A stretch of DNA of 64,000 nucleotides from Streptomyces tuirus (GTDB lineage Bacteria; Actinomycetota; Actinomycetes; Streptomycetales; Streptomycetaceae). The notes under the pieces were generated by a model, which was not told the DNA's origin, made no database searches, and saw only the letters and a program-made list of their open reading frames with translations. Shown here piece by piece: positions 1 through 64,000 of the stretch (the first letter of the stretch is position 1; each line of letters starts with the position of its first letter). Made by a program: the position numbers and the translations under genes. The stretch is taken from assembly GCF_014701095.1 (NCBI RefSeq), contig NZ_AP023439.1, forward strand, positions 2,158,001 through 2,222,000, given 5' to 3'.

Positions 1-773
1 GGGGCGGCCGTGGGGCCGGAGGACGGGCGGCTGGGGTCGCCTCCCGCCGTCGCCGACTCGGCGTCCTTCGTCGGTTCGTCGCCCTTCGGGGACTCCGACT
101 TCTCGTCCTTCGGGGACTTCGAAGCGGACGGCGAATCGGATGCGGAGGGCGAGGCGGATGCCGACGCGCCGTCGGCCCCTGATGTCCTGCCGTCCGGCCC
201 GCGGCCCGTCTCCCCCGCCTCCACCGAGGCGTCCCCGTCCGCCGACTCGCCCCCGGCCGCGGCCGGCTTGGGCGTCGAGCTGGGGGCGTCCATGCCGAGT
301 TCCGCGAGGCTCAGGCCACCGGCCGCCAGCACGAACCCGGCCGCCACGAACAGGGTCCGGCGGCGCCGCCGGCGGTGTGCCGCGGCCTTGCGGTCCCGCC
401 GGCTCGCCCCGCCCGGGCCGTCGGCGGCCGGACCGTGCCCACGCCCGCGCCGCCGGGCGGCGCGCCCGAGGTGCTCGCCGTCGTCATCGGTGTCGTCGGC
501 AGCATGGTCGTCGTCGCCGTCGTCGTGGGCATGGGGGTCGTCGTACCCGTCGTACCCCTCGCGCCCGTAGGCGGGGGCGCCCGGTGCATCCGGTCCTTGC
601 GGCCCGTCCGCCCCTGTCGGCCGTCCCGGCTCGGCGCCGGGGTGTCCGGCCGCGGTGGCGCCGTACGCGCCGTACTCCTGCCCGCGCCCGCGCAGCGATT
701 CGGCCGAGGTGCCGCACCCAGGGCAGGCAAGGGCGCCGTTGAGGTGCCTTCGGCACGGGTCGCAGTAGTCCAT
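1..773 (-). CDS. SCO2400-like zinc-ribbon membrane protein (partial, N-terminal 257 residues)
   Basis: The ATG at 773 opens a reading frame that runs off the left edge, so the C-terminus is missing. The protein starts MDYCDPCRRHLNGA and has two CxxC pairs (CDPC near residue 4, CPGC near residue 17), a compact zinc ribbon. An acidic, His/Asp-rich linker follows, then an Arg-rich patch, one hydrophobic segment at about residues 140-160, and a Ser/Pro/Asp/Lys-rich tail that would lie outside the membrane. This layout matches what I remember as the SCO2400 family of Streptomyces, whose function is not known. It is transcribed divergently from the dehydratase operon; the 269-bp gap holds that operon's promoter. 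Confidence 0.75.
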   Translation of the reverse strand, partial: MDYCDPCRRHLNGALACPGCGTSAESLRGRGQEYGAYGATAAGHPGAEPGRPTGADGPQGPDAPGAPAYGREGYDGYDDPHAHDDGDDDHAADDTDDDGEHLGRAARRRGRGHGPAADGPGGASRRDRKAAAHRRRRRRTLFVAAGFVLAAGGLSLAELGMDAPSSTPKPAAAGGESADGDASVEAGETGRGPDGRTSGADGASASASPSASDSPSASKSPKDEKSESPKGDEPTKDAESATAGGDPSRPSSGPTAA

Positions 774-853
774 GACGCGGGAAGATTAAGTTCCGCTCAG
801 GTCACGTTCCTAGATCCAGCTGTGAAGGTTCTGTAGGGACCCGGTCCACCCAA

Positions 854-865
854 GGTTTCGAAACC
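854..865. promoter_or_regulatory. perfect 12-bp palindrome GGTTTCGAAACC with an extra half-site
   Basis: GGTTTCGAAACC is a perfect dyad and is followed at once by a further half-site GTCGAAACC (866-874). It lies between the divergent SCO2400-like and dehydratase genes, about 30 bp upstream of the -35 box at 892. The form resembles LacI-family operators, but the binding protein is unknown. Confidence 0.4.
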
Positions 866-891
866 GTCGAAACCGTTATGCGCGCGACCCA

Positions 892-921
892 TTGACACCC
901 CCATCGCCCAATCCTTACTGT
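892..921 (+). promoter_or_regulatory. vegetative-type promoter of the dehydratase operon
   Basis: TTGACA (892-897) and TACTGT (916-921) are separated by 18 bp, close to the HrdB consensus. A transcript would start near 928 and carry a leader of about 115 nt before the GTG at 1043. The dyad at 931-951 and the 13-mer at 946-958 lie directly downstream of the -10 box, a position suited to repression. Confidence 0.65.
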
Positions 922-930
922 CACGCCAGC

Positions 931-959
931 ATTTCGAACGTGTGACGAAATCTCGAACA
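931..959. promoter_or_regulatory. candidate IclR operator overlapping the transcription start
   Basis: ATTTCG (931-936) and CGAAAT (946-951) form a dyad with a 9-bp spacer. The 13-mer CGAAATCTCGAAC (946-958) recurs, exactly or with one or two changes, upstream of the U32-like gene (3291), the GH51 gene (19525) and the IclR gene (24925), always in the same orientation relative to the downstream gene. The site sits just below the -10 box. Assignment to the IclR protein at 24116-24889 is inference. Confidence 0.5.
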
Positions 960-1042
960 GACCGAGTCGCCGGAGCACGAGCGGGACGCTGACGGAACAC
1001 ACTGACGGAACTGAGCCGACGAAGCTGCGAGGGACAACCGCC

Positions 1043-2206
1043 GTGCGCATCACCGGAATCAGCACACACGTGGTCGGGACGCCGTGGCGCAACCTGACGT
1101 ACGTCCAGGTGCACACCGACGAGGGGATCACCGGAGTCGGCGAGACCCGGATGCTGGGACACACCGACGCCCTTCTCGGATACCTGAGGGAGGCCGAGGC
1201 CAATCACATTCTCGGCTCCGACCCGTTCGCTGTCGAGGACCTGGTCAAGCGCATGAAGTACGGCGACTACGGCCGTGCGGGCGAGATCGTCATGTCCGGT
1301 ATCGCCGTGATCGAGATGGCCTGCTGGGACATCAAGGGCAAGGCCCTGGGCGTCCCCGTATGGCAGTTGCTGGGCGGCAAGGTCACCGACAAGGTCAAGG
1401 CGTACGCCAACGGCTGGTACACCACCGAGCGCACCCCGGAGGCCTACCACAAGGCCGCCCAGGGCGTGATGGAGCGCGGCTACCGGGCACTGAAGATCGA
1501 CCCCTTCGGCACCGGTCACTTCGAGCTGGACCACCGGCAGACCCTGTACGCCGTCTCCCTGATCGAGTCGGTCCGGGACGCCATCGGCCCCGAGGCCGAG
1601 CTGATGCTGGAGATGCACGGCCGCTTCTCCCCCGCCACGGCCGTGCGCCTGGCCAAGGAGCTGGCGCCGTTCAAGCCGGCGTGGCTGGAGGAGCCCGTCC
1701 CGCCGGAGAACCTCAAGGCGCTGGAGAAGGTCGCCGCCAAGGTCGACATGCCGGTCGCCACCGGTGAGCGCATCCACGACCGGATCGAGTTCCGGGAGCT
1801 GTTCGAGAGCCAGGCCGTCGACATCATCCAGCCGGACGTCGGCCATATCGGTGGCATCTGGGAGACCAGGAAGCTCGCCGCGACCGCCGAGACGCACTAC
1901 ATGCTGGTGGCCCCGCACAACGTGGGCGGCTCGGTCCTGACCGCCGCGTCCCTCCAGGTCGGCTTCACCTCCCCGAACTTCAAGATCCTGGAGCACTTCA
2001 ACGACTTCGCCGACGCGGAGATCAAGAAGGTGGTCAAGGGCGCCCCGCAGGTGAACCCGGAGGACGGCTGCTTCCACCTCTCCGACGCCCCGGGCCTCGG
2101 TGTGGAGCTGGACGTCGACGCCGCCGCCGAATTCCCCCAGCAGCAGGCCCGGTTCGACCTCTGGGCGGAGGGCTGGGAACAGCGCAAGCCGAAGGGCGCG
2201 CAGTGA
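1043..2206 (+). CDS. enolase-superfamily sugar-acid dehydratase (galactonate dehydratase-like)
   Basis: This 387-residue member of the mandelate racemase/muconate lactonizing enzyme group would remove water from an aldonic acid to give a 2-keto-3-deoxy acid in the cytoplasm. The order of active-site motifs follows galactonate dehydratase: LMLEMHGR (metal ligand Glu190, catalytic His192; DgoD has Asp at the first position), EEP near 216, GER (Glu242), and APHN (His292) as general acid/base. The GTG at 1043 follows a GAGGGA ribosome site. It overlaps the next gene by 4 bp (GTGA), so the two are co-translated. The neighbouring dehydrogenase, sugar importer and the distant lactonase suggest an oxidative aldose route, but the substrate (galactonate, arabonate or fuconate) cannot be fixed from sequence alone. 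Confidence 0.8.
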   Translation: MRITGISTHVVGTPWRNLTYVQVHTDEGITGVGETRMLGHTDALLGYLREAEANHILGSDPFAVEDLVKRMKYGDYGRAGEIVMSGIAVIEMACWDIKGKALGVPVWQLLGGKVTDKVKAYANGWYTTERTPEAYHKAAQGVMERGYRALKIDPFGTGHFELDHRQTLYAVSLIESVRDAIGPEAELMLEMHGRFSPATAVRLAKELAPFKPAWLEEPVPPENLKALEKVAAKVDMPVATGERIHDRIEFRELFESQAVDIIQPDVGHIGGIWETRKLAATAETHYMLVAPHNVGGSVLTAASLQVGFTSPNFKILEHFNDFADAEIKKVVKGAPQVNPEDGCFHLSDAPGLGVELDVDAAAEFPQQQARFDLWAEGWEQRKPKGAQ

Positions 2207-3207
2207 GCACCGCGGTCGTCGTCGACGCACCCGGCGAGCACCGTCTGGTGCCGCACGAGCCCCGGCGGCCCGAGGCCGGCGAGGCGCTGGTCCGGGTGCA
2301 CGCCTCGGGGATCTGCGGCAGCGACCGCGAGGTCTACCAGGGCAACCGCCCCGAGGGTTATGTGCGTTACCCGCTGACCCCGGGCCACGAGTGGTCCGGG
2401 ACGGTTCAGGCCGTGGGCGCCGGTGTCCCGGAGTCCCTCGTGGGCCGCAAGGTCGTCGGTGAGGGCTTTCGGAACTGTCAGGTCTGCGACCGCTGCCACG
2501 CGGGCGACACGACGCTGTGCACGGCCGGTTACGAGGAGACCGGGTTCACCCAGCCGGGCGCGATGGCGGCCACGCTGACCCTCCCGGCCCGTCTTCTGCA
2601 CACCCTCCCGGACGACTGCGACCTCACGGCCGCGGCCCTCCTGGAGCCCGCGGCGTGCATCGCGGCCGCCGCGCTGAAGGGCAACGCCCGGCCCGGCGAG
2701 CGTGTCGCCGTGGTCGGCACCGGCACCCTCGGCATGTTCGCCGTGCAGTTCCTGAAGGCGAACTCGCCGTCCGAGCTGCTGGTCGTCGGCACCCGCCGGG
2801 ACCGTGAGGCGCTGTCGCGGAGTTACGGCGCGACGGACTTCCGGACGAAGGACCGGCAACTCCCGGACGACTTCGACGTGGTGATCGAGACGGCCGGGTC
2901 CGCGGACGCCGCCCGGATCTCGGCCGGCCTGCTCCGGCGGGGCGGCCGGCTGGTCCTGACCGGCATCCCGGCGCCGGGCGCGGACGGCCTGGACCCGACG
3001 GACCTCGTCGTGAAGCAGTTGGAGGTGCACACGGTCTTCGGTGCCCCGCCGGACGCCTGGGCGCACACGGTGCGGGTGTTCGCCGCCGGTCTGCTCGACC
3101 CGCTGCCGCTGGTGACGCACGAGCTGCCGCTCACCGCGTTCTCGCAGGCCATCGAGCTGGTCGGGGCCGGTGATCCGAAGGTGGGCAAGGTCCTGTTGCG
3201 CCCCTAG
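2203..3207 (+). CDS. zinc-dependent medium-chain alcohol/sugar dehydrogenase
   Basis: A 334-residue MDR-family oxidoreductase. The N-terminal catalytic domain has the ASGICGSD motif (catalytic-zinc Cys), GHEW (second ligand) and a complete structural-zinc lobe of the CxxCxxCx7C type (NCQVCDRCHAGDTTLC). The C-terminal half is a Rossmann domain with GTGTLG near residue 171. It starts at GTG 2203 and overlaps the dehydratase stop by 4 bp. In this operon it probably oxidises an aldose or a keto-deoxy sugar acid with NAD(P); relatives include sorbitol, threonine and keto-deoxy-fuconate dehydrogenases, so the exact substrate is open. A strong hairpin follows directly. Confidence 0.8.
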   Translation: MSTAVVVDAPGEHRLVPHEPRRPEAGEALVRVHASGICGSDREVYQGNRPEGYVRYPLTPGHEWSGTVQAVGAGVPESLVGRKVVGEGFRNCQVCDRCHAGDTTLCTAGYEETGFTQPGAMAATLTLPARLLHTLPDDCDLTAAALLEPAACIAAAALKGNARPGERVAVVGTGTLGMFAVQFLKANSPSELLVVGTRRDREALSRSYGATDFRTKDRQLPDDFDVVIETAGSADAARISAGLLRRGGRLVLTGIPAPGADGLDPTDLVVKQLEVHTVFGAPPDAWAHTVRVFAAGLLDPLPLVTHELPLTAFSQAIELVGAGDPKVGKVLLRP

Positions 3208-3209
3208 AC

Positions 3210-3254
3210 GTACGCCGGTACGGGAGCGACCTGACGGCTCCCGTACCGGCGTAC
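3210..3254 (+). terminator. 18-bp perfect stem-loop terminator after the dehydrogenase gene
   Basis: Arms 3210-3227 and 3237-3254 are perfectly complementary (18 bp) around a 9-nt loop, starting 3 nt after the stop codon. There is no T-run, as is common in streptomycetes. It should end the two-gene transcript and insulate the next gene, which has its own candidate operator. Confidence 0.8.
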
Positions 3255-3290
3255 CCCAGCCTCGCCCTACCCAGAGCCGCGAACCTCGTC

Positions 3291-3303
3291 CGATATCTCG
3301 AAC
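3291..3303 (+). promoter_or_regulatory. second copy of the candidate IclR motif (CGATATCTCGAAC)
   Basis: It differs from the 946-958 site at one base and has the same orientation. It ends just before the GAAGGA ribosome site (3304-3309) of the U32-like gene, so a bound protein would block early transcription. Confidence 0.4.
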
Positions 3304-3317
3304 CGAAGGACATTCCT

Positions 3318-4286
3318 GTGACCGACGCTTCCACCACGGCAGCCCGCCGGCCCGGTGAGCCGGCCCTCGCCGCGCTGGGCCTGAGCGCACCCGACCCCGA
3401 TCCCGCCGACACTTCCGCGCACACCTTCCCCGGCGGTGGCCGCTGGCGCACCGAGATCCCCTCCTGCGAGGGCCCCGAGGCGCTCGCGGTGGTGCTGAAG
3501 GAGGCCTCGCGGCTGGACGTGCCGATCCACCGGATCAGCCAGGGCAGCGGCGTGTGGATGCTGACCGACGCCGAGATCACCGAGATGGTCGAGTCGACCG
3601 GCGAACGCGACATCGAGCTCTGCCTGTTCACCGGCCCGCGCGGCACCTGGGACATCGGCGGGTCCACGCGTACCGACTCGCGGGGGGCCGGGCTGCGCGC
3701 CCGCGGCCACGACGCCGTCGCCGGCTGTGTCGAAGACGCCGTCAGAGCCACGGAGTTGGGCGTGAAGTGCCTGCTCGTCGCCGACGAGGGCGTGCTGTGG
3801 ACGCTGCACCGGGCGCGGGCCGCCGGGATCATCCCGGCCGACACGACGCTCAAGGTCTCCGCGCTCATCGGTCCGGTCAACCCGGCGGCGTACGCGGTCT
3901 ACGAGCGCCTCGGCGCGGACTCGGTCAACGTGCCCAGCGACCTGACGCTCGATCACCTCACCGAGATCCGGCGGGTGTCGGGCGCTCCGATGGACATGTA
4001 CATCGAGGCCCCCGACGACCTCGGCGGCTATGTGCGGATGTACGAGGTCGCCGAACTCATCCGTCGCGGCGCCCCGTTGTACCTGAAGTTCGGCCTCTCC
4101 AAGGCGCCCGGGATCTACCCGTACGGGCACCACATGCGGGAGCTGACCCTGGCCACCGCGAAGGAGCGCGTGCGACGCGGCCGGCTCGCCCTGGATCTCC
4201 TGGCCCGTCACGGAGCGGACGGCGACATGGCGCCGCTCGGCTCCCGCCTGCCGGGCGATCTGCGGCGGTTCGACATCTCGTCATAA
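3318..4286 (+). CDS. U32-peptidase-like TIM-barrel protein, role unassigned
   Basis: A 322-residue protein starting at GTG 3318, 8 bp after GAAGGA. Predicted strands alternate with helices in a barrel-like pattern (IHRISQGSGVWML, KCLLVADEG, LKVSALIG, DSVNVPSDL, DMYIEAPDD, PLYLKFGLS). I remember similar Streptomyces proteins being labelled U32 family, but the U32 protease signature is not obvious, so protease activity should not be assumed. The conserved GPRGTWD, PSDL and APGIYPYGHH blocks look like a metabolite-binding pocket. Its place between a sugar-acid dehydratase operon and a sugar importer suggests a role in carbohydrate breakdown, perhaps as a lyase; that is inference. Confidence 0.5.
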   Translation: MTDASTTAARRPGEPALAALGLSAPDPDPADTSAHTFPGGGRWRTEIPSCEGPEALAVVLKEASRLDVPIHRISQGSGVWMLTDAEITEMVESTGERDIELCLFTGPRGTWDIGGSTRTDSRGAGLRARGHDAVAGCVEDAVRATELGVKCLLVADEGVLWTLHRARAAGIIPADTTLKVSALIGPVNPAAYAVYERLGADSVNVPSDLTLDHLTEIRRVSGAPMDMYIEAPDDLGGYVRMYEVAELIRRGAPLYLKFGLSKAPGIYPYGHHMRELTLATAKERVRRGRLALDLLARHGADGDMAPLGSRLPGDLRRFDISS

Positions 4287-4424
4287 CGTTCCGGCTACTC
4301 GCCTTACAAAAGAAGACACAGTCGCGCACAATCCCACACATCTCTTCTCGGTCTTTCCGGCACGACCACCCGGAGCCACTTCGCGCCTGAGACCGAGCCC
4401 TGCCACAGATCAAGGATGATGATC

Positions 4425-5546
4425 ATGCGTAACCGCAGAGCCGCTCTCACCGCCATAGCCGGAGCCGCCTCCCTCGCCCTCACCCTGTCCGCCTGCGGCC
4501 AGAGCGGTGAGGGGGGCAGCAAGGAGAGCGAGGGCGACGCCAAGGGCGCCACGATCGGCATCGCGATGCCGACCAAGTCCTCCGAGCGCTGGATCGCCGA
4601 CGGCAAGAACGTCGTCACGGACCTCGAGTCCAAGGGCTACAAGACCAAGCTGGTCTACGGCGAGGACGACCCCGACCAGCAGGTCTCGCAGGTCGAGAAC
4701 CTGATCACGCAGGGCGTCAAGGCGCTGATCATCGCCGCGATCGACAACAAGTCGATGAACAACGTGCTCCAGCAGGCCAAGGACGCGAACATCCCGGTCA
4801 TCTCCTACGACCGCCTGATCCTCGGCACCGAGAACGTCGACTACTACGCCTCGTTCGACAACGAGAAGGTCGGCGAGCTCCAGGGCACCTACATCGTCGA
4901 GAAGCTCGGCCTGAAGGACGGCTCCGGTTCGTCGTCGAAGGGCCCCTTCAACATCGAGCTGTTCGCCGGCTCCAACGACGACAACAACACCCGCTACTTC
5001 TTCCAGGGCGCGATGAGCGTCCTGCAGCCCTACATCGACAAGAAGCAGCTCGTCGTCCGCTCAGGACAGACCAAGCTCAACCAGGTCACCACCCTGCGCT
5101 GGGACGGCGGCACCGCCCAGAAGCGCATGGACGACATCCTGACCTCGGCCTACAAGAGCCAGCGCGTCGACGCCGTCCTGTCCCCCTACGACGGCATCTC
5201 CATCGGCATCCTGTCGGCGCTGAAGTCCGACGACTACGGCTCCAAGAGCAAGCCGCTGCCGGTCGTCACGGGCCAGGACGCCGAGGTCGCCTCGGTGAAG
5301 TCGATCATCGCCGGCCAGCAGTCGATGACCGTCTACAAGGACACCCGCCAGCTCGCCAAGGTGTCCTCGAACATGGTCGACGCGCTGCTCAACAAGAAGA
5401 AGCCCGAGGTCAACGACACCAAGACCTACGACAACGGCGCGAAGGTCGTCCCCGCCTACCTGCTGGAGCCGGTCGCGGTGGACAAGGCGAACTACCAGAA
5501 GGAGGTCGTCGACTCCGGCTACATCAAGGAGAGCGACCTCAAGTAG
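4425..5546 (+). CDS. chvE: monosaccharide ABC importer, ChvE-type solute-binding lipoprotein
   Basis: A 373-residue periplasmic-binding-protein-like lipoprotein. The ATG at 4425 is preferred over ATGs at 4416/4419 because AAGGA (4412-4416) is then correctly spaced. A lysine/arginine N-region and hydrophobic stretch end in the lipobox LSAC (LTLSACGQ), so it is acylated and held on the outer face of the membrane. The mature part has the sugar-binding fold: [54 protein letters not shown]. It is closest in type to ChvE-like proteins that bind arabinose, galactose, xylose or fucose. Partner ATPase and permease genes follow in the same operon. Confidence 0.85.
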
Positions 5547-5592
5547 TCCCCGCCATCCACCGACGATTCACCACTGATTGGAAGGCACGACC

Positions 5593-7143
5593 ATGGCGGG
5601 ACCCGTCCTGGAAATGCGCTCGATCGTCAAGACCTTTCCCGGCGTCAAGGCGCTGTCGGACGTCACGCTGACCGTCCGGCAGGGCGAGGTCCACGCCATC
5701 TGCGGGGAGAACGGCGCCGGCAAGTCGACCCTGATGAAGGTCCTCTCCGGCGTCCACCCGCACGGCACGTACGAGGGCGACATCCTCTTCGAGGGAGAGG
5801 TCTGCCAGTTCAAGGACATCCGGGCCAGCGAAGAGCGTGGCATCGTGATCATCCACCAGGAACTGGCCCTGGTGCCCTACCTCTCCCTCGCCGAGAACAT
5901 CTTCCTCGGCAACGAGCACGCCACCCGCGGGATCATCAGCTGGACCGAGACCCTCCGGCACGCCACCGAACTGCTGCGCCGGGTCGGCCTGTCGGACCAC
6001 CCCGACACCCGCGTCGCCGACATCGGCGTGGGCAAGCAGCAGCTGGTGGAGATCGCGAAGGCCCTGTCGAAGAAGGTCAAGCTGCTGATCCTCGATGAGC
6101 CGACGGCCGCGCTGAACGACGAGGACAGCGGCAAACTCCTGGATCTGATCCTGGAGTTGAAGAAGCAGGGCATCACCTCGATCATCATCTCCCACAAGCT
6201 CAACGAGATCCGCAAGGTCGCCGACTCGGTGACGATCCTGCGCGACGGCAAGACCATCGAGACCCTCGACGTGAAGGCCGCGGAGACCACCGAGGACCGG
6301 ATCATCAGCGGGATGGTCGGCCGCGACCTGGAGAACCGCTTTCCCGAGAGGTCGCCGCACGAGCCCGAGGAGGGCGCGGCGCCCGCCCTGGAGATCCGGG
6401 GCTGGACCGTGCACCACCCCATCGACCAGCAGCGCAAGGTGTGCGACGACGTCTCGCTCCATGTGCGGCGCGGGGAGATCGTCGGCATCGCGGGCCTGAT
6501 GGGCGCCGGGCGCACCGAACTCGCGATGAGCGTCTTCGGCCGGACCTACGGCCGGTACGCGGACGGCACGGTCCTCAAGGACGGCAAGGAGATCCGCACG
6601 AAGACCGTCCCGGAGGCGGTCAAGCACGGCATCGCCTATGTGACCGAGGACCGCAAGCACTACGGCCTCAACCTCATCGACACCATCAACCGGAACATCT
6701 CGCTGAGCGCCCTGGGCAAGGTCGCGAGGCGCGGTGTGGTCGACGAGCACGAGGAGCGGCAGGTCGCCGAGAGCTTCCGCACGTCCATGAACATCAAGGC
6801 CCCGACGGTGTTCGAGCCGGTGGGCAAGCTGTCCGGCGGCAACCAGCAGAAGGTCGTCCTCAGCAAGTGGATCTTCTCGGGTCCGGACGTGCTGATCCTG
6901 GACGAGCCGACGCGCGGTATCGACGTCGGCGCCAAGTACGAGATCTACACGGTCATCGACCAGCTGGCCGCCCAGGGCAAGGCGGTCGTCTTCATCTCCT
7001 CCGAGCTGCCCGAGCTGCTCGGCATGTGCGACCGCATCTACACGATGGCCGCGGGGCGGCTGACGGGTGAGTTCTCGCGGGCCGAGGCCTCCCAGGAATC
7101 GCTGATGCGTCAGATGACGAAGGACAAAGAGGTAACCCGATGA
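5593..7143 (+). CDS. mmsA: monosaccharide ABC importer ATPase (two fused nucleotide-binding domains)
   Basis: A 516-residue sugar-importer ATPase with tandem domains. Domain 1 has Walker [10 protein letters not shown] (near residue 40), signature-like IGVGKQQL and Walker [12 protein letters not shown]. Domain 2 has a modified Walker [10 protein letters not shown], the signature [14 protein letters not shown] and Walker [15 protein letters not shown]. Modified first-site motifs of this sort are typical of the RbsA/MglA/GguA class. The start is ATG 5593, 7 bp after GAAGG (5581-5585); an upstream TTG at 5578 lies too early. It overlaps the permease by 4 bp. It powers uptake of the sugar delivered by the lipoprotein at 4425-5546. 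Confidence 0.9.
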
Positions 7144-8384
7144 GCACGGACGTGACCGCCAAGAGCCCGGCCCCCGCGCCGCCGGGCAAGAGCGGAGGGG
7201 CCGCGGGCGACGGCCTGTTGCAGCTGGTGATGGACGGCCTGCGCCGCAACATGCGGCAGTACGGCATGCTGATCGCGCTGGGCCTGATCGTGGTCCTGTT
7301 CGCCGTCTGGACCGACGGTGACCTGCTGCTGCCGCGCAACGTCTCCAACCTGGTGCTGCAGAACAGCTACATCCTGATCCTCGCGATCGGCATGATGCTG
7401 GTCATCATCGCCGGCCACATCGACCTCTCGGTCGGCTCACTGACGGCGTTCGTCGGGTCGATGGCCGCCGTCTTCATGGTCAAACAGGACCTTCCCTGGC
7501 CCCTCGCCGTTATCCTCTGCCTGGCCGTGGGCGCGGTCGCCGGTGCCGTCCAGGGGTTCTTCATCGCGTACGGCGGGATACCGTCGTTCATCGTGACCCT
7601 GGCGGGCATGCTGATCTTCCGCGGTCTGACGGAGATCTTCCTGGAGGGCCAGACCCTCGGCCCCTTCCCGGACGGGCTGCAGAAGGTCGCCAATGGATTC
7701 CTGCCCGAGGTCGGGCCCAACACGAACTACCACAACCTCACACTGCTGCTCGGCTTCGCGATGATCGCCTTCGTGATCTTCCAGGAGGTCCGTGACCGCA
7801 AGCGGCAGCAGGAGTTCGACCTGGACGTCCCGCCCGCCAAGCTGTTCCTGCTGAAGCTGGTCGCGATCGGCGCCGCGGTGCTGACGCTCACCATGCTGCT
7901 GGCCAGCTACAAGGGCGCCCCGATCGTGCTGCTCATCCTGGGCGTGCTGCTCGTCGGCTTCGGCTACGTCATGCGCAACGCGATCATCGGCCGTCACATC
8001 TACGCGATCGGCGGCAACCTCCCGGCGGCCAAGCTGTCGGGTGTGAAGGACAAGAAGGTCACCTTCCTGGTCTTCCTGAACATGGGCATGCTCGCGGCCC
8101 TGGCGGGTCTGGTCTTCGCCGCCCGCTTCAACGCGGCCTCTCCCAAGGCCGGCCTCAACTTCGAGCTGGAGGCGATCGCGGCCTCGTTCATCGGCGGTGC
8201 GTCGATGAGCGGCGGTGTCGGCACCGTGCTCGGCGCGATCATCGGTGGCCTGGTCCTGGGCGTGCTGAACAACGGTATGAACCTCGTCGGCATCGGCACC
8301 GACTGGCAGCAGGTCATCAAGGGCCTGGTGCTGCTGGCGGCGGTCGGGTTCGACGTGTGGAACAAGCGCAAGGTCGGTTCGTAA
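7140..8384 (+). CDS. mmsB: monosaccharide ABC importer permease (MmsB/GguB type)
   Basis: A 414-residue integral membrane protein of the ribose/galactoside permease class, with about ten hydrophobic segments after a 40-residue cytoplasmic N-terminus. The family hallmarks are [23 protein letters not shown] (quoted in part), the [12 protein letters not shown] segment and the final [11 protein letters not shown] polar cytoplasmic insert (about residues 220-240, [17 protein letters not shown]) is typical of the long GguB/MmsB-like permeases. The ATGA overlap with the ATPase gene couples their translation. A 10-bp stem hairpin follows the stop. Confidence 0.9.
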
Positions 8385-8393
8385 GTCAGATCG

Positions 8394-8418
8394 GGGCCCC
8401 GCCACAACGGCGGGGCCC
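8394..8418 (+). terminator. 10-bp hairpin between permease and epimerase genes
   Basis: GGGCCCCGCC (8394-8403) and GGCGGGGCCC (8409-8418) pair perfectly across a 5-nt loop, followed by TCTCCTT. It lies within the 57-bp gap before the epimerase, so it may act as a partial terminator that lowers epimerase expression. Confidence 0.65.
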
Positions 8419-8441
8419 TCTCCTTGTTATGGGAGCCGCAC

Positions 8442-9590
8442 ATGGAACTGAACAGACGCACGGTCATCGCGGGAGCAGCGGCGGCGGGCATGGCCGCCAC
8501 CACGCTCGGCGGCACGGCGCACGCCACGGGAGGCAGGAAGCCGGTGAAGACGCTCTTCGGCAAGCTGGCCGACGGCACCAAGGTCCACAGCTGGTCGCTG
8601 GAGAACGGCGGCACCCGCCTGAAGGTCCTCTCCTGGGGCGGAGTCGTCCAGTCCCTGGAGATCCCCGACCGTCGCGGCCGCTACGCCAATGTCTCCGCGG
8701 GCTTCGACAACCTCGCGGACTACGTCGCCAAGACCCCGTACTTCGGCGCGCTGATCGGCCGGTACGGCAACCGCATCGGCAAGGGCAGGTTCACCCTCGA
8801 CGGCACGAACCACCAGCTGTCCGTGAACGACGGCGAGCAGAGCCTGCACGGCGGCGTCCAGGGCTTCGACAAGCGCGTGTGGGACGTCGAGCCGTTCACC
8901 GAGGGCTCCGACGTCGGCCTGCACCTGTACTACACGAGCGTCGACGGCGAGATGGGCTACCCGGGCACGCTCAGGACGAAGGTGACGTACACGCTCACCC
9001 GGCACGGCGACTGGCGCATCGACTACGAGGCGACCACGGACAAGGCCACCGTCGTCAACCTCACCAGCCACGTCTACTGGAACCTGGCCGGCGAGGGCAG
9101 CGGCACGATCGAGGACCACGAGCTGCACATCGCCGCGTCCCGCTACACGCCCACCGACGCGGGCCTGATCCCCACCGGCGAGCTGGCCAAGGTCGCGGGC
9201 ACGCCGTTCGACTTCACGCGGGCGAAGCCGATAGGCCGGGACATCCGCGTCTCGCACCCGCAGCTGGTCACCGCCAAGGGCTTCGACCACAACTGGGTCC
9301 TCGACAAGGGCGTCACCACCCGGCCCGAGCACGTCGCGACCCTGCGCGACCCGGCCTCCGGCCGGTCCTTGAAGATCGCCACGAACGAGCCGGGCCTGCA
9401 GTTCTACTCGGGCAACTTCCTCGACGGCACGCTGACCGGCCCGTCCGGCCGCACCTACCGGCAGGGCGACGCGCTCTGCCTGGAGACGCAGCACTTCCCG
9501 GACTCGCCGAACAAGCCGAAGTTCCCCTCGACGGTGCTGCGACCGGGGCAGACGTACCGCACGACCACGATCCACACGTTCGGTCGCTGA
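8442..9590 (+). CDS. galM: secreted aldose 1-epimerase (mutarotase) with Tat signal
   Basis: A 382-residue GalM-family protein that would interconvert alpha and beta anomers of galactose and related sugars. Family motifs are present: GGVVQSLEIPDR (near 70), the GNRIGKGRFTLDG block with NDGEQSLHGG (family His), and NLTSHVYWNLAGEGSG (catalytic His), with PTGELAKVAGTPFDF later. The N-terminus NRRTVIAGAAAAGM is a twin-arginine signal, so it acts outside the cell, presumably preparing sugar for the importer encoded upstream. The start is ATG 8442 after GGGAG. Confidence 0.85.
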   Translation: MELNRRTVIAGAAAAGMAATTLGGTAHATGGRKPVKTLFGKLADGTKVHSWSLENGGTRLKVLSWGGVVQSLEIPDRRGRYANVSAGFDNLADYVAKTPYFGALIGRYGNRIGKGRFTLDGTNHQLSVNDGEQSLHGGVQGFDKRVWDVEPFTEGSDVGLHLYYTSVDGEMGYPGTLRTKVTYTLTRHGDWRIDYEATTDKATVVNLTSHVYWNLAGEGSGTIEDHELHIAASRYTPTDAGLIPTGELAKVAGTPFDFTRAKPIGRDIRVSHPQLVTAKGFDHNWVLDKGVTTRPEHVATLRDPASGRSLKIATNEPGLQFYSGNFLDGTLTGPSGRTYRQGDALCLETQHFPDSPNKPKFPSTVLRPGQTYRTTTIHTFGR

Positions 9591-9678
9591 GGCCGCTGAC
9601 GGGCCTTCACACCATGGGCGCCCCGTTCCGGCCGTTCTCCCGACGGTTGAACGGTGTCCCTGTGGCCTCCGTATGAAG

Positions 9679-9710
9679 GGGCGGCCCGTGCTCCCCCGCG
9701 CGGGCCGCCC
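9679..9710 (+). terminator. hairpin terminator after the epimerase gene
   Basis: GGGCGGCCCG (9679-9688) pairs perfectly with CGGGCCGCCC (9701-9710), followed by TTAAA. It closes the sugar-uptake operon. Confidence 0.75.
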
Positions 9711-9762
9711 TTAAACGTCGGGTCCGTCCGTCCCCAACGGGCCCGCCCCATACGGAGGTTCC

Positions 9763-11526
9763 ATGGCCGACAACGTCACGTCGCTGTTCCGCAGTACCGC
9801 GGCACACAGCCCGTCGATGGCGGCTCTGACACGTGAGGGCGGCGAGGGAGCCGGCCCCGTGGACTTCTGTATCCCCTGCAACCCGTACTTCCCGACCCCG
9901 GCCATGTTCGAGGACATGGCGGGCCGGCTGCGCGACATCATCACCTACTACCCGAGCAGCGCCGACACGATCACCGCCGAGCTGTGCAGCCTGCTGCAGC
10001 TCCCGCCGCAGTGCGTGGCCATGGGCAACGGCTCGACCGAGCTCATCACCTGGATCGACCATCTGCTGGTCCGCGAGTCACTCGCCGTCCCCGTCCCCAC
10101 CTTCGGCCGCTGGACCGACCAGCCCATGGAGACCGGCAAGCGGGTCGACATGTTCCCGCTCCAGGAGTCCAGCGGCTTCGCCCTCGACCTCGCGCAGTAC
10201 GCCGAGTTCATCCGGGCCCGCGGCACCCGCGTCGCGGTGATCTGCAACCCCAACAACCCCGACGGCGGTTTCCTGCACAAGCACGCCATCGTGCAGTTCA
10301 TGGACGCCATGGCCGACCTCGACCTGGTCGTGATCGACGAGTCGTTCCTGGAGTTCGCGGACGCCGAGGCCGAGCCGTCGGTCGTCCAGGAGGCGATGCT
10401 GCGGCCCAACGTGGTCGTGCTGCGCAGCCTCGGCAAGAACTTCGGCCTGCACGGCATCCGCTTCGGCTATCTCGTCGCCAACCCGGCGCTCGCGGGCCGG
10501 GTCCGCTCGATGCTGCCGAAGTGGAACCTCAACTCCTTCGCCGAGCACGTCGTCTTCATGCTCAAGGAGCACGGCGCCGAGTACGCGCAGAGCCTCCAGC
10601 AGGTGCGCCGCGACCGCCTCGACATGGCCGGCCAGCTCTCCTCCCTGCCCGGGCTCACGGTCTACCCCTCGCAGGGCAACTTCCTCTTCGTGCGCCTCCC
10701 CGTGGGCGCCGAGGGCACCGTGGTCCGGGACCGCATGCTCACCGAGCACCGGATCCTGGTCCGCGAGTGCGGCAACAAGATCGGTTCGTCCAGTCGCTTC
10801 CTGCGTCTCGTGGTGCGCCCCCAGGTGGACGTGCGTCGCCTGGTGTCCGGCCTGGAACAGGTGCTCTACGGGACGTCCAGGAGGGGAGCCGCCGTACCCG
10901 AGCTGGGCAATGGGACCAGCTACAGCTCGGGTACGGCGGCCGTGGACCGGCTGGTGAGCGAGACGAACGGGTCGGGCATGCGGGGGCTCGCGGCGCAGGC
11001 GGTGGGGATGGCCGCGGCGCAGGCCCCCGCCGCGGCCACGGGGGCCGTTGGGCCGGGGCTCGCCCCGGCGGCCGCGAGCACGGGTGGGGCGGGGTTCGCT
11101 CCCGCCGCGGCGGCCGCCGCCCCGGCTCCCGCTCCGGCCACCGGTATCGGCATGCCGCTCCCCGCCGCCGCGTCCGCCGTGCCGGCGGGTACGAGCGGCG
11201 GGATGCCGATGCCGGCTGCGGCGCAGATGCCGCAGCCGCAGGTGCCGCAGCCCCAGATGCCGCAGGCGGTGCCGCAGCCCGCTCCCCAGCCGGTGGCCGC
11301 CCCGGCGCCGCCCCTGGCGCCGGTGGCCCAGGCCCCGGCTCCCGCGCCCGCGCCGTCGCCCATGGCCGCTCCGTTCACCGGGCCCACGCCGCCCGGTGTC
11401 CCGGCCCGTGGGGGCCTGACGGCGGCGCAGGTGCGCGGCACGAACGGGCTGACGCCCGCGCCGGCCACGGGCTGGCCCGCGGCGCAGAGCTGGCCGAACG
11501 CGGCGGGGATGGGGCAGGCGGGGTAG
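9763..11526 (+). CDS. class I/II PLP aminotransferase (HisC-like) with a 200-residue Pro/Ala-rich tail
   Basis: Residues 1-370 form a fold-type-I aminotransferase resembling histidinol-phosphate or threonine-phosphate enzymes: GNGSTELI near 88 (PLP phosphate), CNPNNPDG (near 163), VVIDESFLEF (PLP-ring Asp), SLGKNFGLHGIRFGY with the Schiff-base Lys225, and RLVVRP near the end (carboxylate Arg). The ATG at 9763 follows ACGGAGG. Residues 380-587 are low complexity: long runs of Ala, Pro, Gly, Gln and Met with QMPQPQVPQPQMPQ-type repeats and no predicted fold, an unusual addition for this class. The substrate is unknown; no histidine-biosynthesis gene is nearby. Confidence 0.75.
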   Translation: MADNVTSLFRSTAAHSPSMAALTREGGEGAGPVDFCIPCNPYFPTPAMFEDMAGRLRDIITYYPSSADTITAELCSLLQLPPQCVAMGNGSTELITWIDHLLVRESLAVPVPTFGRWTDQPMETGKRVDMFPLQESSGFALDLAQYAEFIRARGTRVAVICNPNNPDGGFLHKHAIVQFMDAMADLDLVVIDESFLEFADAEAEPSVVQEAMLRPNVVVLRSLGKNFGLHGIRFGYLVANPALAGRVRSMLPKWNLNSFAEHVVFMLKEHGAEYAQSLQQVRRDRLDMAGQLSSLPGLTVYPSQGNFLFVRLPVGAEGTVVRDRMLTEHRILVRECGNKIGSSSRFLRLVVRPQVDVRRLVSGLEQVLYGTSRRGAAVPELGNGTSYSSGTAAVDRLVSETNGSGMRGLAAQAVGMAAAQAPAAATGAVGPGLAPAAASTGGAGFAPAAAAAAPAPAPATGIGMPLPAAASAVPAGTSGGMPMPAAAQMPQPQVPQPQMPQAVPQPAPQPVAAPAPPLAPVAQAPAPAPAPSPMAAPFTGPTPPGVPARGGLTAAQVRGTNGLTPAPATGWPAAQSWPNAAGMGQAG

Positions 11527-11817
11527 CGCCCTCCCGCCGCCGCACCGTCCGGCCGGCCCCCGGCGCCACCGCGGCCGAGCCGGCCGTGGGCGCGGCAGCC
11601 CGGCACCGAGGCCCCCGACGGCCGGGCCGCGACCGCCCGCGCCGCCGCAGTCGTCTGCACGCCTCACCAAGGGAGGCCCGAAGGCCCCTGCCGCCTCGAC
11701 GGACAGCACGTCCGCTCCGACATCCGGGAGGACAGGACCGGCATCCACCTGAAGCTGACGCTCACGACATCGGCGGGCTACGCCGGTGCGCTGACCCTGG
11801 GTGTGGAGCGGGGCTGA
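11527..11817 (+). pseudogene. coding-like frame without a start, possible decayed gene end
   Basis: After the TAG of the aminotransferase the same frame stays open for 96 codons to a TGA at 11815. It has no ATG, GTG or TTG until three codons before its own stop. The last 45 codons (RLDGQHVRSDIREDRTG, then IHLKLTLTTSAGYAGALTL) show normal Streptomyces third-position bias and a strand-like pattern. It could be the 3' remnant of a lost gene or an extension cut off by a new stop codon. The stretch 11527-11872 holds no other gene. Confidence 0.3.
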
Positions 11818-11827
11818 CACGGCCCCG

Positions 11828-11867
11828 GCGGCCCGGAGCCCACCGGCTTCAGTGGACTCCGGGCCGC
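11828..11867. terminator. bidirectional terminator between convergent genes
   Basis: GCGGCCCGGAG (11828-11838) and CTCCGGGCCGC (11857-11867) form a perfect 11-bp stem, followed on the plus strand by TTTCGTC. It separates the aminotransferase from the YCII-domain gene on the other strand. Confidence 0.7.
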
Positions 11868-11872
11868 TTTCG

Positions 11873-12421
11873 TCACCGTCGGCCGCCGAACTCCCACGCG
11901 TGCACCTCGACGCTCGCGTACCGCCCCCGGGGCAGCACGGCACGCGCCGCCTCCGCGTCCGGGGCCCGGAGCAGTGCGGCCGTGCCCACCCAGACCTCAC
12001 CATCGTCGGACAGCAGGGGCCCGAACGCGATCAACTCGTCCCGTTGCTCGGGTACTTCGAGAGCTGAGCCGGTCGAGGGGCCGAGGCCGAGCACGAGATG
12101 ACGGTCGCCGCCCGTCCGCCCGCCCGGGTACTCCCACATGGTCCGCCCCAGCAGATTCCGCCAGCGCCGCAGCAGGACGTCCCGGTACACCCCGGCCTGG
12201 TAGTTGGGCTCGTCGAAGGCGAACGCCCGCGCGGCGGCGGCATCCGGCAGGCCGACGATGTGCACACTGCCGGTGGGGGTCTCCCCGTCATCGGCGAAGG
12301 TCGGCCCCCGGGCGATCAACTCCGCCTCGAACCGGTCCATATAGGCCCAGTGCGCCTCCCCCAGCTCCTCCCGCAGCGGCAGGGAGCCGGGCCGGTCGCG
12401 GTGGTGGCAGAAGAACTCCAT
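11873..12421 (-). CDS. double YCII-domain protein
   Basis: A 182-residue protein containing two YCII-like (ferredoxin-fold) modules. The first (residues 1-95) has the typical EAHWAYMDRFEAELIARGPTF and GSVHIVGLPDAAAARAFAFDEPNYQAGVY patterns. The second (about 110-180) repeats them in weaker form (EQRDELIAFGPLLSDDGEVWVGTAALLRAPDAEAARAVL). YCII proteins are small dimeric folds often linked to ring-cleavage or unknown enzyme chemistry; the function here is not known. The ATG at 12421 lies opposite the hydrolase gene, whose chosen start leaves 64 bp between them. Confidence 0.75.
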   Translation of the reverse strand: MEFFCHHRDRPGSLPLREELGEAHWAYMDRFEAELIARGPTFADDGETPTGSVHIVGLPDAAAARAFAFDEPNYQAGVYRDVLLRRWRNLLGRTMWEYPGGRTGGDRHLVLGLGPSTGSALEVPEQRDELIAFGPLLSDDGEVWVGTAALLRAPDAEAARAVLPRGRYASVEVHAWEFGGRR

Positions 12422-12485
12422 GGCTCATCCAACCTCAGTGGCTACGCTCGTGTCTCCCGTCGTCGTGACCACAGGAGAGCAGACC

Positions 12486-13262
12486 GTGCGCAGCGCCGCC
12501 GTAACGCCCGAGGGCGACCAGATCCGCTGGGTCGAACTGCCGGGGCGGCAGCCGCCGCGCGTCTATGTGCACGGACTGGGCGCCACATCGCCCGCCTACT
12601 TCACCGAGGCCGCGGTCCATCCGCTGCTGGCCGGGCACCGTTCGCTGCTGATCGACCTGCTGGGCCACGGCATCAGCGACCGCCCGACGACCTTCGACTA
12701 CACGCTCGAATCGCACGCCGACGCGCTCGCCGACGCCCTGACCGCCGCGGGGGTTTCGGACGCCGAGGTGATCGCGCACAGCATGGGCGGCTCGGTGGCG
12801 ATCGTCCTGGCGGCCCGCCATCCCCGTCTGGTGTCCCGGCTGGTGCTCGTCGACGCCAACCTCGACCCGGTCCCGCGTACGCCCGGCTCCTCGGGCAGCA
12901 GCGGCATCGCCGCCTACTCCGAGGAGGAGTTCGTGACCGGCGGCGGCTGGGAGGAGGTCCGCGACCGGGCCGGCGCCCACTGGTGGTCGACGATGCGTCT
13001 GGCCGGCCGCGAGGCCCTGCACCGCAGCGCGTTCCATCTGACGCGCGGCACGGACCCCACGATGCGGGAGCTGTTGCTGGATCTGAGGATTCCCCGCACG
13101 TTCCTGCTTCCCGAGGCGGACGGGCCGCTCCCGGGCTCCGACGCCCTCGGCGCGGCGGGCGTGTCCGTCGTCGCGATCCCCGGCTGCGGTCACAACATCA
13201 TGCTGGACAACCCGGAGGCGTTCGCGCGGGCCACCGCGGCGGCGCTGGCGCCCCGGGGCTGA
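12486..13262 (+). CDS. alpha/beta-hydrolase
   Basis: A 258-residue alpha/beta-hydrolase: oxyanion-loop HGLGATS (near residue 30), nucleophile elbow IAHSMGGS with the catalytic Ser, and the final GCGHNIMLDNPEAF with the catalytic His. The acidic member is probably in LPEADGPLPGSDAL. A longer frame opens at 12420, but GTG 12486 is chosen because AGGAG (12473-12477) is 8 bp upstream and the longer version would run into the divergent YCII gene. The reaction is unknown; esterase, lactonase or C-C hydrolase activity would all fit. Confidence 0.8.
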   Translation: MRSAAVTPEGDQIRWVELPGRQPPRVYVHGLGATSPAYFTEAAVHPLLAGHRSLLIDLLGHGISDRPTTFDYTLESHADALADALTAAGVSDAEVIAHSMGGSVAIVLAARHPRLVSRLVLVDANLDPVPRTPGSSGSSGIAAYSEEEFVTGGGWEEVRDRAGAHWWSTMRLAGREALHRSAFHLTRGTDPTMRELLLDLRIPRTFLLPEADGPLPGSDALGAAGVSVVAIPGCGHNIMLDNPEAFARATAAALAPRG

Positions 13263-13293
13263 CCGGCCCTCGCCGCGGGGTCCGCGCGGGAAC

Positions 13294-13339
13294 ACGGGGG
13301 CGGCCCGCCGGACCACCGGCCCGGTGCGGCCGCCCCCGT
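13294..13339. terminator. bidirectional terminator (12-bp stem)
   Basis: ACGGGGGCGGCC (13294-13305) pairs perfectly with GGCCGCCCCCGT (13328-13339), with a small inner hairpin in the loop. It lies between the convergent hydrolase and DUF4360 genes and ends 8 bp from the latter's stop codon. Confidence 0.75.
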
Positions 13340-13347
13340 TCACACCG

Positions 13348-14004
13348 TCACGACTTCTTCGGGCACTCCTTCCACGCCAGGTGGTACACCGTGCTGATGT
13401 CCCCGTCCGTGGAGTCCATCGTCATGAAGCTGACCTTGTCGGCCGACTGGGTGCCGGCGTTGACGCGGATCTCGGTGTTGATGTTGAAGTTGCGCTGGAC
13501 TCCGCAGGGTGCGTAGACCAGCTGGGCCCAGTCGGTCTCGTCGGTGGCCTGCCAGTTGTCGTTGAGGGGGCCGCTGAAGGGGTGGTTCCTGTACACCGTG
13601 CTGGGCGAGCCCTGGAAGTAGTACGAGGCCCGCTGGGTGGCGCTCGCGCCCCGCTGGAGGGCGGCGAATCCCCGGTAGTCCGCGCTCGCGATGGCGTAGG
13701 TGAAGCCGCCCGGGACGTGGACCTTCAGATTGAGCTGGCAGTTCCGGCGGAACGCGGTCGGGTCGGAGTTTCCGCCGGCCTGCGCCAGGTAGTCGCTGTA
13801 GGTCACCGTGAAGGCGGTGTTGTCCTCGGAGACGGCGACCGCTGCCGTGCCCTGCGGGCAGCCGGAGCCGTTCACCGTGGCGACCTGGATGATGATCTTG
13901 TCCGGGGGCGGGTCGTCGAACCCGCCGGAGGACGGGGTTTGTGCGGGAAGTGCGCTGGTGAGGAGCGCGGCTACCGCACCGCTCAGGAGCAGGCCACCGG
14001 CCAT
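13348..14004 (-). CDS. secreted DUF4360 protein
   Basis: A 218-residue exported protein. The N-terminus MAGGLLLSGAVAALLTSALPAQ is a Sec signal peptide. The mature domain matches the DUF4360 pattern: KIIIQVATVNGSGCPQGT near the start, a YSDYLAQAGG block, RRNCQLNLKVHVPGGFTYAIASADYRG, and a closing YHLAWKEC. Four cysteines (SGC, NCQ, PCG, EC) probably make two disulfides. Function is unknown; related proteins are found in bacteria and fungi and are secreted. It has its own upstream region with a dyad at 14054-14082. Confidence 0.8.
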   Translation of the reverse strand: MAGGLLLSGAVAALLTSALPAQTPSSGGFDDPPPDKIIIQVATVNGSGCPQGTAAVAVSEDNTAFTVTYSDYLAQAGGNSDPTAFRRNCQLNLKVHVPGGFTYAIASADYRGFAALQRGASATQRASYYFQGSPSTVYRNHPFSGPLNDNWQATDETDWAQLVYAPCGVQRNFNINTEIRVNAGTQSADKVSFMTMDSTDGDISTVYHLAWKECPKKS

Positions 14005-14307
14005 GGTTCTCCCATCGGTTCGTGGGGGGTGGATCGTGACAGAGAAAGATCATGCGCATGTCAAAGTGACAGGCGCATGCGCCCCCGACCTGTGACCATT
14101 CCATGGAGGGGATGTGAAGAGCGGGAGCGGTCGCATCGTACGCAGCGCGGCAGGGGTGGGCCAGGGCGCTCTCCGGCCATTCACACTGGCGGGAATTCAC
14201 TGGGACACCGGCAGGCACATAGGGTGCGTTCGACCAGTGCGTCAGACCGAGGACATCCCGAGGACGGAATGAGGATCACGCACAGCGCCGCGCACGGCCG
14301 CAGCCCC
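14005..14307. other. 303-bp intergenic region with a palindromic site upstream of the DUF4360 gene
   Basis: No gene is visible. At 14059-14071 the sequence TGTCA-AAG-TGACA is a perfect dyad, flanked by GCGCAT (14054-14059) and ATGCGC (14077-14082), giving a nested inverted repeat about 40-75 bp upstream of the DUF4360 start. It is a likely operator; the regulator is unknown. The remaining sequence, towards the Rrf2 gene end, shows nothing I can name. Confidence 0.4.
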
Positions 14308-14766
14308 TCAGGGGTTCTCCCAGGCCGCCGGTTCCGCCGCCAGACGCTCCACCGGCTCCGGCAGCGCCCCGGCCGCGAGGTCGGCGATCGTCACGCCCTC
14401 CAGGATCCTGCGCACATTGGCCCGCAGGGCGATCCACAGCGGCAGCAGCGGCTCGGCGGTGCCGGAGTAGGCGAGACCGGTCGGCCGTTCGCCGCGCACC
14501 GAGACGATCGGCCCGTCCACGGCCCGGATCACGTCCGCGACCGTGATCTCCGCGGCCTCCCGGGCCAGCCGGTAACCGCCGCCCCCGCCGCGCCGGCTGT
14601 CGACGACCCCGCCGCGCCGCAGATCCCCGAGGATCCCCTCCAGGAACTTGTGTGGGATGTCCTGCGCGGTGGCGACGGCCTCCGCCTTGACCGGCCCCTC
14701 CCCCTGCCGGACGGCCAGCTCCACGACCGCTCGTACCGCGTAGTCCGCTCGTGCCGAGATCCTCAT
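14308..14766 (-). CDS. Rrf2-family transcriptional regulator lacking Fe-S cysteines
   Basis: A 152-residue Rrf2 protein. Residues 1-80 carry the winged helix (ISARADYAVRAVVELA, AQDIPHKFLEGILGDLRRGGVVDSRRGGGGGYRLA). The C-terminal helix follows. IscR/NsrR-type members have three cysteines near residues 90-110; here that segment (SVRGERPTGLAYSGTAEPLLPLW) has none, so it cannot bind a cluster in the usual way and should belong with the CymR/YwnA-like, cluster-free group. It is divergent from the GH35 gene across a 138-bp region with three 19-bp direct repeats, which it may bind. Confidence 0.85.
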   Translation of the reverse strand: MRISARADYAVRAVVELAVRQGEGPVKAEAVATAQDIPHKFLEGILGDLRRGGVVDSRRGGGGGYRLAREAAEITVADVIRAVDGPIVSVRGERPTGLAYSGTAEPLLPLWIALRANVRRILEGVTIADLAAGALPEPVERLAAEPAAWENP

Positions 14767-14798
14767 AGGACCATTGTCGCCGTGACCCTGTAGACATT

Positions 14799-14864
14799 GA
14801 GCACACGCACCGCGCACCACAGCGAGCACACGCACCCCGCACGACGAGCACACGCACCTCGCAC
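14799..14864. repeat. three 19-bp direct repeats in the Rrf2/GH35 divergent region
   Basis: GAGCACACGCACC-N-CGCAC occurs at 14799-14817, 14824-14842 and 14846-14864, identical except for one base (G, C, T). Starts are 25 and 22 bp apart, roughly two helical turns. The array lies between the start codons of the Rrf2 regulator and the beta-galactosidase, so it is a candidate iterated operator. Confidence 0.7.
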
Positions 14865-14904
14865 CACGCATCACGTATCGCAAGGCACAACAGGAGGCGC
14901 TCCC

Positions 14905-17900
14905 TTGGAGCTCAGCAGGCGTACCTTCCACGCTCTGGCCGGCACGGCGGCGCTCGGCTTCGCGCTGACCGGCAGCGGGTCGCCGACCTCCGCCCACCCG
15001 GCACGCACCGCGCCCACCGGCCCGCCGCCCCCGGTGCCGAGCGCGGACGGCCGACCGCACGAGATCGGCTTCGACTCCTACTCGCTGCTGGTCGACGGCC
15101 GCCGCCTGGTGCTCTGGTCGGGCGAGATGCACCCCTTCCGGCTGCCGAGCCCGTCGCTGTGGCGGGACGTGCTGGAGAAGATGCGGGCGCACGGCTACAA
15201 CGCCGTCAGCGTGTACGTCGCCTGGAACCACCACTCCCCCGCCCCCGGCCGCTACGACTTCACCGGCGTGCGCGACCTGGACCTCTTCCTGCGGACGGCC
15301 GCCGAGGCGGGGCTGTACGTGATCCTGCGGCCCGGGCCGTACATCAACGCCGAGGTCGACGCGGGCGGCTTCCCGGGCTGGCTGACCGCCACCGAGGGCC
15401 GCGCCCGGACCTCCGACCCGACGTATCTGAAGTACGTCGACGAGTGGCTGACCGCCGTCAACGCCATCGTCGCGAAACGCCTGTTCACACGGGGCACGGG
15501 CACGGTCCTGCTCTACCAGATCGAGAACGAGTACGACGCGCACGTCGACGAGCCGTCCGGGCGCGCCTACATGTCGTATCTGTACGAGAAGGTCCGCGCC
15601 GACGGCATCGACGTACCGCTGTTCCACAACGACAAGGGCCGCAACGGTCACTGGACCCCGGGCTCGTTCTCCACCGGCGGGGAGAAGGGGCGCTGGCTGT
15701 ACGGGTTCGACGGGTACCCGGAGCCGGACCGGGCGCCGTCCGACTGGGGGCTCTTCGGGACCGGCGGCGCCAAGGGCGGGGCCACGGCCAGTCCGAGGAC
15801 GCCCGGGTTCGTGCCCGAGTTCGGCGGGGGCCGGTTCGACCCGTGGGGCGGGGCGGCGTTCGACGGCAAGGGGTACGCCGAGGCGCGCCGGACCCGGGAC
15901 GCGGCGTACGAGCGGCGCTTCCACCTCACCAACCTCGCCAACGGCATCACCCTGCACAACGTCTACATGACCTTCGGCGGCACCTCCTGGGGCTGGCTGC
16001 CCGCGCCGGCCGTCTACACCTCGTACGACTACGGCGCCGCGTTCGACGAGGCCCGCAACGCCACCCCGAAGCTCGCGCCGATGCACCAGACCGGGCAGTT
16101 GCTGCGGTTCGTGCCCGACCTCGCCAAGCTGCACCGGGCGAAGTCCGTGCGCGCGACCGACGAGCGGATCAAGGTCTACCACCTGACCAACCCCGACACC
16201 GGGGCCCACTTCTACGTTCTGCGCAACGACTCCGGCGAGGCGGTCTCGGTGACGCTGCCGGACGCCGGGATCAACGTGCCGGTCATGGTCCCCGCGCGGG
16301 ACGCCAAGCTGATCGCCGCCGATCTGAGGCTCGGGAAGCGGACGCTGGTGCACGCCACCGTCCAGCCGATGCTGAGCCTGACCGCCGGACGGCAGGACAT
16401 CGCCGTGTTCGCGGGCCGGCGGGGCGATCTCGCGCAGGTCGTGCTGGAGTGCCCCGACGAGCCCACTCCCATGCGGCTGGACGCGGAGCCGGCGTGGTCC
16501 TGGAACCTCAACAAGCTGAACATCACCGCTCCGCTCGGCGCCGGCGGGCTGAGCCGGGTGCGGGTCGAGGGCGACGGCGTGGACACACCGATGCTGGTGC
16601 TGTTCGCCGACGACGCGACCTCCCTGCGGCTGTGGCCGTACGAGACGCCGTCCGGCCCGCTCCTCGTCTACGGCCCCGCCCTGCTGCGGTCCGCCACCCT
16701 GCGCGGCTCGACGGTCCACCTCACCGGTGACACCGTCGGCGCGACCGGCCTGGAGGTGTGGGGACCGCCCGGGATCACCCATGTGACGTGGAACGGGCGC
16801 GCGGTGGCCACCCGGATCAGCGCCTCCGGCAGCCTGCTGGCGCTGCGGCCGCTGCCCGGGGTGACCCGGCCGGCCCTGCCCGCGCTCGACGGCTGGCGAC
16901 GGCAGACCGGGAATCCGGAGTCCGAGCCGGACTTCGACGACTCGGACTGGACGACGGCCGACAAGGAGACGACCTTCAGCACCACGCCCGTCCCCGACGG
17001 GCAGCCCGTCCTGTTCGCCGACGACTACGGCTTCCACTACGGCGACGTCTGGTACCGGGGCGAGTGGAGCGACGAGAACGGCATCGAGTCGGTCTCCCTC
17101 GCCTACAGCACGGGCACGCAGGGCCTGCTGATGGCCTGGCTGGACGGCGAGCCGCTGGGCACGCACCGGATGCCCGTACCGGACAAGGAGCGGGCGCGGC
17201 AGGGGACGTGGACCGCCAAGGCCGCCTTCGCCCTGCCCGAGGAGCTGCGGGAGAGGTTCCGTGAGGCACGGGACGGGAAGCGCGACCGGCACGTGCTGTC
17301 CGTGCTCGTGCGGCCGATGCAGCACGACATGGACGGCGAGGCCCTCGACACGCACAAGGCCGCGCGGGGTCTGACCGCCGTCACCTTCGAGGGCGGCTCC
17401 CCCGAGGTGACCTGGCGTGTCCAGGGCGCGTCCACGCTCGATCCCGTGCGCGGGCCGATGAACAACGGCGGGCTGCACGGGGAGCGCGAGGGCTGGCATC
17501 TGCCCGAGTACGACGACGGGGACTGGAAGGACACCGAACTCCCCCGGGCCGAGCGGCGGCAGGGCGTCACCTGGTACCGGACGGACTTCCGGCTGGATGT
17601 CCTCCCCGGGGTCGACGCCTCGATCGGGCTCGTCCTCGACGACGACCCGGGCCGGGCCTACCGCGTCCAGATCTTCCTCAACGGCTGGAACATGGGCCAG
17701 TACATCAACGACGTGGGCCCGCAGCACACCTTCGTGCTGCCCAACGGGATCCTGCGCACACGGGGTGCCAACACACTGGCGCTGGCGGTGCTGTCCGACG
17801 GGACCACACCGTCCGGGCCCGGAGAGGCACGGCTGACCCTGCTGGGCGCGGCGGCCGGAGGCGTGCCCGTGAAACCGGCTGGATCGGTCACGCCAGGCGG

Positions 17901-17937
17901 ATCACGTTCCAGGACAGCGGCTCCAGAACGGCGCTGA
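14905..17937 (+). CDS. secreted GH35 beta-galactosidase
   Basis: A 1010-residue glycoside hydrolase family 35 enzyme that releases terminal beta-galactose from oligosaccharides or galactans. A longer frame exists, but TTG 14905 is chosen because AGGAGG (14892-14897) lies 7 bp upstream and the product then starts MELSRRTFHALAGTAALG, a twin-arginine signal. The catalytic barrel holds YVAWNHHSP and RPGPYINAEVDAGGFPGW, acid/base Glu209 in QIENEY and nucleophile Glu305 in VPEFGGG. The C-terminal 500 residues form beta-sandwich domains, including a jelly-roll with DWTTADKET and WYRGEW. Its 3' end overlaps the convergent GH51 gene by 50 bp. Confidence 0.9.
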   Translation: MELSRRTFHALAGTAALGFALTGSGSPTSAHPARTAPTGPPPPVPSADGRPHEIGFDSYSLLVDGRRLVLWSGEMHPFRLPSPSLWRDVLEKMRAHGYNAVSVYVAWNHHSPAPGRYDFTGVRDLDLFLRTAAEAGLYVILRPGPYINAEVDAGGFPGWLTATEGRARTSDPTYLKYVDEWLTAVNAIVAKRLFTRGTGTVLLYQIENEYDAHVDEPSGRAYMSYLYEKVRADGIDVPLFHNDKGRNGHWTPGSFSTGGEKGRWLYGFDGYPEPDRAPSDWGLFGTGGAKGGATASPRTPGFVPEFGGGRFDPWGGAAFDGKGYAEARRTRDAAYERRFHLTNLANGITLHNVYMTFGGTSWGWLPAPAVYTSYDYGAAFDEARNATPKLAPMHQTGQLLRFVPDLAKLHRAKSVRATDERIKVYHLTNPDTGAHFYVLRNDSGEAVSVTLPDAGINVPVMVPARDAKLIAADLRLGKRTLVHATVQPMLSLTAGRQDIAVFAGRRGDLAQVVLECPDEPTPMRLDAEPAWSWNLNKLNITAPLGAGGLSRVRVEGDGVDTPMLVLFADDATSLRLWPYETPSGPLLVYGPALLRSATLRGSTVHLTGDTVGATGLEVWGPPGITHVTWNGRAVATRISASGSLLALRPLPGVTRPALPALDGWRRQTGNPESEPDFDDSDWTTADKETTFSTTPVPDGQPVLFADDYGFHYGDVWYRGEWSDENGIESVSLAYSTGTQGLLMAWLDGEPLGTHRMPVPDKERARQGTWTAKAAFALPEELRERFREARDGKRDRHVLSVLVRPMQHDMDGEALDTHKAARGLTAVTFEGGSPEVTWRVQGASTLDPVRGPMNNGGLHGEREGWHLPEYDDGDWKDTELPRAERRQGVTWYRTDFRLDVLPGVDASIGLVLDDDPGRAYRVQIFLNGWNMGQYINDVGPQHTFVLPNGILRTRGANTLALAVLSDGTTPSGPGEARLTLLGAAAGGVPVKPAGSVTPGGSRSRTAAPERR

Positions 17938-19399
17938 GCGTGCCGTCCCGGAGGGCCGTGCCGTCGACCGTGTGCGGGGCGACGCGCTCCGGGTCGCCGA
18001 GGGTGTTGCGGGCGTCGGGGTCCGCGTCGGCGAGGGCGCTGTGCTCGACGACGCCCGTCAGCTCCAGTCCGTTCAGGGTGACCTCGAGCGGCAGGGAGTC
18101 GGTGCGGCTGCGGTTGACCGCGAACAGGGTGACCGAGCCGTCCTCGGCGCGCACCGCGGTGGCGTGCAGCAGGTCGGTCTCGCCGTACTTCTGTGTCTCG
18201 TACGTCGGCGAGTCGACGCGGACGTCGAGGACCTCGCCACGGCCGTACCGCGAGGCCTGGGCGAACGGGAAGAACGTGGTCTGGCGCCAGGCCGGGCCGC
18301 CCGGCTCGGTCAGGATCGGGGCGATCACGTTGACGAGCTGGGCGAGGCAGGCGACGGTGACGCGGTCGGCGTGGCGCAGCAGGGCGATGAGGAGCGAGCC
18401 GAAGACGACCGCGTCCAGGACGCTGTAGTTGTCCTCCAGGAGGCGAGGGGCCTCCGCCCAGTCCCGGGCGCCGGAGTTCTCGATCTCGTGCCACTCCGAC
18501 ATGTACCAGACGTTCCACTCGTCGAAGGAGAGGTTGATCCTCTTCTTCGACTTCAGCTTCGCGCCGATGTGGTCGGCGGTGGCGACCACGTTCTCGATGA
18601 AGGACTCCATGTCGACGGCGGACGCCAGGAAGGAGTCGAGGTCGCCGTTCTCGGGCTGGTAGTAGGCGTGCAGGGAGATGTGGTCGACGAGGTCGTACGT
18701 CTCCTCCAGGACCGTCGCCTCCCACGCGGCGAAGGTCGGCATGGACTGGCTGGAGGAGCCGCAGGCGACGAGTTCGACGTCCGGGTCGATCTGGCGCATG
18801 GCGCGGGCCGTCTCGGCGGCGATCCGGCCGTACTCCTGGGCGGTCTTGTGGCCGGTCTGCCAGGGGCCGTCCATCTCGTTGCCCAGGCACCACAGCTTGA
18901 TGCCGAAGGGGTCCTTGTCGCCGTGCGCGGCCCGGAGGTCGGACAGGGCCGTGCCGGCCGGGTGGTTGGCGTACTCCTGGAGTTCCAGGGCCTCGGCGAC
19001 GCCCCGGGTGCCGAGGTTGAGGGCCATCATGGGCTCGGCCTGGGGGCCGATCTTCTTCAGGAAGGCGATGTACTCGGAGAGGCCGAAGCGGTTGGTCTCG
19101 GTGGAGCGCCAGGCGAGGTCGAGGCGGCGGGGGCGGTCCTCGACGGGGCCTACGGAGTCCTCCCACTTGTAGCCGGAGACGAAGTTGCCGCCGGGGTAGC
19201 GGATGGCGGTGACGCCGAGTTCCTTGACGAGGTCCAGGACGTCCTGGCGGAGGCCGGCCTCGTCGGCTGTGGGGTGGCCGGGTTCGAAGATGCCGGTGTA
19301 GACGCAGCGGCCGAGGTGTTCCACGAAGCTTCCGAAGAGGCGGGGGTTGACTTCGCCGATGGTGAAGGCGGGGTCGAGGGTGAAGCGGGCGGTGTTCAT
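17888..19399 (-). CDS. GH51 alpha-L-arabinofuranosidase
   Basis: A 503-residue family 51 enzyme that removes terminal alpha-L-arabinofuranose from arabinoxylan, arabinan or arabinogalactan fragments. Hallmarks are FGSFVEHLGRCVYTGI near the N-terminus, the acid/base Glu175 in CLGNEMDG, HAYY near 245, and the nucleophile Glu294 in SFDEWNVWY. There is no signal peptide, so it works inside the cell on imported oligosaccharides, unlike the secreted GH35 partner. The start is ATG 19399, after GAAAGG; the open frame extends upstream but lacks a better site. A copy of the candidate IclR motif lies at 19525-19537. Confidence 0.9.
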   Translation of the reverse strand: MNTARFTLDPAFTIGEVNPRLFGSFVEHLGRCVYTGIFEPGHPTADEAGLRQDVLDLVKELGVTAIRYPGGNFVSGYKWEDSVGPVEDRPRRLDLAWRSTETNRFGLSEYIAFLKKIGPQAEPMMALNLGTRGVAEALELQEYANHPAGTALSDLRAAHGDKDPFGIKLWCLGNEMDGPWQTGHKTAQEYGRIAAETARAMRQIDPDVELVACGSSSQSMPTFAAWEATVLEETYDLVDHISLHAYYQPENGDLDSFLASAVDMESFIENVVATADHIGAKLKSKKRINLSFDEWNVWYMSEWHEIENSGARDWAEAPRLLEDNYSVLDAVVFGSLLIALLRHADRVTVACLAQLVNVIAPILTEPGGPAWRQTTFFPFAQASRYGRGEVLDVRVDSPTYETQKYGETDLLHATAVRAEDGSVTLFAVNRSRTDSLPLEVTLNGLELTGVVEHSALADADPDARNTLGDPERVAPHTVDGTALRDGTLSAVLEPLSWNVIRLA

Positions 19400-19524
19400 G
19401 CTTGCCTTTCGAGGTCCGGTTTCGTCTGCGGGTGTGTCGTGGCCGGTCGCGTGGTTCCCCGCGCCCCCAAGAACCGAAGTCAGCTCGTCCCCTGCCCTGC
19501 CCTTGCGATCGATGATCAGGAACC

Positions 19525-19537
19525 GTTCGGTATTTCG
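19525..19537 (-). promoter_or_regulatory. third copy of the candidate IclR motif, upstream of GH51
   Basis: Read on the minus strand it is CGAAATACCGAAC, matching the 946-958 site except at the central dinucleotide, and in the same orientation relative to its gene. It lies 126 bp upstream of the GH51 start codon. Confidence 0.4.
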
Positions 19538-19695
19538 GATTGCGCTCGCCACCTCGAACGGGACCGTAAATTCGAAGCGGTTGCGCGTCAATGGTCCGGC
19601 CGGATTCCGGACAGGAAGTCCGGTCGGGAGGTCAGGTCAGGAGGTCCGGGCGGGAACGGTCGTTGTCCGTTGAACATCGGACGTCTGATCGCATG

Positions 19696-19765
19696 ACGCG
19701 CCCGCTTTCGGGCGCGTAGTCTCGGACCCGCCGGCAGGGGCCGTCGTCGGTCGACGGGCCGGCGG
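19696..19765 (+). other. two consecutive hairpins in the leader of the IrrE-like gene
   Basis: ACGCGCCCG (19696-19704) pairs with CGGGCGCGT (19709-19717) over a 4-nt loop. CCGCCGGC (19728-19735) pairs with GCCGGCGG (19758-19765) with an inner GTCG/CGAC pairing. The second ends 1 bp before the ribosome site. They may be a terminator for upstream minus-oriented reads or a translation-controlling leader. Confidence 0.45.
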
Positions 19766-19780
19766 CGAGGAGGGGGAGCG

Positions 19781-20389
19781 ATGGACATCGCGGGCGCGCG
19801 GATCAGGGCCGCCCGAGTCACCGCCGCGCTCAGGCGCCCACGCAGTGGCTCAGCCATGCGCGGCCTGGCCGCCGAGCTCGCCACCGCGGTCCGGGCACGC
19901 CCCGGGTACCCCGACGACGTACGGTCGCTGTGCCGGGCGCTGTGCGAGGAGATGAGCACCCGGCGCGGCGGACGCCCCGTCGAGCTCCGCTTCGAACGCT
20001 TCCCGGACGAGATCGAAGTGACCGGCCTGTGGATGGAGTTCCAGGACTTCGACCTGGTCATCGTCGAGGAACGGGCCGAGGCGGTGCAGCAACTGGTCAT
20101 ACTCGGGCACGAGTTGTGGCATCTGCACGCGGGGCACCGCCATCACCCGGGGGCGGGTGCGGCGGCCGACGCGTTCGCCGACCGGCCCGGGTGGGAGGAC
20201 GTCGCGCTGACCGTGGCCGCCCGCAACGGCTCCCGGGAACGGGACGAGTCCGAGGCCGACGCCTTCGGACATCAACTGGCGGCGCGCTGCCGGGTCCTGC
20301 TGCCGGGCGGACGCCGACCGGACGTCCCCCTCGAACCCCTGCAGCGGTCGCTGGGCTACCGGGGACCGCGAGGAGGTGCGGCTCCGTGA
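19781..20389 (+). CDS. ImmA/IrrE-like zinc metalloprotein (toxin-like component)
   Basis: A 202-residue protein with the gluzincin motif HELWHLHAGH (His110, Glu111, His114) and a downstream acidic DESEADAFGHQLA helix that supplies the third zinc ligand. The N-terminal 60 residues are basic and helical. IrrE/ImmA proteases cut XRE-family repressors, and actinobacterial versions of this size are often annotated as toxin components. No XRE partner gene lies next to it; instead it overlaps by 4 bp a membrane protein gene and is followed by an FAD monooxygenase. The start is ATG 19781 after GAGGAGGGGG. Confidence 0.75.
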   Translation: MDIAGARIRAARVTAALRRPRSGSAMRGLAAELATAVRARPGYPDDVRSLCRALCEEMSTRRGGRPVELRFERFPDEIEVTGLWMEFQDFDLVIVEERAEAVQQLVILGHELWHLHAGHRHHPGAGAAADAFADRPGWEDVALTVAARNGSRERDESEADAFGHQLAARCRVLLPGGRRPDVPLEPLQRSLGYRGPRGGAAP

Positions 20390-21615
20390 CGACGGTGGCG
20401 CTCACCCCGGCCGAGTTCGTCAACCAGTTCTATCCGAACTTCTGGTGGATCCCCGCGGGGGTCCTCGCCGCAGCCCTGGCCATCAAGCTGCCGAGCATCA
20501 TCCGGCTCTGGAAGGACCCGCTGCTGCGGGCCGTCGGCGGGCTGCTGCTGCTCGCCTGCGCGGTGTTCGTCTTCGTGGCGCCGTCGACGATCGCCCGGGT
20601 CAACCGGCTCACCGGGGTGGCGAACTTCTCCGGCCCCTGGGTCTACTCGCTGCTCACCGCGTTCTGCGCGTCCTGCCTGCTGCTGATCATCTCCTGGCGC
20701 AACGGCCTGTCCGACCGCTCGGAGCACACCCGGCGCGCGATGCGGGGGGTCGTGGCGGTCTATGCGGGCGTGATCGTCGCGATGTGGGTGCTGTTCGCTC
20801 TCGCGGAGGTACCGCAGGAGCGGTTGCGGGACCTCGACACGTACTACGCGAACACCCCGTACATGCGCGAGATGATCGTGCTCTACCTGCTCGCGCACAC
20901 CCTGGCCGCACTGGTCACCAACGGGCTGATCTGGAACTGGGTCCGCACGGACGGGCTCGACTCGCTGCTGCGCTGGGGACTGAAGTTCCTCGGCGTGGGC
21001 TACGCGGCGCAGCTGCTCTTCGACGCCGCCAAGATCAGTGCCGTGGTGGCCCGTTGGTCCGGGCGGGACGTGGACTGGCTGAGCACGGCCGTCGCCCCGC
21101 CGCTCGCCTGCCTGTCCGCCGTGCTCATCGCGGTCGGCTTCATCCTGCCGCACGCCGGGCAGTACCTGCACGGCCGCTGGCACGTCCGGCTCGCCCTCCA
21201 CGAACTGCGGCCGCTGTACCTGCTGATGAGGACGGTCAACGGCGCGGGGGTGCCGCTCCTGCTGCGCGCGACGCCGGAACTGCGGCTGGTGCGCCGGGAG
21301 ACGTTCATCCGCGACGTGCTGCTGCCGCTGGCCCGGCACATCGACGAGGACCGGCGCGCACGCTTCCACGAAGCCGCCCTCACCCTCGGCCACCCGCCCG
21401 GACTGGCGAAGGCGCTCGCCGCCACCGCGGCGATCCTGGACGCGATCGAGACCAGGAACCGGACCGGGGAGGACGACGGCACCGGTGCCCGCGACACCAC
21501 GGACCTGCTGCGCGAGATCGGCGCCGTGTCCCGGGTGCTGCGCCGCCCGGAGGACCTCCGGGCGGTGCGCGCCCTGGCGCGTGACACCACGGACGGCAGG
21601 TCCCTCACCGGCTGA
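20386..21615 (+). CDS. MAB_1171c-type multi-pass membrane protein
   Basis: A 409-residue protein starting at GTG 20386, 9 bp after AGGAGG and overlapping the IrrE-like gene by 4 bp. The N-terminal 260 residues contain seven or more membrane spans (for example VGGLLLLACAVFVFVAP and GVVAVYAGVIVAMWVLFAL). The C-terminal 140 residues are soluble and helical (HELRPLYLLMRTVNG, RRETFIRDVLLPLARHIDED). This combination matches the MAB_1171c putative-transporter family, which in actinobacteria commonly sits next to an IrrE-like gene, as here. Transport activity is not shown; a sensor or anchor role is equally possible. Confidence 0.7.
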   Translation: MTTVALTPAEFVNQFYPNFWWIPAGVLAAALAIKLPSIIRLWKDPLLRAVGGLLLLACAVFVFVAPSTIARVNRLTGVANFSGPWVYSLLTAFCASCLLLIISWRNGLSDRSEHTRRAMRGVVAVYAGVIVAMWVLFALAEVPQERLRDLDTYYANTPYMREMIVLYLLAHTLAALVTNGLIWNWVRTDGLDSLLRWGLKFLGVGYAAQLLFDAAKISAVVARWSGRDVDWLSTAVAPPLACLSAVLIAVGFILPHAGQYLHGRWHVRLALHELRPLYLLMRTVNGAGVPLLLRATPELRLVRRETFIRDVLLPLARHIDEDRRARFHEAALTLGHPPGLAKALAATAAILDAIETRNRTGEDDGTGARDTTDLLREIGAVSRVLRRPEDLRAVRALARDTTDGRSLTG

Positions 21616-21794
21616 ACCGCACAGGGGGGCCGCCGACACGGTACGTGAAGGTACGGTGAGAGCCGTCCGGGGCGGGGCCCGCATGGCTCGAAACCGGTGC
21701 CGGCGGAGGGTGTTGTGCGCTGCGCGGCTGTGGCCGGACGACGGGGAATGCCCGCAGGGCAAAGGAGCCTTCATGGCTGAGTGCGAGGAGTCGC

Positions 21795-23195
21795 ATGTCG
21801 CGTAGAGCAGTCGTCATCGGGGCGGGTCTGGCCGGAATGCTGGCCTCGGCGGCCCTGTCCGCCGTCGCGGACGAGGTGATCGTGCTCGACCGCGACGATC
21901 TGCCCGAGGGGCCCGAGCACCGCAAGGGCCTGCCGCAGGGACGTCACGCGCATCTCCTCATGGCCGGCGGGCTGGCCCCCATGGAGGATCTGGTGCCGGG
22001 CGTGAGCATGCGCAAGCACCTGCTCGCCGCCGGTGCGCACGAGATACCGCTCGGCTCGGGCATGGTCGCCCTCACGCCCGAGGGCTGGCTGCGGCGCTGG
22101 CGTCACCCCGGGCCGCGGATGCTGACCTGCACCCGGGCCCTGCTCGACTGGGCGGTGCGGGGCGCCGTGCTGGACAGCACCGCGGTGGTGATCCGCAAGG
22201 CGCGGGTGCTGGAGCTGACGGGGTCGCGGCAGCGGGTGACCGGGGTGCGTCTGTCGACCACCGCCGGGGAGGAGGACCTCGCCGCCGACTTCGTGGTGGA
22301 CGCGAGCGGACGGGGCTCCCGGATCGTGCACTGGCTGGCGCGACTGGGCATCGACGACGTGCGCGAGAAGACGGTGGACGCCGGCCTGGTGAACGCCACC
22401 CGCCTCTACCGCACTCCCGAGGGGGCCGGGCGTTTCCCCCTGACCATGGTGCAGGCCGATCCGTACCGGGGGCGGCCCGGCCGCAGCGGCATGGTGCTGC
22501 CGATCGAGGGGGACCGCTGGATGGTCAGCCTCGCCGGCACGCGAGGCGGCGGCGAACCGCCGTCGGACCCCGACGAGTTCCTCCGGTACACGCTGGATCT
22601 GCCCGACCCCATCGTGGGCCGGCTGATCTCCGGCGCGGAACCGCTCACCGAGGTCCACGTCAGCCGCAGCACGAGCAATCACCGCCGGTACCTGGAGAAG
22701 GTCCGCTCCTGGCCCGACCGCCTCGTCGTCCTCGGTGACGCGCTGGCCACGTTCAACCCCGCCTACGGACAGGGCATGTCGGTGGCCGCGCTGGGCGCAC
22801 GGGAGCTGCACCACGAGCTGCGGCGGTCCGGACTCGGCGAGCCCGGGCTCGCCCGGCGGGTGCAGCGGCGGGCGGCCAGGCCGGTGGAGGCCGCGTGGAC
22901 GATGGCGGTGAGCCAGGACGTCTGGTACCCGGGGACGCGTGGAGGCTCACCCGGGGTCGCCGACCGTCTGGTCACGGCGTACACCCGCCGCATGATCCGC
23001 ACGGCGACCGCCTCGTACCCGGCGGCGTCGGCGCTCTGGGACGTGATGAGCATGACGACGGGGCCGACACGGCTGCTGCGGCCCTCGACCGTGCTGGCGA
23101 CACTGAGCGGCCCACCGCTGCCGGCGGCGGTGGGCGCGCCGCTGACGGAGAACGAACGGACGGTCCTGCGCCGACTGGACCGGACGGGACGCTGA
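21795..23195 (+). CDS. FAD-dependent monooxygenase
   Basis: A 466-residue flavoprotein of the PHBH/squalene-epoxidase type. The N-terminus holds the dinucleotide motif VVIGAGLAGM (residues 7-15), followed by the acidic end of strand 2 (VIVLDRDDLP). A second FAD motif, VVLGDALATFNPAYGQGMSVAA, lies near 315-336, and DASGRGS near 168 is the NAD(P)H/FAD DG motif. It carries out oxygen insertion on an unknown substrate. It lies 180 bp downstream of the MAB_1171c gene on the same strand and probably belongs to the same functional set. GAGGAG precedes the ATG at 21795. Confidence 0.8.
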   Translation: MSRRAVVIGAGLAGMLASAALSAVADEVIVLDRDDLPEGPEHRKGLPQGRHAHLLMAGGLAPMEDLVPGVSMRKHLLAAGAHEIPLGSGMVALTPEGWLRRWRHPGPRMLTCTRALLDWAVRGAVLDSTAVVIRKARVLELTGSRQRVTGVRLSTTAGEEDLAADFVVDASGRGSRIVHWLARLGIDDVREKTVDAGLVNATRLYRTPEGAGRFPLTMVQADPYRGRPGRSGMVLPIEGDRWMVSLAGTRGGGEPPSDPDEFLRYTLDLPDPIVGRLISGAEPLTEVHVSRSTSNHRRYLEKVRSWPDRLVVLGDALATFNPAYGQGMSVAALGARELHHELRRSGLGEPGLARRVQRRAARPVEAAWTMAVSQDVWYPGTRGGSPGVADRLVTAYTRRMIRTATASYPAASALWDVMSMTTGPTRLLRPSTVLATLSGPPLPAAVGAPLTENERTVLRRLDRTGR

Positions 23196-23270
23196 GGCCG
23201 GGGCCCGGGGAGCGGCCTTGGCCCCGCGCCCCCTCCCTCTGCTTCTGCCTCAGGCCCCTGGCCTCCGACG

Positions 23271-24119
23271 TCAGCCCGCGAACGGTGGGTGCGTCAGTCC
23301 CTTTCCCGCCCCTGGCACCACGAACAGGGACCCCGCCAGCGCGGGCGGGTCGGTGAGGCCCGCGCGGGCCGTGGTGATGTACAGGTCGCTCAGGTCGGCC
23401 CCGCCGAAGGCACAGGCCGTGACCAGCGGCACCGGCAGCTCGATCACCCGGTCCAGCTCACCGTCGGGGGTGTACCGCCGTACCGCCGACCCCTGCCAGA
23501 GGGCGACCCACACGCACCCCTCGGCGTCGACGGTCAGCCCGTCCGGGAAGCCCGCGCCCTCCTCGATCTCGGCGAGGGTCCGCCGCCCGGTGATCCGCCC
23601 GTCCGCGTGGTCGAAGACGTCGACCCGCCGGGTCGGGGAGTCGACGTAGTACATGAGGCGCCCGTCGGGGCTCCAGCCCGTGCCGTTGCTGACGGCCACG
23701 TCGTCGAGCACCACCTCGACCGAGCCGTCCGCGGTGACGCGGGACAGTGTCCCGCCCCCCGGGGCCTCGTCGTAGCGCATCGTGCCCGTCCACAGCGTGC
23801 CGTCGGGTGCGACGGCGGCGTCGTTGGCGCGGCGGCCGGGGACCGGCTCGTGGTGGAGCCAGCGGAAGCCGCCGTCGGGGTCGAGGAGGCCGATCCCGTC
23901 GCGCAGGTTCAGCACCAGTCCACCGCCGGCGCGGGGCTTGACGGCGCCGATGTGCTGTTCCGTGCGGCGCACGGCGCGGCGTCCGGTGGCCGGGTCGTAG
24001 CGGTGCAGGCGGGAGCCGAGGATGTCGATCCACAACAGCCGGCCGGCCGCCGCGTCCCAGGTGGGTCCCTCGCCGAGCTCGGCCTCGGCACGGACCGCGA
24101 CCTCGTACGCCGTCGTCAC
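23271..24119 (-). CDS. SMP-30/gluconolactonase family lactonase
   Basis: A 282-residue six-bladed beta-propeller that opens sugar lactones to aldonic acids. Motifs are LGEGPTWDAAAGRLLWIDI (first metal Glu), GRRANDAAVAPDGTLWTGTM (metal Asn), SNGTGWSPDGRLMYYVDS (metal Asn/Asp) and FPDGLTVDAEGCVWVALW. All expected calcium/zinc ligands are present. It starts at GTG 24119 and overlaps the IclR gene by 4 bp, so regulator and lactonase form one operon. It fills the missing step between an aldose dehydrogenase and the aldonate dehydratase at 1043-2206, although the two lie 21 kb apart; the shared operator motif supports this link. Confidence 0.85.
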   Translation of the reverse strand: MTTAYEVAVRAEAELGEGPTWDAAAGRLLWIDILGSRLHRYDPATGRRAVRRTEQHIGAVKPRAGGGLVLNLRDGIGLLDPDGGFRWLHHEPVPGRRANDAAVAPDGTLWTGTMRYDEAPGGGTLSRVTADGSVEVVLDDVAVSNGTGWSPDGRLMYYVDSPTRRVDVFDHADGRITGRRTLAEIEEGAGFPDGLTVDAEGCVWVALWQGSAVRRYTPDGELDRVIELPVPLVTACAFGGADLSDLYITTARAGLTDPPALAGSLFVVPGAGKGLTHPPFAG

Positions 24120-24889
24120 ACCGCGCCCCGGTGCCCGAGGTGCTCGGACAGCTCGGCGGCGCCCTTCGCGGCGAGCTGCTCCAGCTCGGCCCGGCGCTCC
24201 TCGCTCCAGCGGATCATGGGCACGGAGATCGACAGGGCGGCCACGACCTGCCCGGTGCGGTCGCGGACCGGCGCGGCCACGCAGGACACGTCCGGGTTGG
24301 ACTCGCGGTTCTCCACGGCGAGGCCCCGCTCACGGATCCCGGCCAGGGCCTCGCGCAGGGCGCCCGGGTCGGTGATGCTGTTGGGGGTCATCGCGACCAG
24401 CTCGGCGCCGTCGGGGATGCGCGCGGTGAGCTCCGGCTCGGGGAGGGAGGCCAACAGCATCTTGCCGACGGACGTGCAGTGGGCGGGCAGTCTGCGGCCG
24501 GCCGCCGACACCATCCGCACGGCGTGGGTGGAGTCGACCTTGGCGATGTAGATGACGTCCGTGTCCTCGAGGATCGCCACGTGCACGGTCTCGTCGCAGG
24601 TCTCGGCGACGGTCCGGGCGACCTGCTGGCCCTCGGCCGCGAGGTCGAGCTGCTCGGAGTAGCGGGAACCGAGCTGGTACGGGCGCACGCCGAGCCGGTA
24701 GCGTCCGGGCTGGCCGGGCATCGCAACGATGTACTTCCGGGCCGCGAGCGTGGTCACCAGCTCGTGCACGGTGGTGCGCGGCAGCTGGAGCCGGCGCACG
24801 ATGTCGGGGGCGGAGAGCGTCCCGTCCCCGTCGAGAAAGAGCTCGAGAATGTCGAGAGCCCGGGTCACAGCTGGTACGAGGCGTCCCAC
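24116..24889 (-). CDS. IclR-family transcriptional regulator
   Basis: About 257 residues. An N-terminal winged helix (TRALDILELFLDGDGTLSAPDIVRRLQLPRTTVHELV) is followed by the IclR effector domain (VHVAILEDTDVIYIAKVDS, AHCTSVGKMLLA, GLAVENRESNPDVSCVAAPVRD, AALSISVPMIRWSEER). The start may be GTG 24889 (9 bp after GGGAGG) or GTG 24898, which adds three residues. It is co-transcribed with the lactonase. Inverted repeats directly upstream (24918-24964) include the 13-mer found before the dehydratase, U32-like and GH51 genes, so self-regulation and control of those genes are likely. The effector is probably a sugar acid or lactone. Confidence 0.85.
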   Translation of the reverse strand: MGRLVPAVTRALDILELFLDGDGTLSAPDIVRRLQLPRTTVHELVTTLAARKYIVAMPGQPGRYRLGVRPYQLGSRYSEQLDLAAEGQQVARTVAETCDETVHVAILEDTDVIYIAKVDSTHAVRMVSAAGRRLPAHCTSVGKMLLASLPEPELTARIPDGAELVAMTPNSITDPGALREALAGIRERGLAVENRESNPDVSCVAAPVRDRTGQVVAALSISVPMIRWSEERRAELEQLAAKGAAELSEHLGHRGAV

Positions 24890-24917
24890 GACCGGCACCC
24901 TCCCTAAAGGTCTCAGG

Positions 24918-24964
24918 CGCCTGTGTTCGAGATTTCAACAGGCGATCGGCATGACGAACACAGG
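24918..24964 (-). promoter_or_regulatory. nested inverted repeats upstream of the IclR gene
   Basis: CGCCTGT (24918-24924) pairs with ACAGGCG (24938-24944), and CCTGTGTTCG (24920-24929) with CGAACACAGG (24955-24964). The centre holds the motif TGTTCGAGATTTC (24924-24936), identical in reverse to 947-959. Read towards the gene it is GAAATCTCGAACA. Confidence 0.55.
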
Positions 24965-25002
24965 CTAGCCATAGAGGAATGCCCGGGCAATGGGCAGCGG
25001 CA

Positions 25003-25043
25003 CACCGGCCGGAGCCGCGTTCCTGCGGCGGCTCCGGCCGGTG
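25003..25043 (-). terminator. 15-bp perfect stem-loop terminator after the protease gene
   Basis: CACCGGCCGGAGCCG (25003-25017) and CGGCTCCGGCCGGTG (25029-25043) pair perfectly over an 11-nt loop, starting about 20 bp past the protease stop codon on the minus strand. Confidence 0.75.
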
Positions 25044-25064
25044 GGCCACTGGGAGGGCCGAGGA

Positions 25065-26024
25065 TCAGGGGAAGTCGGCCCTGGCCTTCTTGACGAGCCG
25101 GGTGAGGTTGTTGCCGCCGGCGATGGCGTTGTAGCTGCCGAGGAACCCGCCGTTGGCTCCGGCGCTGGCCACGCCGACCACGAAGGGTCCCTCGGGCCAG
25201 AAGCCGAAGACCGGGCTGCCCGACATGCCCTTGAGGAAATCGCCGGTCTTGGTGATCAGCATGCGGCCGCCGCCGAGGTCGAAGTCGTCCTCGTCGAGGA
25301 AGAAGCCGGTCTGGAAGTTCGCCGCCGTGGCGTGGATGAGCGGCTCGTAGGCGATGTTGAACCAGTTCGCCGTCTCGTTGTCCCAGTCGGAGTCGTAGGT
25401 ACGGCAGCCGAGGAATCCGAAGCCGTCACCCAGCCTGCGGTCCAGCATCACGACCGCGTAGTCGTCGTCGGCGTTGCTGTAGGTCACGTCCACGATGTGC
25501 TCGTAGGCCATGATGTGGGTCCCGCCGGCACTCGCGAGCTGGGTGGAGCCCTGGACCAGGCTGACGGAGACGGTGAGCGCCTGCCAGTCGATGACGTGGC
25601 TGGCGGTCAGTACGTGCCGCGGCCCGATCAGCACTCCGGACCCGTTCTTGGAGCCGGAGGACACCCTGCAGGACAGCACCCAGGGAAAGGTGCGGTCGTC
25701 GTAGGGGCGGCGGCCGTCGGGATTGAAGACCAGGAGCGGCTCCAGTTCCTGCCCGGCGAAGACCAACTGGGGAGGTTCGCCGACCTCGAAGCGGTTGGGT
25801 TCGAGCCGGATGCCGTCCTGCCCGTTCGGCATCGAGGGCGCCAGGTCGGGCCCCGGCTGCTCCTGGGCCGTCGGGGTCTTCACGGGAACGACCGTCGACT
25901 TGGGCAGTTCGACGGGCTTGAAGCCGTTGGGGTCCAGGGCGTCGTGCTGGGGGACCTGGAGGGGGGAGGTGCGGATCTCCGCGGCGGACAGCGGAGGGCG
26001 GTTGGAGTCCGGGGTGCCAGACAT
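25065..26024 (-). CDS. trypsin-like serine protease without a signal peptide
   Basis: A 319-residue chymotrypsin-fold protease. The catalytic triad is complete: His143 in LTASHVI, Asp188 in DDDYAVVML and Ser268 in GMSGSPVFG. The GMSGSP form of the serine loop resembles V8/glutamyl-endopeptidase relatives. Residues 1-110 are a polar, proline-rich extension. There is no Sec or Tat signal, so the enzyme is either cytoplasmic or exported by another route, unusual for this fold in streptomycetes. It has no clear operon partner. Confidence 0.8.
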   Translation of the reverse strand: MSGTPDSNRPPLSAAEIRTSPLQVPQHDALDPNGFKPVELPKSTVVPVKTPTAQEQPGPDLAPSMPNGQDGIRLEPNRFEVGEPPQLVFAGQELEPLLVFNPDGRRPYDDRTFPWVLSCRVSSGSKNGSGVLIGPRHVLTASHVIDWQALTVSVSLVQGSTQLASAGGTHIMAYEHIVDVTYSNADDDYAVVMLDRRLGDGFGFLGCRTYDSDWDNETANWFNIAYEPLIHATAANFQTGFFLDEDDFDLGGGRMLITKTGDFLKGMSGSPVFGFWPEGPFVVGVASAGANGGFLGSYNAIAGGNNLTRLVKKARADFP

Positions 26025-26398
26025 GAGGATGCTCCACGGAAGGGTGTGCCGATGGAGGGGCGCGGTGTGGTGGGGACGCGAGGGCCCGCGCCGGGATCGG
26101 GGGCGACCCGATGAAGTTGAATGTTGTGCCGTCCTGTTGAGGACTCCGCGCGGGCGGTGTGCCCTGCGCTTCTTCCATCAAACCTCGGATCCGCCCGTCA
26201 CGCATATGCACATCGGGGGCTCCACGGCGGCCAGATGAGCCTGCGAACGCGGCCGGGCACTGCGCTGGCGACGGCCTGCGCGGCGTACGTCACTGGCCGA
26301 AACCCCACCTTCTCACTCCGACGGGCACCACCATGTCCGATCAGCGTCCCCACCGTACGGGCGCCATCGCCGTCCGGTCCGACTTCTGCGAGGCGTCC
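26025..26398. other. 374-bp intergenic stretch with no recognised feature
   Basis: It lies between the protease start and the end of the PucR-type gene, both on the minus strand. It must hold the protease promoter, but I see no convincing -10/-35 pair, strong hairpin, repeat or small gene. Short open frames on the plus strand have no ribosome site. Confidence 0.5.
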
Positions 26399-27652
26399 TC
26401 AGGACCGTCCCCGCCGCTCCCCCATCACCCCCAGCTCCCCTCGCAACCGCTGGGCCCGCAGCACCAGTTCCAGTTCGAAGCGGCGGTCGGGGTCGTCTAT
26501 CTCGTCGCCCCACAGTTCGCGGATCTGGCGCAGGCGGTAGCGGACGGTCTGGGGGTGGACGCCGAGGCGGGTGGCCACCTCGGGGGCGCCGCCGCGGGTC
26601 TCCAGCCAGGCCAGGAGGGTTTCGGCCAGGCGGCGGCCGTGGGTCGGGCCGCAGTGGGTCAGGGGGGCCAGGCACCGCAGGGCCAGGTCGTCGATGAGTT
26701 CCTCGGGCTGGAGGAGGACCAGGGCCTCGGTGTGCTCGGTGCAGTAGAGGACCTCACCGGAGGGGAGCAGGCCGCGTTCCATCAGGCGGACCGCCGCCTC
26801 CGCCCAGCGCAGCGACTTCGCCGCGTCGGTGAGCGGGACGGGCGGGCCGATCGCGCCGGACCAGCCCGCCAGGGCCCGGTAGACGAGCTCGGGCCTGCCG
26901 GCCGCGTCCGGCTCGGGCACGACCATGCGGGGCTGCTCGTACTCCATGTCGAGCAGGACGCCCTGGCCGACCGCGGGGGCCATCGCCTCACGGGCCGGGC
27001 GCAGCAGCACGCCCACCGCGACCTTCGCCGGTAAGGGCCAGCCGATGCGGGCGGCGCGTTCGGTCAGGGCCTCGGCGGGGTCGCCGCGATGGTGCTCGGC
27101 GAGGAGCAGCTCCATCAGCCGGCGTTGCAGGCGCAGGCGTTCACCGGCCTGGCGGGCCGCCGCCTCGGCGTAGCCGCGTACGGACTGGTCGACCAGGCCG
27201 TCCAGGTACTCGTAGCCCGCGTCGACGAGTTCGTACATCGCCGGGGGCGGGATCTCCACGCGCTGGCCGATGTCGGCGAAGCGGCGCCAGGCCAGGCGCA
27301 CGCCCATGCGGTAGATGGCCTGGAGGGAGTCGAGGGAGCGGCCGTCTCTGCCCTCGCCGCGGCCGAAGTCCTGGAAGACGCCGGGCGGGACGCTCGGGCG
27401 TCCCTCCGAGTGCTCCAGGTGCTGCACGAACACCTCGATGGCGCGCCGGATGCCGACCAGGGCCATCGGCTCGCCGGAGTCGTCGAGGACGACGGGCAGA
27501 TGCGGGTACTCGCGCTGGATCTCGCGGAGGATCTCCTCGGCGAGCGCGGGCGCCTCTGCCATGGCGATCGCGGCGAACCGGCGCACCTGGAAGCGCGGTA
27601 CGTCGTGCCAGGCCGAGCGGGTCGTGACGGCTGCGGTGCGGGCGGCCGTCAC
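26399..27652 (-). CDS. PucR/CdaR-type helix-turn-helix regulator
   Basis: About 417 residues. The C-terminal 70 residues carry the PucR helix-turn-helix: LAETLLAWLETRGGAPEVATRLGVHPQTVRYRLRQIRELWGD (quoted by its family pattern, residues about 350-400). The central part is a GGDEF-like fold domain and the N-terminus a helical sensor region. Start choice is unsure: TTG 27658 overlaps the stop of the tiny upstream gene (TTGA), while GTG 27652 is better spaced from AGGGGAG (27660-27666) and is used here. Such regulators often control metabolite use or development; the target is unknown. Confidence 0.8.
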   Translation of the reverse strand: MTAARTAAVTTRSAWHDVPRFQVRRFAAIAMAEAPALAEEILREIQREYPHLPVVLDDSGEPMALVGIRRAIEVFVQHLEHSEGRPSVPPGVFQDFGRGEGRDGRSLDSLQAIYRMGVRLAWRRFADIGQRVEIPPPAMYELVDAGYEYLDGLVDQSVRGYAEAAARQAGERLRLQRRLMELLLAEHHRGDPAEALTERAARIGWPLPAKVAVGVLLRPAREAMAPAVGQGVLLDMEYEQPRMVVPEPDAAGRPELVYRALAGWSGAIGPPVPLTDAAKSLRWAEAAVRLMERGLLPSGEVLYCTEHTEALVLLQPEELIDDLALRCLAPLTHCGPTHGRRLAETLLAWLETRGGAPEVATRLGVHPQTVRYRLRQIRELWGDEIDDPDRRFELELVLRAQRLRGELGVMGERRGRS

Positions 27653-27654
27653 CG

Positions 27655-27807
27655 TCAACTCCCCTGCGCGTCTCGCTCGTACGTGATCAGGGGGGTGTTC
27701 GGCTGGTCGGGTGTGGCTTCGAGCAGCGCGACCACGCCGAGCGCGGCGCCCACGGCAAGGGCGGCGCCGAGCGCGACGGTCAGCGCCGCAGCGAGCAGTC
27801 TGGACAT
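27655..27807 (-). CDS. 50-residue single-pass membrane protein (DUF2613-like)
   Basis: A small gene from ATG 27807. MSRLLAAALTVALGAALAV starts an N-terminal membrane span of about 28 residues, followed by a short polar tail (ATPDQPNTPLITYERDAQGS). The size and form match DUF2613 proteins of actinobacteria. It ends within a few bases of the PucR-type regulator start, so the two are probably co-transcribed. Confidence 0.6.
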   Translation of the reverse strand: MSRLLAAALTVALGAALAVGAALGVVALLEATPDQPNTPLITYERDAQGS

Positions 27808-27908
27808 CGCAGGGTCAGCCTCTCTGTCCGGATTCGTCCGGAGAACATCCGGAGGTCTCCCCACCCCGGCATCCCGTCCCTGCCTGTCGCGCCCAGTCTC
27901 GACAAGCA

Positions 27909-27937
27909 TTGACACCCCGTCAAGAGCGGCCTACGGT
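27909..27937 (+). promoter_or_regulatory. vegetative-type promoter of the DUF3068 gene
   Basis: TTGACA (27909-27914) and TACGGT (27932-27937) with a 17-bp spacer; a transcript would start near 27944, about 78 nt before the ATG at 28022. Confidence 0.6.
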
Positions 27938-28021
27938 TCCCGGCCCAACCGCACGCGCTGTTTCCTCCGCCGTGTCGGCCCTCTCGTACGTCGAGCCGTC
28001 CCAAGCCACTGGAGTGCCCGG

Positions 28022-29017
28022 ATGCGCCGTACAACCTCTCCCTTTTCCCTGGTCCTGCTGGGTCTCGGCACGTTCCTGCTGGTGCTGGCGCCCCTGCTCG
28101 CCTGGTACGTGGAGCCGCGTGCCGCGGTGAACCCGATCGACATCGACACCACCGCCGTCTACACCGGCCGGGGCAGCGTCTTCGACACCGACCGGATCGA
28201 GACGGTTCCCGACCGGACGATCACCGTGACCCAGCGGGTGCGGGGCAACGTCGAGGACAGCGAACGCAGCGGCAACGCCGTCTGGGACGTGACGACCACG
28301 GTCGACACCGACAAGTCGCTGCCGGCCGCCGATCCGCACGACGCGCTGGACTTCGTGCCGCACCGCTGGGTGATGGACCGGAAGACCACGCGGCCGGTGC
28401 ACTGCTGCGGGGAGAAGCCGTACATCGAGGGCGAGGCGTATCTGAAGTTCCCCTTCGACGTGCAGAAACGCTCCTACCAGTGGTGGGACAACACCCTCGG
28501 CGACACGGTGGTGCTGCGCTACCGCGGCACCGCGAAGGTCCAGGGCTACACCGGCTACAAGTTCACCGGCTCCGTGCCGCCGACCAGGACCGGCACGCGC
28601 ATGGTCCCCGGCAGCCTCGTCGACCAGCCGAACCGGCCGCAGGTGCTGGCCGAGGAGTGGTACTCCAACCACGGTTTCGAGCTGGTCGTGGACCAGGCGA
28701 CGGGCCGGGTGATCTACGCGCAGACCGGCCCGAGGCGCACCCTGCGGGCGCCGGGCGCCGAGAAGGACGCGGCGGTGCTGCTGGACAGCCGGAAGGTCTC
28801 GTTCACCACGGCCACCCAGAAGGAGGCCGTGCGGCAGGCGAAGCGGGACAGCGGGCAGCTGCGGATGGTGGGCACGACACTGCCGATCGGGGCGGCGGTG
28901 GGCGGCTTCGTACTCGCGGTGGTGGGTGGCGTTCTCATGACGCGCGGGCGGAAGGAGCCGGAGAGCACCGTTCCGGCCGATACGTCCGGAACGCCCCAGC
29001 CCACTCTCACGAAATGA
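28022..29017 (+). CDS. DUF3068/PorA-type membrane-anchored protein
   Basis: A 331-residue protein with one N-terminal span (FSLVLLGLGTFLLVLAPLLAWY), a large extracytoplasmic domain, and a C-terminal span (VGGFVLAVVGGVLMT) before a short tail. The pattern of conserved blocks (YVEPRAAVNPIDIDTTAVYTG, TTVDTDKSLPA, GEAYLKFPFDVQKRSYQWWD, YKFTGSVPPT) fits DUF3068. Members are usually described as porin-like or of unknown function. It has its own promoter and precedes the glycan operon on the same strand. Confidence 0.8.
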   Translation: MRRTTSPFSLVLLGLGTFLLVLAPLLAWYVEPRAAVNPIDIDTTAVYTGRGSVFDTDRIETVPDRTITVTQRVRGNVEDSERSGNAVWDVTTTVDTDKSLPAADPHDALDFVPHRWVMDRKTTRPVHCCGEKPYIEGEAYLKFPFDVQKRSYQWWDNTLGDTVVLRYRGTAKVQGYTGYKFTGSVPPTRTGTRMVPGSLVDQPNRPQVLAEEWYSNHGFELVVDQATGRVIYAQTGPRRTLRAPGAEKDAAVLLDSRKVSFTTATQKEAVRQAKRDSGQLRMVGTTLPIGAAVGGFVLAVVGGVLMTRGRKEPESTVPADTSGTPQPTLTK

Positions 29018-29235
29018 TGTGACGTCAGCTTCAACAAAGCCCGAAATTGTCACGTCGGTGAGTAGCCGTGGCGAACGTCCGGGCGAAAACTGTCCAACCC
29101 CACCCCAGCACATCCCGTCCACACTCCCCTCCCAGGAAGAGCTCAGGCTCCCCACGAGCCGACTCCTCCGTGACGACCACACCCCCACGTTTTCCCCACG
29201 CTGAGTTCCGCACCCTGAGACGAGTTGGAGCACCC

Positions 29236-30384
29236 ATGCCCCAGCACGTACCGTCCGCGCTGCGCACGGCGTCCCCCGGCGCGCAGCACCCCCCGGCGCT
29301 CCCCCCACATCCGCGCCGGATCGTCTTCCTCGCCCATCGTGATCTGGACAACCCGTCCGCCGGCGGCTCCGAGCTGCTGGTCGACAAGCTCGCCGAGGGC
29401 CTGACCCGCCTGGGCCACCAGGTGACCCTGCTGTGCGGGGGGCCCGCGGCCTTCCGCGACTACCGGGTCGTGTCGGCGGGCGGCCCGTACGGGCACTATC
29501 TGCGCGCACGGTCGGCCTTCACCCGCCAGGTCGGCGACTGCGACCTGCTGGTCGAAGTCTGCAACGGCATGCCGTATCTGGCGCCGCTGTGGCATCGGGG
29601 GCCCACGCTGACGCTGGTCAACCACGTCCACACGGACCTGTGGAAGATGCGCTTCGGCGGGCCGCTGGCACCGGCGGCACGGATCGGCCGAAGACTCGAG
29701 CACTGGGCGCTGACCGGGGCGCGGCAGCGGAATCTGCTCGTCGCGGTGTCCTCCTCGACCGCCCGCGCGCTGCGCGCGATCGGGGTGGAGCGGGACCGGA
29801 TCCGGGTCGTCCACAACGGGGTCGAGGAGCCGGGCCCGCGGGCCGGTCGCTCGTCCGAGCCGCTGTTCGTCGCCGTCGGGCGGCTGGTCGAGTACAAGCG
29901 CATCGATCTGCTGCTGCGGCTGTGGGAGCGGGTGCGGCCGGTGACCGGCGGCCGGCTGGTGATCGTCGGTGACGGGCCCGAGCGGGAGCGTCTGGAGCGG
30001 CTCGCCGGTCCCGGTGTGGAGTTCACCGGGTATGTGACGGAGGCCGAGAAGCACCGGCTGCTGTGCGCGGCCTGGCTGTTGCTGCACCCTTCCGCCGTGG
30101 AGGGGTGGGGCCTGGTCGTGACGGAGGCCGCGGCCCGGGAGACGCCGAGCGTGGCCTTCGACGTGCCGGGGCTCAAGGACTCCGTGGTGGACGGTGAGAC
30201 CGGCGTGCTCGCGCGCGGCGAGTCGTCGTTCGCCGCGGCCTGGTGCTCGCTCGCCCTGGCCGGGCGGGAGCGGGAGTTGATGGGGAAGGCGGCGCGCGAG
30301 CGGGCGGCACAGTTCCGGTGGGACCGGACGGTGCGGGCGTTTCGGGTGGTCGCCGCGGAGGCGGTGAGGGGCTGGGCTCCGTGA
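29236..30384 (+). CDS. family 4 glycosyltransferase (GT-B)
   Basis: A 382-residue GT4 enzyme. The acceptor-side N-terminal domain begins with RRIVFLAHRDLDNPSAGGSELLVDKLAEGL, and the donor domain has VAVGRLVEYKRIDLLLRLW, VGDGPERERLERLAG and the EX7E motif in HPSAVEGWGLVVTEAAARETPSVAF. The ATG at 29236 follows TTGGAG; longer frames exist but are Pro/Ser-rich and lack a site. It opens an operon of eight genes joined by 4-bp overlaps or very short gaps. It transfers a sugar, probably from a nucleotide donor, to a surface glycan or lipid-linked intermediate. Confidence 0.85.
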   Translation: MPQHVPSALRTASPGAQHPPALPPHPRRIVFLAHRDLDNPSAGGSELLVDKLAEGLTRLGHQVTLLCGGPAAFRDYRVVSAGGPYGHYLRARSAFTRQVGDCDLLVEVCNGMPYLAPLWHRGPTLTLVNHVHTDLWKMRFGGPLAPAARIGRRLEHWALTGARQRNLLVAVSSSTARALRAIGVERDRIRVVHNGVEEPGPRAGRSSEPLFVAVGRLVEYKRIDLLLRLWERVRPVTGGRLVIVGDGPERERLERLAGPGVEFTGYVTEAEKHRLLCAAWLLLHPSAVEGWGLVVTEAAARETPSVAFDVPGLKDSVVDGETGVLARGESSFAAAWCSLALAGRERELMGKAARERAAQFRWDRTVRAFRVVAAEAVRGWAP

Positions 30385-31190
30385 GGCGGCTTACGGTCCG
30401 TCGTGACTGGTCGCGCCCACGCGGCGGAGCCGCACATGTCGTAGCCCCGCGCCCCCCGGCTGCGCCGAAGGACCCCTCGTTCCGGCGCTCCCTCGCCCTG
30501 TTCCGCGCCTTCCTCCACGAACAGGACGATCCCGAGAGCTGCTACTCGCTGCTCGCACGCGACGCCGTGGACCAGGTCGAGGCCTACGACGGTCCGGTCG
30601 CCGGGCGTACCGTCCTGGACATAGGCGGCGGCAGCGGCTACTTCACCGAGGAGTTCCGGCGTCGCGGTGCCAAGGCCCATCTGTTCGAGCCGGACATGGC
30701 CGAGCTGGGCGAGAAGCCACCCGACGGCACGGTCGTCGCCGACGGGTACCTGCTGCCCCTGCGGGACGGCGTCGCCGACGTCACCTTCTCCTCCAATGTG
30801 CTGGAGCACGTGGCCGACCCGGAGACCTTCCTCAGCGAGCTCGCCCGGGTGACGCGGCCCGGCGGGCTGATCTACGTGTCGTTCACCAACTGGCTGTCGC
30901 CGTGGGGCGGGCACGAATGGGCCCCCTGGCACTACTTCGGTGCCGCACGGGCCCGGGCCCGCTACCTGCGGCGCACCGGCACGCCCGCCAAGCACACGCT
31001 CGGCGAGAACCTGTTCGCGGTGCACATCGGCTCCACCCTGCGGCAGGTGCGCGCCCGGGACGACGTCACGGTCGTCTCGGCGCGCTCCCGCTACTGGCCC
31101 TTCCTCGCGGAGACCGTCGTCAAGGCGCCCGGCATCCGCGAGTTCGCCACCTGGAACCTCCTCCTCATCTTGCGGCGGTGTCCCCCATGA
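30381..31190 (+). CDS. class I SAM-dependent methyltransferase
   Basis: A 269-residue Rossmann methyltransferase. SAM motif I is VLDIGGGSGYFTEEF (near 75), the acidic residue follows in HLFEPDMAEL, and motif II/III is ADVTFSSNVLEHVADPETFLSELARVTRPGG. The GTG at 30381 overlaps the GT4 stop by 4 bp. Residues about 10-25 are encoded by a 48-bp dispersed repeat (30408-30455) that also occurs intergenically at 62145-62193, so the N-terminus has been partly built from a repeat. The substrate is probably a sugar of the glycan made by this operon. Confidence 0.8.
   Translation: MRRLTVRRDWSRPRGGAAHVVAPRPPAAPKDPSFRRSLALFRAFLHEQDDPESCYSLLARDAVDQVEAYDGPVAGRTVLDIGGGSGYFTEEFRRRGAKAHLFEPDMAELGEKPPDGTVVADGYLLPLRDGVADVTFSSNVLEHVADPETFLSELARVTRPGGLIYVSFTNWLSPWGGHEWAPWHYFGAARARARYLRRTGTPAKHTLGENLFAVHIGSTLRQVRARDDVTVVSARSRYWPFLAETVVKAPGIREFATWNLLLILRRCPP
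30408..30455 (+). repeat. dispersed 48-bp Streptomyces repeat, copy 1 (inside a coding region)
   Basis: TGGTCGCGCCCACGCGGCGG followed by AGCCGCACAT and GCCCCGCGCCCC matches the reverse complement of 62145-62193 almost base for base, with a short difference in the middle (TGTCGTA versus CGACACA). This copy lies in frame within the N-terminal part of the methyltransferase gene. Confidence 0.75.
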
Positions 31191-34100
31191 CGACCACGGT
31201 CCAGGCTCCTCCCCCGGCAGCCGTCCCCACCACCGCGACCACCGCGGGCCCGCCCGACGGCCCGCGGTCACGGCGCTGGCTGCTCGGCTTCTGGGCCGTG
31301 GTGTTCGTGCTGTTCCTCGCGGTGCGGCCGGGGCGGCAGACCTTCGACACCAAGCTCGGTGTCACGGTCGATCCGGGGCAGTTCCTCGCCGATCTCGGCC
31401 AGTTGTGGCACGACCGGGCCGGGTTCGGCGGGATCCAGGACCAGTACGTCGGCTATCTGTGGCCGATGCTGCCGTTCTACTGGCTGTGCGATCTCGTGCG
31501 GCTGCCGGTGTGGCTGGCGGAGCGGCTGTGGCTGTCGCTGATCGTGTCCGTCGCCTTCTGGGGGGCGCTGCGGCTGGCGGAGCGGCTGCGGGTGGGAAGC
31601 GGAACGTCCCGGCTGCTGGGCGCGGTGACGTATGCGCTGTGGCCGGTGTTCACCACCGTCATCGGGTCGACGTCGGCCGCGGCGCTGCCCGGCGCCTTCC
31701 TGCCGTGGGTGCTGCTGCCGCTGACGAACGAGCGGTACGCCGCCCGCGTGGCGGCCCTGCGGTCGGCGCTGCTCGTGCCGTTCATGGGCGGGGTGAACGC
31801 GTCGGCGACCCTGGCCTCCCTGCTGCCCGCCGGGCTGTATCTGCTGACCCGGCCGCCCGGGCCCCGGCAGCGCAAGCTGATCGCCTGGTGGGCCCCGGCC
31901 GTGCTGGTGGTGACCGCCTGGTGGTGGGTGCCGCTGCTGCTGCTCGGGATCTACGGCGAGAACTTCCTCCCCTATATAGAGACGGCGCGGACCACCACGG
32001 ACACCATGTCGGCGACCGAGGCGCTGCGCGGCGCCGGGAACTGGGTCGCCTATCTGCACCTCGGGGAGGCGTGGCTGCCGGCGGGCTGGACCGTGGCCTC
32101 CTCCGTGGTCGTGATCGTCTGCTCGGCTCTCGCGGCCGGACTCGGGCTCGCCGGACTCGCCCGGCGGGACATGCCCGAGCGGCGGTGGCTGGTGCTGACG
32201 GTGCTCGTGGCGGCGCTGGTGCTGCTCGCCGGGTACGGCGGGGCGTTCGGGGCGCCGTTCCACGGGGTGGTGCAGGGCTGGCTGGACGGGTGGCTGTCGC
32301 CGTTCCGCAACATCTACAAGTTCCAGACGGGTGTGGCGCTGGCGCTCGCACTGGGTCTGGCGCATCTGGTGGGTGTGGCCGCCGAGCCGCGCGGCGCCCG
32401 GCGGGTACGCGGCCGGCGCTTCGCCCCGCTGATCGCGGCCGTGCTGATCCTGCCCGGACTGCTGTGGCCGTACCTCAACGGCTCGATCCTCAACCCGGGT
32501 TCGTTCCAGAAGCTGCCCGCCTACTGGCAGGCCACGGCCGACTGGCTCGAGAAGTACTCGCCCGACTCGCGAGCCCTGGTCGTCCCGGCGACCGCGCACG
32601 GCGTCTACTCCTGGGGCTCCCCCATCGACCAGCCGCTCGACGTGCTCGCCGAGTCGCGGTGGGCGCAGCGCGACTACGTGCCGTTCGGCACCCCCGGCAA
32701 CCGGCGCGCGATGGACGCCGTCGAGCAGGCGCTGCTGACCGGTTCCCAAGTGCCGGGGCTCGCCGACTACTTGAGCCGGGCGGGGCTGTACTACGTCGTC
32801 GTCCGCAACGACCTCGACCCCGACCAGATCGGCTATGTGCCCACCGCGACCGTCAAGCGCACCCTGGAGCAGTCGGGGTACGAGCGGGTGACGGGCCTCG
32901 GGCCGGTGATGACCGGCGGCCGGATCGCGCAGGACGCGCCGCTCCAGGTGGAGGGGCTGTACCCGCGGCAGCGGGCCGTGGAGATCTACCGGCCCACGGG
33001 TGCGGACGTGGTCCGGCCCGGGCAGGCCGGGCTCGCCCCGGTCGCCGACACGGCCGTGGTGTCCGGCGGTCCGGAGGCGCTGCTGCCGCTGGCGGAGCGG
33101 CTGCGCGGGCGGGCTTCCGTGCTGACCGGCGACAACCACCCGGGGCTCGGCACCCCTGCCGTGCAGGTGGTGGGCGACGGGCTGCGGCGGGCGGACACCC
33201 GGTTCGGGCTGGTCAACTCCGGTACGTCTTACACGTACACGCGTGACGAGCGCAACGCGCCGGACGCGCTCCAGGACCCGGGCGAGAAGCCGCGCCAGAT
33301 CCTGCCCGCCGAGGGCACCGCTCACCAGACGGTGGCCGAACTGCGCGGCGCGCGCTCGGTGTCGGCGTCCTCGTACGGCAACTGGCTGTTCCACCTCCCG
33401 CAGTACGACCCGGTGAACGCCTTCGACGGCAACCCGGACACCGCGTGGGCGGAGGGCGCGCCGGACACACCGGACGGGCAGTGGCTGCGCATCGGCTTCA
33501 CCGGCTCCTACGACATGCCGTCCTCGTTCAAGGTCACGCCGCTGCCGCAGGAGAGCGTGCGCGCCGCCGCGACGAAGGTCCGGGTGGAGACCGAGAAGGG
33601 CGAGCGGACGAGCTTCCTCCGGCCGAACGGCATGACCCAGCGGATCAAGGCGCCCGAGGGCGCGACGGGCTGGATGAAGCTGACGATCGTGGACTCCGTG
33701 GAGCGCCGGACCGGTCTGACCGGCGCGGGCTTCTCCGAGATCGGCCTGCCGGACGTGCAGGTGACACGCCTGCTGCGGCTCCCGGCGGACGCCGAGGACG
33801 CCACGTCGGCCGCGACCGTCGTCTCCCTGCACCGCGCCTCCGACCCGACGGGTCTGTCCGCGACCGGCACCGAGGCGGGCCTGCACCGCCGCTTCACGAC
33901 CCCGGCCGCCGGGACGTACGAGGTGACGGCGAGCGCGGTGCCGGTGCCGGGCAGGGAGTTCGACGAGCTGCTCTACGAGGTGGCGCCCGAGCAGCAGGCC
34001 CGGATCGTCGCCACCGCCGACTCCACGGCCCGCCTCGGCGCGGGCCTGACGGCGCGCAACCTCACCGACGGCGACCTGACGACGGCGTGGGTGGCCGGCG

Positions 34101-35365
34101 ACCGGCCGACCATCCACCTGCGCTGGGAGGGCAAGCAGCCGGTCGGCGAACTGGTCCTGGCCCCTGCGGGCGGCCTGTCCGCCCGGGCCTCCGAGGTGCA
34201 CATCAGCTCCCCCGACGGCGCGGCCATCGCCGGCGTCGACGAGAACGGCTGGGTCCGCTTCCCGCCGATCACCACCGACCGGCTCGACATCACGATCACC
34301 GAGACGGCCCCGCTGACCCTGCACAACCCGGTCGCCGACGAGGACCTGCGCCTCCCGGTGGGCCTCACGGAGGCGTATCTGCCCTCCCTCGACCAGTACC
34401 GCACCCCGCAGCCGGACGGCACCCGGACGTTCTCCCTCCCGTGCGGCAAGGGCCCGGACGTGGCACTGGACGGCGAGCTGTACCAGACCAGCGCGAAGGG
34501 AACCGTGCGGGACCTGGTGGAGCGGCGGGGCGTGCGGGTGACGCTCTGCCAGGACGGCCGGGACGACACGGAGGTGCGGCTCTCCTCCGGCGAGCACCGG
34601 CTGGAGGGCGGGGACGCCGGCCCGCTCGCGCTGACGGACGTGACCCTGACCCGCGGCACGCTCCCGGAGGCCGCGGCGGCCGGGCGCGACCTGCGGATCC
34701 GGGACTGGCTGGGCGACCGGCGCGCGGTGACGGTCGGCTCGGGCGCGGCCTCGTACCTGACGACGTACGAGAACTTCAACGACGGCTGGAAGGCCACCCT
34801 GGACGGCAAGGAGCTGACCCCGGTGCGGCTGGACGGCTGGCAGCAGGGCTGGCAGGTCCCGGCAGGGGCGGGCGGCAGCGTGACGCTGACCTACGAACCG
34901 GCCACGACGTACGACGCCGCCCTGATCGGCAGCGGCGCCGGCATCGCGGTCCTGCTGGGTCTGGCGCTGTGGCGCCGCCGCGCCCCCAGCCCCGACGCGC
35001 CGCAGCCGGTGCCGCCGCTGCCCGGGCTGTGGCTCGGCACGGTGGCGCTGACGCTGGTCGGGGTGGTGATCGCGGGCTGGTTCGCGCTGCTGGTCCCGGC
35101 GCTCGCGCTGCTCGCCGCGCGGCGGCACGCCCTGCTGGTGCCGATCGCCTTCGCCGCCCTGGCCGGTGCCGGGATCGTCGCGGCGTTCGGGGCCGGGGAG
35201 CCGGTGGGCGCGGGCGGGGGCGCGTTCGGGCATCTGGCCCAACTGCTGGCGCTGATCGGCCTGTTCGCGGGGCTGGTGAGCCTGCGCGAGGAGCAGCCGG
35301 CGCCGTCGGAGGCGCCGACGCGGCAGCTGCCGGGGACGGAGACCGGGGAGGGCAAGCCCGTATGA
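31187..35365 (+). CDS. AftD-like GT-C glycosyltransferase with C-terminal carbohydrate-binding domains
   Basis: A 1392-residue membrane enzyme. The first 480 residues hold about eleven spans typical of polyprenyl-phosphate-sugar-dependent GT-C enzymes, with an early acidic loop (GVTVDPGQFLADLGQLW). A periplasmic part follows with beta-sandwich, F5/8-type-C-like modules (NAFDGNPDTAWAEGAPDTPDGQWLRIGF, and again NLTDGDLTTAWVAGDRPTIHLRW). Two or three spans lie near residues 1240-1360. The architecture is that of mycobacterial AftD alpha-(1,3)-arabinofuranosyltransferase. Streptomycetes do not make mycobacterial arabinogalactan, so the donor and product may differ. ATG 31187 overlaps the methyltransferase stop. 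Confidence 0.8.
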   Translation: MTTTVQAPPPAAVPTTATTAGPPDGPRSRRWLLGFWAVVFVLFLAVRPGRQTFDTKLGVTVDPGQFLADLGQLWHDRAGFGGIQDQYVGYLWPMLPFYWLCDLVRLPVWLAERLWLSLIVSVAFWGALRLAERLRVGSGTSRLLGAVTYALWPVFTTVIGSTSAAALPGAFLPWVLLPLTNERYAARVAALRSALLVPFMGGVNASATLASLLPAGLYLLTRPPGPRQRKLIAWWAPAVLVVTAWWWVPLLLLGIYGENFLPYIETARTTTDTMSATEALRGAGNWVAYLHLGEAWLPAGWTVASSVVVIVCSALAAGLGLAGLARRDMPERRWLVLTVLVAALVLLAGYGGAFGAPFHGVVQGWLDGWLSPFRNIYKFQTGVALALALGLAHLVGVAAEPRGARRVRGRRFAPLIAAVLILPGLLWPYLNGSILNPGSFQKLPAYWQATADWLEKYSPDSRALVVPATAHGVYSWGSPIDQPLDVLAESRWAQRDYVPFGTPGNRRAMDAVEQALLTGSQVPGLADYLSRAGLYYVVVRNDLDPDQIGYVPTATVKRTLEQSGYERVTGLGPVMTGGRIAQDAPLQVEGLYPRQRAVEIYRPTGADVVRPGQAGLAPVADTAVVSGGPEALLPLAERLRGRASVLTGDNHPGLGTPAVQVVGDGLRRADTRFGLVNSGTSYTYTRDERNAPDALQDPGEKPRQILPAEGTAHQTVAELRGARSVSASSYGNWLFHLPQYDPVNAFDGNPDTAWAEGAPDTPDGQWLRIGFTGSYDMPSSFKVTPLPQESVRAAATKVRVETEKGERTSFLRPNGMTQRIKAPEGATGWMKLTIVDSVERRTGLTGAGFSEIGLPDVQVTRLLRLPADAEDATSAATVVSLHRASDPTGLSATGTEAGLHRRFTTPAAGTYEVTASAVPVPGREFDELLYEVAPEQQARIVATADSTARLGAGLTARNLTDGDLTTAWVAGDRPTIHLRWEGKQPVGELVLAPAGGLSARASEVHISSPDGAAIAGVDENGWVRFPPITTDRLDITITETAPLTLHNPVADEDLRLPVGLTEAYLPSLDQYRTPQPDGTRTFSLPCGKGPDVALDGELYQTSAKGTVRDLVERRGVRVTLCQDGRDDTEVRLSSGEHRLEGGDAGPLALTDVTLTRGTLPEAAAAGRDLRIRDWLGDRRAVTVGSGAASYLTTYENFNDGWKATLDGKELTPVRLDGWQQGWQVPAGAGGSVTLTYEPATTYDAALIGSGAGIAVLLGLALWRRRAPSPDAPQPVPPLPGLWLGTVALTLVGVVIAGWFALLVPALALLAARRHALLVPIAFAALAGAGIVAAFGAGEPVGAGGGAFGHLAQLLALIGLFAGLVSLREEQPAPSEAPTRQLPGTETGEGKPV

Positions 35366-36609
35366 CGGCACCGGTACGCATCCCGTTCCCGGTGGTGGAC
35401 GAGGTGTCCCGGCACTGCCTCCAGGAGGCGGAGCCGGAGACGGTCCACATCGAGGTGCACCTGCCTGGCCCCCTCGACCACGCGCGGCTGCGCAAGGCGT
35501 TCCTGGAGGCCCTGCACCGGCATCCGCGGATCCTGATGCGGGAGGCGCGGGGGCCCTGGTACCGGCGGCAGTACGAGTGGGAGCTGACACGGGAGCCCGA
35601 CGTGGAGGTGGTGACCTTCGCCCCGCCGGGTCCGCGCGCCCTGCGCGACGCGCGGACCCGGGCCCTGACGGACGCCCCGCCGCTGTCGGTGTCCCCGCCG
35701 GTCCGGCTCGAGGTGGTGGACTCGGTCCTGCTGCTCACCATCAACCACACCGCCCTGGACGGCCCGGCGTGCCTGCGCGTGCTGGCCACGGCCGCCGAGC
35801 TGTACGGGGGCCGGGACAACGCCCCCGCGGCGCCCCCGAACCGTGCCGCCGAGCCCCGGCAGGAGGTTCCGGACACCCGGGCGGGCTGGGCACCCCCCGC
35901 GCGGGTGGCGCACGGCACCCCCGAGCCCTCCCCCGGCAACGGCCTGCTCGTCACCGAACTCCCCCTCCCGCACCGCCCCAAGGGCTCCCCGTACACCGTC
36001 AACGACCAGCTCATGGTCACCACGGCCCTGACCATCGCCCACTGGAACAGGGAGCACGGCGCCCACCCCCGCCCCCTGCGCATCACGATGCCGGTGGACG
36101 ACCGCCCCCGCGACACCACGATGCCCATCGGCAACGGCACCCGCCTGGTGGAGGTCCCCTACGCGCCCGGAGAACTGGACGTCACCGGCATGCCGGCCCT
36201 GCTGCGCCGCACCGCCGAGCGGACCCGCGCCCTGAAGTCCCTCCCGCGCCCCCAACTCGGCCACGGGGCGGCCCTCCTGACCTCCCCCTGGGCGCCCGTC
36301 ACCGCCCGCGCCGCCCTCACCCGCACCCTGCGCCGGGCCGCCGCGCCCTGGACGTCGACGACCCTGCTCAGCAACATCGGCCGCATCCCCTACCCCCTGG
36401 ACTTCGGCGAGGAGGCGGGCCGCGCGCACGCGGTCTGGTTCTCCGCGCCGGCCCGCATGCCACGCGGCCTCACGGTGACCACCGCCTCCACGGCCGGCCG
36501 TCTCCATCTGGCCCTGCGCTGGTCGAAGGCCCTGCTCAGCCATGGCGACGGCGCCCACCTCCGCGACCTCTTCGAGCACTACCTGCACACCACGGAGGTG
36601 ACCCCGTGA
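35362..36609 (+). CDS. condensation-fold acyltransferase (PapA-like)
   Basis: A 415-residue protein of the chloramphenicol-acetyltransferase/condensation superfamily. The catalytic HxxxDG motif is INHTALDG (near residue 131), preceded by PVRLEVVDSVLLLT. The latter half has the expected structural motif ITMPVDDRPRD and SNIGRIPYPLDFG. It stands alone, with no carrier protein or adenylation domain nearby, so it is more like the PapA acyltransferases that acylate glycolipids than an NRPS module. It overlaps both neighbours by 4 bp. Confidence 0.75.
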   Translation: MTAPVRIPFPVVDEVSRHCLQEAEPETVHIEVHLPGPLDHARLRKAFLEALHRHPRILMREARGPWYRRQYEWELTREPDVEVVTFAPPGPRALRDARTRALTDAPPLSVSPPVRLEVVDSVLLLTINHTALDGPACLRVLATAAELYGGRDNAPAAPPNRAAEPRQEVPDTRAGWAPPARVAHGTPEPSPGNGLLVTELPLPHRPKGSPYTVNDQLMVTTALTIAHWNREHGAHPRPLRITMPVDDRPRDTTMPIGNGTRLVEVPYAPGELDVTGMPALLRRTAERTRALKSLPRPQLGHGAALLTSPWAPVTARAALTRTLRRAAAPWTSTTLLSNIGRIPYPLDFGEEAGRAHAVWFSAPARMPRGLTVTTASTAGRLHLALRWSKALLSHGDGAHLRDLFEHYLHTTEVTP

Positions 36610-37352
36610 CCGCACCGGCCACCACCGGACCCCCGCCCCGGGACCTGCGCGACTTCTACGAGAACCCCGCCGTGCCGGTCGCCTCCGGCACCCCGCGCAG
36701 CCTCCGCCAGGCCCGCATGCTGGCCCGGGCCCTGAGCGGCCCGGCGAGCGCGAGCCCGCGGACGATCATCGACATCGGCTGCGGGGACGGCACCGCCGCC
36801 GCCACCGCCGCCCCGCTCCTGCCCGGCCACCGCGTCATCGGCGTCGACTGGTCCCAGGACGCCCTGCGGCGCGCCCGCACCCGCATCCCCCACGCGGTGC
36901 GTGGCGAACTCACCGGCGGCGGGCTGCCGTTCGCCTCCGGGTCGGCCGACGCCGTGCTGTTCAGCGAGGTCGTCGAGCACCTCGTCGACCCGGACGCCGC
37001 GCTCGACGAGATCCGGCGGATCCTGCGCCCCGGCGGCCATCTGATGCTGTCCACGCCCAACCTGGCCGCCTGGTACAACCGGGGCCTGCTGCTGGCCGGG
37101 GTGCAGCCGGTGTTCTCCGAGGTCAGCCTGCGCGGCATCCACGGCCGCCCGGGCACGGAGGTCGTGGGACATCTGCGGCTCTACACCGCCCGCGCGCTGA
37201 AGGAGTTCGTCGCCGCGTCCGGATTCACGGTCGTACGGCTCGAAGGGGCTCCCTTCCATGGGGTTCCGCGCCCGCTGCGCCCGCTGGACCGGCTGGCCTG
37301 CGCCCGGCCGCAGCTCGCGTCGATCCTGCTGCTGCACGCCAGGAGGACGTAG
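36606..37352 (+). CDS. class I SAM-dependent methyltransferase
   Basis: A 248-residue methyltransferase with motif I IIDIGCGDGTAAATAAPLL (near 55), VIGVDWSQDALRRAR (acidic residue), and ADAVLFSEVVEHLVDPDAALDEIRRILRPGGHLMLSTPN. It starts at GTG 36606, overlapping the acyltransferase stop (GTGA). It is the second of three methyltransferases in the operon and unrelated in detail to the first; probably acts on a sugar or lipid of the same product. Confidence 0.85.
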   Translation: MTAPATTGPPPRDLRDFYENPAVPVASGTPRSLRQARMLARALSGPASASPRTIIDIGCGDGTAAATAAPLLPGHRVIGVDWSQDALRRARTRIPHAVRGELTGGGLPFASGSADAVLFSEVVEHLVDPDAALDEIRRILRPGGHLMLSTPNLAAWYNRGLLLAGVQPVFSEVSLRGIHGRPGTEVVGHLRLYTARALKEFVAASGFTVVRLEGAPFHGVPRPLRPLDRLACARPQLASILLLHARRT

Positions 37353-37355
37353 CCG

Positions 37356-38273
37356 ATGTGGTGGGGAGTGGCCGCGGCCCTGCTGGCGAACACCCTCTAC
37401 AGCCTGGGTTTCGTGCTGGAGAAACGTGCCCTCACCTCGCTTCCCGAGGTGACGATCCGGCAGCCGGCCCGGCTGCTGCGCCTCGTCCTCGGCAGCCCCC
37501 TGTGGATCGGCGGATCCCTCGCCCTCGCGGCCGGTTTCGCCGCGCAGCTCGTCGTCTACCGCACGCTGCCGATCGCCGCCGCCCAGGGCATCTTCGTCTC
37601 CGGTTTGGTGCTGCTGGTGCTGCTGTCGGCGCGGCTGCTCGGGGAGGAGACGTCCGGCCGGGAGCGGTACGCGCTGGGCGCGATCCTGCTGGCGCTGCTG
37701 ATGGTGGTGCTGTCGCTGCGGGAAGGGTCGGACACCGTCAGCCAGGACGCGCCCTACCAGCTGATCCTGCTGGTGTGCGTGCCGTCGCTGGCGGCCGGGG
37801 TGTGGCTGTACGCCTCGGCCGAGCGGCGCACCCGCAACCGGCACCGGCGGCCGACGACCGGCGTCGAGTACGGCGTGGCCGTGGGCCTGCTGTACGGGGT
37901 CAGCTCGCTGGCCATCAAGGGCCTCTCCAGCCGGCTGACGACCCGCGGCATCGGCGGTGCGGTACTGGACGTGCTGAGCTCCCCCTATCCGTATCTGCTG
38001 CTGTTCACCGGTGTGTTCGGCCTGGTCATGTCGCAGGCGGCGCTGCAGCGCTGCCGGGCCTCGCTGATCGTGCCGGTGTGCACGACCGTGACGAGTCTGT
38101 TCACGGCGGTGCTCGGCACGCTGTCGTTCGGCGAGGCCCTGCCGGACGAGCCGCTGCGGCTCGCGCTGCGCGTGGCGGGCACGGCCCTGGCGGTGGCCGT
38201 GCTGCTGACCATGCCCAAGCACGACACCTCTCCCCACCCCTCCCCACCCGCCAAGGAGCTGGCATCCCCATGA
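37356..38273 (+). CDS. EamA/DMT-like multi-span carrier
   Basis: A 305-residue membrane protein with nine or ten spans in two inverted halves, beginning WWGVAAALLANTLYSLGFVLEKRAL and with the second half starting YGVAVGLLYGVSSLAIKGL. It resembles the drug/metabolite transporter superfamily, whose small members also flip undecaprenyl-linked sugars (ArnE/F-like). AGGAGG precedes the ATG, only 3 bp after the methyltransferase stop. It may export or flip the glycan intermediate. Confidence 0.75.
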   Translation: MWWGVAAALLANTLYSLGFVLEKRALTSLPEVTIRQPARLLRLVLGSPLWIGGSLALAAGFAAQLVVYRTLPIAAAQGIFVSGLVLLVLLSARLLGEETSGRERYALGAILLALLMVVLSLREGSDTVSQDAPYQLILLVCVPSLAAGVWLYASAERRTRNRHRRPTTGVEYGVAVGLLYGVSSLAIKGLSSRLTTRGIGGAVLDVLSSPYPYLLLFTGVFGLVMSQAALQRCRASLIVPVCTTVTSLFTAVLGTLSFGEALPDEPLRLALRVAGTALAVAVLLTMPKHDTSPHPSPPAKELASP

Positions 38274-38491
38274 AGCCCGACGACCCGCTGCTGAAGATCC
38301 TGGCCTGCCCGCTGGACAAAGGTCCGCTGCATCTGCTCCCGGAGGAGGCCGGGCGGGAGGAGGCCCTGTACAACCCGCGTCTGCACCGCCGTTACCCGAT
38401 CACCGACGGCATTCCGCAGCTGCTGCCGTCCTCGGGCGAGCAGGTGCCGGACGACGAGCACGAGGAACTGCTGAAGAGGATGGCGCCATGA
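38270..38491 (+). CDS. Trm112-family zinc-finger-like small protein
   Basis: A 73-residue protein: LKILACPLDKGPLHLLPEE, then YNPRLHRRYPITDGIPQLLPSS. This is the Trm112/YcaR fold, but only the first cysteine of the usual CPxC pair is kept, so zinc binding is doubtful. In bacteria such proteins are linked with, and may activate, methyltransferases, which fits its place between two methyltransferase genes. It overlaps both neighbours by 4 bp. Confidence 0.8.
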   Translation: MKPDDPLLKILACPLDKGPLHLLPEEAGREEALYNPRLHRRYPITDGIPQLLPSSGEQVPDDEHEELLKRMAP

Positions 38492-39315
38492 GCAGCCTGG
38501 CGGCCCGCGTCGCCCCTCTGCTGCCCACCCGTCTGGTGGCCGCGACGGCCCGGGCGCTCTACCCGCGGTTCGAGCCGGAGCTGGCCCGGCTCGCCGAGCT
38601 GTGCCCCCCGGGCTGCGGTACGGCGGTGGACGTCGGCGGCTGGTACGGGCCCTGGACGCACCGCCTGTCCGGCCTCGCCGAGCAGGTCGTGACGGTGGAG
38701 CCGGTGCCCCATCTGGCGCGGCTGCTGGCCGCCGCCGCCCCGCCGAACGTCCATGTGGTCCGGGCGGCGGCCTCGGACCGGCCGGGCATCGCCCGCCTGT
38801 GGCTGCCGTCGGACGACTCGGGCGACCGGGGCGTGTCCTCGCTGGTACGGCGCGACATCCACGGCCGCGCGCTGGACGTCCCCTGCGTCACGCTGGACGA
38901 GCTGGGCCTGCGCGGCGTCGGCTTCGTCAAGATCGACGTGGACGGCAGCGAGCCGGCGGTGCTGCGCGGCGCGACGGGACTGCTGGCCCGGGACCGGCCG
39001 GCCCTGTTCGTGGAACTGGAGTCCCGCATCCAGCCGATCGCGCCGGTGGTGACCTATCTGTCGCTGCTGGGCTACGACGGCTGGGTGCTGCCCGGCGACA
39101 CCTGGGTGCCGCTGGCGAAGTTCCCGCTGGAGGAGCACCAGGCCGGCGCGTCCCACGTCGTTTCCCACGGCCTGCTCCGCCGCGTCCTGCCCTCCCCGCT
39201 CCTGCGCGGCCCCCGCTACGTCAACTCGGTGCTGTTCCTGCCCGACGGCCGCCGCCCCGGCAGGGACCCGGTGGGCGACCATGGGTCCCATGGCCTCCGC
39301 AAAGCACCCCGCTAG
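38488..39315 (+). CDS. FkbM-family methyltransferase
   Basis: A 275-residue O-methyltransferase: TAVDVGGWYGPWTHRLSG (motif I), VVTVEPVPHLARLL (acidic residue), CVTLDELGLRGVGFVKIDVDGSEPAVLRGA (the FkbM signature) and ALFVELESRI. FkbM enzymes methylate hydroxyls of polyketides or sugars. It is the last gene of the glycan operon and overlaps the small protein gene upstream by 4 bp. The following frame overlaps its end by 35 bp. Confidence 0.85.
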   Translation: MSSLAARVAPLLPTRLVAATARALYPRFEPELARLAELCPPGCGTAVDVGGWYGPWTHRLSGLAEQVVTVEPVPHLARLLAAAAPPNVHVVRAAASDRPGIARLWLPSDDSGDRGVSSLVRRDIHGRALDVPCVTLDELGLRGVGFVKIDVDGSEPAVLRGATGLLARDRPALFVELESRIQPIAPVVTYLSLLGYDGWVLPGDTWVPLAKFPLEEHQAGASHVVSHGLLRRVLPSPLLRGPRYVNSVLFLPDGRRPGRDPVGDHGSHGLRKAPR

Positions 39316-39889
39316 CCCGTTCACCCCGCTCGACTTCCAGCTGGTGCTGCTGCGCCGCATGGCCGACCACAACCCCGGGCTCGTGGAGGACGCGCGCCAT
39401 GAGCTGGGGGTGTCGATCGCGGACATGCGCGAGGCGAACAGGCGCTGGCAGGCGATGGTCCGCTCCCCGCGCTCCCGCGCGTCCCTGGCCCGCTATCGCC
39501 AGGTGCTGGGCGACCCGGAGTCCCGCACGCCGCGCCGGATCGGCGATCTCGACTGCGAGGCCTGGCGGTGGCCGGTGCCGCTGTGGCCCTCCTTGCGCTT
39601 CGAGGTGCTGACCGCACCGAACGGCGCGGTGTGGAACGAGTGGCTGGTCCGCGCCCCCGGCGCCCCGGGCCCGGAGCTGCGCACGCTCGACGATCTCACC
39701 CCCTGGTCCTGCACCGTCGACGAGGTGGCCCGGGCCTTCGCCCCGGCCCGCCCCCTGGAGGGCACGGCTCCGACCCGGTGGGGTCTGGCGTTCACCGCGC
39801 CGGACGCGCAGGGGGTGCGGCGGGAGGCCGTCGCGGAGTTCACCTGGGGGCTGCTGCAGCGGGTGTCGGTCACCGGCCCTCAGGGCTGA
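39281..39889 (+). CDS. conserved-looking protein of unknown function
   Basis: About 202 residues, with possible starts at ATG 39281 or 39290. It has helical N-terminal blocks (PLDFQLVLLRRMADHNPGLVEDARHELGVSIADMREANRRW by pattern) and then a beta-rich part (RFEVLTAPNGAVWNEWLVRAP, WGLAFTAPDAQGVRREAVAEF). I recognise no family. Codon use is normal. It overlaps the FkbM gene, which suggests co-expression, and converges with the MFS gene with a 10-bp overlap. Confidence 0.6.
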   Translation: MGPMASAKHPASPFTPLDFQLVLLRRMADHNPGLVEDARHELGVSIADMREANRRWQAMVRSPRSRASLARYRQVLGDPESRTPRRIGDLDCEAWRWPVPLWPSLRFEVLTAPNGAVWNEWLVRAPGAPGPELRTLDDLTPWSCTVDEVARAFAPARPLEGTAPTRWGLAFTAPDAQGVRREAVAEFTWGLLQRVSVTGPQG

Positions 39890-41280
39890 GCCACGCGACT
39901 CCTGGAGGGCGGCTTCGCCGGTACGCACCACCACGCGAGGACCGCCGCGCCCAGATAGGCGAGGGCCCCGATGCCCATGCTGATCCGGATCCCGGTGCCG
40001 TAGTTCGCGGCCGAGGCAAGGAGGCTGCCGCCGAGGGCGACGCCGGTGGCGCTGCCGATCTGGCGGGTGGTGTTGAACAGGGCGGAGGCTGCGCCCGAGT
40101 AGGCCGGGGGCGCGGCGCCCATCACGGTGGCGGTCGTGCCGGTGAGGGCGAAGGAGGTGCCGAAGCCCGCAGCCATCATCGGGGCGACCAGCAGGGCGTA
40201 GGCCGGGTCGGCGCCCGCCGCGGCCCAGCCGGCCAGTCCCAGGGCGGCCAGGAGCAGGCCCGAGACCACCAGCGGCCGGTGGCCGGTGCGGCGGGACAGC
40301 CGGCCGGACAGCACCGAGGCGAACATGGTCATCGCCACCGCGGGGAACAGGGCCAGACCGGTGCCGAGGGCGCTGTAGCCGCGCTGATGCTGGAACTCCA
40401 GGCTGGCGGTGAACACCATGCCGTAGAAGCCGAAGTTGAACAGCAGGCCGATCACGGCACCGCCGCTCATGGCGCGTGAGCGCAGCAGGCTCAGCGGGAG
40501 GGCGGGGGACCGGGCCAGCCGCTCGCGCAGGACGAAGGCGACGGCGGACAGCACGGCCAGGCCCAGACCGGCGAGCACGGCCGGGTCGGACCAGCCGCGC
40601 CGCCCGGCCTCGTTGAGCCCCCCGGTCAGCAGGGCCACCGCCGCGACGACGGCGATCTGGGCGGGCCAGTCCAGGGCCCGGTCGGCGCGCCGGGGCGAGC
40701 GGGCCACGTGCCGCAGGGTGAGCGCCAGGCAGGCGGCGCCGACGGGCAGGTTGATGAGGAACACCCAGCGCCAGCCCACCGTGGAGACGAGCAGCCCGCC
40801 CAGCAGCGGCCCGGCGGAGGCCGCGATGCCCGCCATCGAACCCCACAGTCCGAAGGCCCGCGAGCGGACGTCCGGTTCCGGGTAGGCCTGCTGGAGCAGG
40901 GCCAGCGAACCGGGCACGATCAGCGCCGCGCCGAGCCCCTCCACCAGCCGGGCCACCACCAGGAAGGGCGTGCTGGGCGCGAGCGCGCAGGCCGCCGAGG
41001 ACGCGGTGAACACCGTCACGCCCCAGCAGAAGACCCGCCGGTTGCCCAGCCGGTCCCCCAGCGCCCCGCCCGTGAGCAGGAATCCGGCGAAGACCAGGGT
41101 GTAGCCGTCGGTGATCCACTGGATGCCGGTGAGCGAGGCCGACAGCTCCCGCCCGACCACCGGCACGGCGACGTTGATGACCGTCACGTCCAGGATCACC
41201 ATGAAGTACCCGGCGCACACCGCCAGCAGCGGTGCCCAGGACCGTCGCGCGGGCTGCGGGGCCGGCTCGGGAGAGGGCAT
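39880..41280 (-). CDS. MFS drug-resistance exporter (DHA2, 14-span type)
   Basis: A 466-residue EmrB/QacA-type exporter. Motif D1 is in FMVILDVTVINVAVPVV, motif A in GALGDRLGNRRVF, motif B in VARLVEGLGAALIVPGSLAL and motif C in GPLLGGLLVSTVGWRWVFLINLPVG. About 14 spans are visible. It exports drugs or metabolites by proton exchange. It is a single gene with no adjacent TetR or MarR regulator. The ATG at 41280 is certain from the family N-terminus. Confidence 0.9.
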   Translation of the reverse strand: MPSPEPAPQPARRSWAPLLAVCAGYFMVILDVTVINVAVPVVGRELSASLTGIQWITDGYTLVFAGFLLTGGALGDRLGNRRVFCWGVTVFTASSAACALAPSTPFLVVARLVEGLGAALIVPGSLALLQQAYPEPDVRSRAFGLWGSMAGIAASAGPLLGGLLVSTVGWRWVFLINLPVGAACLALTLRHVARSPRRADRALDWPAQIAVVAAVALLTGGLNEAGRRGWSDPAVLAGLGLAVLSAVAFVLRERLARSPALPLSLLRSRAMSGGAVIGLLFNFGFYGMVFTASLEFQHQRGYSALGTGLALFPAVAMTMFASVLSGRLSRRTGHRPLVVSGLLLAALGLAGWAAAGADPAYALLVAPMMAAGFGTSFALTGTTATVMGAAPPAYSGAASALFNTTRQIGSATGVALGGSLLASAANYGTGIRISMGIGALAYLGAAVLAWWCVPAKPPSRSRVAQP

Positions 41281-41335
41281 GGCCTACCACTACACCAAAA
41301 GCCCCACCGAGGGACGTATGCCCCACCCGTGGTGG

Positions 41336-42214
41336 TCAGCCGGCGGCGGTCAGCACCGCCCGCACGACCCGCGGCACCGAGTCCGGGTGCAGATCGAGGA
41401 AGAGGTTCGGCTCGATCAGCTCCAGCTCCATCACACACGGCTCGCCGTCCGGCCCGGTGACGAGGTCCACGCGGGCGTACAGCAGCTCCGCGGCGACGGG
41501 TACGGCGGCCAGTGCCCGTTCGGCGACGGCCAGTTCGGCGGGGGCCGGCTCCCAGCGGCGCAGATCGGGGTGGGCGACCTTCTCCGCGTCGTACGGCGTG
41601 CCCGGCGCGAGGACGGCGCCCTTGACACTCGCGTGCAGCAGACGTCCGCCGAAGAACTGCAGGGCCCGCTCGCCGTGCGTGTCGATGCTGCTCAGATAGG
41701 GCTGCACCATGACGGTGAACCCCTCGGCGTGCATGCGCTCGGCCTGCCGTAGGGCGGCGTCCCGCTCCCCGGCCGGATGGCGGGCGGCGTACCGGGCACC
41801 GGCCCCGGAGGCGGGCTTCACGACGAACTCGCGGTCGGCGGGCAGCTCGACGGGGTCGCCGGGAGCGAAGTACCGGGTGGGCACGGTGGGCACCCCGGCC
41901 TCCGCGAGCTGCCCGAGGTAGCGCTTGTCGGCGTTCCACCGCACGACACCGGCCGGGTTGGCGAGCCGGGTCGCCTTCCCGCACCGCTCGGCCCACGCCG
42001 TGAACTCCTCGGCGCGCCAGCTGTAGTCCCAGGTGGAGCGGATCAGGGCGAGATCGAAGGCGGCCCAGTCGACGTCGGGGTCGTCCCAGAAGACGACGGC
42101 GGTCCTGGCCCCGGCCTGGTGCAGCGCGTCCGCCAGCACCGGCAGATCCTCGTCCTTGCTCACCTCGCCGCCGGGGTCGTAGGTGACGAGCGCGATGCGC
42201 GGGATCCCGGCCAC
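41336..42214 (-). CDS. ATP-grasp family enzyme
   Basis: A 292-residue ATP-grasp protein. The GTG at 42214 is chosen over longer frames because GTGGAG lies 6 bp upstream and the fold begins at IPRIALVTYDPGGEVSKDEDLP. Motifs are REFVVKPASGAGARYAARH (nucleotide lysine and loop), VMVQPYLSSIDTHGERAL, and the metal-binding end CVMELELIEPNLFLDLHP. Such enzymes join a carboxylate to an amine or thiol through an acyl-phosphate, as in RimK and glutathione synthetase. The substrate is unknown. Confidence 0.8.
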   Translation of the reverse strand: MAGIPRIALVTYDPGGEVSKDEDLPVLADALHQAGARTAVVFWDDPDVDWAAFDLALIRSTWDYSWRAEEFTAWAERCGKATRLANPAGVVRWNADKRYLGQLAEAGVPTVPTRYFAPGDPVELPADREFVVKPASGAGARYAARHPAGERDAALRQAERMHAEGFTVMVQPYLSSIDTHGERALQFFGGRLLHASVKGAVLAPGTPYDAEKVAHPDLRRWEPAPAELAVAERALAAVPVAAELLYARVDLVTGPDGEPCVMELELIEPNLFLDLHPDSVPRVVRAVLTAAG

Positions 42215-42379
42215 GGCGACTCCACTCTCGGGCAGACGATCGATTCCGGAGCAGGCTAACAACTGCTGCCGCAACCGCGTACCCCCGTTGACCTCCCCCT
42301 TTGTCGACTGCTCCGCTCCACGGAGGAAGGGGGTTCCCGGCTCGGGCCGCCGCATCCCCGAGCAGCGCTCCGGGACGTC

Positions 42380-43087
42380 TTACTCGTCCTCCCCCGGCTC
42401 CCAGTCCAGCAGCCGCACCTTCGCCACCGTGCGGACGTGACGCCGCATGGCCGCGGCGGCCTGCCGGGGCTGCCCGGCGGCGATCGCGTCGAGGATCGCC
42501 CGGTGCTGGGAGAGGGAGCGGGAGGGGCGGCCGGGCTGACGCAGCGACTCGGTGCGGCTCTCGGCGATCTGCTCGGCGATGGAGCGCATGAACTCGGCGA
42601 GCAGACTGCTGTGGGCCGCCGCCGTCACGGCCGCGTGGAACAGCCGGTCGCCCTCGACGCCGTGGCCGCCCGCCTCGATCTCCTCGGTCATCACACCGAG
42701 CGCCGAGCGCATCGCCGCCAGGTCGTCCTCGGTGCGCCGCTCGGCGGCCAGTTCCGCGAGCTTCGTCTCCAGCGCCTCCCGCGCCTCCAGGACGTCGGGC
42801 AGGCGCCGGCGGCGTTCCACCATCCGCTCGACCGGTTCGGTGTCGAGGCTGTCCCGCACGAGGTAGGTGCCCCCGCCGTGCCGGGCCTCCACCAGGCCCT
42901 GGACCTCCAGCACCACGATCGCCTGCTTCACCGAGGCCCGGCTGACCCCGAGCCGCTGGGCGAGATCCCGCTCGGGCGGCAACCGGTCACCGGCCCGCAG
43001 ACCGCCGTCGGCGACGTACTGGCGCAGCCGCTCCAGCACCTGTTCGTAGAGGCGCTGTTTGGTCATGGGGCGCAAGGCGTCGGTCAC
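42380..43087 (-). CDS. matR: FadR/GntR-family regulator of the malonate operon (MatR-like)
   Basis: A 235-residue GntR regulator: winged helix (MTKQRLYEQVLERLRQYVADGGLRAGDRLPPERDLAQRLGVSRASVKQAI by pattern, residues about 8-60) and a C-terminal all-helical FCD ligand domain with EAREALETKLAELA, MRSALGVMTEEIEAGG, and the metal-binding DRLFHAAVTAAAHS. The GTG at 43087 follows GGGGGAG. It is divergent from the carrier and malonyl-CoA synthetase genes. The intergenic region holds two palindromes of the FadR type, so a malonate-responsive MatR-like role is likely but inferred from context. Confidence 0.75.
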   Translation of the reverse strand: MTDALRPMTKQRLYEQVLERLRQYVADGGLRAGDRLPPERDLAQRLGVSRASVKQAIVVLEVQGLVEARHGGGTYLVRDSLDTEPVERMVERRRRLPDVLEAREALETKLAELAAERRTEDDLAAMRSALGVMTEEIEAGGHGVEGDRLFHAAVTAAAHSSLLAEFMRSIAEQIAESRTESLRQPGRPSRSLSQHRAILDAIAAGQPRQAAAAMRRHVRTVAKVRLLDWEPGEDE

Positions 43088-43120
43088 GGGCTCCCCCTCT
43101 CGCCGGGAGCGTAACACCGG

Positions 43121-43242
43121 ACCTTCACAGTGGCGGAGTGGCTGAGCCAATTCTCGCGCACCCCCTTGACGGGCGCCCGGCCCGCACCCACGCTGTTCGA
43201 CCAACGCACCTCAAGTGGCTCAGCCACTCGGCCACTGAAGGT
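43121..43242. promoter_or_regulatory. long inverted repeat with two palindromic operators, matR-matC region
   Basis: Arms 43121-43149 and 43216-43242 are inverted copies with one mismatch and one 2-nt indel. Each contains a palindrome: AGTGGCT-G-AGCCAAT (43137-43151, one mismatch) and AGTGGCT-C-AGCCACT (43214-43228, perfect). Centres are 77 bp apart, about seven turns. The odd-centred TGGCTSAGCCA form fits FadR-type GntR operators. Confidence 0.7.
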
Positions 43243-43280
43243 GCGACCAGCCGCTCCGGGGCCCAACGACGGGAGCCCGT

Positions 43281-44711
43281 ATGTCCCCCGAACTCATCTC
43301 GATCCTCGTCCTCGTCGTGGTGTTCGTCATCGCCACCACCCGTTCCGTCAACATGGGCGCGCTGGCCTTCGCCGCCGCGTTCGCCGTCGGGGGGCTGGTC
43401 GCGGACCTCGACGCCGACGGCATCTTCGCCGGGTTCCCCGGTGACCTGTTCGTCGTCCTCGTGGGCGTCACGTACCTCTTCGCGATCGCCCGCGCCAACG
43501 GCACCACCGACTGGCTGGTGCACGCCGCGGTCCGGCTCGTGCGGGGGCGGGTGGCGCTCATCCCCTGGGTGATGTTCGCCCTGACCGGCGCGCTCACGGC
43601 CATCGGCGCGGTCAGCCCGGCCGCCGTGGCGATCGTCGCCCCGATCGCCCTGAGCTTCGCCGCGCGCTACGGGATCAGCCCGCTGCTGATGGGCGCGATG
43701 GTCGTCCACGGCGCCCAGGCCGGCGGCTTCTCCCCGATCAGCATCTACGGCTCGATCGTCAACGGCATCGTGGAACGCGAGAAGCTCCCGGGCAACGAGG
43801 TCGTCCTGTTCCTGGCGTCTCTCGCGGCGAACCTGGTGATCGCGGCGGTGGTGTTCGTGCTGTGCGGGGGGCTGAAGCTGTGGGCGCGGGGGGCGGTGAC
43901 CGAAGGCGACAGCACTGCCGGCGACCCGACCGGGGCAACGGGCGGCTCCGCACCGGCAGCGGGCAGTTCGGCCCCGGCCGCAAGCAGTTCGGTTCCCGCC
44001 GCGGGCAGTCCTGCCGCTGAGGCGGCACCGGGGGGCGCGGCGGCACCCGGCAGCGCCCAGTTGCGGACCCGCCCCGCCCCGGCCACTCCCGCCGCGAGCC
44101 CGGAAGAAGCCCGCCTCACCCCGGCCCGCTCAGCCACCCTCGCCTCTCTCCTGGCCCTGGTCGTCGCCGTCCTGGTCTTCGACCTCGATGCCGGACTGAC
44201 AGCCATCACCCTCGCCGTCCTCCTCAGCACCGCCTGGCCGAAGGACAGCCGCAAGGCGACCGGCCAGATCGCCTGGCCCACCGTCCTCCTCATCTGCGGC
44301 GTCCTCACCTACGTCGGCGTCCTCGACGAGATGGGCACCATCACCTGGGCCGGCGAGGGCGTCGGCGGCATCGGCGTCCCCCTCCTCGCGGCCCTCCTGC
44401 TCTGCTACATCGGCGCCCTGGTCTCCGCGTTCGCCTCCTCCGTGGGGATCATGGGCGCCCTGATCCCGCTGGCCGTGCCGTTCCTGGAGCGGGGCGAGAT
44501 CGGCGCGATCGGCATGATCGCCGCGCTCGCCGTGTCGGCGACCGTCGTGGACGTGAGCCCGTTCTCCACCAACGGCGCCCTCGTCCTGGCCGCCGCCCCG
44601 GACGTGGACCGCGAGCGTTTCTTCCGGCAGCTGATGGTGTACGGAGGGATTGTGGTGGCGGTCGTACCGGCGGCGGCCTGGCTGGTGATGGTCGTCCCCG
44701 GCTGGGGATGA
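43281..44711 (+). CDS. matC: MatC-like dicarboxylate (malonate) carrier
   Basis: A 476-residue membrane protein with about twelve spans, matching the dicarboxylate-carrier MatC N-terminal pattern (GGLVADLDADGIFAGFPGDLFVVLVGVTYLFAIARANGTTDWL by pattern) and two ion-transporter-like signature loops (GAVSPAAVAIVAPIALSFAARYGISPLLMG and VVDVSPFSTNGALVLAAAPD). Residues about 215-280 are an Ala/Ser/Pro/Gly-rich insert with PAAGS-type repeats in a cytoplasmic loop. It should import malonate or a related diacid for the synthetase encoded 57 bp downstream. The ATG at 43281 follows GGGAG. Confidence 0.8.
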   Translation: MSPELISILVLVVVFVIATTRSVNMGALAFAAAFAVGGLVADLDADGIFAGFPGDLFVVLVGVTYLFAIARANGTTDWLVHAAVRLVRGRVALIPWVMFALTGALTAIGAVSPAAVAIVAPIALSFAARYGISPLLMGAMVVHGAQAGGFSPISIYGSIVNGIVEREKLPGNEVVLFLASLAANLVIAAVVFVLCGGLKLWARGAVTEGDSTAGDPTGATGGSAPAAGSSAPAASSSVPAAGSPAAEAAPGGAAAPGSAQLRTRPAPATPAASPEEARLTPARSATLASLLALVVAVLVFDLDAGLTAITLAVLLSTAWPKDSRKATGQIAWPTVLLICGVLTYVGVLDEMGTITWAGEGVGGIGVPLLAALLLCYIGALVSAFASSVGIMGALIPLAVPFLERGEIGAIGMIAALAVSATVVDVSPFSTNGALVLAAAPDVDRERFFRQLMVYGGIVVAVVPAAAWLVMVVPGWG

Positions 44712-44768
44712 CCCGGCCGGGTCCACCGCCCACGGACAACGCAGGCAACAGTCAAGGAGATGTGACGC

Positions 44769-46226
44769 GTGCCCCCTCTCTTCCCGGCCCTGACCGACAG
44801 CCCGGCAGGCAGCCCGGCCGACAGCCCGGCCCTCCGGTTCGGCGAGCGCTCCCTCACCTACGCGCAGCTCGCCGCCGCTGCCGGAGCGCTCACGGGCCGC
44901 ATCGGCGGAGCCACGCGGGTCGCCGTCTGGGCGACGCCCACGATGGAGACGGCCGTCGCCGTGGTCGCCGCGCTGCTGGCCGGAGTCCCGGCCGTGCCCC
45001 TCAACCCCAAGTCCGGTGAGAAGGAACTCGGGCACATCCTGTCCGACAGCGCCCCCGACCTCGTGCTCACCGCCCCCGACGACCTGCTCCCCGCACCCCT
45101 GCGGGACCTGACCCGCGTCGACGTCGACGTGCACGCCACCGGCCCGGCCCCCGAGGACCGCGCCGCGGACGAGGACCCGGCCCTGGTCGTCTACACCTCC
45201 GGCACCACCGGCCCGCCCAAGGGAGCCGTCATCCCGCGCCGGGCCGTCGCGAGCACCCTGGACGCGCTGGCCGACGCCTGGCAGTGGACCGGCGACGACG
45301 TCCTCGTCCACGCACTGCCGCTGTTCCATGTGCACGGCCTGGTCCTGGGCACCCTCGGCCCGCTGCGCCGCGGCGGATCGGTGCGGCATCTGGGCCGCTT
45401 CAGCACCCAGGGCGTGGCGCGCGAGCTGAACAGTGGCGCGACCATGCTGTTCGGCGTGCCGACGATGTACCACCGCATCGCCGAGGCCGTGACGAGCGAT
45501 CCGGACCTGGTGAAGGCGCTGACCGGGGCCCGGCTGCTGGTCTCCGGTTCCGCCGCGCTGCCCGTGCACGACCACGGCCGGATCGCGACCGCGACCGGGC
45601 GGCGGGTGATCGAGCGGTACGGCATGACGGAGACGCTGATGAACACCAGCGTCCGTGCCGACGGCGAGGCCCGCCCGGGCACGGTCGGCGTGCCGCTGCC
45701 GGGCGTGGAGCTGCGGCTGGTCGAGGAGGACGGCTCGGAGGTCACCGCGTACGACGGGGAGACGGTCGGCGAGATCCAGGTGCGCGGGACGAACCTGTTC
45801 ACCGAGTACCTCAACCGCCCCGACGCGACCGCCGCCGCCTTCACCGCCGACGGCTGGTTCCGCACCGGCGACATGGCGGTGCGCGACCCCGACGGCTATG
45901 TCCGGATCGTCGGCCGCAAGGCCACCGACCTGATCAAGAGCGGCGGTTACAAGATCGGGGCCGGTGAGATCGAGAACGCGCTCCTCGAACACCCCGGAGT
46001 GCGGGAGGCGGCCGTCACCGGGGAGCCGGACGCCGATCTGGGCGAGCGGATCGTCGCGTGGATCGTGCCGGCGGATCCCCAGGCACCGCCCGCGCTGGAG
46101 GAGCTGGCGGACCATGTGGCGCAGCGGCTCGCGCCGCACAAGCGGCCGCGGGTCGTGCACCACCTGGACGCGCTGCCCCGCAACGACATGGGCAAGATCA
46201 TGAAGCGGGCGCTGGCCCATGGCTGA
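44769..46226 (+). CDS. matB: malonyl-CoA synthetase
   Basis: A 485-residue acyl-CoA synthetase of the ANL superfamily. ATP motif YTSGTTGPPKGA (near residue 144), the aromatic/adenine motif RYGMTETLMNTSVRADG, the hinge and A8 motif DLIKSGGYKIGAGEIE, and the catalytic lysine in NDMGKIMKRAL are all present. The size and gene neighbours match S. coelicolor MatB (from memory SCO2444), which turns malonate or methylmalonate plus CoA and ATP into malonyl-CoA or methylmalonyl-CoA. GTG 44769 follows AAGGAG. It overlaps the carboxyltransferase gene by 8 bp. Confidence 0.9.
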   Translation: MPPLFPALTDSPAGSPADSPALRFGERSLTYAQLAAAAGALTGRIGGATRVAVWATPTMETAVAVVAALLAGVPAVPLNPKSGEKELGHILSDSAPDLVLTAPDDLLPAPLRDLTRVDVDVHATGPAPEDRAADEDPALVVYTSGTTGPPKGAVIPRRAVASTLDALADAWQWTGDDVLVHALPLFHVHGLVLGTLGPLRRGGSVRHLGRFSTQGVARELNSGATMLFGVPTMYHRIAEAVTSDPDLVKALTGARLLVSGSAALPVHDHGRIATATGRRVIERYGMTETLMNTSVRADGEARPGTVGVPLPGVELRLVEEDGSEVTAYDGETVGEIQVRGTNLFTEYLNRPDATAAAFTADGWFRTGDMAVRDPDGYVRIVGRKATDLIKSGGYKIGAGEIENALLEHPGVREAAVTGEPDADLGERIVAWIVPADPQAPPALEELADHVAQRLAPHKRPRVVHHLDALPRNDMGKIMKRALAHG

Positions 46227-47559
46227 ACGCCTCTCCGCGCGCGAGGTCGTCACCGCCCTCGCCGACGACGCCACCTTCGCCGAACTCCCCGCCCCGGCAC
46301 GGCAGTCGCGGCCCGACGGCCCACTGGCCTGGCCGGGCTACGACGACTCCCTCGCCCGGGCCGCCGAACGCACCGGCGAGCAGGAGTCCGTGGTCTGCGG
46401 CACCGCCCGCGTCGGCGGCGTGCGGGCCGTGCTGATCGCGTTCGAGTTCGGCTTCCTCGGCGGCTCCCTCGGCCGGCGCACCGGCGACCGGCTGGAGGCG
46501 GCGTACGCCTACGCCCGAGAGCGGCGCTTCCCCGTGGTGCCCCTGGTGGCGACGGGCGGCAGCCGCATGCAGGAGGGCATGCTCGCGCTGACCCAACTCC
46601 AGCGGGTGGCCCGCCAGTCGGCGCTCACCCGGGAAGCCGGTCTCGCGCAGGTCGCGGTCCTGCGCGACCCGACGACCGGGGGCGGCTGGGCCACCCTGGG
46701 CGCGGGCGCGGACGTGGTGCTCGCGCTGCCCGGGGCCCAGGTCGGCTTCGCCGGGTCCCGGGTGCGGCCCGCGGACGCCGACCCGGCGGCGTACACGGCC
46801 GAGGCGCAGGTCGCCGCCGGGGCGGCGGACGCGGTCGTACGGCCTCAGGAACTGCGCGAAACGCTCGGGCGATGGCTGCGGCTGCTGACCTGCCCCTCCA
46901 CGACGCCCGCCCCGCCGCCCGAACCGCTCGGCGAGTCCGCGGTCCTGCCCGTCACCGGCTGGGACGCCGTCCGCCGGGCCCGTTCCCCGCAACGGCCGCG
47001 CGCAGGGGCCTACTTGGACGCCTACTTCACCGAGAGGGCGGAGATCAGCGGCGACCGCTGCGGCGGCACCGACCCGGACGGCATGCTGTGCGGCTTCGGC
47101 ACGCACGAGGGCCGCACGGTCGCCTACGCCGCGCAGACCGGGACCGCGACCCGCCCCGCCGGATACCGCACCGCCGCCCGGCTGATCCGCCTCGCGGACC
47201 GGCTCGGCGTCCCGGTGCTGACCCTGGTGGACACCCCGGGCGCGGCCAACGACGCGGAGGCGGAGCGGCAGGGCGCGGGCGCGGCCATCGCCGACCTGTT
47301 CGGCGCGGTCGCGAGCGCCCGCACCCCGGTGACCACGCTGGTGATCGGCGAGGGGGGCTCGGGAGGCGCCCTGGCCCTGGCCGCCCCCGGCAACACCTGG
47401 GCCACACCCGACAGCTACTTCTCGGTGATCGCGCCGGAACTGGCCGCGGCCATCCTCAAACGGCCCCCGCGCGAGGTGGAGTCGACAGCGGACCAACTCC
47501 GCATCCGGCCGCAGGACCTGGTGGAGCTGGGGGTGATCCGGGGGACCGTCGGTGGGTGA
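46219..47559 (+). CDS. fused acyl-CoA carboxyltransferase (AccD-AccA-like)
   Basis: A 446-residue crotonase-fold protein with two carboxyltransferase halves in one chain. The N-terminal half has AYARERRFPVVPLVATGGSRMQEG and LRDPTTGGGWATLGAGADVVLA (AccD/MdcD-like). The C-terminal half has GFGTHEGRTVAYAAQTG, VPVLTLVDTPGAANDAEAERQG and LVIGEGGSGGALALAAPG (AccA/MdcE-like). There is no zinc ribbon, biotin carboxylase or biotin carrier gene here. It lies with MatB and the malonate carrier, so it may use malonyl-CoA made by MatB as carboxyl donor or decarboxylate it. This partnership is inference. Confidence 0.8.
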   Translation: MAERLSAREVVTALADDATFAELPAPARQSRPDGPLAWPGYDDSLARAAERTGEQESVVCGTARVGGVRAVLIAFEFGFLGGSLGRRTGDRLEAAYAYARERRFPVVPLVATGGSRMQEGMLALTQLQRVARQSALTREAGLAQVAVLRDPTTGGGWATLGAGADVVLALPGAQVGFAGSRVRPADADPAAYTAEAQVAAGAADAVVRPQELRETLGRWLRLLTCPSTTPAPPPEPLGESAVLPVTGWDAVRRARSPQRPRAGAYLDAYFTERAEISGDRCGGTDPDGMLCGFGTHEGRTVAYAAQTGTATRPAGYRTAARLIRLADRLGVPVLTLVDTPGAANDAEAERQGAGAAIADLFGAVASARTPVTTLVIGEGGSGGALALAAPGNTWATPDSYFSVIAPELAAAILKRPPREVESTADQLRIRPQDLVELGVIRGTVGG

Positions 47560-47640
47560 GTTCGGTGAATGCCCTCGGCGCCATCAAGTACCGTCCGTCA
47601 CAATGGTGCTGCCCAGCGCATGCGAACGTACGGGGGTGTC

Positions 47641-48012
47641 GTGGACGGGTTGGTCGAGTTCAGGACCGGAGACGGGGCCGTGGTCGCGGTCGAGGCGGTG
47701 GAGGAGCGGTCCGGCTCCCGTCTGGTCTCCCGCGGTGACGGCACGGTTCAGGCGGCCCGCACCTTCGAGGGCGCCCTGGACGGGGTGCGGGCCGCGGCCG
47801 AGTCCGCGCTGCGCGTCTTCCGGGACGGCTCGCTGAGACCGGACGGCGTGGAGATCGAGTTCGGGGTGAAACTGGCCGCCGAGACGGGCGCGTTCATCGC
47901 CAAGGGCACCGCCGAGGGGCACTTGGTGGTCAAGCTGACCTGGTCCCCGTCCAAGCCGGAGGCCGCCGCATCGGATGCCGCGTCCGCCCCGGGGGCCGGC
48001 GCCGCCTCATGA
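47641..48012 (+). CDS. TCO1 (trypsin-co-occurring) domain protein, CU044_2847-like
   Basis: A 123-residue protein with the pattern VEFRTGDGAVVAVEAVEE, FEGALDGVRAAAESAL, and VEIEFGVKLAAETGAFIAKG followed by LVVKLTW, which matches the small domain found next to trypsin-like genes of conflict systems. A Pro/Ala/Ser tail follows. GTG 47641 is preferred; an ATG at 47620 would add seven residues. It overlaps the protease gene by 4 bp, so the two are made together. It probably binds or regulates the trypsin-VMAP protein. Confidence 0.75.
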   Translation: MDGLVEFRTGDGAVVAVEAVEERSGSRLVSRGDGTVQAARTFEGALDGVRAAAESALRVFRDGSLRPDGVEIEFGVKLAAETGAFIAKGTAEGHLVVKLTWSPSKPEAAASDAASAPGAGAAS

Positions 48013-49733
48013 ACAGCGCCGTGGACAGCGCAGCGACGAGCGCTCTGAACAGCGCCGAGTGGCACGCCCGGATCGAGTTACGGGGCCGGGTGGCCGGAGC
48101 GGGCTTCCTGGTCACCCCGAGCACGGTGCTGACGTGCGCCCATGTCGTGGGCGACGGCGAGGACCTGACGGTGACCTTCACCGAGCGGCCCGGGACCCCC
48201 GCTGTCCCGGCCCGCGTCGTCGCGCACGGCGGCTGGAGCGGCGGCGTCACCGACCCCGGCGACCTGGCCGTGCTGGAGCTGGACCGGGAGATGCCGATGG
48301 CCCCGGCCGCGCTGGCCCCGGTCGACGCGGCGCACGGCCCGGCGGCCCGCAGGCTCGTCGTCTACGGCTTCCCGGACGGCTGGGACGAGGGCACCCTCAC
48401 CGAATGCCGGGTCACCGCGGCGCAGTTGATCAGACGCGAGTGGCTCCAGCTGGAGGCCTGGCACCAGGGCGGCCAGCCCCTGGCCCCCGGCTTCAGCGGG
48501 GCCGCCGTCACCCTGGCCGACACCGGCGAGGTCGTCGGCATGGTCACGGCCGACTCCGGCAGCGGCGAGGTGCGCACCGGCCGGATGATGCCCACCCAGG
48601 TCATGGCCCGCTACTGGCCGGACCTGCAGAGCCTGGTCCCCACCTCCGACCACACCAGTGCCGACCGGGCCCGGCTGCGCGCCCTGGTCGAGAAGGCGGC
48701 CCGCGCCGGCCTGGACTGCGACCCGGCGCGGCTGTACACGGCGGCGGCCGACCCGTTCGACCCCGCGCCGCCCGAGGAGGGGTTCGACTCGCTGTGGTCG
48801 GCGGCCCTGTTCGTGCTGTGCGAACTCGACGGCCCGGGCGCCGCCCGCACCGTCGCCCGGTTCGCCGACCGGCTCCAGGAACTGCTGCGGGCCCCGGCGG
48901 TGGAGCCGTCGGCGCCCGACTGGTCGCCGATCCTGGTGGAGCTCGGGCACAGCGGGGCGGGCGACGGCCTGGTCCGGGTCGAGGTGTCCGCGTACAGCGA
49001 AGGGCGGCGGCATCCGGTCGAGTCCGGCACGGTCGAGCAGCACCGGCTGCACGCGTACGTGCAGGAGGGGATCGAGGCGGCCTTCCGCTATCTGACGCCC
49101 GGCGCGGACGAGTTGGTGGCGTTCGCGCTGCCGCGGGACTGGCTGGACTGGCCGGTCGACCGCTGGGAGAGCGGCCCGGACGACGACACGCCGCTCGGCT
49201 GCGTCTACCCGCTGGTCGTCACCGACCACGCCCGCCGCAAGGCCAGCACCCGGCATGTGCTGACCCGGGCGTGGAAGCGCCTGGACTCCTGGCCGGGAGC
49301 GCGGATGCACCGGGTCGAGTGCGGCGGCCCGGAGGAGCCCGGGCGGCTGAGGTTGCGGCTGCGGCAGCGCGACGCGTGTCTCGCCGGATTCGGTGCCGCC
49401 CCGGCCGCCGCCCGCACCCGGGCCCACTTCGACATCTCGCTCGCCGCTCCGGCCCCGGTGATCGTGTGGTCGCGGGGCGGCTGCGGCTCCGGGCAGGAGG
49501 AGTGCGCCGGGGCGGACGGCTGCACCGGCAAGGCGTTCCTCGACGCGCTCGACGCCCATGTGAGGGCCGTACCGCCCGCCGAACTCCCGCGTCACGTCCT
49601 CGCGTTGCGCGAGGAGGCGCTCGCCGAGGAGGACCACTGGGCGCACGGCATCCAGCTGCTCTGGGACGACCCGCGGCTCTTCGCCGACCCGCACGCCGTC
49701 ACCGCCGCGCACGCGAGGTCGCCGGTGGCCTGA
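48009..49733 (+). CDS. trypsin-like protease fused to a VMAP C-terminal domain
   Basis: A 574-residue protein. Residues 15-215 form a trypsin-fold domain with His45 (LTCAHVVG), Asp85 (GDLAVLEL) and Ser163 (PGFSGAAVT), all intact; there is no signal peptide. Residues about 215-300 are a helical linker. The C-terminal part (about 300-574) matches the vWA-MoxR-associated-protein domain: FALPRDWLDWPVDRWE, YPLVVTDHARRKAS, WSRGGCGSGQEECAG. In ternary vWA-MoxR-VMAP systems the VMAP subunit carries the effector, here a protease. It lies upstream of the MoxR and vWA-type genes. Confidence 0.8.
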   Translation: MNSAVDSAATSALNSAEWHARIELRGRVAGAGFLVTPSTVLTCAHVVGDGEDLTVTFTERPGTPAVPARVVAHGGWSGGVTDPGDLAVLELDREMPMAPAALAPVDAAHGPAARRLVVYGFPDGWDEGTLTECRVTAAQLIRREWLQLEAWHQGGQPLAPGFSGAAVTLADTGEVVGMVTADSGSGEVRTGRMMPTQVMARYWPDLQSLVPTSDHTSADRARLRALVEKAARAGLDCDPARLYTAAADPFDPAPPEEGFDSLWSAALFVLCELDGPGAARTVARFADRLQELLRAPAVEPSAPDWSPILVELGHSGAGDGLVRVEVSAYSEGRRHPVESGTVEQHRLHAYVQEGIEAAFRYLTPGADELVAFALPRDWLDWPVDRWESGPDDDTPLGCVYPLVVTDHARRKASTRHVLTRAWKRLDSWPGARMHRVECGGPEEPGRLRLRLRQRDACLAGFGAAPAAARTRAHFDISLAAPAPVIVWSRGGCGSGQEECAGADGCTGKAFLDALDAHVRAVPPAELPRHVLALREEALAEEDHWAHGIQLLWDDPRLFADPHAVTAAHARSPVA

Positions 49734-49736
49734 CCC

Positions 49737-49898
49737 ACCCGCACGCGACGCGCCCCGGAAGACACCCACCCGCAACGCACCCCACGAAACACCCACACGC
49801 GACACGCCCCGGCAACACCCGCCCGCGACGCCCCTCGCGAAACACCCGCCCGCGACGCGCCTCGAGAAACACCCTGCACGCGACGCGCCCCGAGAAGC
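49737..49898 (+). repeat. six-unit 27-bp tandem repeat between VMAP and MoxR genes
   Basis: Units start at 49737, 49764, 49791, 49817, 49844 and 49871 (27, 27, 26, 27, 27 and 28 bp) with consensus ACCCGCNCGCGACGCGCCCC-GNGAAAC; a seventh copy is cut short at 49899. There are no unrelated spacers, so it is a minisatellite, not a CRISPR. It fills the 200-bp gap within the operon. Confidence 0.8.
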
Positions 49899-49933
49899 AC
49901 CCGCACGAAAACGGAGAGCGGAGACCACCCCCC

Positions 49934-50941
49934 ATGCCGCACTGGTCCGTCTACACCGGCCGCAGCGAGCCGCACGACGGCATCGACGATCTGCCCGCCC
50001 CGCCGCCCTGGCGTGCCTTCGACGGCGGGCCGGCCCTGCCGCCGCCGCACGAGGGCGACGACGCGACGGCCGTCTCCCCCGACCGCGTGCACCGGGCGAA
50101 GTCGTACGTCGCCGGCGAGGAGAGCGTCCGGCTCGTCAACGCCGCGCTCTGTCTGCGCCGCCCTCTGCTCGTCACCGGCCCGCCCGGCACGGGCAAGTCG
50201 TCCCTCGCCTACGCGGTGGCGCGCGAGCTGCGGCTCGGCCCGGTGCTGCGCTGGAACATCACCAGCCGCAGCTCGCTGGCGGACGGCCTCTACCAGTACG
50301 ACCCGCTGTCCCGGCTGTACGCGGCCCGACAGGGGCAGGAGGGGCCCGGCGGTGTCGAGGACCACCTGCGCCTCGGCCCGCTCGGCACCGCCCTGCTCCC
50401 CTACGACCGGCCCCGCGCGCTGCTCGTCGACGAGATCGACAAGAGCGACCTCGACCTGCCGAACGACCTGCTGAACGTCCTGGAGGAGGGCCAGTACGAG
50501 ATCCCGGAGCTGGCCCGTGCCGCCCGGCACTCCGGCGACGGCGCGGCCGAGGTCCTCGCCGACGGCACGGACACGCCGGTCGCCGTCCGCCGTGGCCGGG
50601 TCCGCTGCCGGGCCTTTCCGTTCGTCGTGCTGACCAGCAACGGGGAGCGCGAGTTCCCACCCGCCTTCCTGCGCCGCTGCGTCCGACTGAAGCTGCGCCG
50701 CCCCGGGCGGGACCAGCTCACCCACATCGTCCGGGCCCATCTGGACACGCCGAGCGGTGACGCGGACCGCCTGATCAGCCGCTTCCTGGAGCGGGCCGCC
50801 GGCGGCGAACTGGCCACCGACCAGCTGCTGAACGCCCTCTACCTCACAGGAGTGGCGGGCCTGGACGCCGACTCGCGCGACGACCTCGCCGAGCAGCTGA
50901 TGCCGTACCTCAGCGCGGCGGCCGACGGCGATGGCTTCTGA
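49934..50941 (+). CDS. MoxR-type AAA+ ATPase
   Basis: A 335-residue ATPase: Walker A GPPGTGKSS (residues 82-90), Walker B ALLVDEIDK (Asp166, Glu167), sensor-1 VLTSNGERE, arginine finger FLRRCVRLKL, and a helical lid. An insert between Walker B and sensor 1 (EIPELARAARHSGDGAAEVLADG) matches MoxR proteins of ternary systems. It would remodel its partners with ATP. It overlaps the large vWA-type gene by 11 bp and lies 200 bp after the protease-VMAP gene. Confidence 0.85.
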   Translation: MPHWSVYTGRSEPHDGIDDLPAPPPWRAFDGGPALPPPHEGDDATAVSPDRVHRAKSYVAGEESVRLVNAALCLRRPLLVTGPPGTGKSSLAYAVARELRLGPVLRWNITSRSSLADGLYQYDPLSRLYAARQGQEGPGGVEDHLRLGPLGTALLPYDRPRALLVDEIDKSDLDLPNDLLNVLEEGQYEIPELARAARHSGDGAAEVLADGTDTPVAVRRGRVRCRAFPFVVLTSNGEREFPPAFLRRCVRLKLRRPGRDQLTHIVRAHLDTPSGDADRLISRFLERAAGGELATDQLLNALYLTGVAGLDADSRDDLAEQLMPYLSAAADGDGF

Positions 50942-53900
50942 GGCCGGATCCGGGCCGTCCCCGGTCGCCCGGCTGGCGGCGGCCCTGTCGGCGGCGGGCG
51001 CCGCTCCGACACCTCGGGAGATCGCCGAACTGCTGTGGCTGGCAGGTCAGTTGGAGCAAGCGGCGGAGGAGCCCCTCGTCGGGGAGCACCCGACCGGGCA
51101 GCCCGAGGCCGGCCGGCCGGTCGCGCCCGAGACTCCCGGCACCGCCCCCGGCCCACCCGGCCCCGCCGAGCAGACACCCCCCGCCCCCGCGCACCCCACC
51201 GAGCCCCCGGCCCCGGCCGCTCACGACCGCGTCCCCCTCCGCCTGCCCGCCCCACGGCCCCCGGACGGTCCACAGCACCACCCCGGCGGCGGTGGATCGC
51301 CGCTCCTCGCGCCCGCGCCGCCGATGCTCCCCCACCCCCTCGCGCTGCAGCGCGCCCTGCGTCCGCTGCAACGCAAGGTGCCCTCCCCGCACGCGCGCCT
51401 GCTGGACGAGCGCGCGACGGCCGACCGGATCGCGCGGCTCGGCGCCCACCCGGACGTGTGGCTCCCCGTGCTGCGCCCGGCACCCGACCGCTGGCTGCGT
51501 CTGAACCTCGTGCACGACACCGGCCCCACCATGCCCGTCTGGCGCCCCCTGGTGAGCGAACTGCACGCGGCGCTCGCCCAGTCGGGCATCTTCCGCACCG
51601 TCACCCTGCACCCGGCCACGCCCGACGGCCGGGCCCGCCAGGTCCCCGTCCTCGACGACAGCCGCACGGCCACCCTCGTCGTCAGCGACTGCATGGGCCC
51701 GCAGTGGCGCCCGGGCGAGGCGGGCGACCGCTGGTACCGCACCCTGCGGAACTGGGCCCACCGCATGCCGCTCGCCGTCGTCCAGCCCCTCCCCGAACAC
51801 CTGTGGCCCACCACGGCGTTGCCCGCCGAGCCGGGCCTGCTGACGGCTCCCACCGCCGCGGCCCCCACGGCGACCCTCGCGTTCACCCCGTACGACGCCT
51901 CACCGCCCCCGGCCGGGGCCCTCCCGCTGCCGGTCCTGGAACCGGGCGCCCCCTGGCTCTCCCACTGGGCCGCCCTGCTCGCCGACCCGGGCGGCGCCCG
52001 CACACCCGGCGCGGTGGCCTGGCTGCCGGCCGCTCCCGCGCCCCCCGCCGAGCCCGCCCCCGACCACACCACGGCCTCCCCCGAGGACCTGGTCCTGCGC
52101 TTTCGCGCGACCGCGTCCCCCGAGGCCTTCCGCCTGGCCGGGCATCTCGCGCTGGCGGTCCCCTCGGTCCCGGTCATGCGCCTCGTCCAGCGCACCCTGG
52201 ACCGCGACCCGCGCCCCCAGCACCTGGCCGAGGTGATCCTCAGCGGCATGCTCACCGCCGCCCCCGGCCCCTCAGGCTCCTACGCGTTCCGGCCCGGCGT
52301 ACGGGAGTTGCTGCTGCGCTCCCTGCCCCGCACGGCCCGCGGCCGGACCCGGGAGTTCCTCGCCCGGGTCGGGGGCCTGATCGACGAGCGCGCGGGGCTC
52401 GCGGCCGGTCAGTTCCGGGCCGAGACGGGCGACGGACACGACGAGGCCGGCCCGGCGTTCGCCACGGTCAGCGAGGAGACCGTACGACGGCTGGGCGGGA
52501 CGGACACGCGATCCGCGGCGGAACCCACCGCCCCCACGATCCTCTTCGAGTCCGACGACCTCACCGGCCACCCCGAGGCCCGCATCACCCTCGAGTACGC
52601 GGTGCACGAGATGCTCTCCCGCGGCGCGCTCGCCCCCCACCGGTTCGACGTGCGCGTCCGGGGCAGCGGCTACGACGTCCACACCGAACCCGGCACCTAC
52701 CTCCTGCCCGTGCTGGTCGCCGTCCTGCGCGGCCTGCCCGAGGTGCTCACCGGACTCGTGGACCCGCCGCCCCTGACCGTCACGTTCTGGGACCGGCCCG
52801 TCCCGCCGCCCGAGCCGCCGCCCGTGCCCGCCGACATCCAGGTGATCGTCTCCCCGGCCGTCTACGAGCAGTTCGCCGCCAGCTCGGCCGCCCAGGGCCC
52901 CCAGCGCTTCCAGCCCCTCTACCAGGACGGCGCCACGGACACCCCGCCCGTCGCCTGGTACTGCCCGCTGTCCCCCGCCACCACCCCCGAGCCCGAGGCC
53001 CGCGACCTGGTGCAGGGCCCCTTCATCACACGCGACCTGCGCCGGCTCGGCATACCGGCCCCGGGCCGCACGGCCGTCGTCCACACCCGGCCCGACGGCC
53101 CGCTGACCCTCCTCGACCCCGCCCGGCCGCACGACGACAGCAAGCCCCGGCTCGTGACGTACTACGAGGTCGACCTCACCACGCACCAGGCCCACCACCG
53201 GGTCTCCCTGCCGAGTTCCGGCAAGGGCGTCTTCGCCGCCGCCGTCGAGCTGTCCTGGCACGTGGAGGACCCGGTCGCCTTCGTGCGGGCCGAAGTCGGC
53301 CGGGTGTCCGAGCCGCTGCTCGGCCATCTGCTGGAGGAGGCGGCCCGCATCACCCGCCGGCATCCGCTGCGCCGGGCCGGCGCCGCCCAGCGCGCCGTCA
53401 ACGCCGGGCTGCGCCGCTGGCCGGTGCCCGGGCTGTCGGTGACGGCGTCGGTTCAACTGGACCGGGAGGGCGCGGCCCTGCCCGGGCCGCAAGGGACCGC
53501 TCCCGCGCGGCTCCCGCTGCCGCGGCTGCTCGGCGAGGCCGAGACGGTCCTGGTCGGCTTCGACGGCCCGATGACCCGGCTGTTCTCGGCGAGCACCGCA
53601 CGCGAGGCCGTGCTCGGCCTGCTCGCCCTGGTCGACGAGCACCGCGACGCGCGGCACGCCCTGCCCGGCGCGGTGCGGGAGACGTTCGCCCATCCGCTGG
53701 ACGTGCTCCGGGCCTTCGCGCGGGACCCGCTCGGGCCGCTGCTGCGCGAACGCCTCGACGAGATCGAACTCCGGGCGGTGCCGCACGCCCCGGCGACGCA
53801 CAACTCCGCGCCCCTGGTCCGCACCCTGCACGCCTCCGGCCGCCGCGTCTGTGTCATCACCGACGTCTGCGCCGAGGCCGTCCCCCGCTATCTGCGGCCC

Positions 53901-54188
53901 TACGGCGCCCTGCCCCTGGCCGGCGTCCACGGACGCGCCGAGGACCTCGCCCTGCTCACCCCGCACCCGGACTGCATGCTGCGCGCCCTCGACACCTGTG
54001 CGGGGTCGGCCGCGACGGGCCTGGTCATCGGCTCCACGGTCGCCGAGCTCGCCGCCGCCCAGCGGGCCGGGCTGCGCTTCATCGGCCTCGCCCGGAACAC
54101 CACCACCGACCGGCAGCTGCGCGAGGCCGGCTGCGAGACCACCGTGACCTCCCTCGCGCCCCTGCTGGAGGCCGCGCGCTCCCTGTGA
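50931..54188 (+). CDS. SAV_2336-type protein: degenerate vWA, SPFH-like and HAD-like domains
   Basis: A 1085-residue protein. Residues 1-45 are a helical start and 45-125 a Pro-rich linker. Residues 150-500 form the SAV_2336/vWA region (LRLNLVHDTGPTMPVWRPL, where the MIDAS DxSxS is reduced to DTGPT; then RLVQRTLDRDPRPQHLAEVIL and FRPGVREL). Residues 530-700 are an unassigned beta-rich part. Residues 740-850 look SPFH/band-7-like (RVSLPSSGKGVFAAAVELSWHVEDPVAFVR by pattern). Residues 865-1085 have a HAD fold whose first motif reads LVGFDGPM (874-881), lacking the nucleophile Asp, and whose last acidic motif is GSTVAE. It would be the vWA subunit of the system, with no phosphatase activity. It overlaps the MoxR gene. 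Confidence 0.65.
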   Translation: MASEAGSGPSPVARLAAALSAAGAAPTPREIAELLWLAGQLEQAAEEPLVGEHPTGQPEAGRPVAPETPGTAPGPPGPAEQTPPAPAHPTEPPAPAAHDRVPLRLPAPRPPDGPQHHPGGGGSPLLAPAPPMLPHPLALQRALRPLQRKVPSPHARLLDERATADRIARLGAHPDVWLPVLRPAPDRWLRLNLVHDTGPTMPVWRPLVSELHAALAQSGIFRTVTLHPATPDGRARQVPVLDDSRTATLVVSDCMGPQWRPGEAGDRWYRTLRNWAHRMPLAVVQPLPEHLWPTTALPAEPGLLTAPTAAAPTATLAFTPYDASPPPAGALPLPVLEPGAPWLSHWAALLADPGGARTPGAVAWLPAAPAPPAEPAPDHTTASPEDLVLRFRATASPEAFRLAGHLALAVPSVPVMRLVQRTLDRDPRPQHLAEVILSGMLTAAPGPSGSYAFRPGVRELLLRSLPRTARGRTREFLARVGGLIDERAGLAAGQFRAETGDGHDEAGPAFATVSEETVRRLGGTDTRSAAEPTAPTILFESDDLTGHPEARITLEYAVHEMLSRGALAPHRFDVRVRGSGYDVHTEPGTYLLPVLVAVLRGLPEVLTGLVDPPPLTVTFWDRPVPPPEPPPVPADIQVIVSPAVYEQFAASSAAQGPQRFQPLYQDGATDTPPVAWYCPLSPATTPEPEARDLVQGPFITRDLRRLGIPAPGRTAVVHTRPDGPLTLLDPARPHDDSKPRLVTYYEVDLTTHQAHHRVSLPSSGKGVFAAAVELSWHVEDPVAFVRAEVGRVSEPLLGHLLEEAARITRRHPLRRAGAAQRAVNAGLRRWPVPGLSVTASVQLDREGAALPGPQGTAPARLPLPRLLGEAETVLVGFDGPMTRLFSASTAREAVLGLLALVDEHRDARHALPGAVRETFAHPLDVLRAFARDPLGPLLRERLDEIELRAVPHAPATHNSAPLVRTLHASGRRVCVITDVCAEAVPRYLRPYGALPLAGVHGRAEDLALLTPHPDCMLRALDTCAGSAATGLVIGSTVAELAAAQRAGLRFIGLARNTTTDRQLREAGCETTVTSLAPLLEAARSL

Positions 54189-54359
54189 CCCAAAACTGCG
54201 AACCCCCCGTTCGGCGGCACCCCGCCCGGCCCCCCAGGAAAGGCGGCCCGGCCCCGTCCCGCGCACGATGCGAAAGAGGCCGCCAACCCGGCGGACCCAC
54301 GTCTGCGAGGCCCGCCACCTGGCGGCCCCCCACGGTCTGTGCTCTCGGGAGGACCTGCC
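54189..54359. other. 171-bp gap before mbl with two short hairpins
   Basis: No gene. CCGCC-AACCC-GGCGG and CCGCCA-CC-TGGCGG are two small stem-loops shortly upstream of the mbl ribosome site GGGAGGA. No convincing promoter was found. Confidence 0.35.
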
Positions 54360-55397
54360 ATGACCGCCAGTCTGGAGCAGTTGCGCCGCTGCCACTTCGC
54401 CGTCGACCTGGGGGCGGCCCGCACACGCGTCTACGTCAAGGGCGCCGGCCTCGTCGTCGACCAGCCGTCCGCCGCCGCCGTGAACACCCGTACCGGCGCG
54501 CTGATCGCGGTCGGCGAGCTCGCCGAGAAGATGACCGGCCGCACCCCGCACTACATCCGGGTGGTCCGGCCGGTCTCCGGCGGGACCGTCGTCGACATCG
54601 AGATGGCGCAGCGCATGCTGCGGCACCTGCTCGGCGACAAGATGCGCCGCGGCCTGCGCCGCAAGCCGATCCTGCGCGCGGCGGCCTGCACCCCGCACGA
54701 CGCCGACCCGCTGGCCCAGCGCGCCGCGATCGAGACGCTCGTCGGGCTCGGTGCGCGACGCGTGGAGCTGGTCGACACGCTCATCGCCGCCGCCGTCGGC
54801 TGCGGGCTGCCCGTGGAGCAGCCCGAGGCGACCATGATCATGGTGTGCGGGGCGGCGGCCACCCAGGTGGCCGTGCTGTCGCTCGGCTCGATCGTCACCG
54901 CCGAACGCATCCCGGTGGGCGGAGAGGCCGTCGACCACGCGATCGTGCAGCACCTGCGCCACGAGCACGAGCTGATGCTGCCGAGCCAGTCGGTGCGGCC
55001 GTTGCAGCTGGCCCTGTCCGGCAACGGCCTCACCCCGCAGGGCCCGGCCTCCACCGAGATCCACGGCCGGGACGTCGCCACCGGGCTGGCCCGCTCCGTC
55101 CAGGTCGACACCGCGGCCGTCCGGGACGCCATCCAGACGCCGCTCACCGCGGTCCTGGACGGCATCGGCAAGGTGCTGCGGGACTGCCCGCCCGATCTGG
55201 TCGCCGACCTCGCCGACCGGGGGATCATGATGGTCGGCGGCAGCGCCCTGCTGCCGGGCCTGGACCAGATGCTGCGGCAGGCCACGGGCATGCCGGTGCA
55301 CATCGCCGAGCGCCCGGACGTGTGCGCCGTGCAGGGTCTCGGCGCGATGCTGGAGGGCCGGATCGCGCCGCTGGCGCTGGACCCGCTGAGCACCTGA
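54360..55397 (+). CDS. mbl: MreB-like actin homologue Mbl with degenerate nucleotide motif
   Basis: A 345-residue actin-fold protein. Phosphate-1 is FAVDLGAARTRVYV (near residue 16), the connect region has RPVSGGTVVDIEMAQRMLRH, and the adenosine motif is GIMMVGGSALLPGLDQML. The phosphate-2 loop, normally VDIGGGTTE in MreB, is MVCGAAATQ (about 161-169), with loss of the Asp and the Gly/Thr residues, so ATP hydrolysis may be impaired. Position after the matB region matches S. coelicolor mbl (from memory SCO2451), a spore-wall actin homologue. The ATG at 54360 follows GGGAGGA. Confidence 0.85.
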   Translation: MTASLEQLRRCHFAVDLGAARTRVYVKGAGLVVDQPSAAAVNTRTGALIAVGELAEKMTGRTPHYIRVVRPVSGGTVVDIEMAQRMLRHLLGDKMRRGLRRKPILRAAACTPHDADPLAQRAAIETLVGLGARRVELVDTLIAAAVGCGLPVEQPEATMIMVCGAAATQVAVLSLGSIVTAERIPVGGEAVDHAIVQHLRHEHELMLPSQSVRPLQLALSGNGLTPQGPASTEIHGRDVATGLARSVQVDTAAVRDAIQTPLTAVLDGIGKVLRDCPPDLVADLADRGIMMVGGSALLPGLDQMLRQATGMPVHIAERPDVCAVQGLGAMLEGRIAPLALDPLST

Positions 55398-55411
55398 GCG
55401 TCAGGCGCCGG

Positions 55412-56365
55412 TCAGCGGGCGAACCAGCAGCGCACGGTCGTCCCGCTGTCGCCCCGGTGCACCCGCACCAGGTCGGCGATCAGATTGACCAGCAGGATCC
55501 CGCGCCCGCCGCGCTGGTCGCGGGGCACGGGCCGGCGTCCGGCCAGGGGGTCCGCGAGCCGCCCCCCGTCGCGCACCTCGCACAGCACGTACCCCTCCTC
55601 GGCCCACACCCGCAGCACGCCCGAACCCCCGCCGTGCACCACGCTGTTGGTGGTGAGTTCGGCCGTGGCGAGGGCCAGGTCGTCCAGCTTCACGCCGGCC
55701 AGGCCGAGCCGCGCTCCCTCCCCGACGGCCACGTGCCGGGCGTGGGAGAGCGAGTCGGAGACGAAGGAGAACGTCAGCGCGTCCTGCACGGGCGCCAGCG
55801 GCTCGTTGTAGCGGCTGACGACGTCCTCGGGGGCGTACGCGTCGTTGTCCCGCGCCGTGCGGGAGCCGGGGTGGATGACGGCGGGGTGGGTGGCGTAGGC
55901 GTCGGCGACCATGTGCTCGGGCAGCCGCGCCACGTCGTACGGGCACATGATCGTCGCCGTACGGCCGCGGAAGGCGGCGTTGATGAGCGCCTCGTGCTGG
56001 GCGCACGCCGGGTACTCGGTGTCGGAGCGGCCCGCCCAGACGGGCTCGCCGATGATCCGCACCCGGCGGCCGGCGGGCTGGGCGTCGGCGAAGGCGCGCA
56101 GCACGCCGGGGATGATCCGCCCGGGGTTGCGTCCGGCCTCGCGCATGTCCAGCAGCCGCACGGCTTCGGCGGCGTCGCCCAGCGCGTCCCTGATCAGGGC
56201 GAGGTTCTTGCCGGGCACGGCGACGGCGACCGGCTCGCCGGCGTCCAGGCCGTCGTGCACGAACGGCAGGGTGCCGTCGAGGTATTCCTGTTCGTCCCGG
56301 TAGAGGAGCGCGGGGTGGGCGAAGGGGTCGAGCGGCCCGAAGGGCTCGGTGGCGGCAGCGGTCAT
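55412..56365 (-). CDS. MEDS-HATPase sensor/anti-sigma regulatory protein
   Basis: A 317-residue protein. Residues 1-165 are a MEDS-type sensor domain (LYRDEQEYLDGTLPFVHDGLDAGEPVAVAVPG, with CPYDVARLP near 165). Residues 190-317 are a GHKL/HATPase_c domain of the SpoIIAB/RsbW type: LDDLALATAELTTNSVVHGGG (N-box) and CEVRDGGRL (G1), RGGRGILLVNLIADLV (G2). It binds ATP and may bind a sigma factor or STAS partner; the adjacent STAS gene overlaps by 4 bp (ATGA), giving a likely partner pair. Confidence 0.85.
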   Translation of the reverse strand: MTAAATEPFGPLDPFAHPALLYRDEQEYLDGTLPFVHDGLDAGEPVAVAVPGKNLALIRDALGDAAEAVRLLDMREAGRNPGRIIPGVLRAFADAQPAGRRVRIIGEPVWAGRSDTEYPACAQHEALINAAFRGRTATIMCPYDVARLPEHMVADAYATHPAVIHPGSRTARDNDAYAPEDVVSRYNEPLAPVQDALTFSFVSDSLSHARHVAVGEGARLGLAGVKLDDLALATAELTTNSVVHGGGSGVLRVWAEEGYVLCEVRDGGRLADPLAGRRPVPRDQRGGRGILLVNLIADLVRVHRGDSGTTVRCWFAR

Positions 56366-56775
56366 GACGTCGACACCTCGATTCCCCTCTGGCCCGGCCA
56401 TAGCAGGTCCAGCGTGCGCCGCAGGGCGGGCGGCGGCCTGCGCACCACGAACCGCCGGCCGTCCCGGAGCTGCCCGGCGGCGGCCGCGAGCGCGCCGGCG
56501 CCCGCGACGTCCACGAACGTCACGCCGGACAGCTCCAGGTAGTACACGTCATCGTCCTCACGAACAGCCTGCTCCAGTACGCCTTCCCAGATCGCACGGG
56601 TCGTCAGACCGACCTCACCGGCCGCCCGGACGCCCTGCTGCCCGGCCAGCGGGAAGACCGCGAGGCCCGGTACCGGGCCGCGAGAGCCGCTCTCCGACAG
56701 CTGTTGCCGAGTGTTCAAGGCCGTCTCCCCACACTTCGGGACCACAGCGCTCGTACCCGTACGACAGAAGCTCAT
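56362..56775 (-). CDS. STAS-domain anti-anti-sigma-like protein
   Basis: A 137-residue STAS protein: FPLAGQQGVRAAGEVGLTTRAIWEGVLEQAV, then VYYLELSGVTFVDVAGAGALAAAAGQL. The switch motif, usually DSSG, is DVAG, so the serine phosphorylated in classical SpoIIAA proteins is missing and control by the adjacent HATPase may not involve phosphorylation. ATG 56775 follows GGGGG. It is co-transcribed with the MEDS-HATPase gene. Confidence 0.8.
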   Translation of the reverse strand: MSFCRTGTSAVVPKCGETALNTRQQLSESGSRGPVPGLAVFPLAGQQGVRAAGEVGLTTRAIWEGVLEQAVREDDDVYYLELSGVTFVDVAGAGALAAAAGQLRDGRRFVVRRPPPALRRTLDLLWPGQRGIEVSTS

Positions 56776-56907
56776 TCCCCCGAAAGGTGTGTAGCACGCC
56801 GAACGGCGGGCAGGCGCACCTCACACCGACGTCCACGGGGGCGAGTGACGTCGCGCAGTCCGGCGAGCGAGACGAACACGACCGACGAGGACCGACAAGG
56901 CGGTGAC

Positions 56908-57606
56908 ATGACCTCAGCGGCATCACCACATCTCACCGGAGGGCTGGACACCCTGGTCATCTGTGGCCGCGTCGACGCGGACCGCGCCGAGCTCACCCCG
57001 CGGGGTGAGCTCGTTCACGGCTGCGCGGACATCCTGGCCCGGACCCTGGCCGGTCTGCCGGCCACCGTCACCCGGGTCGACCTGGACATGACGGGCGTGC
57101 ACTTCATGGACACGGCCGGTCTGCAGTTCCTGGACGTGCTCGCCGATCACGGCCGGCAGCGGTCGCTGACGGTGACGGCGACGAACTGGAACGGCCAGCC
57201 GCGCCGGATCCTGGAGCTGGCGGGCCTGGACACGACGGACCCGCTGACCGGTCTGGCCGTCACGGGCCCGGTTCCCGCCGTGCCGCCGACCGCCCCCGCC
57301 TCCTCGGCGGTCGCCCTGGAACGCGCGGAGTGCCTGCACGTGCTGCGGGAGGAGGTCGAGCAGCTCCGCCAGGCCATCGCCTCCCGCCCGGTCACCGACC
57401 AGGCCCGGGGCATCCTCATGGCCACGCACGGCTGCACGTCCGACGAGGCGTGGCACATCCTGCGCGAGACGTCCCAGCTGTCGAACACCAAGCTGCGCGA
57501 TGTCGCGGCGGCGGTGACGGCGAGCGCGGAGGCGGACGGCCCCCCGCCCTCCCCCGAGCTGCGCACGGCGCTGCAACGGGCGGTCGCACGGCGCCGCCGG
57601 GGCTGA
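56908..57606 (+). CDS. STAS-ANTAR regulator
   Basis: A 232-residue protein joining an N-terminal STAS domain (residues 30-115, VDLDMTGVHFMDTAGLQFLDVL) to a C-terminal ANTAR RNA-binding domain (about 150-210, LREEVEQLRQAIASRPVTDQARGILMATHGCTSDEAWHIL by pattern). ANTAR domains bind paired RNA stem-loops and prevent transcription termination. The STAS switch is DTAG, so the usual phospho-serine is replaced. ATG 56908 follows AAGG. It is divergent from the STAS/HATPase pair and may link that switch to antitermination. Confidence 0.85.
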   Translation: MTSAASPHLTGGLDTLVICGRVDADRAELTPRGELVHGCADILARTLAGLPATVTRVDLDMTGVHFMDTAGLQFLDVLADHGRQRSLTVTATNWNGQPRRILELAGLDTTDPLTGLAVTGPVPAVPPTAPASSAVALERAECLHVLREEVEQLRQAIASRPVTDQARGILMATHGCTSDEAWHILRETSQLSNTKLRDVAAAVTASAEADGPPPSPELRTALQRAVARRRRG

Positions 57607-57695
57607 AGGCCGAGGGGCATGCGCGCGCCCGGCCCCGGTGCGCCCGGTCCCACGGGGGTACCCGGGGGGCCGACAGCCGCGCAGGGAGGCAGACC

Positions 57696-57875
57696 ATGAG
57701 CGATCACACCCCGTCCCGGGCCGAAGGCGACCGCGAGGGCGACGAGCCGGACACGACCCCGCGCCCCACGCCGTCCCAGGCGGAGGGCGACCGCGACGAC
57801 GCCGACGCGACCGACACGAACACCGACGCCGACGCGGAGGAGGCCACGGAGACCACGGGCGCGGAGACCACATAG
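57696..57875 (+). CDS. small acidic disordered protein
   Basis: A 59-residue protein from ATG 57696, 6 bp after GGGAGG. It is almost wholly Asp, Glu, Thr, Arg and Pro, with two copies of the motif PS(R/Q)AEGDR (near residues 6 and 26). No fold is expected. Normal codon use and a good ribosome site argue for a true gene, but no family is recognised. Confidence 0.5.
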   Translation: MSDHTPSRAEGDREGDEPDTTPRPTPSQAEGDRDDADATDTNTDADAEEATETTGAETT

Positions 57876-57927
57876 AGGCGACTCGACGGGGCACCCGTAT
57901 CTCCCCGACCAGTCAAGGGAGTTATTC

Positions 57928-58170
57928 GTGATCATCGCGGTCGTCATCGCCGGGTGCGTGCTCCTGGCCGTGCTCGCCTTCCTCGTCCCCCGTCTCTCGC
58001 GCCACCCCGAGCGCGGCACCCAGCGTTCGCTCGGCGCGGGTGCCCGGGCCGGCGGCAAGGCCCCCGGCGTCCTGGGCAGGCTCTTCAGCAAGCCCTTCCA
58101 CACCAGCTCCCGCGCGGTGAGCCGCAGCGGCTCGGCCGGCCGCCGCACCCGCGGCCGCATGCCCTTCTGA
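57928..58170 (+). CDS. small single-pass membrane protein (DUF6411-like)
   Basis: An 80-residue protein from GTG 57928, after AAGGGAG. Residues 1-20 form a hydrophobic segment (MIIAVVIAGCVLLAVLAFLV), then a strongly basic tail rich in Arg, Ser and Gly (SKPFHTSSRAVSRSGSAGRR). It resembles Streptomyces proteins I recall as DUF6411. Function unknown; it lies 52 bp after the small acidic protein, an opposite-charge neighbour. Confidence 0.6.
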   Translation: MIIAVVIAGCVLLAVLAFLVPRLSRHPERGTQRSLGAGARAGGKAPGVLGRLFSKPFHTSSRAVSRSGSAGRRTRGRMPF

Positions 58171-58237
58171 CCCGCGCGGCCGGACCGCCCGGCATGCTGA
58201 TCGGGTAGGGCAGGGCAGGCAGAAGGAGACCTTCTCG

Positions 58238-59203
58238 ATGGGTACCGCTGTGCATGTCCCGCAGACGCGGGACATGATCGGGGAGGAACTCTCCGGGGAT
58301 GAGGCGTTCACCGCGCTGCGGCGCTACGGGGGCCGCCGGCTGCTCGTCGACGCGTTCACCCGGTTCCGCTACGCCGACGGCTTCACCAACTCCCGCGCCC
58401 TCGCCTTCCAGGTGGTCCTCGGCATGGTGCCGTTCACCATCGCCCTGGTCGGCGTCGCCACCACCGTGCACACCGAGAGCGTGGGGCGGATCATCGAACT
58501 CACCCTGGGCCGGATCGTGCCCGGCGCCAGCGCGGAGCTGATCGAGGACGCCCTCGACAGCACCGAGCGCAGCGCCGGTTCCGGCGCCTGGGGCGCTGTC
58601 GCGATGTGGACGGGCCTGGCCTTCGCCGTGCTCAACCTGGCCTCGGCGATGGCCCAGGTCGAGCGGGGCGCCAACCGCATCTACGGCATCGAGCGCGACC
58701 GGCCCTTCCTGGCCAAGTACGGCCGTGGCCTGCTGCTGGCCCTCGCCGCGGGCATGCCGATGGTCCTGGGGTTCCTCGTGCTCGTCGCGGGCGAGGCCGT
58801 CGGCAGTGCGGTGGTGGAGACCTACGGCTGGTCCCGTACCTGGCTCGACTGGTGGGGCGTCCTGGACGTGCCGCTGGGCGTGCTGCTCGCCTGGGTCGCC
58901 TCGTCGGTGATCTTCCGCTGGGCGCCGCGGCGGGACCAACCGGGCTACACCTGGCTGGCGTTCGGCTCGGCGGTCCATCTGGTGCTGTGGATCACGGCCA
59001 CCTGGCTGCTGTCCCTCTACGTCGCCGAGAGCGGTTCCTTCGGCGCGGTGTACGGGCCGCTGACGGCGTTCGTCGCCCTGCTGCTGTGGGCCAACCTGAC
59101 CGGGGTGGTCCTGTTCCTCGGCATCGCCTTCGCCGCTCAGCTGGAGGCGGCCCGGGCCGGCGTCACCGAGGCCGTGCACCCGGACCCGGGGCCGGGTCCG
59201 TGA
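58238..59203 (+). CDS. YihY/BrkB-family membrane protein
   Basis: A 321-residue protein with six membrane spans in the YihY/virulence-factor BrkB pattern: SRALAFQVVLGMVPFTIALVGVA, LAFAVLNLASAMAQVERGANRIYGIERDRPF, and YGPLTAFVALLLWANLTGVVLFLGIAFAAQLEA (quoted by pattern). Members were once called RNase BN, which is no longer accepted; the role is unknown. The ATG at 58238 follows AGAAGGAGA. The end is Pro/Gly-rich. Confidence 0.85.
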   Translation: MGTAVHVPQTRDMIGEELSGDEAFTALRRYGGRRLLVDAFTRFRYADGFTNSRALAFQVVLGMVPFTIALVGVATTVHTESVGRIIELTLGRIVPGASAELIEDALDSTERSAGSGAWGAVAMWTGLAFAVLNLASAMAQVERGANRIYGIERDRPFLAKYGRGLLLALAAGMPMVLGFLVLVAGEAVGSAVVETYGWSRTWLDWWGVLDVPLGVLLAWVASSVIFRWAPRRDQPGYTWLAFGSAVHLVLWITATWLLSLYVAESGSFGAVYGPLTAFVALLLWANLTGVVLFLGIAFAAQLEAARAGVTEAVHPDPGPGP

Positions 59204-59251
59204 CGTCCCCCGGCTGACGCGCGCCCGGCCCCCTCTGATCACCGCGCCGAA

Positions 59252-59270
59252 CCAGGACGTATCGTCCTGG
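59252..59270 (+). promoter_or_regulatory. 19-bp dyad abutting the start of the prenyltransferase fusion gene
   Basis: CCAGGACG (59252-59259) and CGTCCTGG (59263-59270) pair perfectly across TAT and end 2 bp before the GTG at 59273. There is no good ribosome site. TATCGT within it could be a -10 box of a leaderless transcript, so the dyad may be an operator on a leaderless promoter. Confidence 0.4.
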
Positions 59271-59272
59271 GT

Positions 59273-61150
59273 GTGAGCGAAGTGCCCCCCGCGACCACAG
59301 CACCGGCAGACCTCGAAGCGACCTCCACACCCCCCGGACCGGCCGGCCCCCCGCCGACCGGCGACGACCCGGCCCTGCGGGCGGCCTACCGACTGTGCCG
59401 GCGCCGTACGAAGCACGAGGACCCGGCGGAGTACGCGCTGATCCAGCTGGTGCCCGCGGCCCTGCGCCCGGCGCTGCACGCCCTGTGGGCCGCCGCCAAC
59501 GCCCTGGACGACCTGGGCGACGACCGCACCGCGCCCGCCGCCGAGCGGGCCGCCCGGGTCGGGGCCTGGATCACCGCCCTGCACCGCGAACTGCCCACCG
59601 GATCAAGCCCGGACCCGGTCCGCCGCGCCCTGGTGGACACCGCGAACCGCTGGCGCCTGGACCTGTCCGAGCTGCGGGACGCCATGGCCCAGGTCCAGGA
59701 GGACACCGGCGGCAGGCACTTCACCGACTGGGCCGAGTGGCGCGCCTGGGGCCGGGACAACCTCCTGCCCTGGTTCGGCCTGGTCCGCACGGTCTTCGAC
59801 CGGGCCGGAGTCCCCGTCGCGCTGCGGCTGGACACCCGGGAGACCTATGAGGAGTTCCTCGACGGCGTCCGGCTCACCGACATCCTCACCGACCTGGCCG
59901 CCGACCTCGCCCAGGGCGACCTCCTGCTGCCCGCCGAGGCCCTCGACCTGCACCCCGGGTCGGCGGCCGATCTGGCCCGGCGCCGCTGGAGCCCCGCCGT
60001 CGCCGCCCTGGTCACGCATGTGACCGGCCTGGCCCGCCAGTGGGTGAGCCACGAGTCCCTCACCCGCGGCATGCACCCCGGCCCCGCCACGGTCCTGCAC
60101 ACGATGGCCGCCCTGCTGCGCGCCCAGCTCGACGCGATCGACGCCGCGGGTCCGGCCCTGCTCCGCTCCCCGCCCCGGCCCGCGCTGCGCACCCGGGCCC
60201 GCATCCTCGCCCCCGCCCGGACCCGCGCGGCCCTGGCCTGGAGCCTGACCCCGCTGACGGTGCCGCCGCCCCAGCGCCCCGGCGCCCACCGGCCGCCGGC
60301 CCCCGCCGGGCCGGCACCCGCCCCCGGCACCTTCCGGCCGCCGCCGCCCCACCCGAGCGGCGCGCGGCCCCCGGAGATCCCGCCCGGTGATCTGCCCGCC
60401 CATGTCGCCGTGATCATGGACGGCAACGGCCGCTGGGCCCAGCAGCGCGGCCTGCCCCGGCACGAGGGCCACCGCGCAGGTGCCGCCGCGGTCCGCGAGG
60501 TGGTGTACGGCGCCCTGGACCTCGGCCTGCGCCATCTGACGCTCTACACCTTCTCCACCGAGAACTGGCACCGGGACCCGGAGGAGGTCGACGCGATCCT
60601 CGACCTGCTGCGCCGCGAGATGACCGAGAACCCCTTCCGCGACCTGGACGTCCGGCTGCGCTGGCACGGCCGCGCCGGCCGCCTGCCGCCCGACCTGGTC
60701 GACGTCCTCCATCTGCGCGAACGCACCACCCGCGCCCGCACCGGCCTGACCCTGACGATGTGCATCGACTACGGCGGCCGGGACGAGCTCACCCGCACGG
60801 CCGCCGCCCTGGCCCACCGGGCCCGGGAGGGGCGCCTGGAGCCCGGCCTGATCGCCGAGGACGACTTCGCCCGGCACCTGCCCCTGGCGGACCTGCCGGA
60901 CGTGGACCTGCTCTGGCGCACGGGCGGCGAACAGCGCGTCTCCAACTTCCTGCCCTGGCACGCTGCCTACGCGGAGCTGCACTTCACGCCCGGCCTCTGG
61001 CCGGACACCGACCGCCGCGACCTCTGGCAGGCGCTGGCCGCGTACACCCACCGCCAGCGGCACCACGGCGCGACTCCGGCTTCACCCCCTGCCGACGGTC
61101 CGTCAGCAGCCCACTGCTCGACGGCCCCTGCCGCGGGGCCGGGCGGGTGA
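59273..61150 (+). CDS. fusion of a squalene/phytoene-synthase-like domain and a cis-prenyltransferase
   Basis: A 625-residue two-enzyme chain. Residues about 30-300 are a trans head-to-head prenyl-synthase-like domain with both Asp-rich motifs, ALDDLGDD (79-84) and RLTDILTD (203-207). Residues 300-375 are a Pro/Ala linker. Residues 375-600 are an undecaprenyl-diphosphate-synthase-type cis-prenyltransferase with VIMDGNGRWAQQRGLPRHEGH (Asp383), TLYTFSTENW, and DLLWRTGGEQRVSNFLPWHAAYAEL. All catalytic motifs look complete. It might couple chain elongation with a head-to-head coupling step, or the N-terminal domain may only regulate. A separate uppS is expected elsewhere in the genome. Confidence 0.8.
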   Translation: MSEVPPATTAPADLEATSTPPGPAGPPPTGDDPALRAAYRLCRRRTKHEDPAEYALIQLVPAALRPALHALWAAANALDDLGDDRTAPAAERAARVGAWITALHRELPTGSSPDPVRRALVDTANRWRLDLSELRDAMAQVQEDTGGRHFTDWAEWRAWGRDNLLPWFGLVRTVFDRAGVPVALRLDTRETYEEFLDGVRLTDILTDLAADLAQGDLLLPAEALDLHPGSAADLARRRWSPAVAALVTHVTGLARQWVSHESLTRGMHPGPATVLHTMAALLRAQLDAIDAAGPALLRSPPRPALRTRARILAPARTRAALAWSLTPLTVPPPQRPGAHRPPAPAGPAPAPGTFRPPPPHPSGARPPEIPPGDLPAHVAVIMDGNGRWAQQRGLPRHEGHRAGAAAVREVVYGALDLGLRHLTLYTFSTENWHRDPEEVDAILDLLRREMTENPFRDLDVRLRWHGRAGRLPPDLVDVLHLRERTTRARTGLTLTMCIDYGGRDELTRTAAALAHRAREGRLEPGLIAEDDFARHLPLADLPDVDLLWRTGGEQRVSNFLPWHAAYAELHFTPGLWPDTDRRDLWQALAAYTHRQRHHGATPASPPADGPSAAHCSTAPAAGPGG

Positions 61151-61230
61151 TCCGGATGAGCCGCCCTGGAGCGGCACCGCCCTTCTCGCACTCCCGCGAG
61201 TAGAAACGGTTCTGCGCGTGTAGCGCGCGG

Positions 61231-61304
61231 TGGGGCGGGTGGGACTCGAACCCACGGCCGACGGATTATGAGTCCGCTGCTCTAACCGGCTGAGCTACCG
61301 CCCC
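61231..61304 (-). tRNA. tRNA-Met (CAT)
   Basis: A 74-nt cloverleaf on the minus strand: acceptor GGGGCGG/CCGCCCC, D-arm TAGCTCAGCCGGTTAGAGC, anticodon loop CTCATAA (CAT), T-arm GGGTTCGAGTCCC, discriminator A. No CCA is encoded. CAT could also be the modified tRNA-Ile2; elongator Met is the simpler call. Confidence 0.9.
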
Positions 61305-61462
61305 ATAGCGGCGTGTCGCGTACATGTGTGCGCGCCGTCTGCCGCAGCATAGCCGCTCATACGATCTCCTGCTTCGGCTGGGCGGCTTCGCACGGCCTAC
61401 GTGACCTTGAGGACTGCGCCGGGTGCCGCGCGGTTCCCGGACCAGGGAGAAAGACATGAAAA

Positions 61463-61483
61463 AGGACCCCGGAGAGGGGTCCT
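61463..61483 (-). terminator. intrinsic terminator of the tRNA-Asn pair
   Basis: AGGACCCC (61463-61470) pairs with GGGGTCCT (61476-61483); on the minus strand it is followed by TTTTT. A classic rho-independent terminator, 12 bp beyond the first tRNA-Asn. Confidence 0.9.
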
Positions 61484-61494
61484 CGTTCAACCTG

Positions 61495-61567
61495 CTCCCC
61501 CGACTGGACTCGAACCAGTAACCTGCCGGTTAACAGCCGGCTGCTCTGCCAATTGAGCTACGGAGGA
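61495..61567 (-). tRNA. tRNA-Asn (GTT), copy 1
   Basis: A 73-nt cloverleaf on the minus strand: acceptor TCCTCCG/CGGGGGA, anticodon loop CTGTTAA (GTT), T-arm CTGGTTCGAGTCCAG, discriminator G. It lies 5 bp from copy 2, with which it is co-transcribed. Confidence 0.95.
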
Positions 61568-61572
61568 CCGAG

Positions 61573-61645
61573 CTCCCCGGACTGGACTCGAACCAGTAAC
61601 CTGCCGGTTAACAGCCGGCTGCTCTGCCAATTGAGCTACCGAGGA
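61573..61645 (-). tRNA. tRNA-Asn (GTT), copy 2
   Basis: Same body as copy 1, but the acceptor stem is TCCTCGG/CCGGGGA: the sixth pair is G-C instead of C-G, a compensated change. It is first in the transcript. Confidence 0.95.
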
Positions 61646-61805
61646 AGGTCTCGTTTTGCATCGAACGTACCTACCTGGGTATCCGCCAGGGGGCGCGCGT
61701 TCGCTGCGACACATACATTAGCGCAAGCAGGGGGGTGCTCCGCCAATCGGTACTCCCCGGCACCGACGCCGCACCGGAGACCTACGCAAGGAAAGGGTGG
61801 CCGCC

Positions 61806-62111
61806 ATGCGTTACCGGCTCACGTTCGTCGCCGGAGTCGTCCTGGGTTACGTGCTGGGCACGAGGGCCGGGCGCGAGCGCTACGAGCAGCTGAAGAAGTC
61901 AGCCAGGCAGTTCGCTCAGAACCCCGCCGTCCGCAACACCGCGGAGACGGCGGCCCACCAGGGCCGCGAGTTCGCGGGCAAGGCGTACCACGTGGTGAGC
62001 GAGAAGGTAGGGGACCGCGTCCCCGAGTCGGTGACGGAACGCGTCCGCCACCTCCGCGACCGAGCCACCCACAACGGCGGCGAGGACGACTGGGGCACGA
62101 CCAACACGTGA
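61806..62111 (+). CDS. YtxH-like small membrane-associated protein
   Basis: A 101-residue protein from ATG 61806, 9 bp after AAAGG (GTG 61797 is a possible start). An N-terminal hydrophobic helix with glycine spacing (YRLTFVAGVVLGYVLGTRAGRERY) is followed by an amphipathic region (YEQLKKSARQFAQNP, AAHQGREFAGKAYHVVSEKVGDRV). This matches YtxH-like proteins linked to cell envelope or stress. A GAAA-loop hairpin follows (62134-62151). Confidence 0.75.
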   Translation: MRYRLTFVAGVVLGYVLGTRAGRERYEQLKKSARQFAQNPAVRNTAETAAHQGREFAGKAYHVVSEKVGDRVPESVTERVRHLRDRATHNGGEDDWGTTNT

Positions 62112-62133
62112 CCCTCTGATGCCGATCATGCCA

Positions 62134-62151
62134 GCGCCCCGAAAGGGGCGC
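62134..62151 (+). terminator. GCGCCCC-GAAA-GGGGCGC hairpin
   Basis: A perfect 7-bp stem with a GAAA tetraloop, 22 bp after the YtxH-like stop. Its second arm overlaps the start of the dispersed repeat copy 2. Confidence 0.65.
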
Positions 62152-62193
62152 GGGGCTGTGTCGATGTGCGGCTCCGCCGCGTGGGCGCGACCA
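62145..62193 (-). repeat. dispersed Streptomyces repeat, copy 2 (intergenic)
   Basis: The reverse complement of the 30408-30455 copy, nearly identical over 49 bp. This copy lies in the gap before the FGGY kinase gene, its usual intergenic context. Confidence 0.75.
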
Positions 62194-62282
62194 GCCCCGA
62201 CGCACCCGCACGCGAACCCGGCGACGCACCCCCACGGCGCCCACGGCCCAAGCCGGCGCAGCGGTACGGCAGAATTTTGGCC

Positions 62283-63731
62283 ATGGGGATAGTCGCCGGG
62301 TTGGACAGTTCACCCGATTTCACTCGTATCGTCGTCTGTGACACGGACTCCGGAGCCGTGCTCAGGCAGGGATATGCACCGCATCCGGTGGAGAGCCCCG
62401 AGGGCGGCGGCCGGCCGTCGGACGTCGATCCGCAGGCCTGGCTGCTCTCGCTGGGCGAGGCCGCGGGCGGCGGGCTGCTGGAGGGCGTGCAGGCGATCGG
62501 CGTCTCGGCGCAGCAGAACGCCGTCGTGCCGCTGGACGCGCAGGGCAACACCGTGCGGCCGGCGATGGTCGGCGGCGACAAGCGCACGCAGGTGGCCGCG
62601 GCCGATCTCGTCGACGCGCTCGGCGGGCGCGAGGCGTGGGCGCAGGCCGTGGGCTGTGTGCCGCAGGCCGCGCAGCCGGTCACCAAGCTGCGCTGGCTGG
62701 CCCGCACCGAGCCGGAGAACGCCCAGCGCACCGCGATCCTCCTCCAGGCGCACGACTGGCTGGTGTGGCAGCTGCTGGGCCGGCCGGTGCGCAGAACCAC
62801 CGACCGGGGCGGGGCGTCCGGCACCGGCTACTGGTCGGCGGCGACCGGCGGCTACCGGCCCGACCTCGTGGAGCTGGCGCTCGGGCACCAGGTGATGCTG
62901 CCGGAGGTGATCGGCCCGGCGGACGCCGCCGGTACGACGCCGGAGGGGCTGCTCATCTCGGTGGGCACCGGCGAGACCATGGCGGCGGCGTTCGGACTCG
63001 GCATCGGCCTCGGCGACGCGGTGGTGTCGCTGGGCGCGTCCGGGTCCGTGATGGCCGTGCACCCCGAGGCGCTGGTCGACGGGTCCGGGATGATCACCGC
63101 GCTCGCGGACGCGACCGGCATGCACCTGCCCGTCGTCACCACGCTGAACGCCGTACGGACCCTGCGCGGGGCCGCCGAGCTGCTGGGGCTGCCGGATCTG
63201 GAGAGTCTGTCCGACCTCGCGATGAAGTCGACGCCCGGGTCGCACGGGCTGGTGCTGCTGCCCTATCTGGAGGGTGAGCGGACACCGAACCTGCCGCACA
63301 CCGCCGGGACGCTCGCCGGGCTCAGGCGCGAGTCGATGAAGGCGGAGCATCTGGCGCGGGCGGCGTTCGAGGGAATGCTGTGCGGGCTCGCGGACGCGCT
63401 GGACGTGCTGCGCGGCCGGGGTGTGGAGGTGCGGCGGGTGTTCCTGCTCGGGCCGGCCGCCGAACTGCCCGCCGTGCAGGCCGCGGCGCCCATGCTGTTC
63501 GGGACGCAGGTCGTGGTGCCGCAGCCCGCGGACTACGCGGCGATCGGCGCCGCCCGCCAGGCGGCCTGGGCGCTCGGGGCGTCGCAGGGCACGCTCGATG
63601 TGCGGAACCCGCCTGCCTGGCAGGGCGCGGTGGCGCAGGTGCTGGAGCCCGGGGACGAGCTGGCCGTGGGGCAGGCGGTGCGCCAACAGTTCGTGGCGGT
63701 TCGGGAGCAGACGCACCCCGGGGCCCTCTGA
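62283..63731 (+). CDS. FGGY-family carbohydrate kinase (xylulokinase-like)
   Basis: A 482-residue sugar kinase. The N-terminal ATP-fold begins MGIVAGLDSSPDFTRIVVCD, with SAQQNAVVPLD (Gln/Asn substrate loop), SGTGYWSAATG (near 180), and C-terminal VSLGASGSVMAVHP plus LLGPAAELPAVQAAAPMLFG (FGGY signature region). It phosphorylates a ketose or similar sugar with ATP; xylulose is the best guess from overall form. It begins at ATG 62283; upstream sequence is the dispersed repeat. It has no sugar gene beside it. Confidence 0.8.
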   Translation: MGIVAGLDSSPDFTRIVVCDTDSGAVLRQGYAPHPVESPEGGGRPSDVDPQAWLLSLGEAAGGGLLEGVQAIGVSAQQNAVVPLDAQGNTVRPAMVGGDKRTQVAAADLVDALGGREAWAQAVGCVPQAAQPVTKLRWLARTEPENAQRTAILLQAHDWLVWQLLGRPVRRTTDRGGASGTGYWSAATGGYRPDLVELALGHQVMLPEVIGPADAAGTTPEGLLISVGTGETMAAAFGLGIGLGDAVVSLGASGSVMAVHPEALVDGSGMITALADATGMHLPVVTTLNAVRTLRGAAELLGLPDLESLSDLAMKSTPGSHGLVLLPYLEGERTPNLPHTAGTLAGLRRESMKAEHLARAAFEGMLCGLADALDVLRGRGVEVRRVFLLGPAAELPAVQAAAPMLFGTQVVVPQPADYAAIGAARQAAWALGASQGTLDVRNPPAWQGAVAQVLEPGDELAVGQAVRQQFVAVREQTHPGAL

Positions 63732-63841
63732 CGGTTTGACCGCCTGTCGGGTTAATTCGCTTGAGGTAACGCCGGTGGAGTGTTCGACGATAGGGGCCAG
63801 GGGCAACCACTCGCCCCGTCGTCCACTCCGAGAGAAGCAGC

Positions 63842-64000
63842 GTGCTCATACGACTTCTGCGGACCTATCTCAGGCCCTACAAGAGACCCATCACCCTGCT
63901 GGTGCTGCTGCAGTTCCTGCAGACCTGCGCCACGCTCTACCTGCCCACGCTGAACGCGGACATCATCGACCGGGGTGTCGTGAACGGCGACACCGGCTAC
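63842..64000 (+). CDS. ABC exporter, fused membrane/ATPase type (partial, first 53 residues)
   Basis: GTG 63842, 6 bp after GAGAGAAG, opens a frame running off the right edge. LIRLLRTYLRPYKRPITLLVLLQFLQ, then TLYLPTLNADIIDRGVVNGD, is the typical N-terminus and first span of type-1 ABC exporters (DrrA/MsbA-like fused proteins). The ATPase part is outside the window. It probably forms a pair with a second half-exporter downstream. Confidence 0.75.
   Translation, partial: MLIRLLRTYLRPYKRPITLLVLLQFLQTCATLYLPTLNADIIDRGVVNGDTGY

Follow-up and report, generated by a model that had tools for sequence, protein, structure and literature searches.

A conserved Streptomyces fusion of a squalene/phytoene synthase-like domain with a cis-prenyltransferase, a candidate two-step prenyl enzyme

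A single open reading frame of Streptomyces tuirus joins a domain of the squalene/phytoene synthase family (SQS_PSY) to a cis-prenyltransferase (cis-PT), and this fusion is conserved in other Streptomyces genomes. The gene lies in a 64,000-nucleotide stretch of contig NZ_AP023439.1, which was analysed as a whole and is called the window below. We consider it rather likely, from sequence comparison, that the fusion is a two-step prenyl enzyme in which the C domain would make a (Z)-prenyl diphosphate for the N domain, which would couple that chain to a second molecule. Taken singly, the two halves are familiar enzyme types; what is new, as far as we checked, is their conserved fusion and the cassette to which it belongs. 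No paper on a fusion of these two domains was found in the open-access literature, with subscription journals mostly outside the coverage of the search.

Results

The reading frame is open over its whole length (Table 1), both Pfam domains lie within it and homologues are full-length in many genomes, which bears out the original prediction of a one-chain fusion. Its GTG start position is kept in four relatives. When the N domain was used as the query, the fusion family was detected in 20 of 150 sampled Streptomyces genomes (about one in eight), clearly apart from the ordinary SQS_PSY genes. The 21 loci comprised 15 intact fusions, three at a contig end and three that were frameshifted or truncated; the N domains of the intact copies were 37-93% identical to the query, and a full-length copy was present in S. 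pseudovenezuelae (L008). The search for the fusion in relatives, which had been proposed as a check, thus returned 15 intact fusions from independent genomes, and others besides. A profile search of 395 genomes of the class confined the high-scoring group to Streptomyces. A family search brought in a second genus of the Streptomycetaceae (L172 in genome G554) and an outlier, L173 (G668), with degraded Asp motifs (DALAG, RELCED) and an intact cis-PT. Four genomes carried two fusion copies of different subclades. One plasmid record had a long match, a copy of S. tendae that is truncated at its N end (L277, NZ_CP043960.1, 376054-377667) and located near a terminal-protein gene on a 408-kb megaplasmid; in this record, the one annotated record found, the fusion was labelled only as uppS.

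A free-standing N domain of the fusion clade was not found in the genomes searched. The N domains form one clade (support 100/98) and so do the C domains (99/97), which is consistent with a single fusion event. Between the window's copy and its close relatives, dN/dS was 0.24-0.53 for the N domain and 0.11-0.34 for the C domain; the N domain is under purifying selection. A sequencing join was ruled out by the full-length homologues in many independent genomes and by dN/dS below 1 in both domains. A sequence error or pseudogene merging two adjacent genes could call on the few relatives that are frameshifted or truncated (L092, L097 and L107), but the intact fused copies in independent genomes make its probability negligible.

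Table 1. Coordinates, within the window, of the fusion gene, its parts and the adjoining features
Feature	Position	Strand	Remarks
BrkB/YihY-family membrane protein gene	58238..59203	+	directly upstream of the fusion; Pfam PF03631; link uncertain
Probable leaderless promoter, TGATC - ~17 nt - TATCGT - GTG	59229..59272	+	conserved upstream in relatives
Perfect palindrome CCAGGACGTATCGTCCTGG	59252..59270		directly before the GTG, overlapped by the promoter-like block
Fusion gene, SQS_PSY-like + cis-prenyltransferase domains	59273..61150	+	625 aa, GTG start
SQS/phytoene-synthase-like N domain	59414..60187	+	residues 48-305; Pfam PF00494
First Asp motif, D79xxxD83 (inside DDLGDD)	59507..59521	+	invariant in 21 N domains
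Second Asp motif, D203xxxD207xxxD211	59879..59905	+	D203 in place of the usual Asn
Pro-rich linker	60257..60388	+	its distal part, PHPSGARPPEIP, corresponds to the N-terminal extension seen in ordinary UppS of Streptomyces
cis-prenyltransferase C domain	60413..61069	+	residues 381-599; PF01255, TIGR00055; model match to 7cpm
cis-PT MDGNGRW motif (M382-W388)	60416..60436	+	M382-W388 invariant in fusion alignment
cis-PT RTGGEQR motif (R549-R555)	60917..60937	+	R549 and R555 invariant in fusion alignment

The N domain scored 65.3 bits against the Pfam model SQS_PSY (cut-off 26, E 9.5e-18), and both this score and the presence of the Asp pairs D79/D83 and D207/D211 place it in the SQS_PSY superfamily. 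The two DxxxD motifs are invariant across the 21 N domains, down to an identity of 37%; only the outlier L173 lacks the second Asp of the first motif. The original prediction had named DDLGDD and DILTD as the two Asp-rich motifs. The former was correct, whereas the latter was out of register: the canonical DxxxD is DLAAD (D207-D211), and DILTD, one step upstream of it, lines up with NxLRD in ordinary enzymes.

We chose Arg45, Tyr129, Asn168 and Arg171 (CrtM numbering) as residues that we take to be typical of head-to-head synthases. All four were kept in 52 of the 52 ordinary SQS_PSY homologues compared, whereas the window's clade has N76, W159, D203 and T206 at these positions, so that the window's protein lacks the whole set. 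N76 and W159 are specific to this clade, Arg and Tyr being retained in the other subclades; those linked to DUF6230/DUF6114 genes retain Arg and Tyr and have the Asn likewise changed to Asp. Because the Arg, Tyr and Asn/Arg of ordinary homologues are replaced, the head-to-head chemistry that had been proposed for the domain is doubtful in the window's clade. A true head-to-head synthase, in which the N domain would take two (Z)-prenyl diphosphates from the C domain and join them to a cis-polyene resembling squalene or phytoene, would agree with the Pfam match and both Asp pairs, and it is possible in particular in the subclades with Arg and Tyr retained; set against the four replaced residues and scores far under the cut-offs of the NCBIfam models HpnC (58.3 vs 250.45 bits) and HpnD (68.5 vs 278.6 bits), we regard it as unlikely. 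The missed cut-offs and the genome's own SQS_PSY copies elsewhere also ruled out a hopanoid HpnC/HpnD role.

In profile comparisons, the best PDB match of the N domains was HpnC (4hd1, 7.6e-28), and the match to LvqB4 (7vws, 1.2e-24) came ahead of CrtM and phytoene synthase. LvqB4 belongs, with CqsB4, to a group of SQS-like prenyltransferases. Both of these carbazole prenyltransferases have the Asn-to-Asp change and the RxxRLxxW and ALVHTxxTWxL patterns in common with the fusions. They are approximately 25% identical to the N domain, and a tree that was built without the NzsG and DmtC1 sequences gave support of 51/10 for the N-domain sister group and did not resolve LvqB4/CqsB4 in that place. 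At this level of support, a relationship to LvqB4/CqsB4 is a lead and no more.

A weaker profile match was obtained with YisP (3we9, 1.2e-7), whose PDB entry is titled putative phytoene/squalene synthase and which is, according to a published description, a phosphatase acting on farnesyl diphosphate (PMC10148934). Like the N domain, YisP is an SQS_PSY-family protein, here with a non-coupling activity, although it is free-standing and comes from another group of organisms. By analogy, the N domain might strip the diphosphate from the C-domain product and release a free (Z)-polyprenol, for which no acceptor gene would be necessary. Given that the YisP match is weak beside HpnC and LvqB4, and that no positive feature points to hydrolysis, such a hydrolase appears improbable.

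The C domain matched Prenyltransf in Pfam over the full model length (229.8 bits vs a cut-off of 27, E 3.7e-68) and passed TIGR00055 (214.8 vs 109.55 bits). DGNGRW, FSTENW.R, RTGGEQR...SNF and E568 were all present and showed little or no variation across 24 fusions, in agreement with the complete set of cis-PT motifs that had been predicted. The domain is 48-50% identical to the decaprenyl-PP synthase Rv2361c and to the dodecaprenyl-PP synthase of Thermobifida fusca (7cpm). With actinobacterial UppS it shares all motif residues, the fold and the PHPSGARPP extension of Streptomyces UppS; it differs in that the fusion C domains form their separate clade, stand behind an SQS-like domain and are not the genome's only uppS, and in that most of them, the window's included, lack two residues of the helix that precedes DVRLRW. 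This deletion hints that the product chain length may differ from that of ordinary UppS. As for the Pro-rich linker, its end, PHPSGARPP.IP, aligned with the N-terminal extension of L001, the genome's ordinary UppS. Because the distal part belongs to this extension, approximately 30 residues of the predicted linker are truly a linker and the rest is UppS.

In the AlphaFold2 model (65 sequences), both domains were confident (mean pLDDT 87.9), while their relative placement is uncertain because of a pTM of 0.66; within the linker, near residues 335-351, the confidence of the models was low. The model C domain superposed on 7cpm with a TM of 0.93 by target. None of the 50 structural matches listed, for both models, covered the N domain, all of them being of the cis-PT fold, and the N-domain fold therefore draws on the sequence profiles and the confident helical model.

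Besides the fusion, the genome holds two cis-PT genes and three SQS_PSY genes. L001 is an ordinary Streptomyces uppS, which groups (100/100) with uppS of S. misionensis and is 45% identical to the fusion C domain. The proposed count of other uppS and sqs genes thus yielded a housekeeping-type uppS and three further SQS_PSY genes, so neither fusion half is the only copy of its kind. The separate uppS ruled out the fusion as the housekeeping UppS. The earlier suggestion that the first domain regulates undecaprenyl supply for the nearby envelope genes found no support, since this uppS exists and since the fusion of relatives lies in unrelated neighbourhoods, where it often follows an ABC-exporter pair or a DUF6230/DUF6114 pair. 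A catalytically inert N domain that merely positions or regulates an extra UppS could be reconciled with the outlier L173, where the Asp motifs are degraded and the cis-PT is intact, and with a dN/dS somewhat above that of the C domain. With the Asp pairs invariant in 21 of 21 aligned N domains, the purifying selection and a housekeeping-type uppS elsewhere in the genome, we judge it quite improbable.

The window's fusion adjoins the BrkB gene and tRNA genes. The BrkB gene is also present beside five of the other fusions and is absent, at the same locus, from three. The window's copy probably has its own leaderless promoter, as suggested by a promoter-like block that is conserved 5' of five relatives; the palindrome region is a possible leaderless promoter or operator. 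No conserved biosynthetic cluster surrounds the fusion: the loci differ, and the recurring partners are only BrkB, a pair of ABC transporter genes and DUF6230/DUF6114; genes for DUF6230 and DUF6114 lie upstream of the fusion at six other loci.

Directly upstream of seven fusions is a gene pair for a small ATPase of the ABC type and an ABC-2 permease; in L008 the two genes overlap and the permease gene ends 17 bases before the fusion. The window's own genome has no such pair. At seven further loci this pair, with 73-78% identity in the ATPase and 60-63% in the permease, stands in front of an SQS-like gene that is not fused. A gene for a trans-polyprenyl synthetase comes next and was confirmed in L193 as PF00348 (7.2e-53). 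In L193 and L194, where the ATPase was 76-78% and the permease approximately 62% identical, the SQS-like gene showed approximately 30% identity to the fusion N domain. Of 40 loci found by a permease search, six had the fusion and eight had an SQS-like gene standing on its own, accompanied in some cases by a prenyl synthase; an SQS-like gene was thus nearby at 14 of 40 loci vs a rough chance, which ignores kinship, of approximately 0.4% per locus. This arrangement points to a partnership between the SQS-like part and a supplier of prenyl diphosphate, which can be the fused cis-PT or a separate trans-synthase. Since the pair precedes the fusions and, elsewhere, an SQS-like gene with a trans-synthase, the C domain most likely supplies the N domain. 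An acceptor-making gene co-conserved with the fusion was not found in the neighbourhoods compared, and the free-standing cassette contains only the prenyl synthase, the SQS-like gene and the exporter, both of which would suit head-to-head coupling.

Other arrangements were also observed. In L196 (G668, 6994-9762, minus strand), an ABC-2 permease-like region, an SQS-like part with degraded Asp motifs (DALAG, RELCED) and a cis-PT were detected in one 923-aa ORF (tblastn, Pfam). In L128 (G060, 8084-11434, plus strand), a region resembling FAD-dependent oxidoreductases shares one open frame of 1117 aa with an SQS-like and a cis-PT part. In L250 (G077), approximately 5 kb contain the ABC pair, an SQS-like gene that stands alone, a trans-prenyl synthase and, encoded on the opposite strand, a separate cis-PT. 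At seven loci (L255, L263-L268) the same ABC pair was seen, by eye, with genes for a putative WS/DGAT-type acyltransferase, a flavin monooxygenase and a small secreted protein.

Discussion

In the two-step reading that we prefer, the C domain, derived from an actinobacterial UppS copy, would add IPP to an allylic diphosphate and so form a (Z)-prenyl diphosphate. With Mg2+ bound at its two Asp pairs, the N domain would take up this product, ionise it and join the chain to another molecule. Channelling of a prenyl diphosphate from one site to the other, which the original prediction had raised, is plausible, and the new chemistry that it envisaged is possible. For the window's clade, prenyl transfer to an acceptor other than IPP, as in NzsG, CqsB4, LvqB4 and DmtC1, seems likelier than classical head-to-head coupling. 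Points against the reading are the low tree support for the N-domain sister group, the lack of a co-conserved acceptor-making gene, the absence of the ABC pair from the genome studied here and the restriction of N76 and W159 to one clade. The product would probably be a lipophilic terpenoid or prenyl lipid, which in several relatives may be exported by the dedicated ABC transporter.

NzsG is an SQS-like prenyltransferase that dimethylallylates a carbazole (PMC7466098), and DmtC1 transfers a farnesyl group to a diketopiperazine (PMC6173783). Together with CqsB4 and LvqB4, they are SQS_PSY relatives with both Asp pairs, yet they use a non-prenyl acceptor (PMC7466098, PMC6173783); unlike the fusion, they are free-standing, and their clusters contain genes for making the acceptor. 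HpnC, HpnD, CrtM and phytoene synthase share the fold family and the Asp pairs of the N domain, but their Arg, Tyr, Asn and Arg are replaced in the window's clade.

Few enzymes are known to consume long cis-prenyl diphosphates beyond those of cell-wall or glycan carriers. More tentatively, we propose that this bifunctional enzyme might lead to a new class of cis-prenyl lipids, and that a wider Streptomyces cassette, composed of the ABC exporter, the SQS-like enzyme and a prenyl synthase that is either cis and fused or trans and separate, might swap the chain stereochemistry by exchanging the supplier. In cassettes that otherwise match, the exchange of a cis- for a trans-supplier makes the idea of supply and use directly testable. 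The linkage to one family of ABC exporters offers a hook for genome mining, and the fusion gives a handle on how SQS-like proteins shifted to other couplings. As a conserved union of a supplier with a consumer, it would also offer a direct route to a Streptomyces lipid or terpenoid not yet described.
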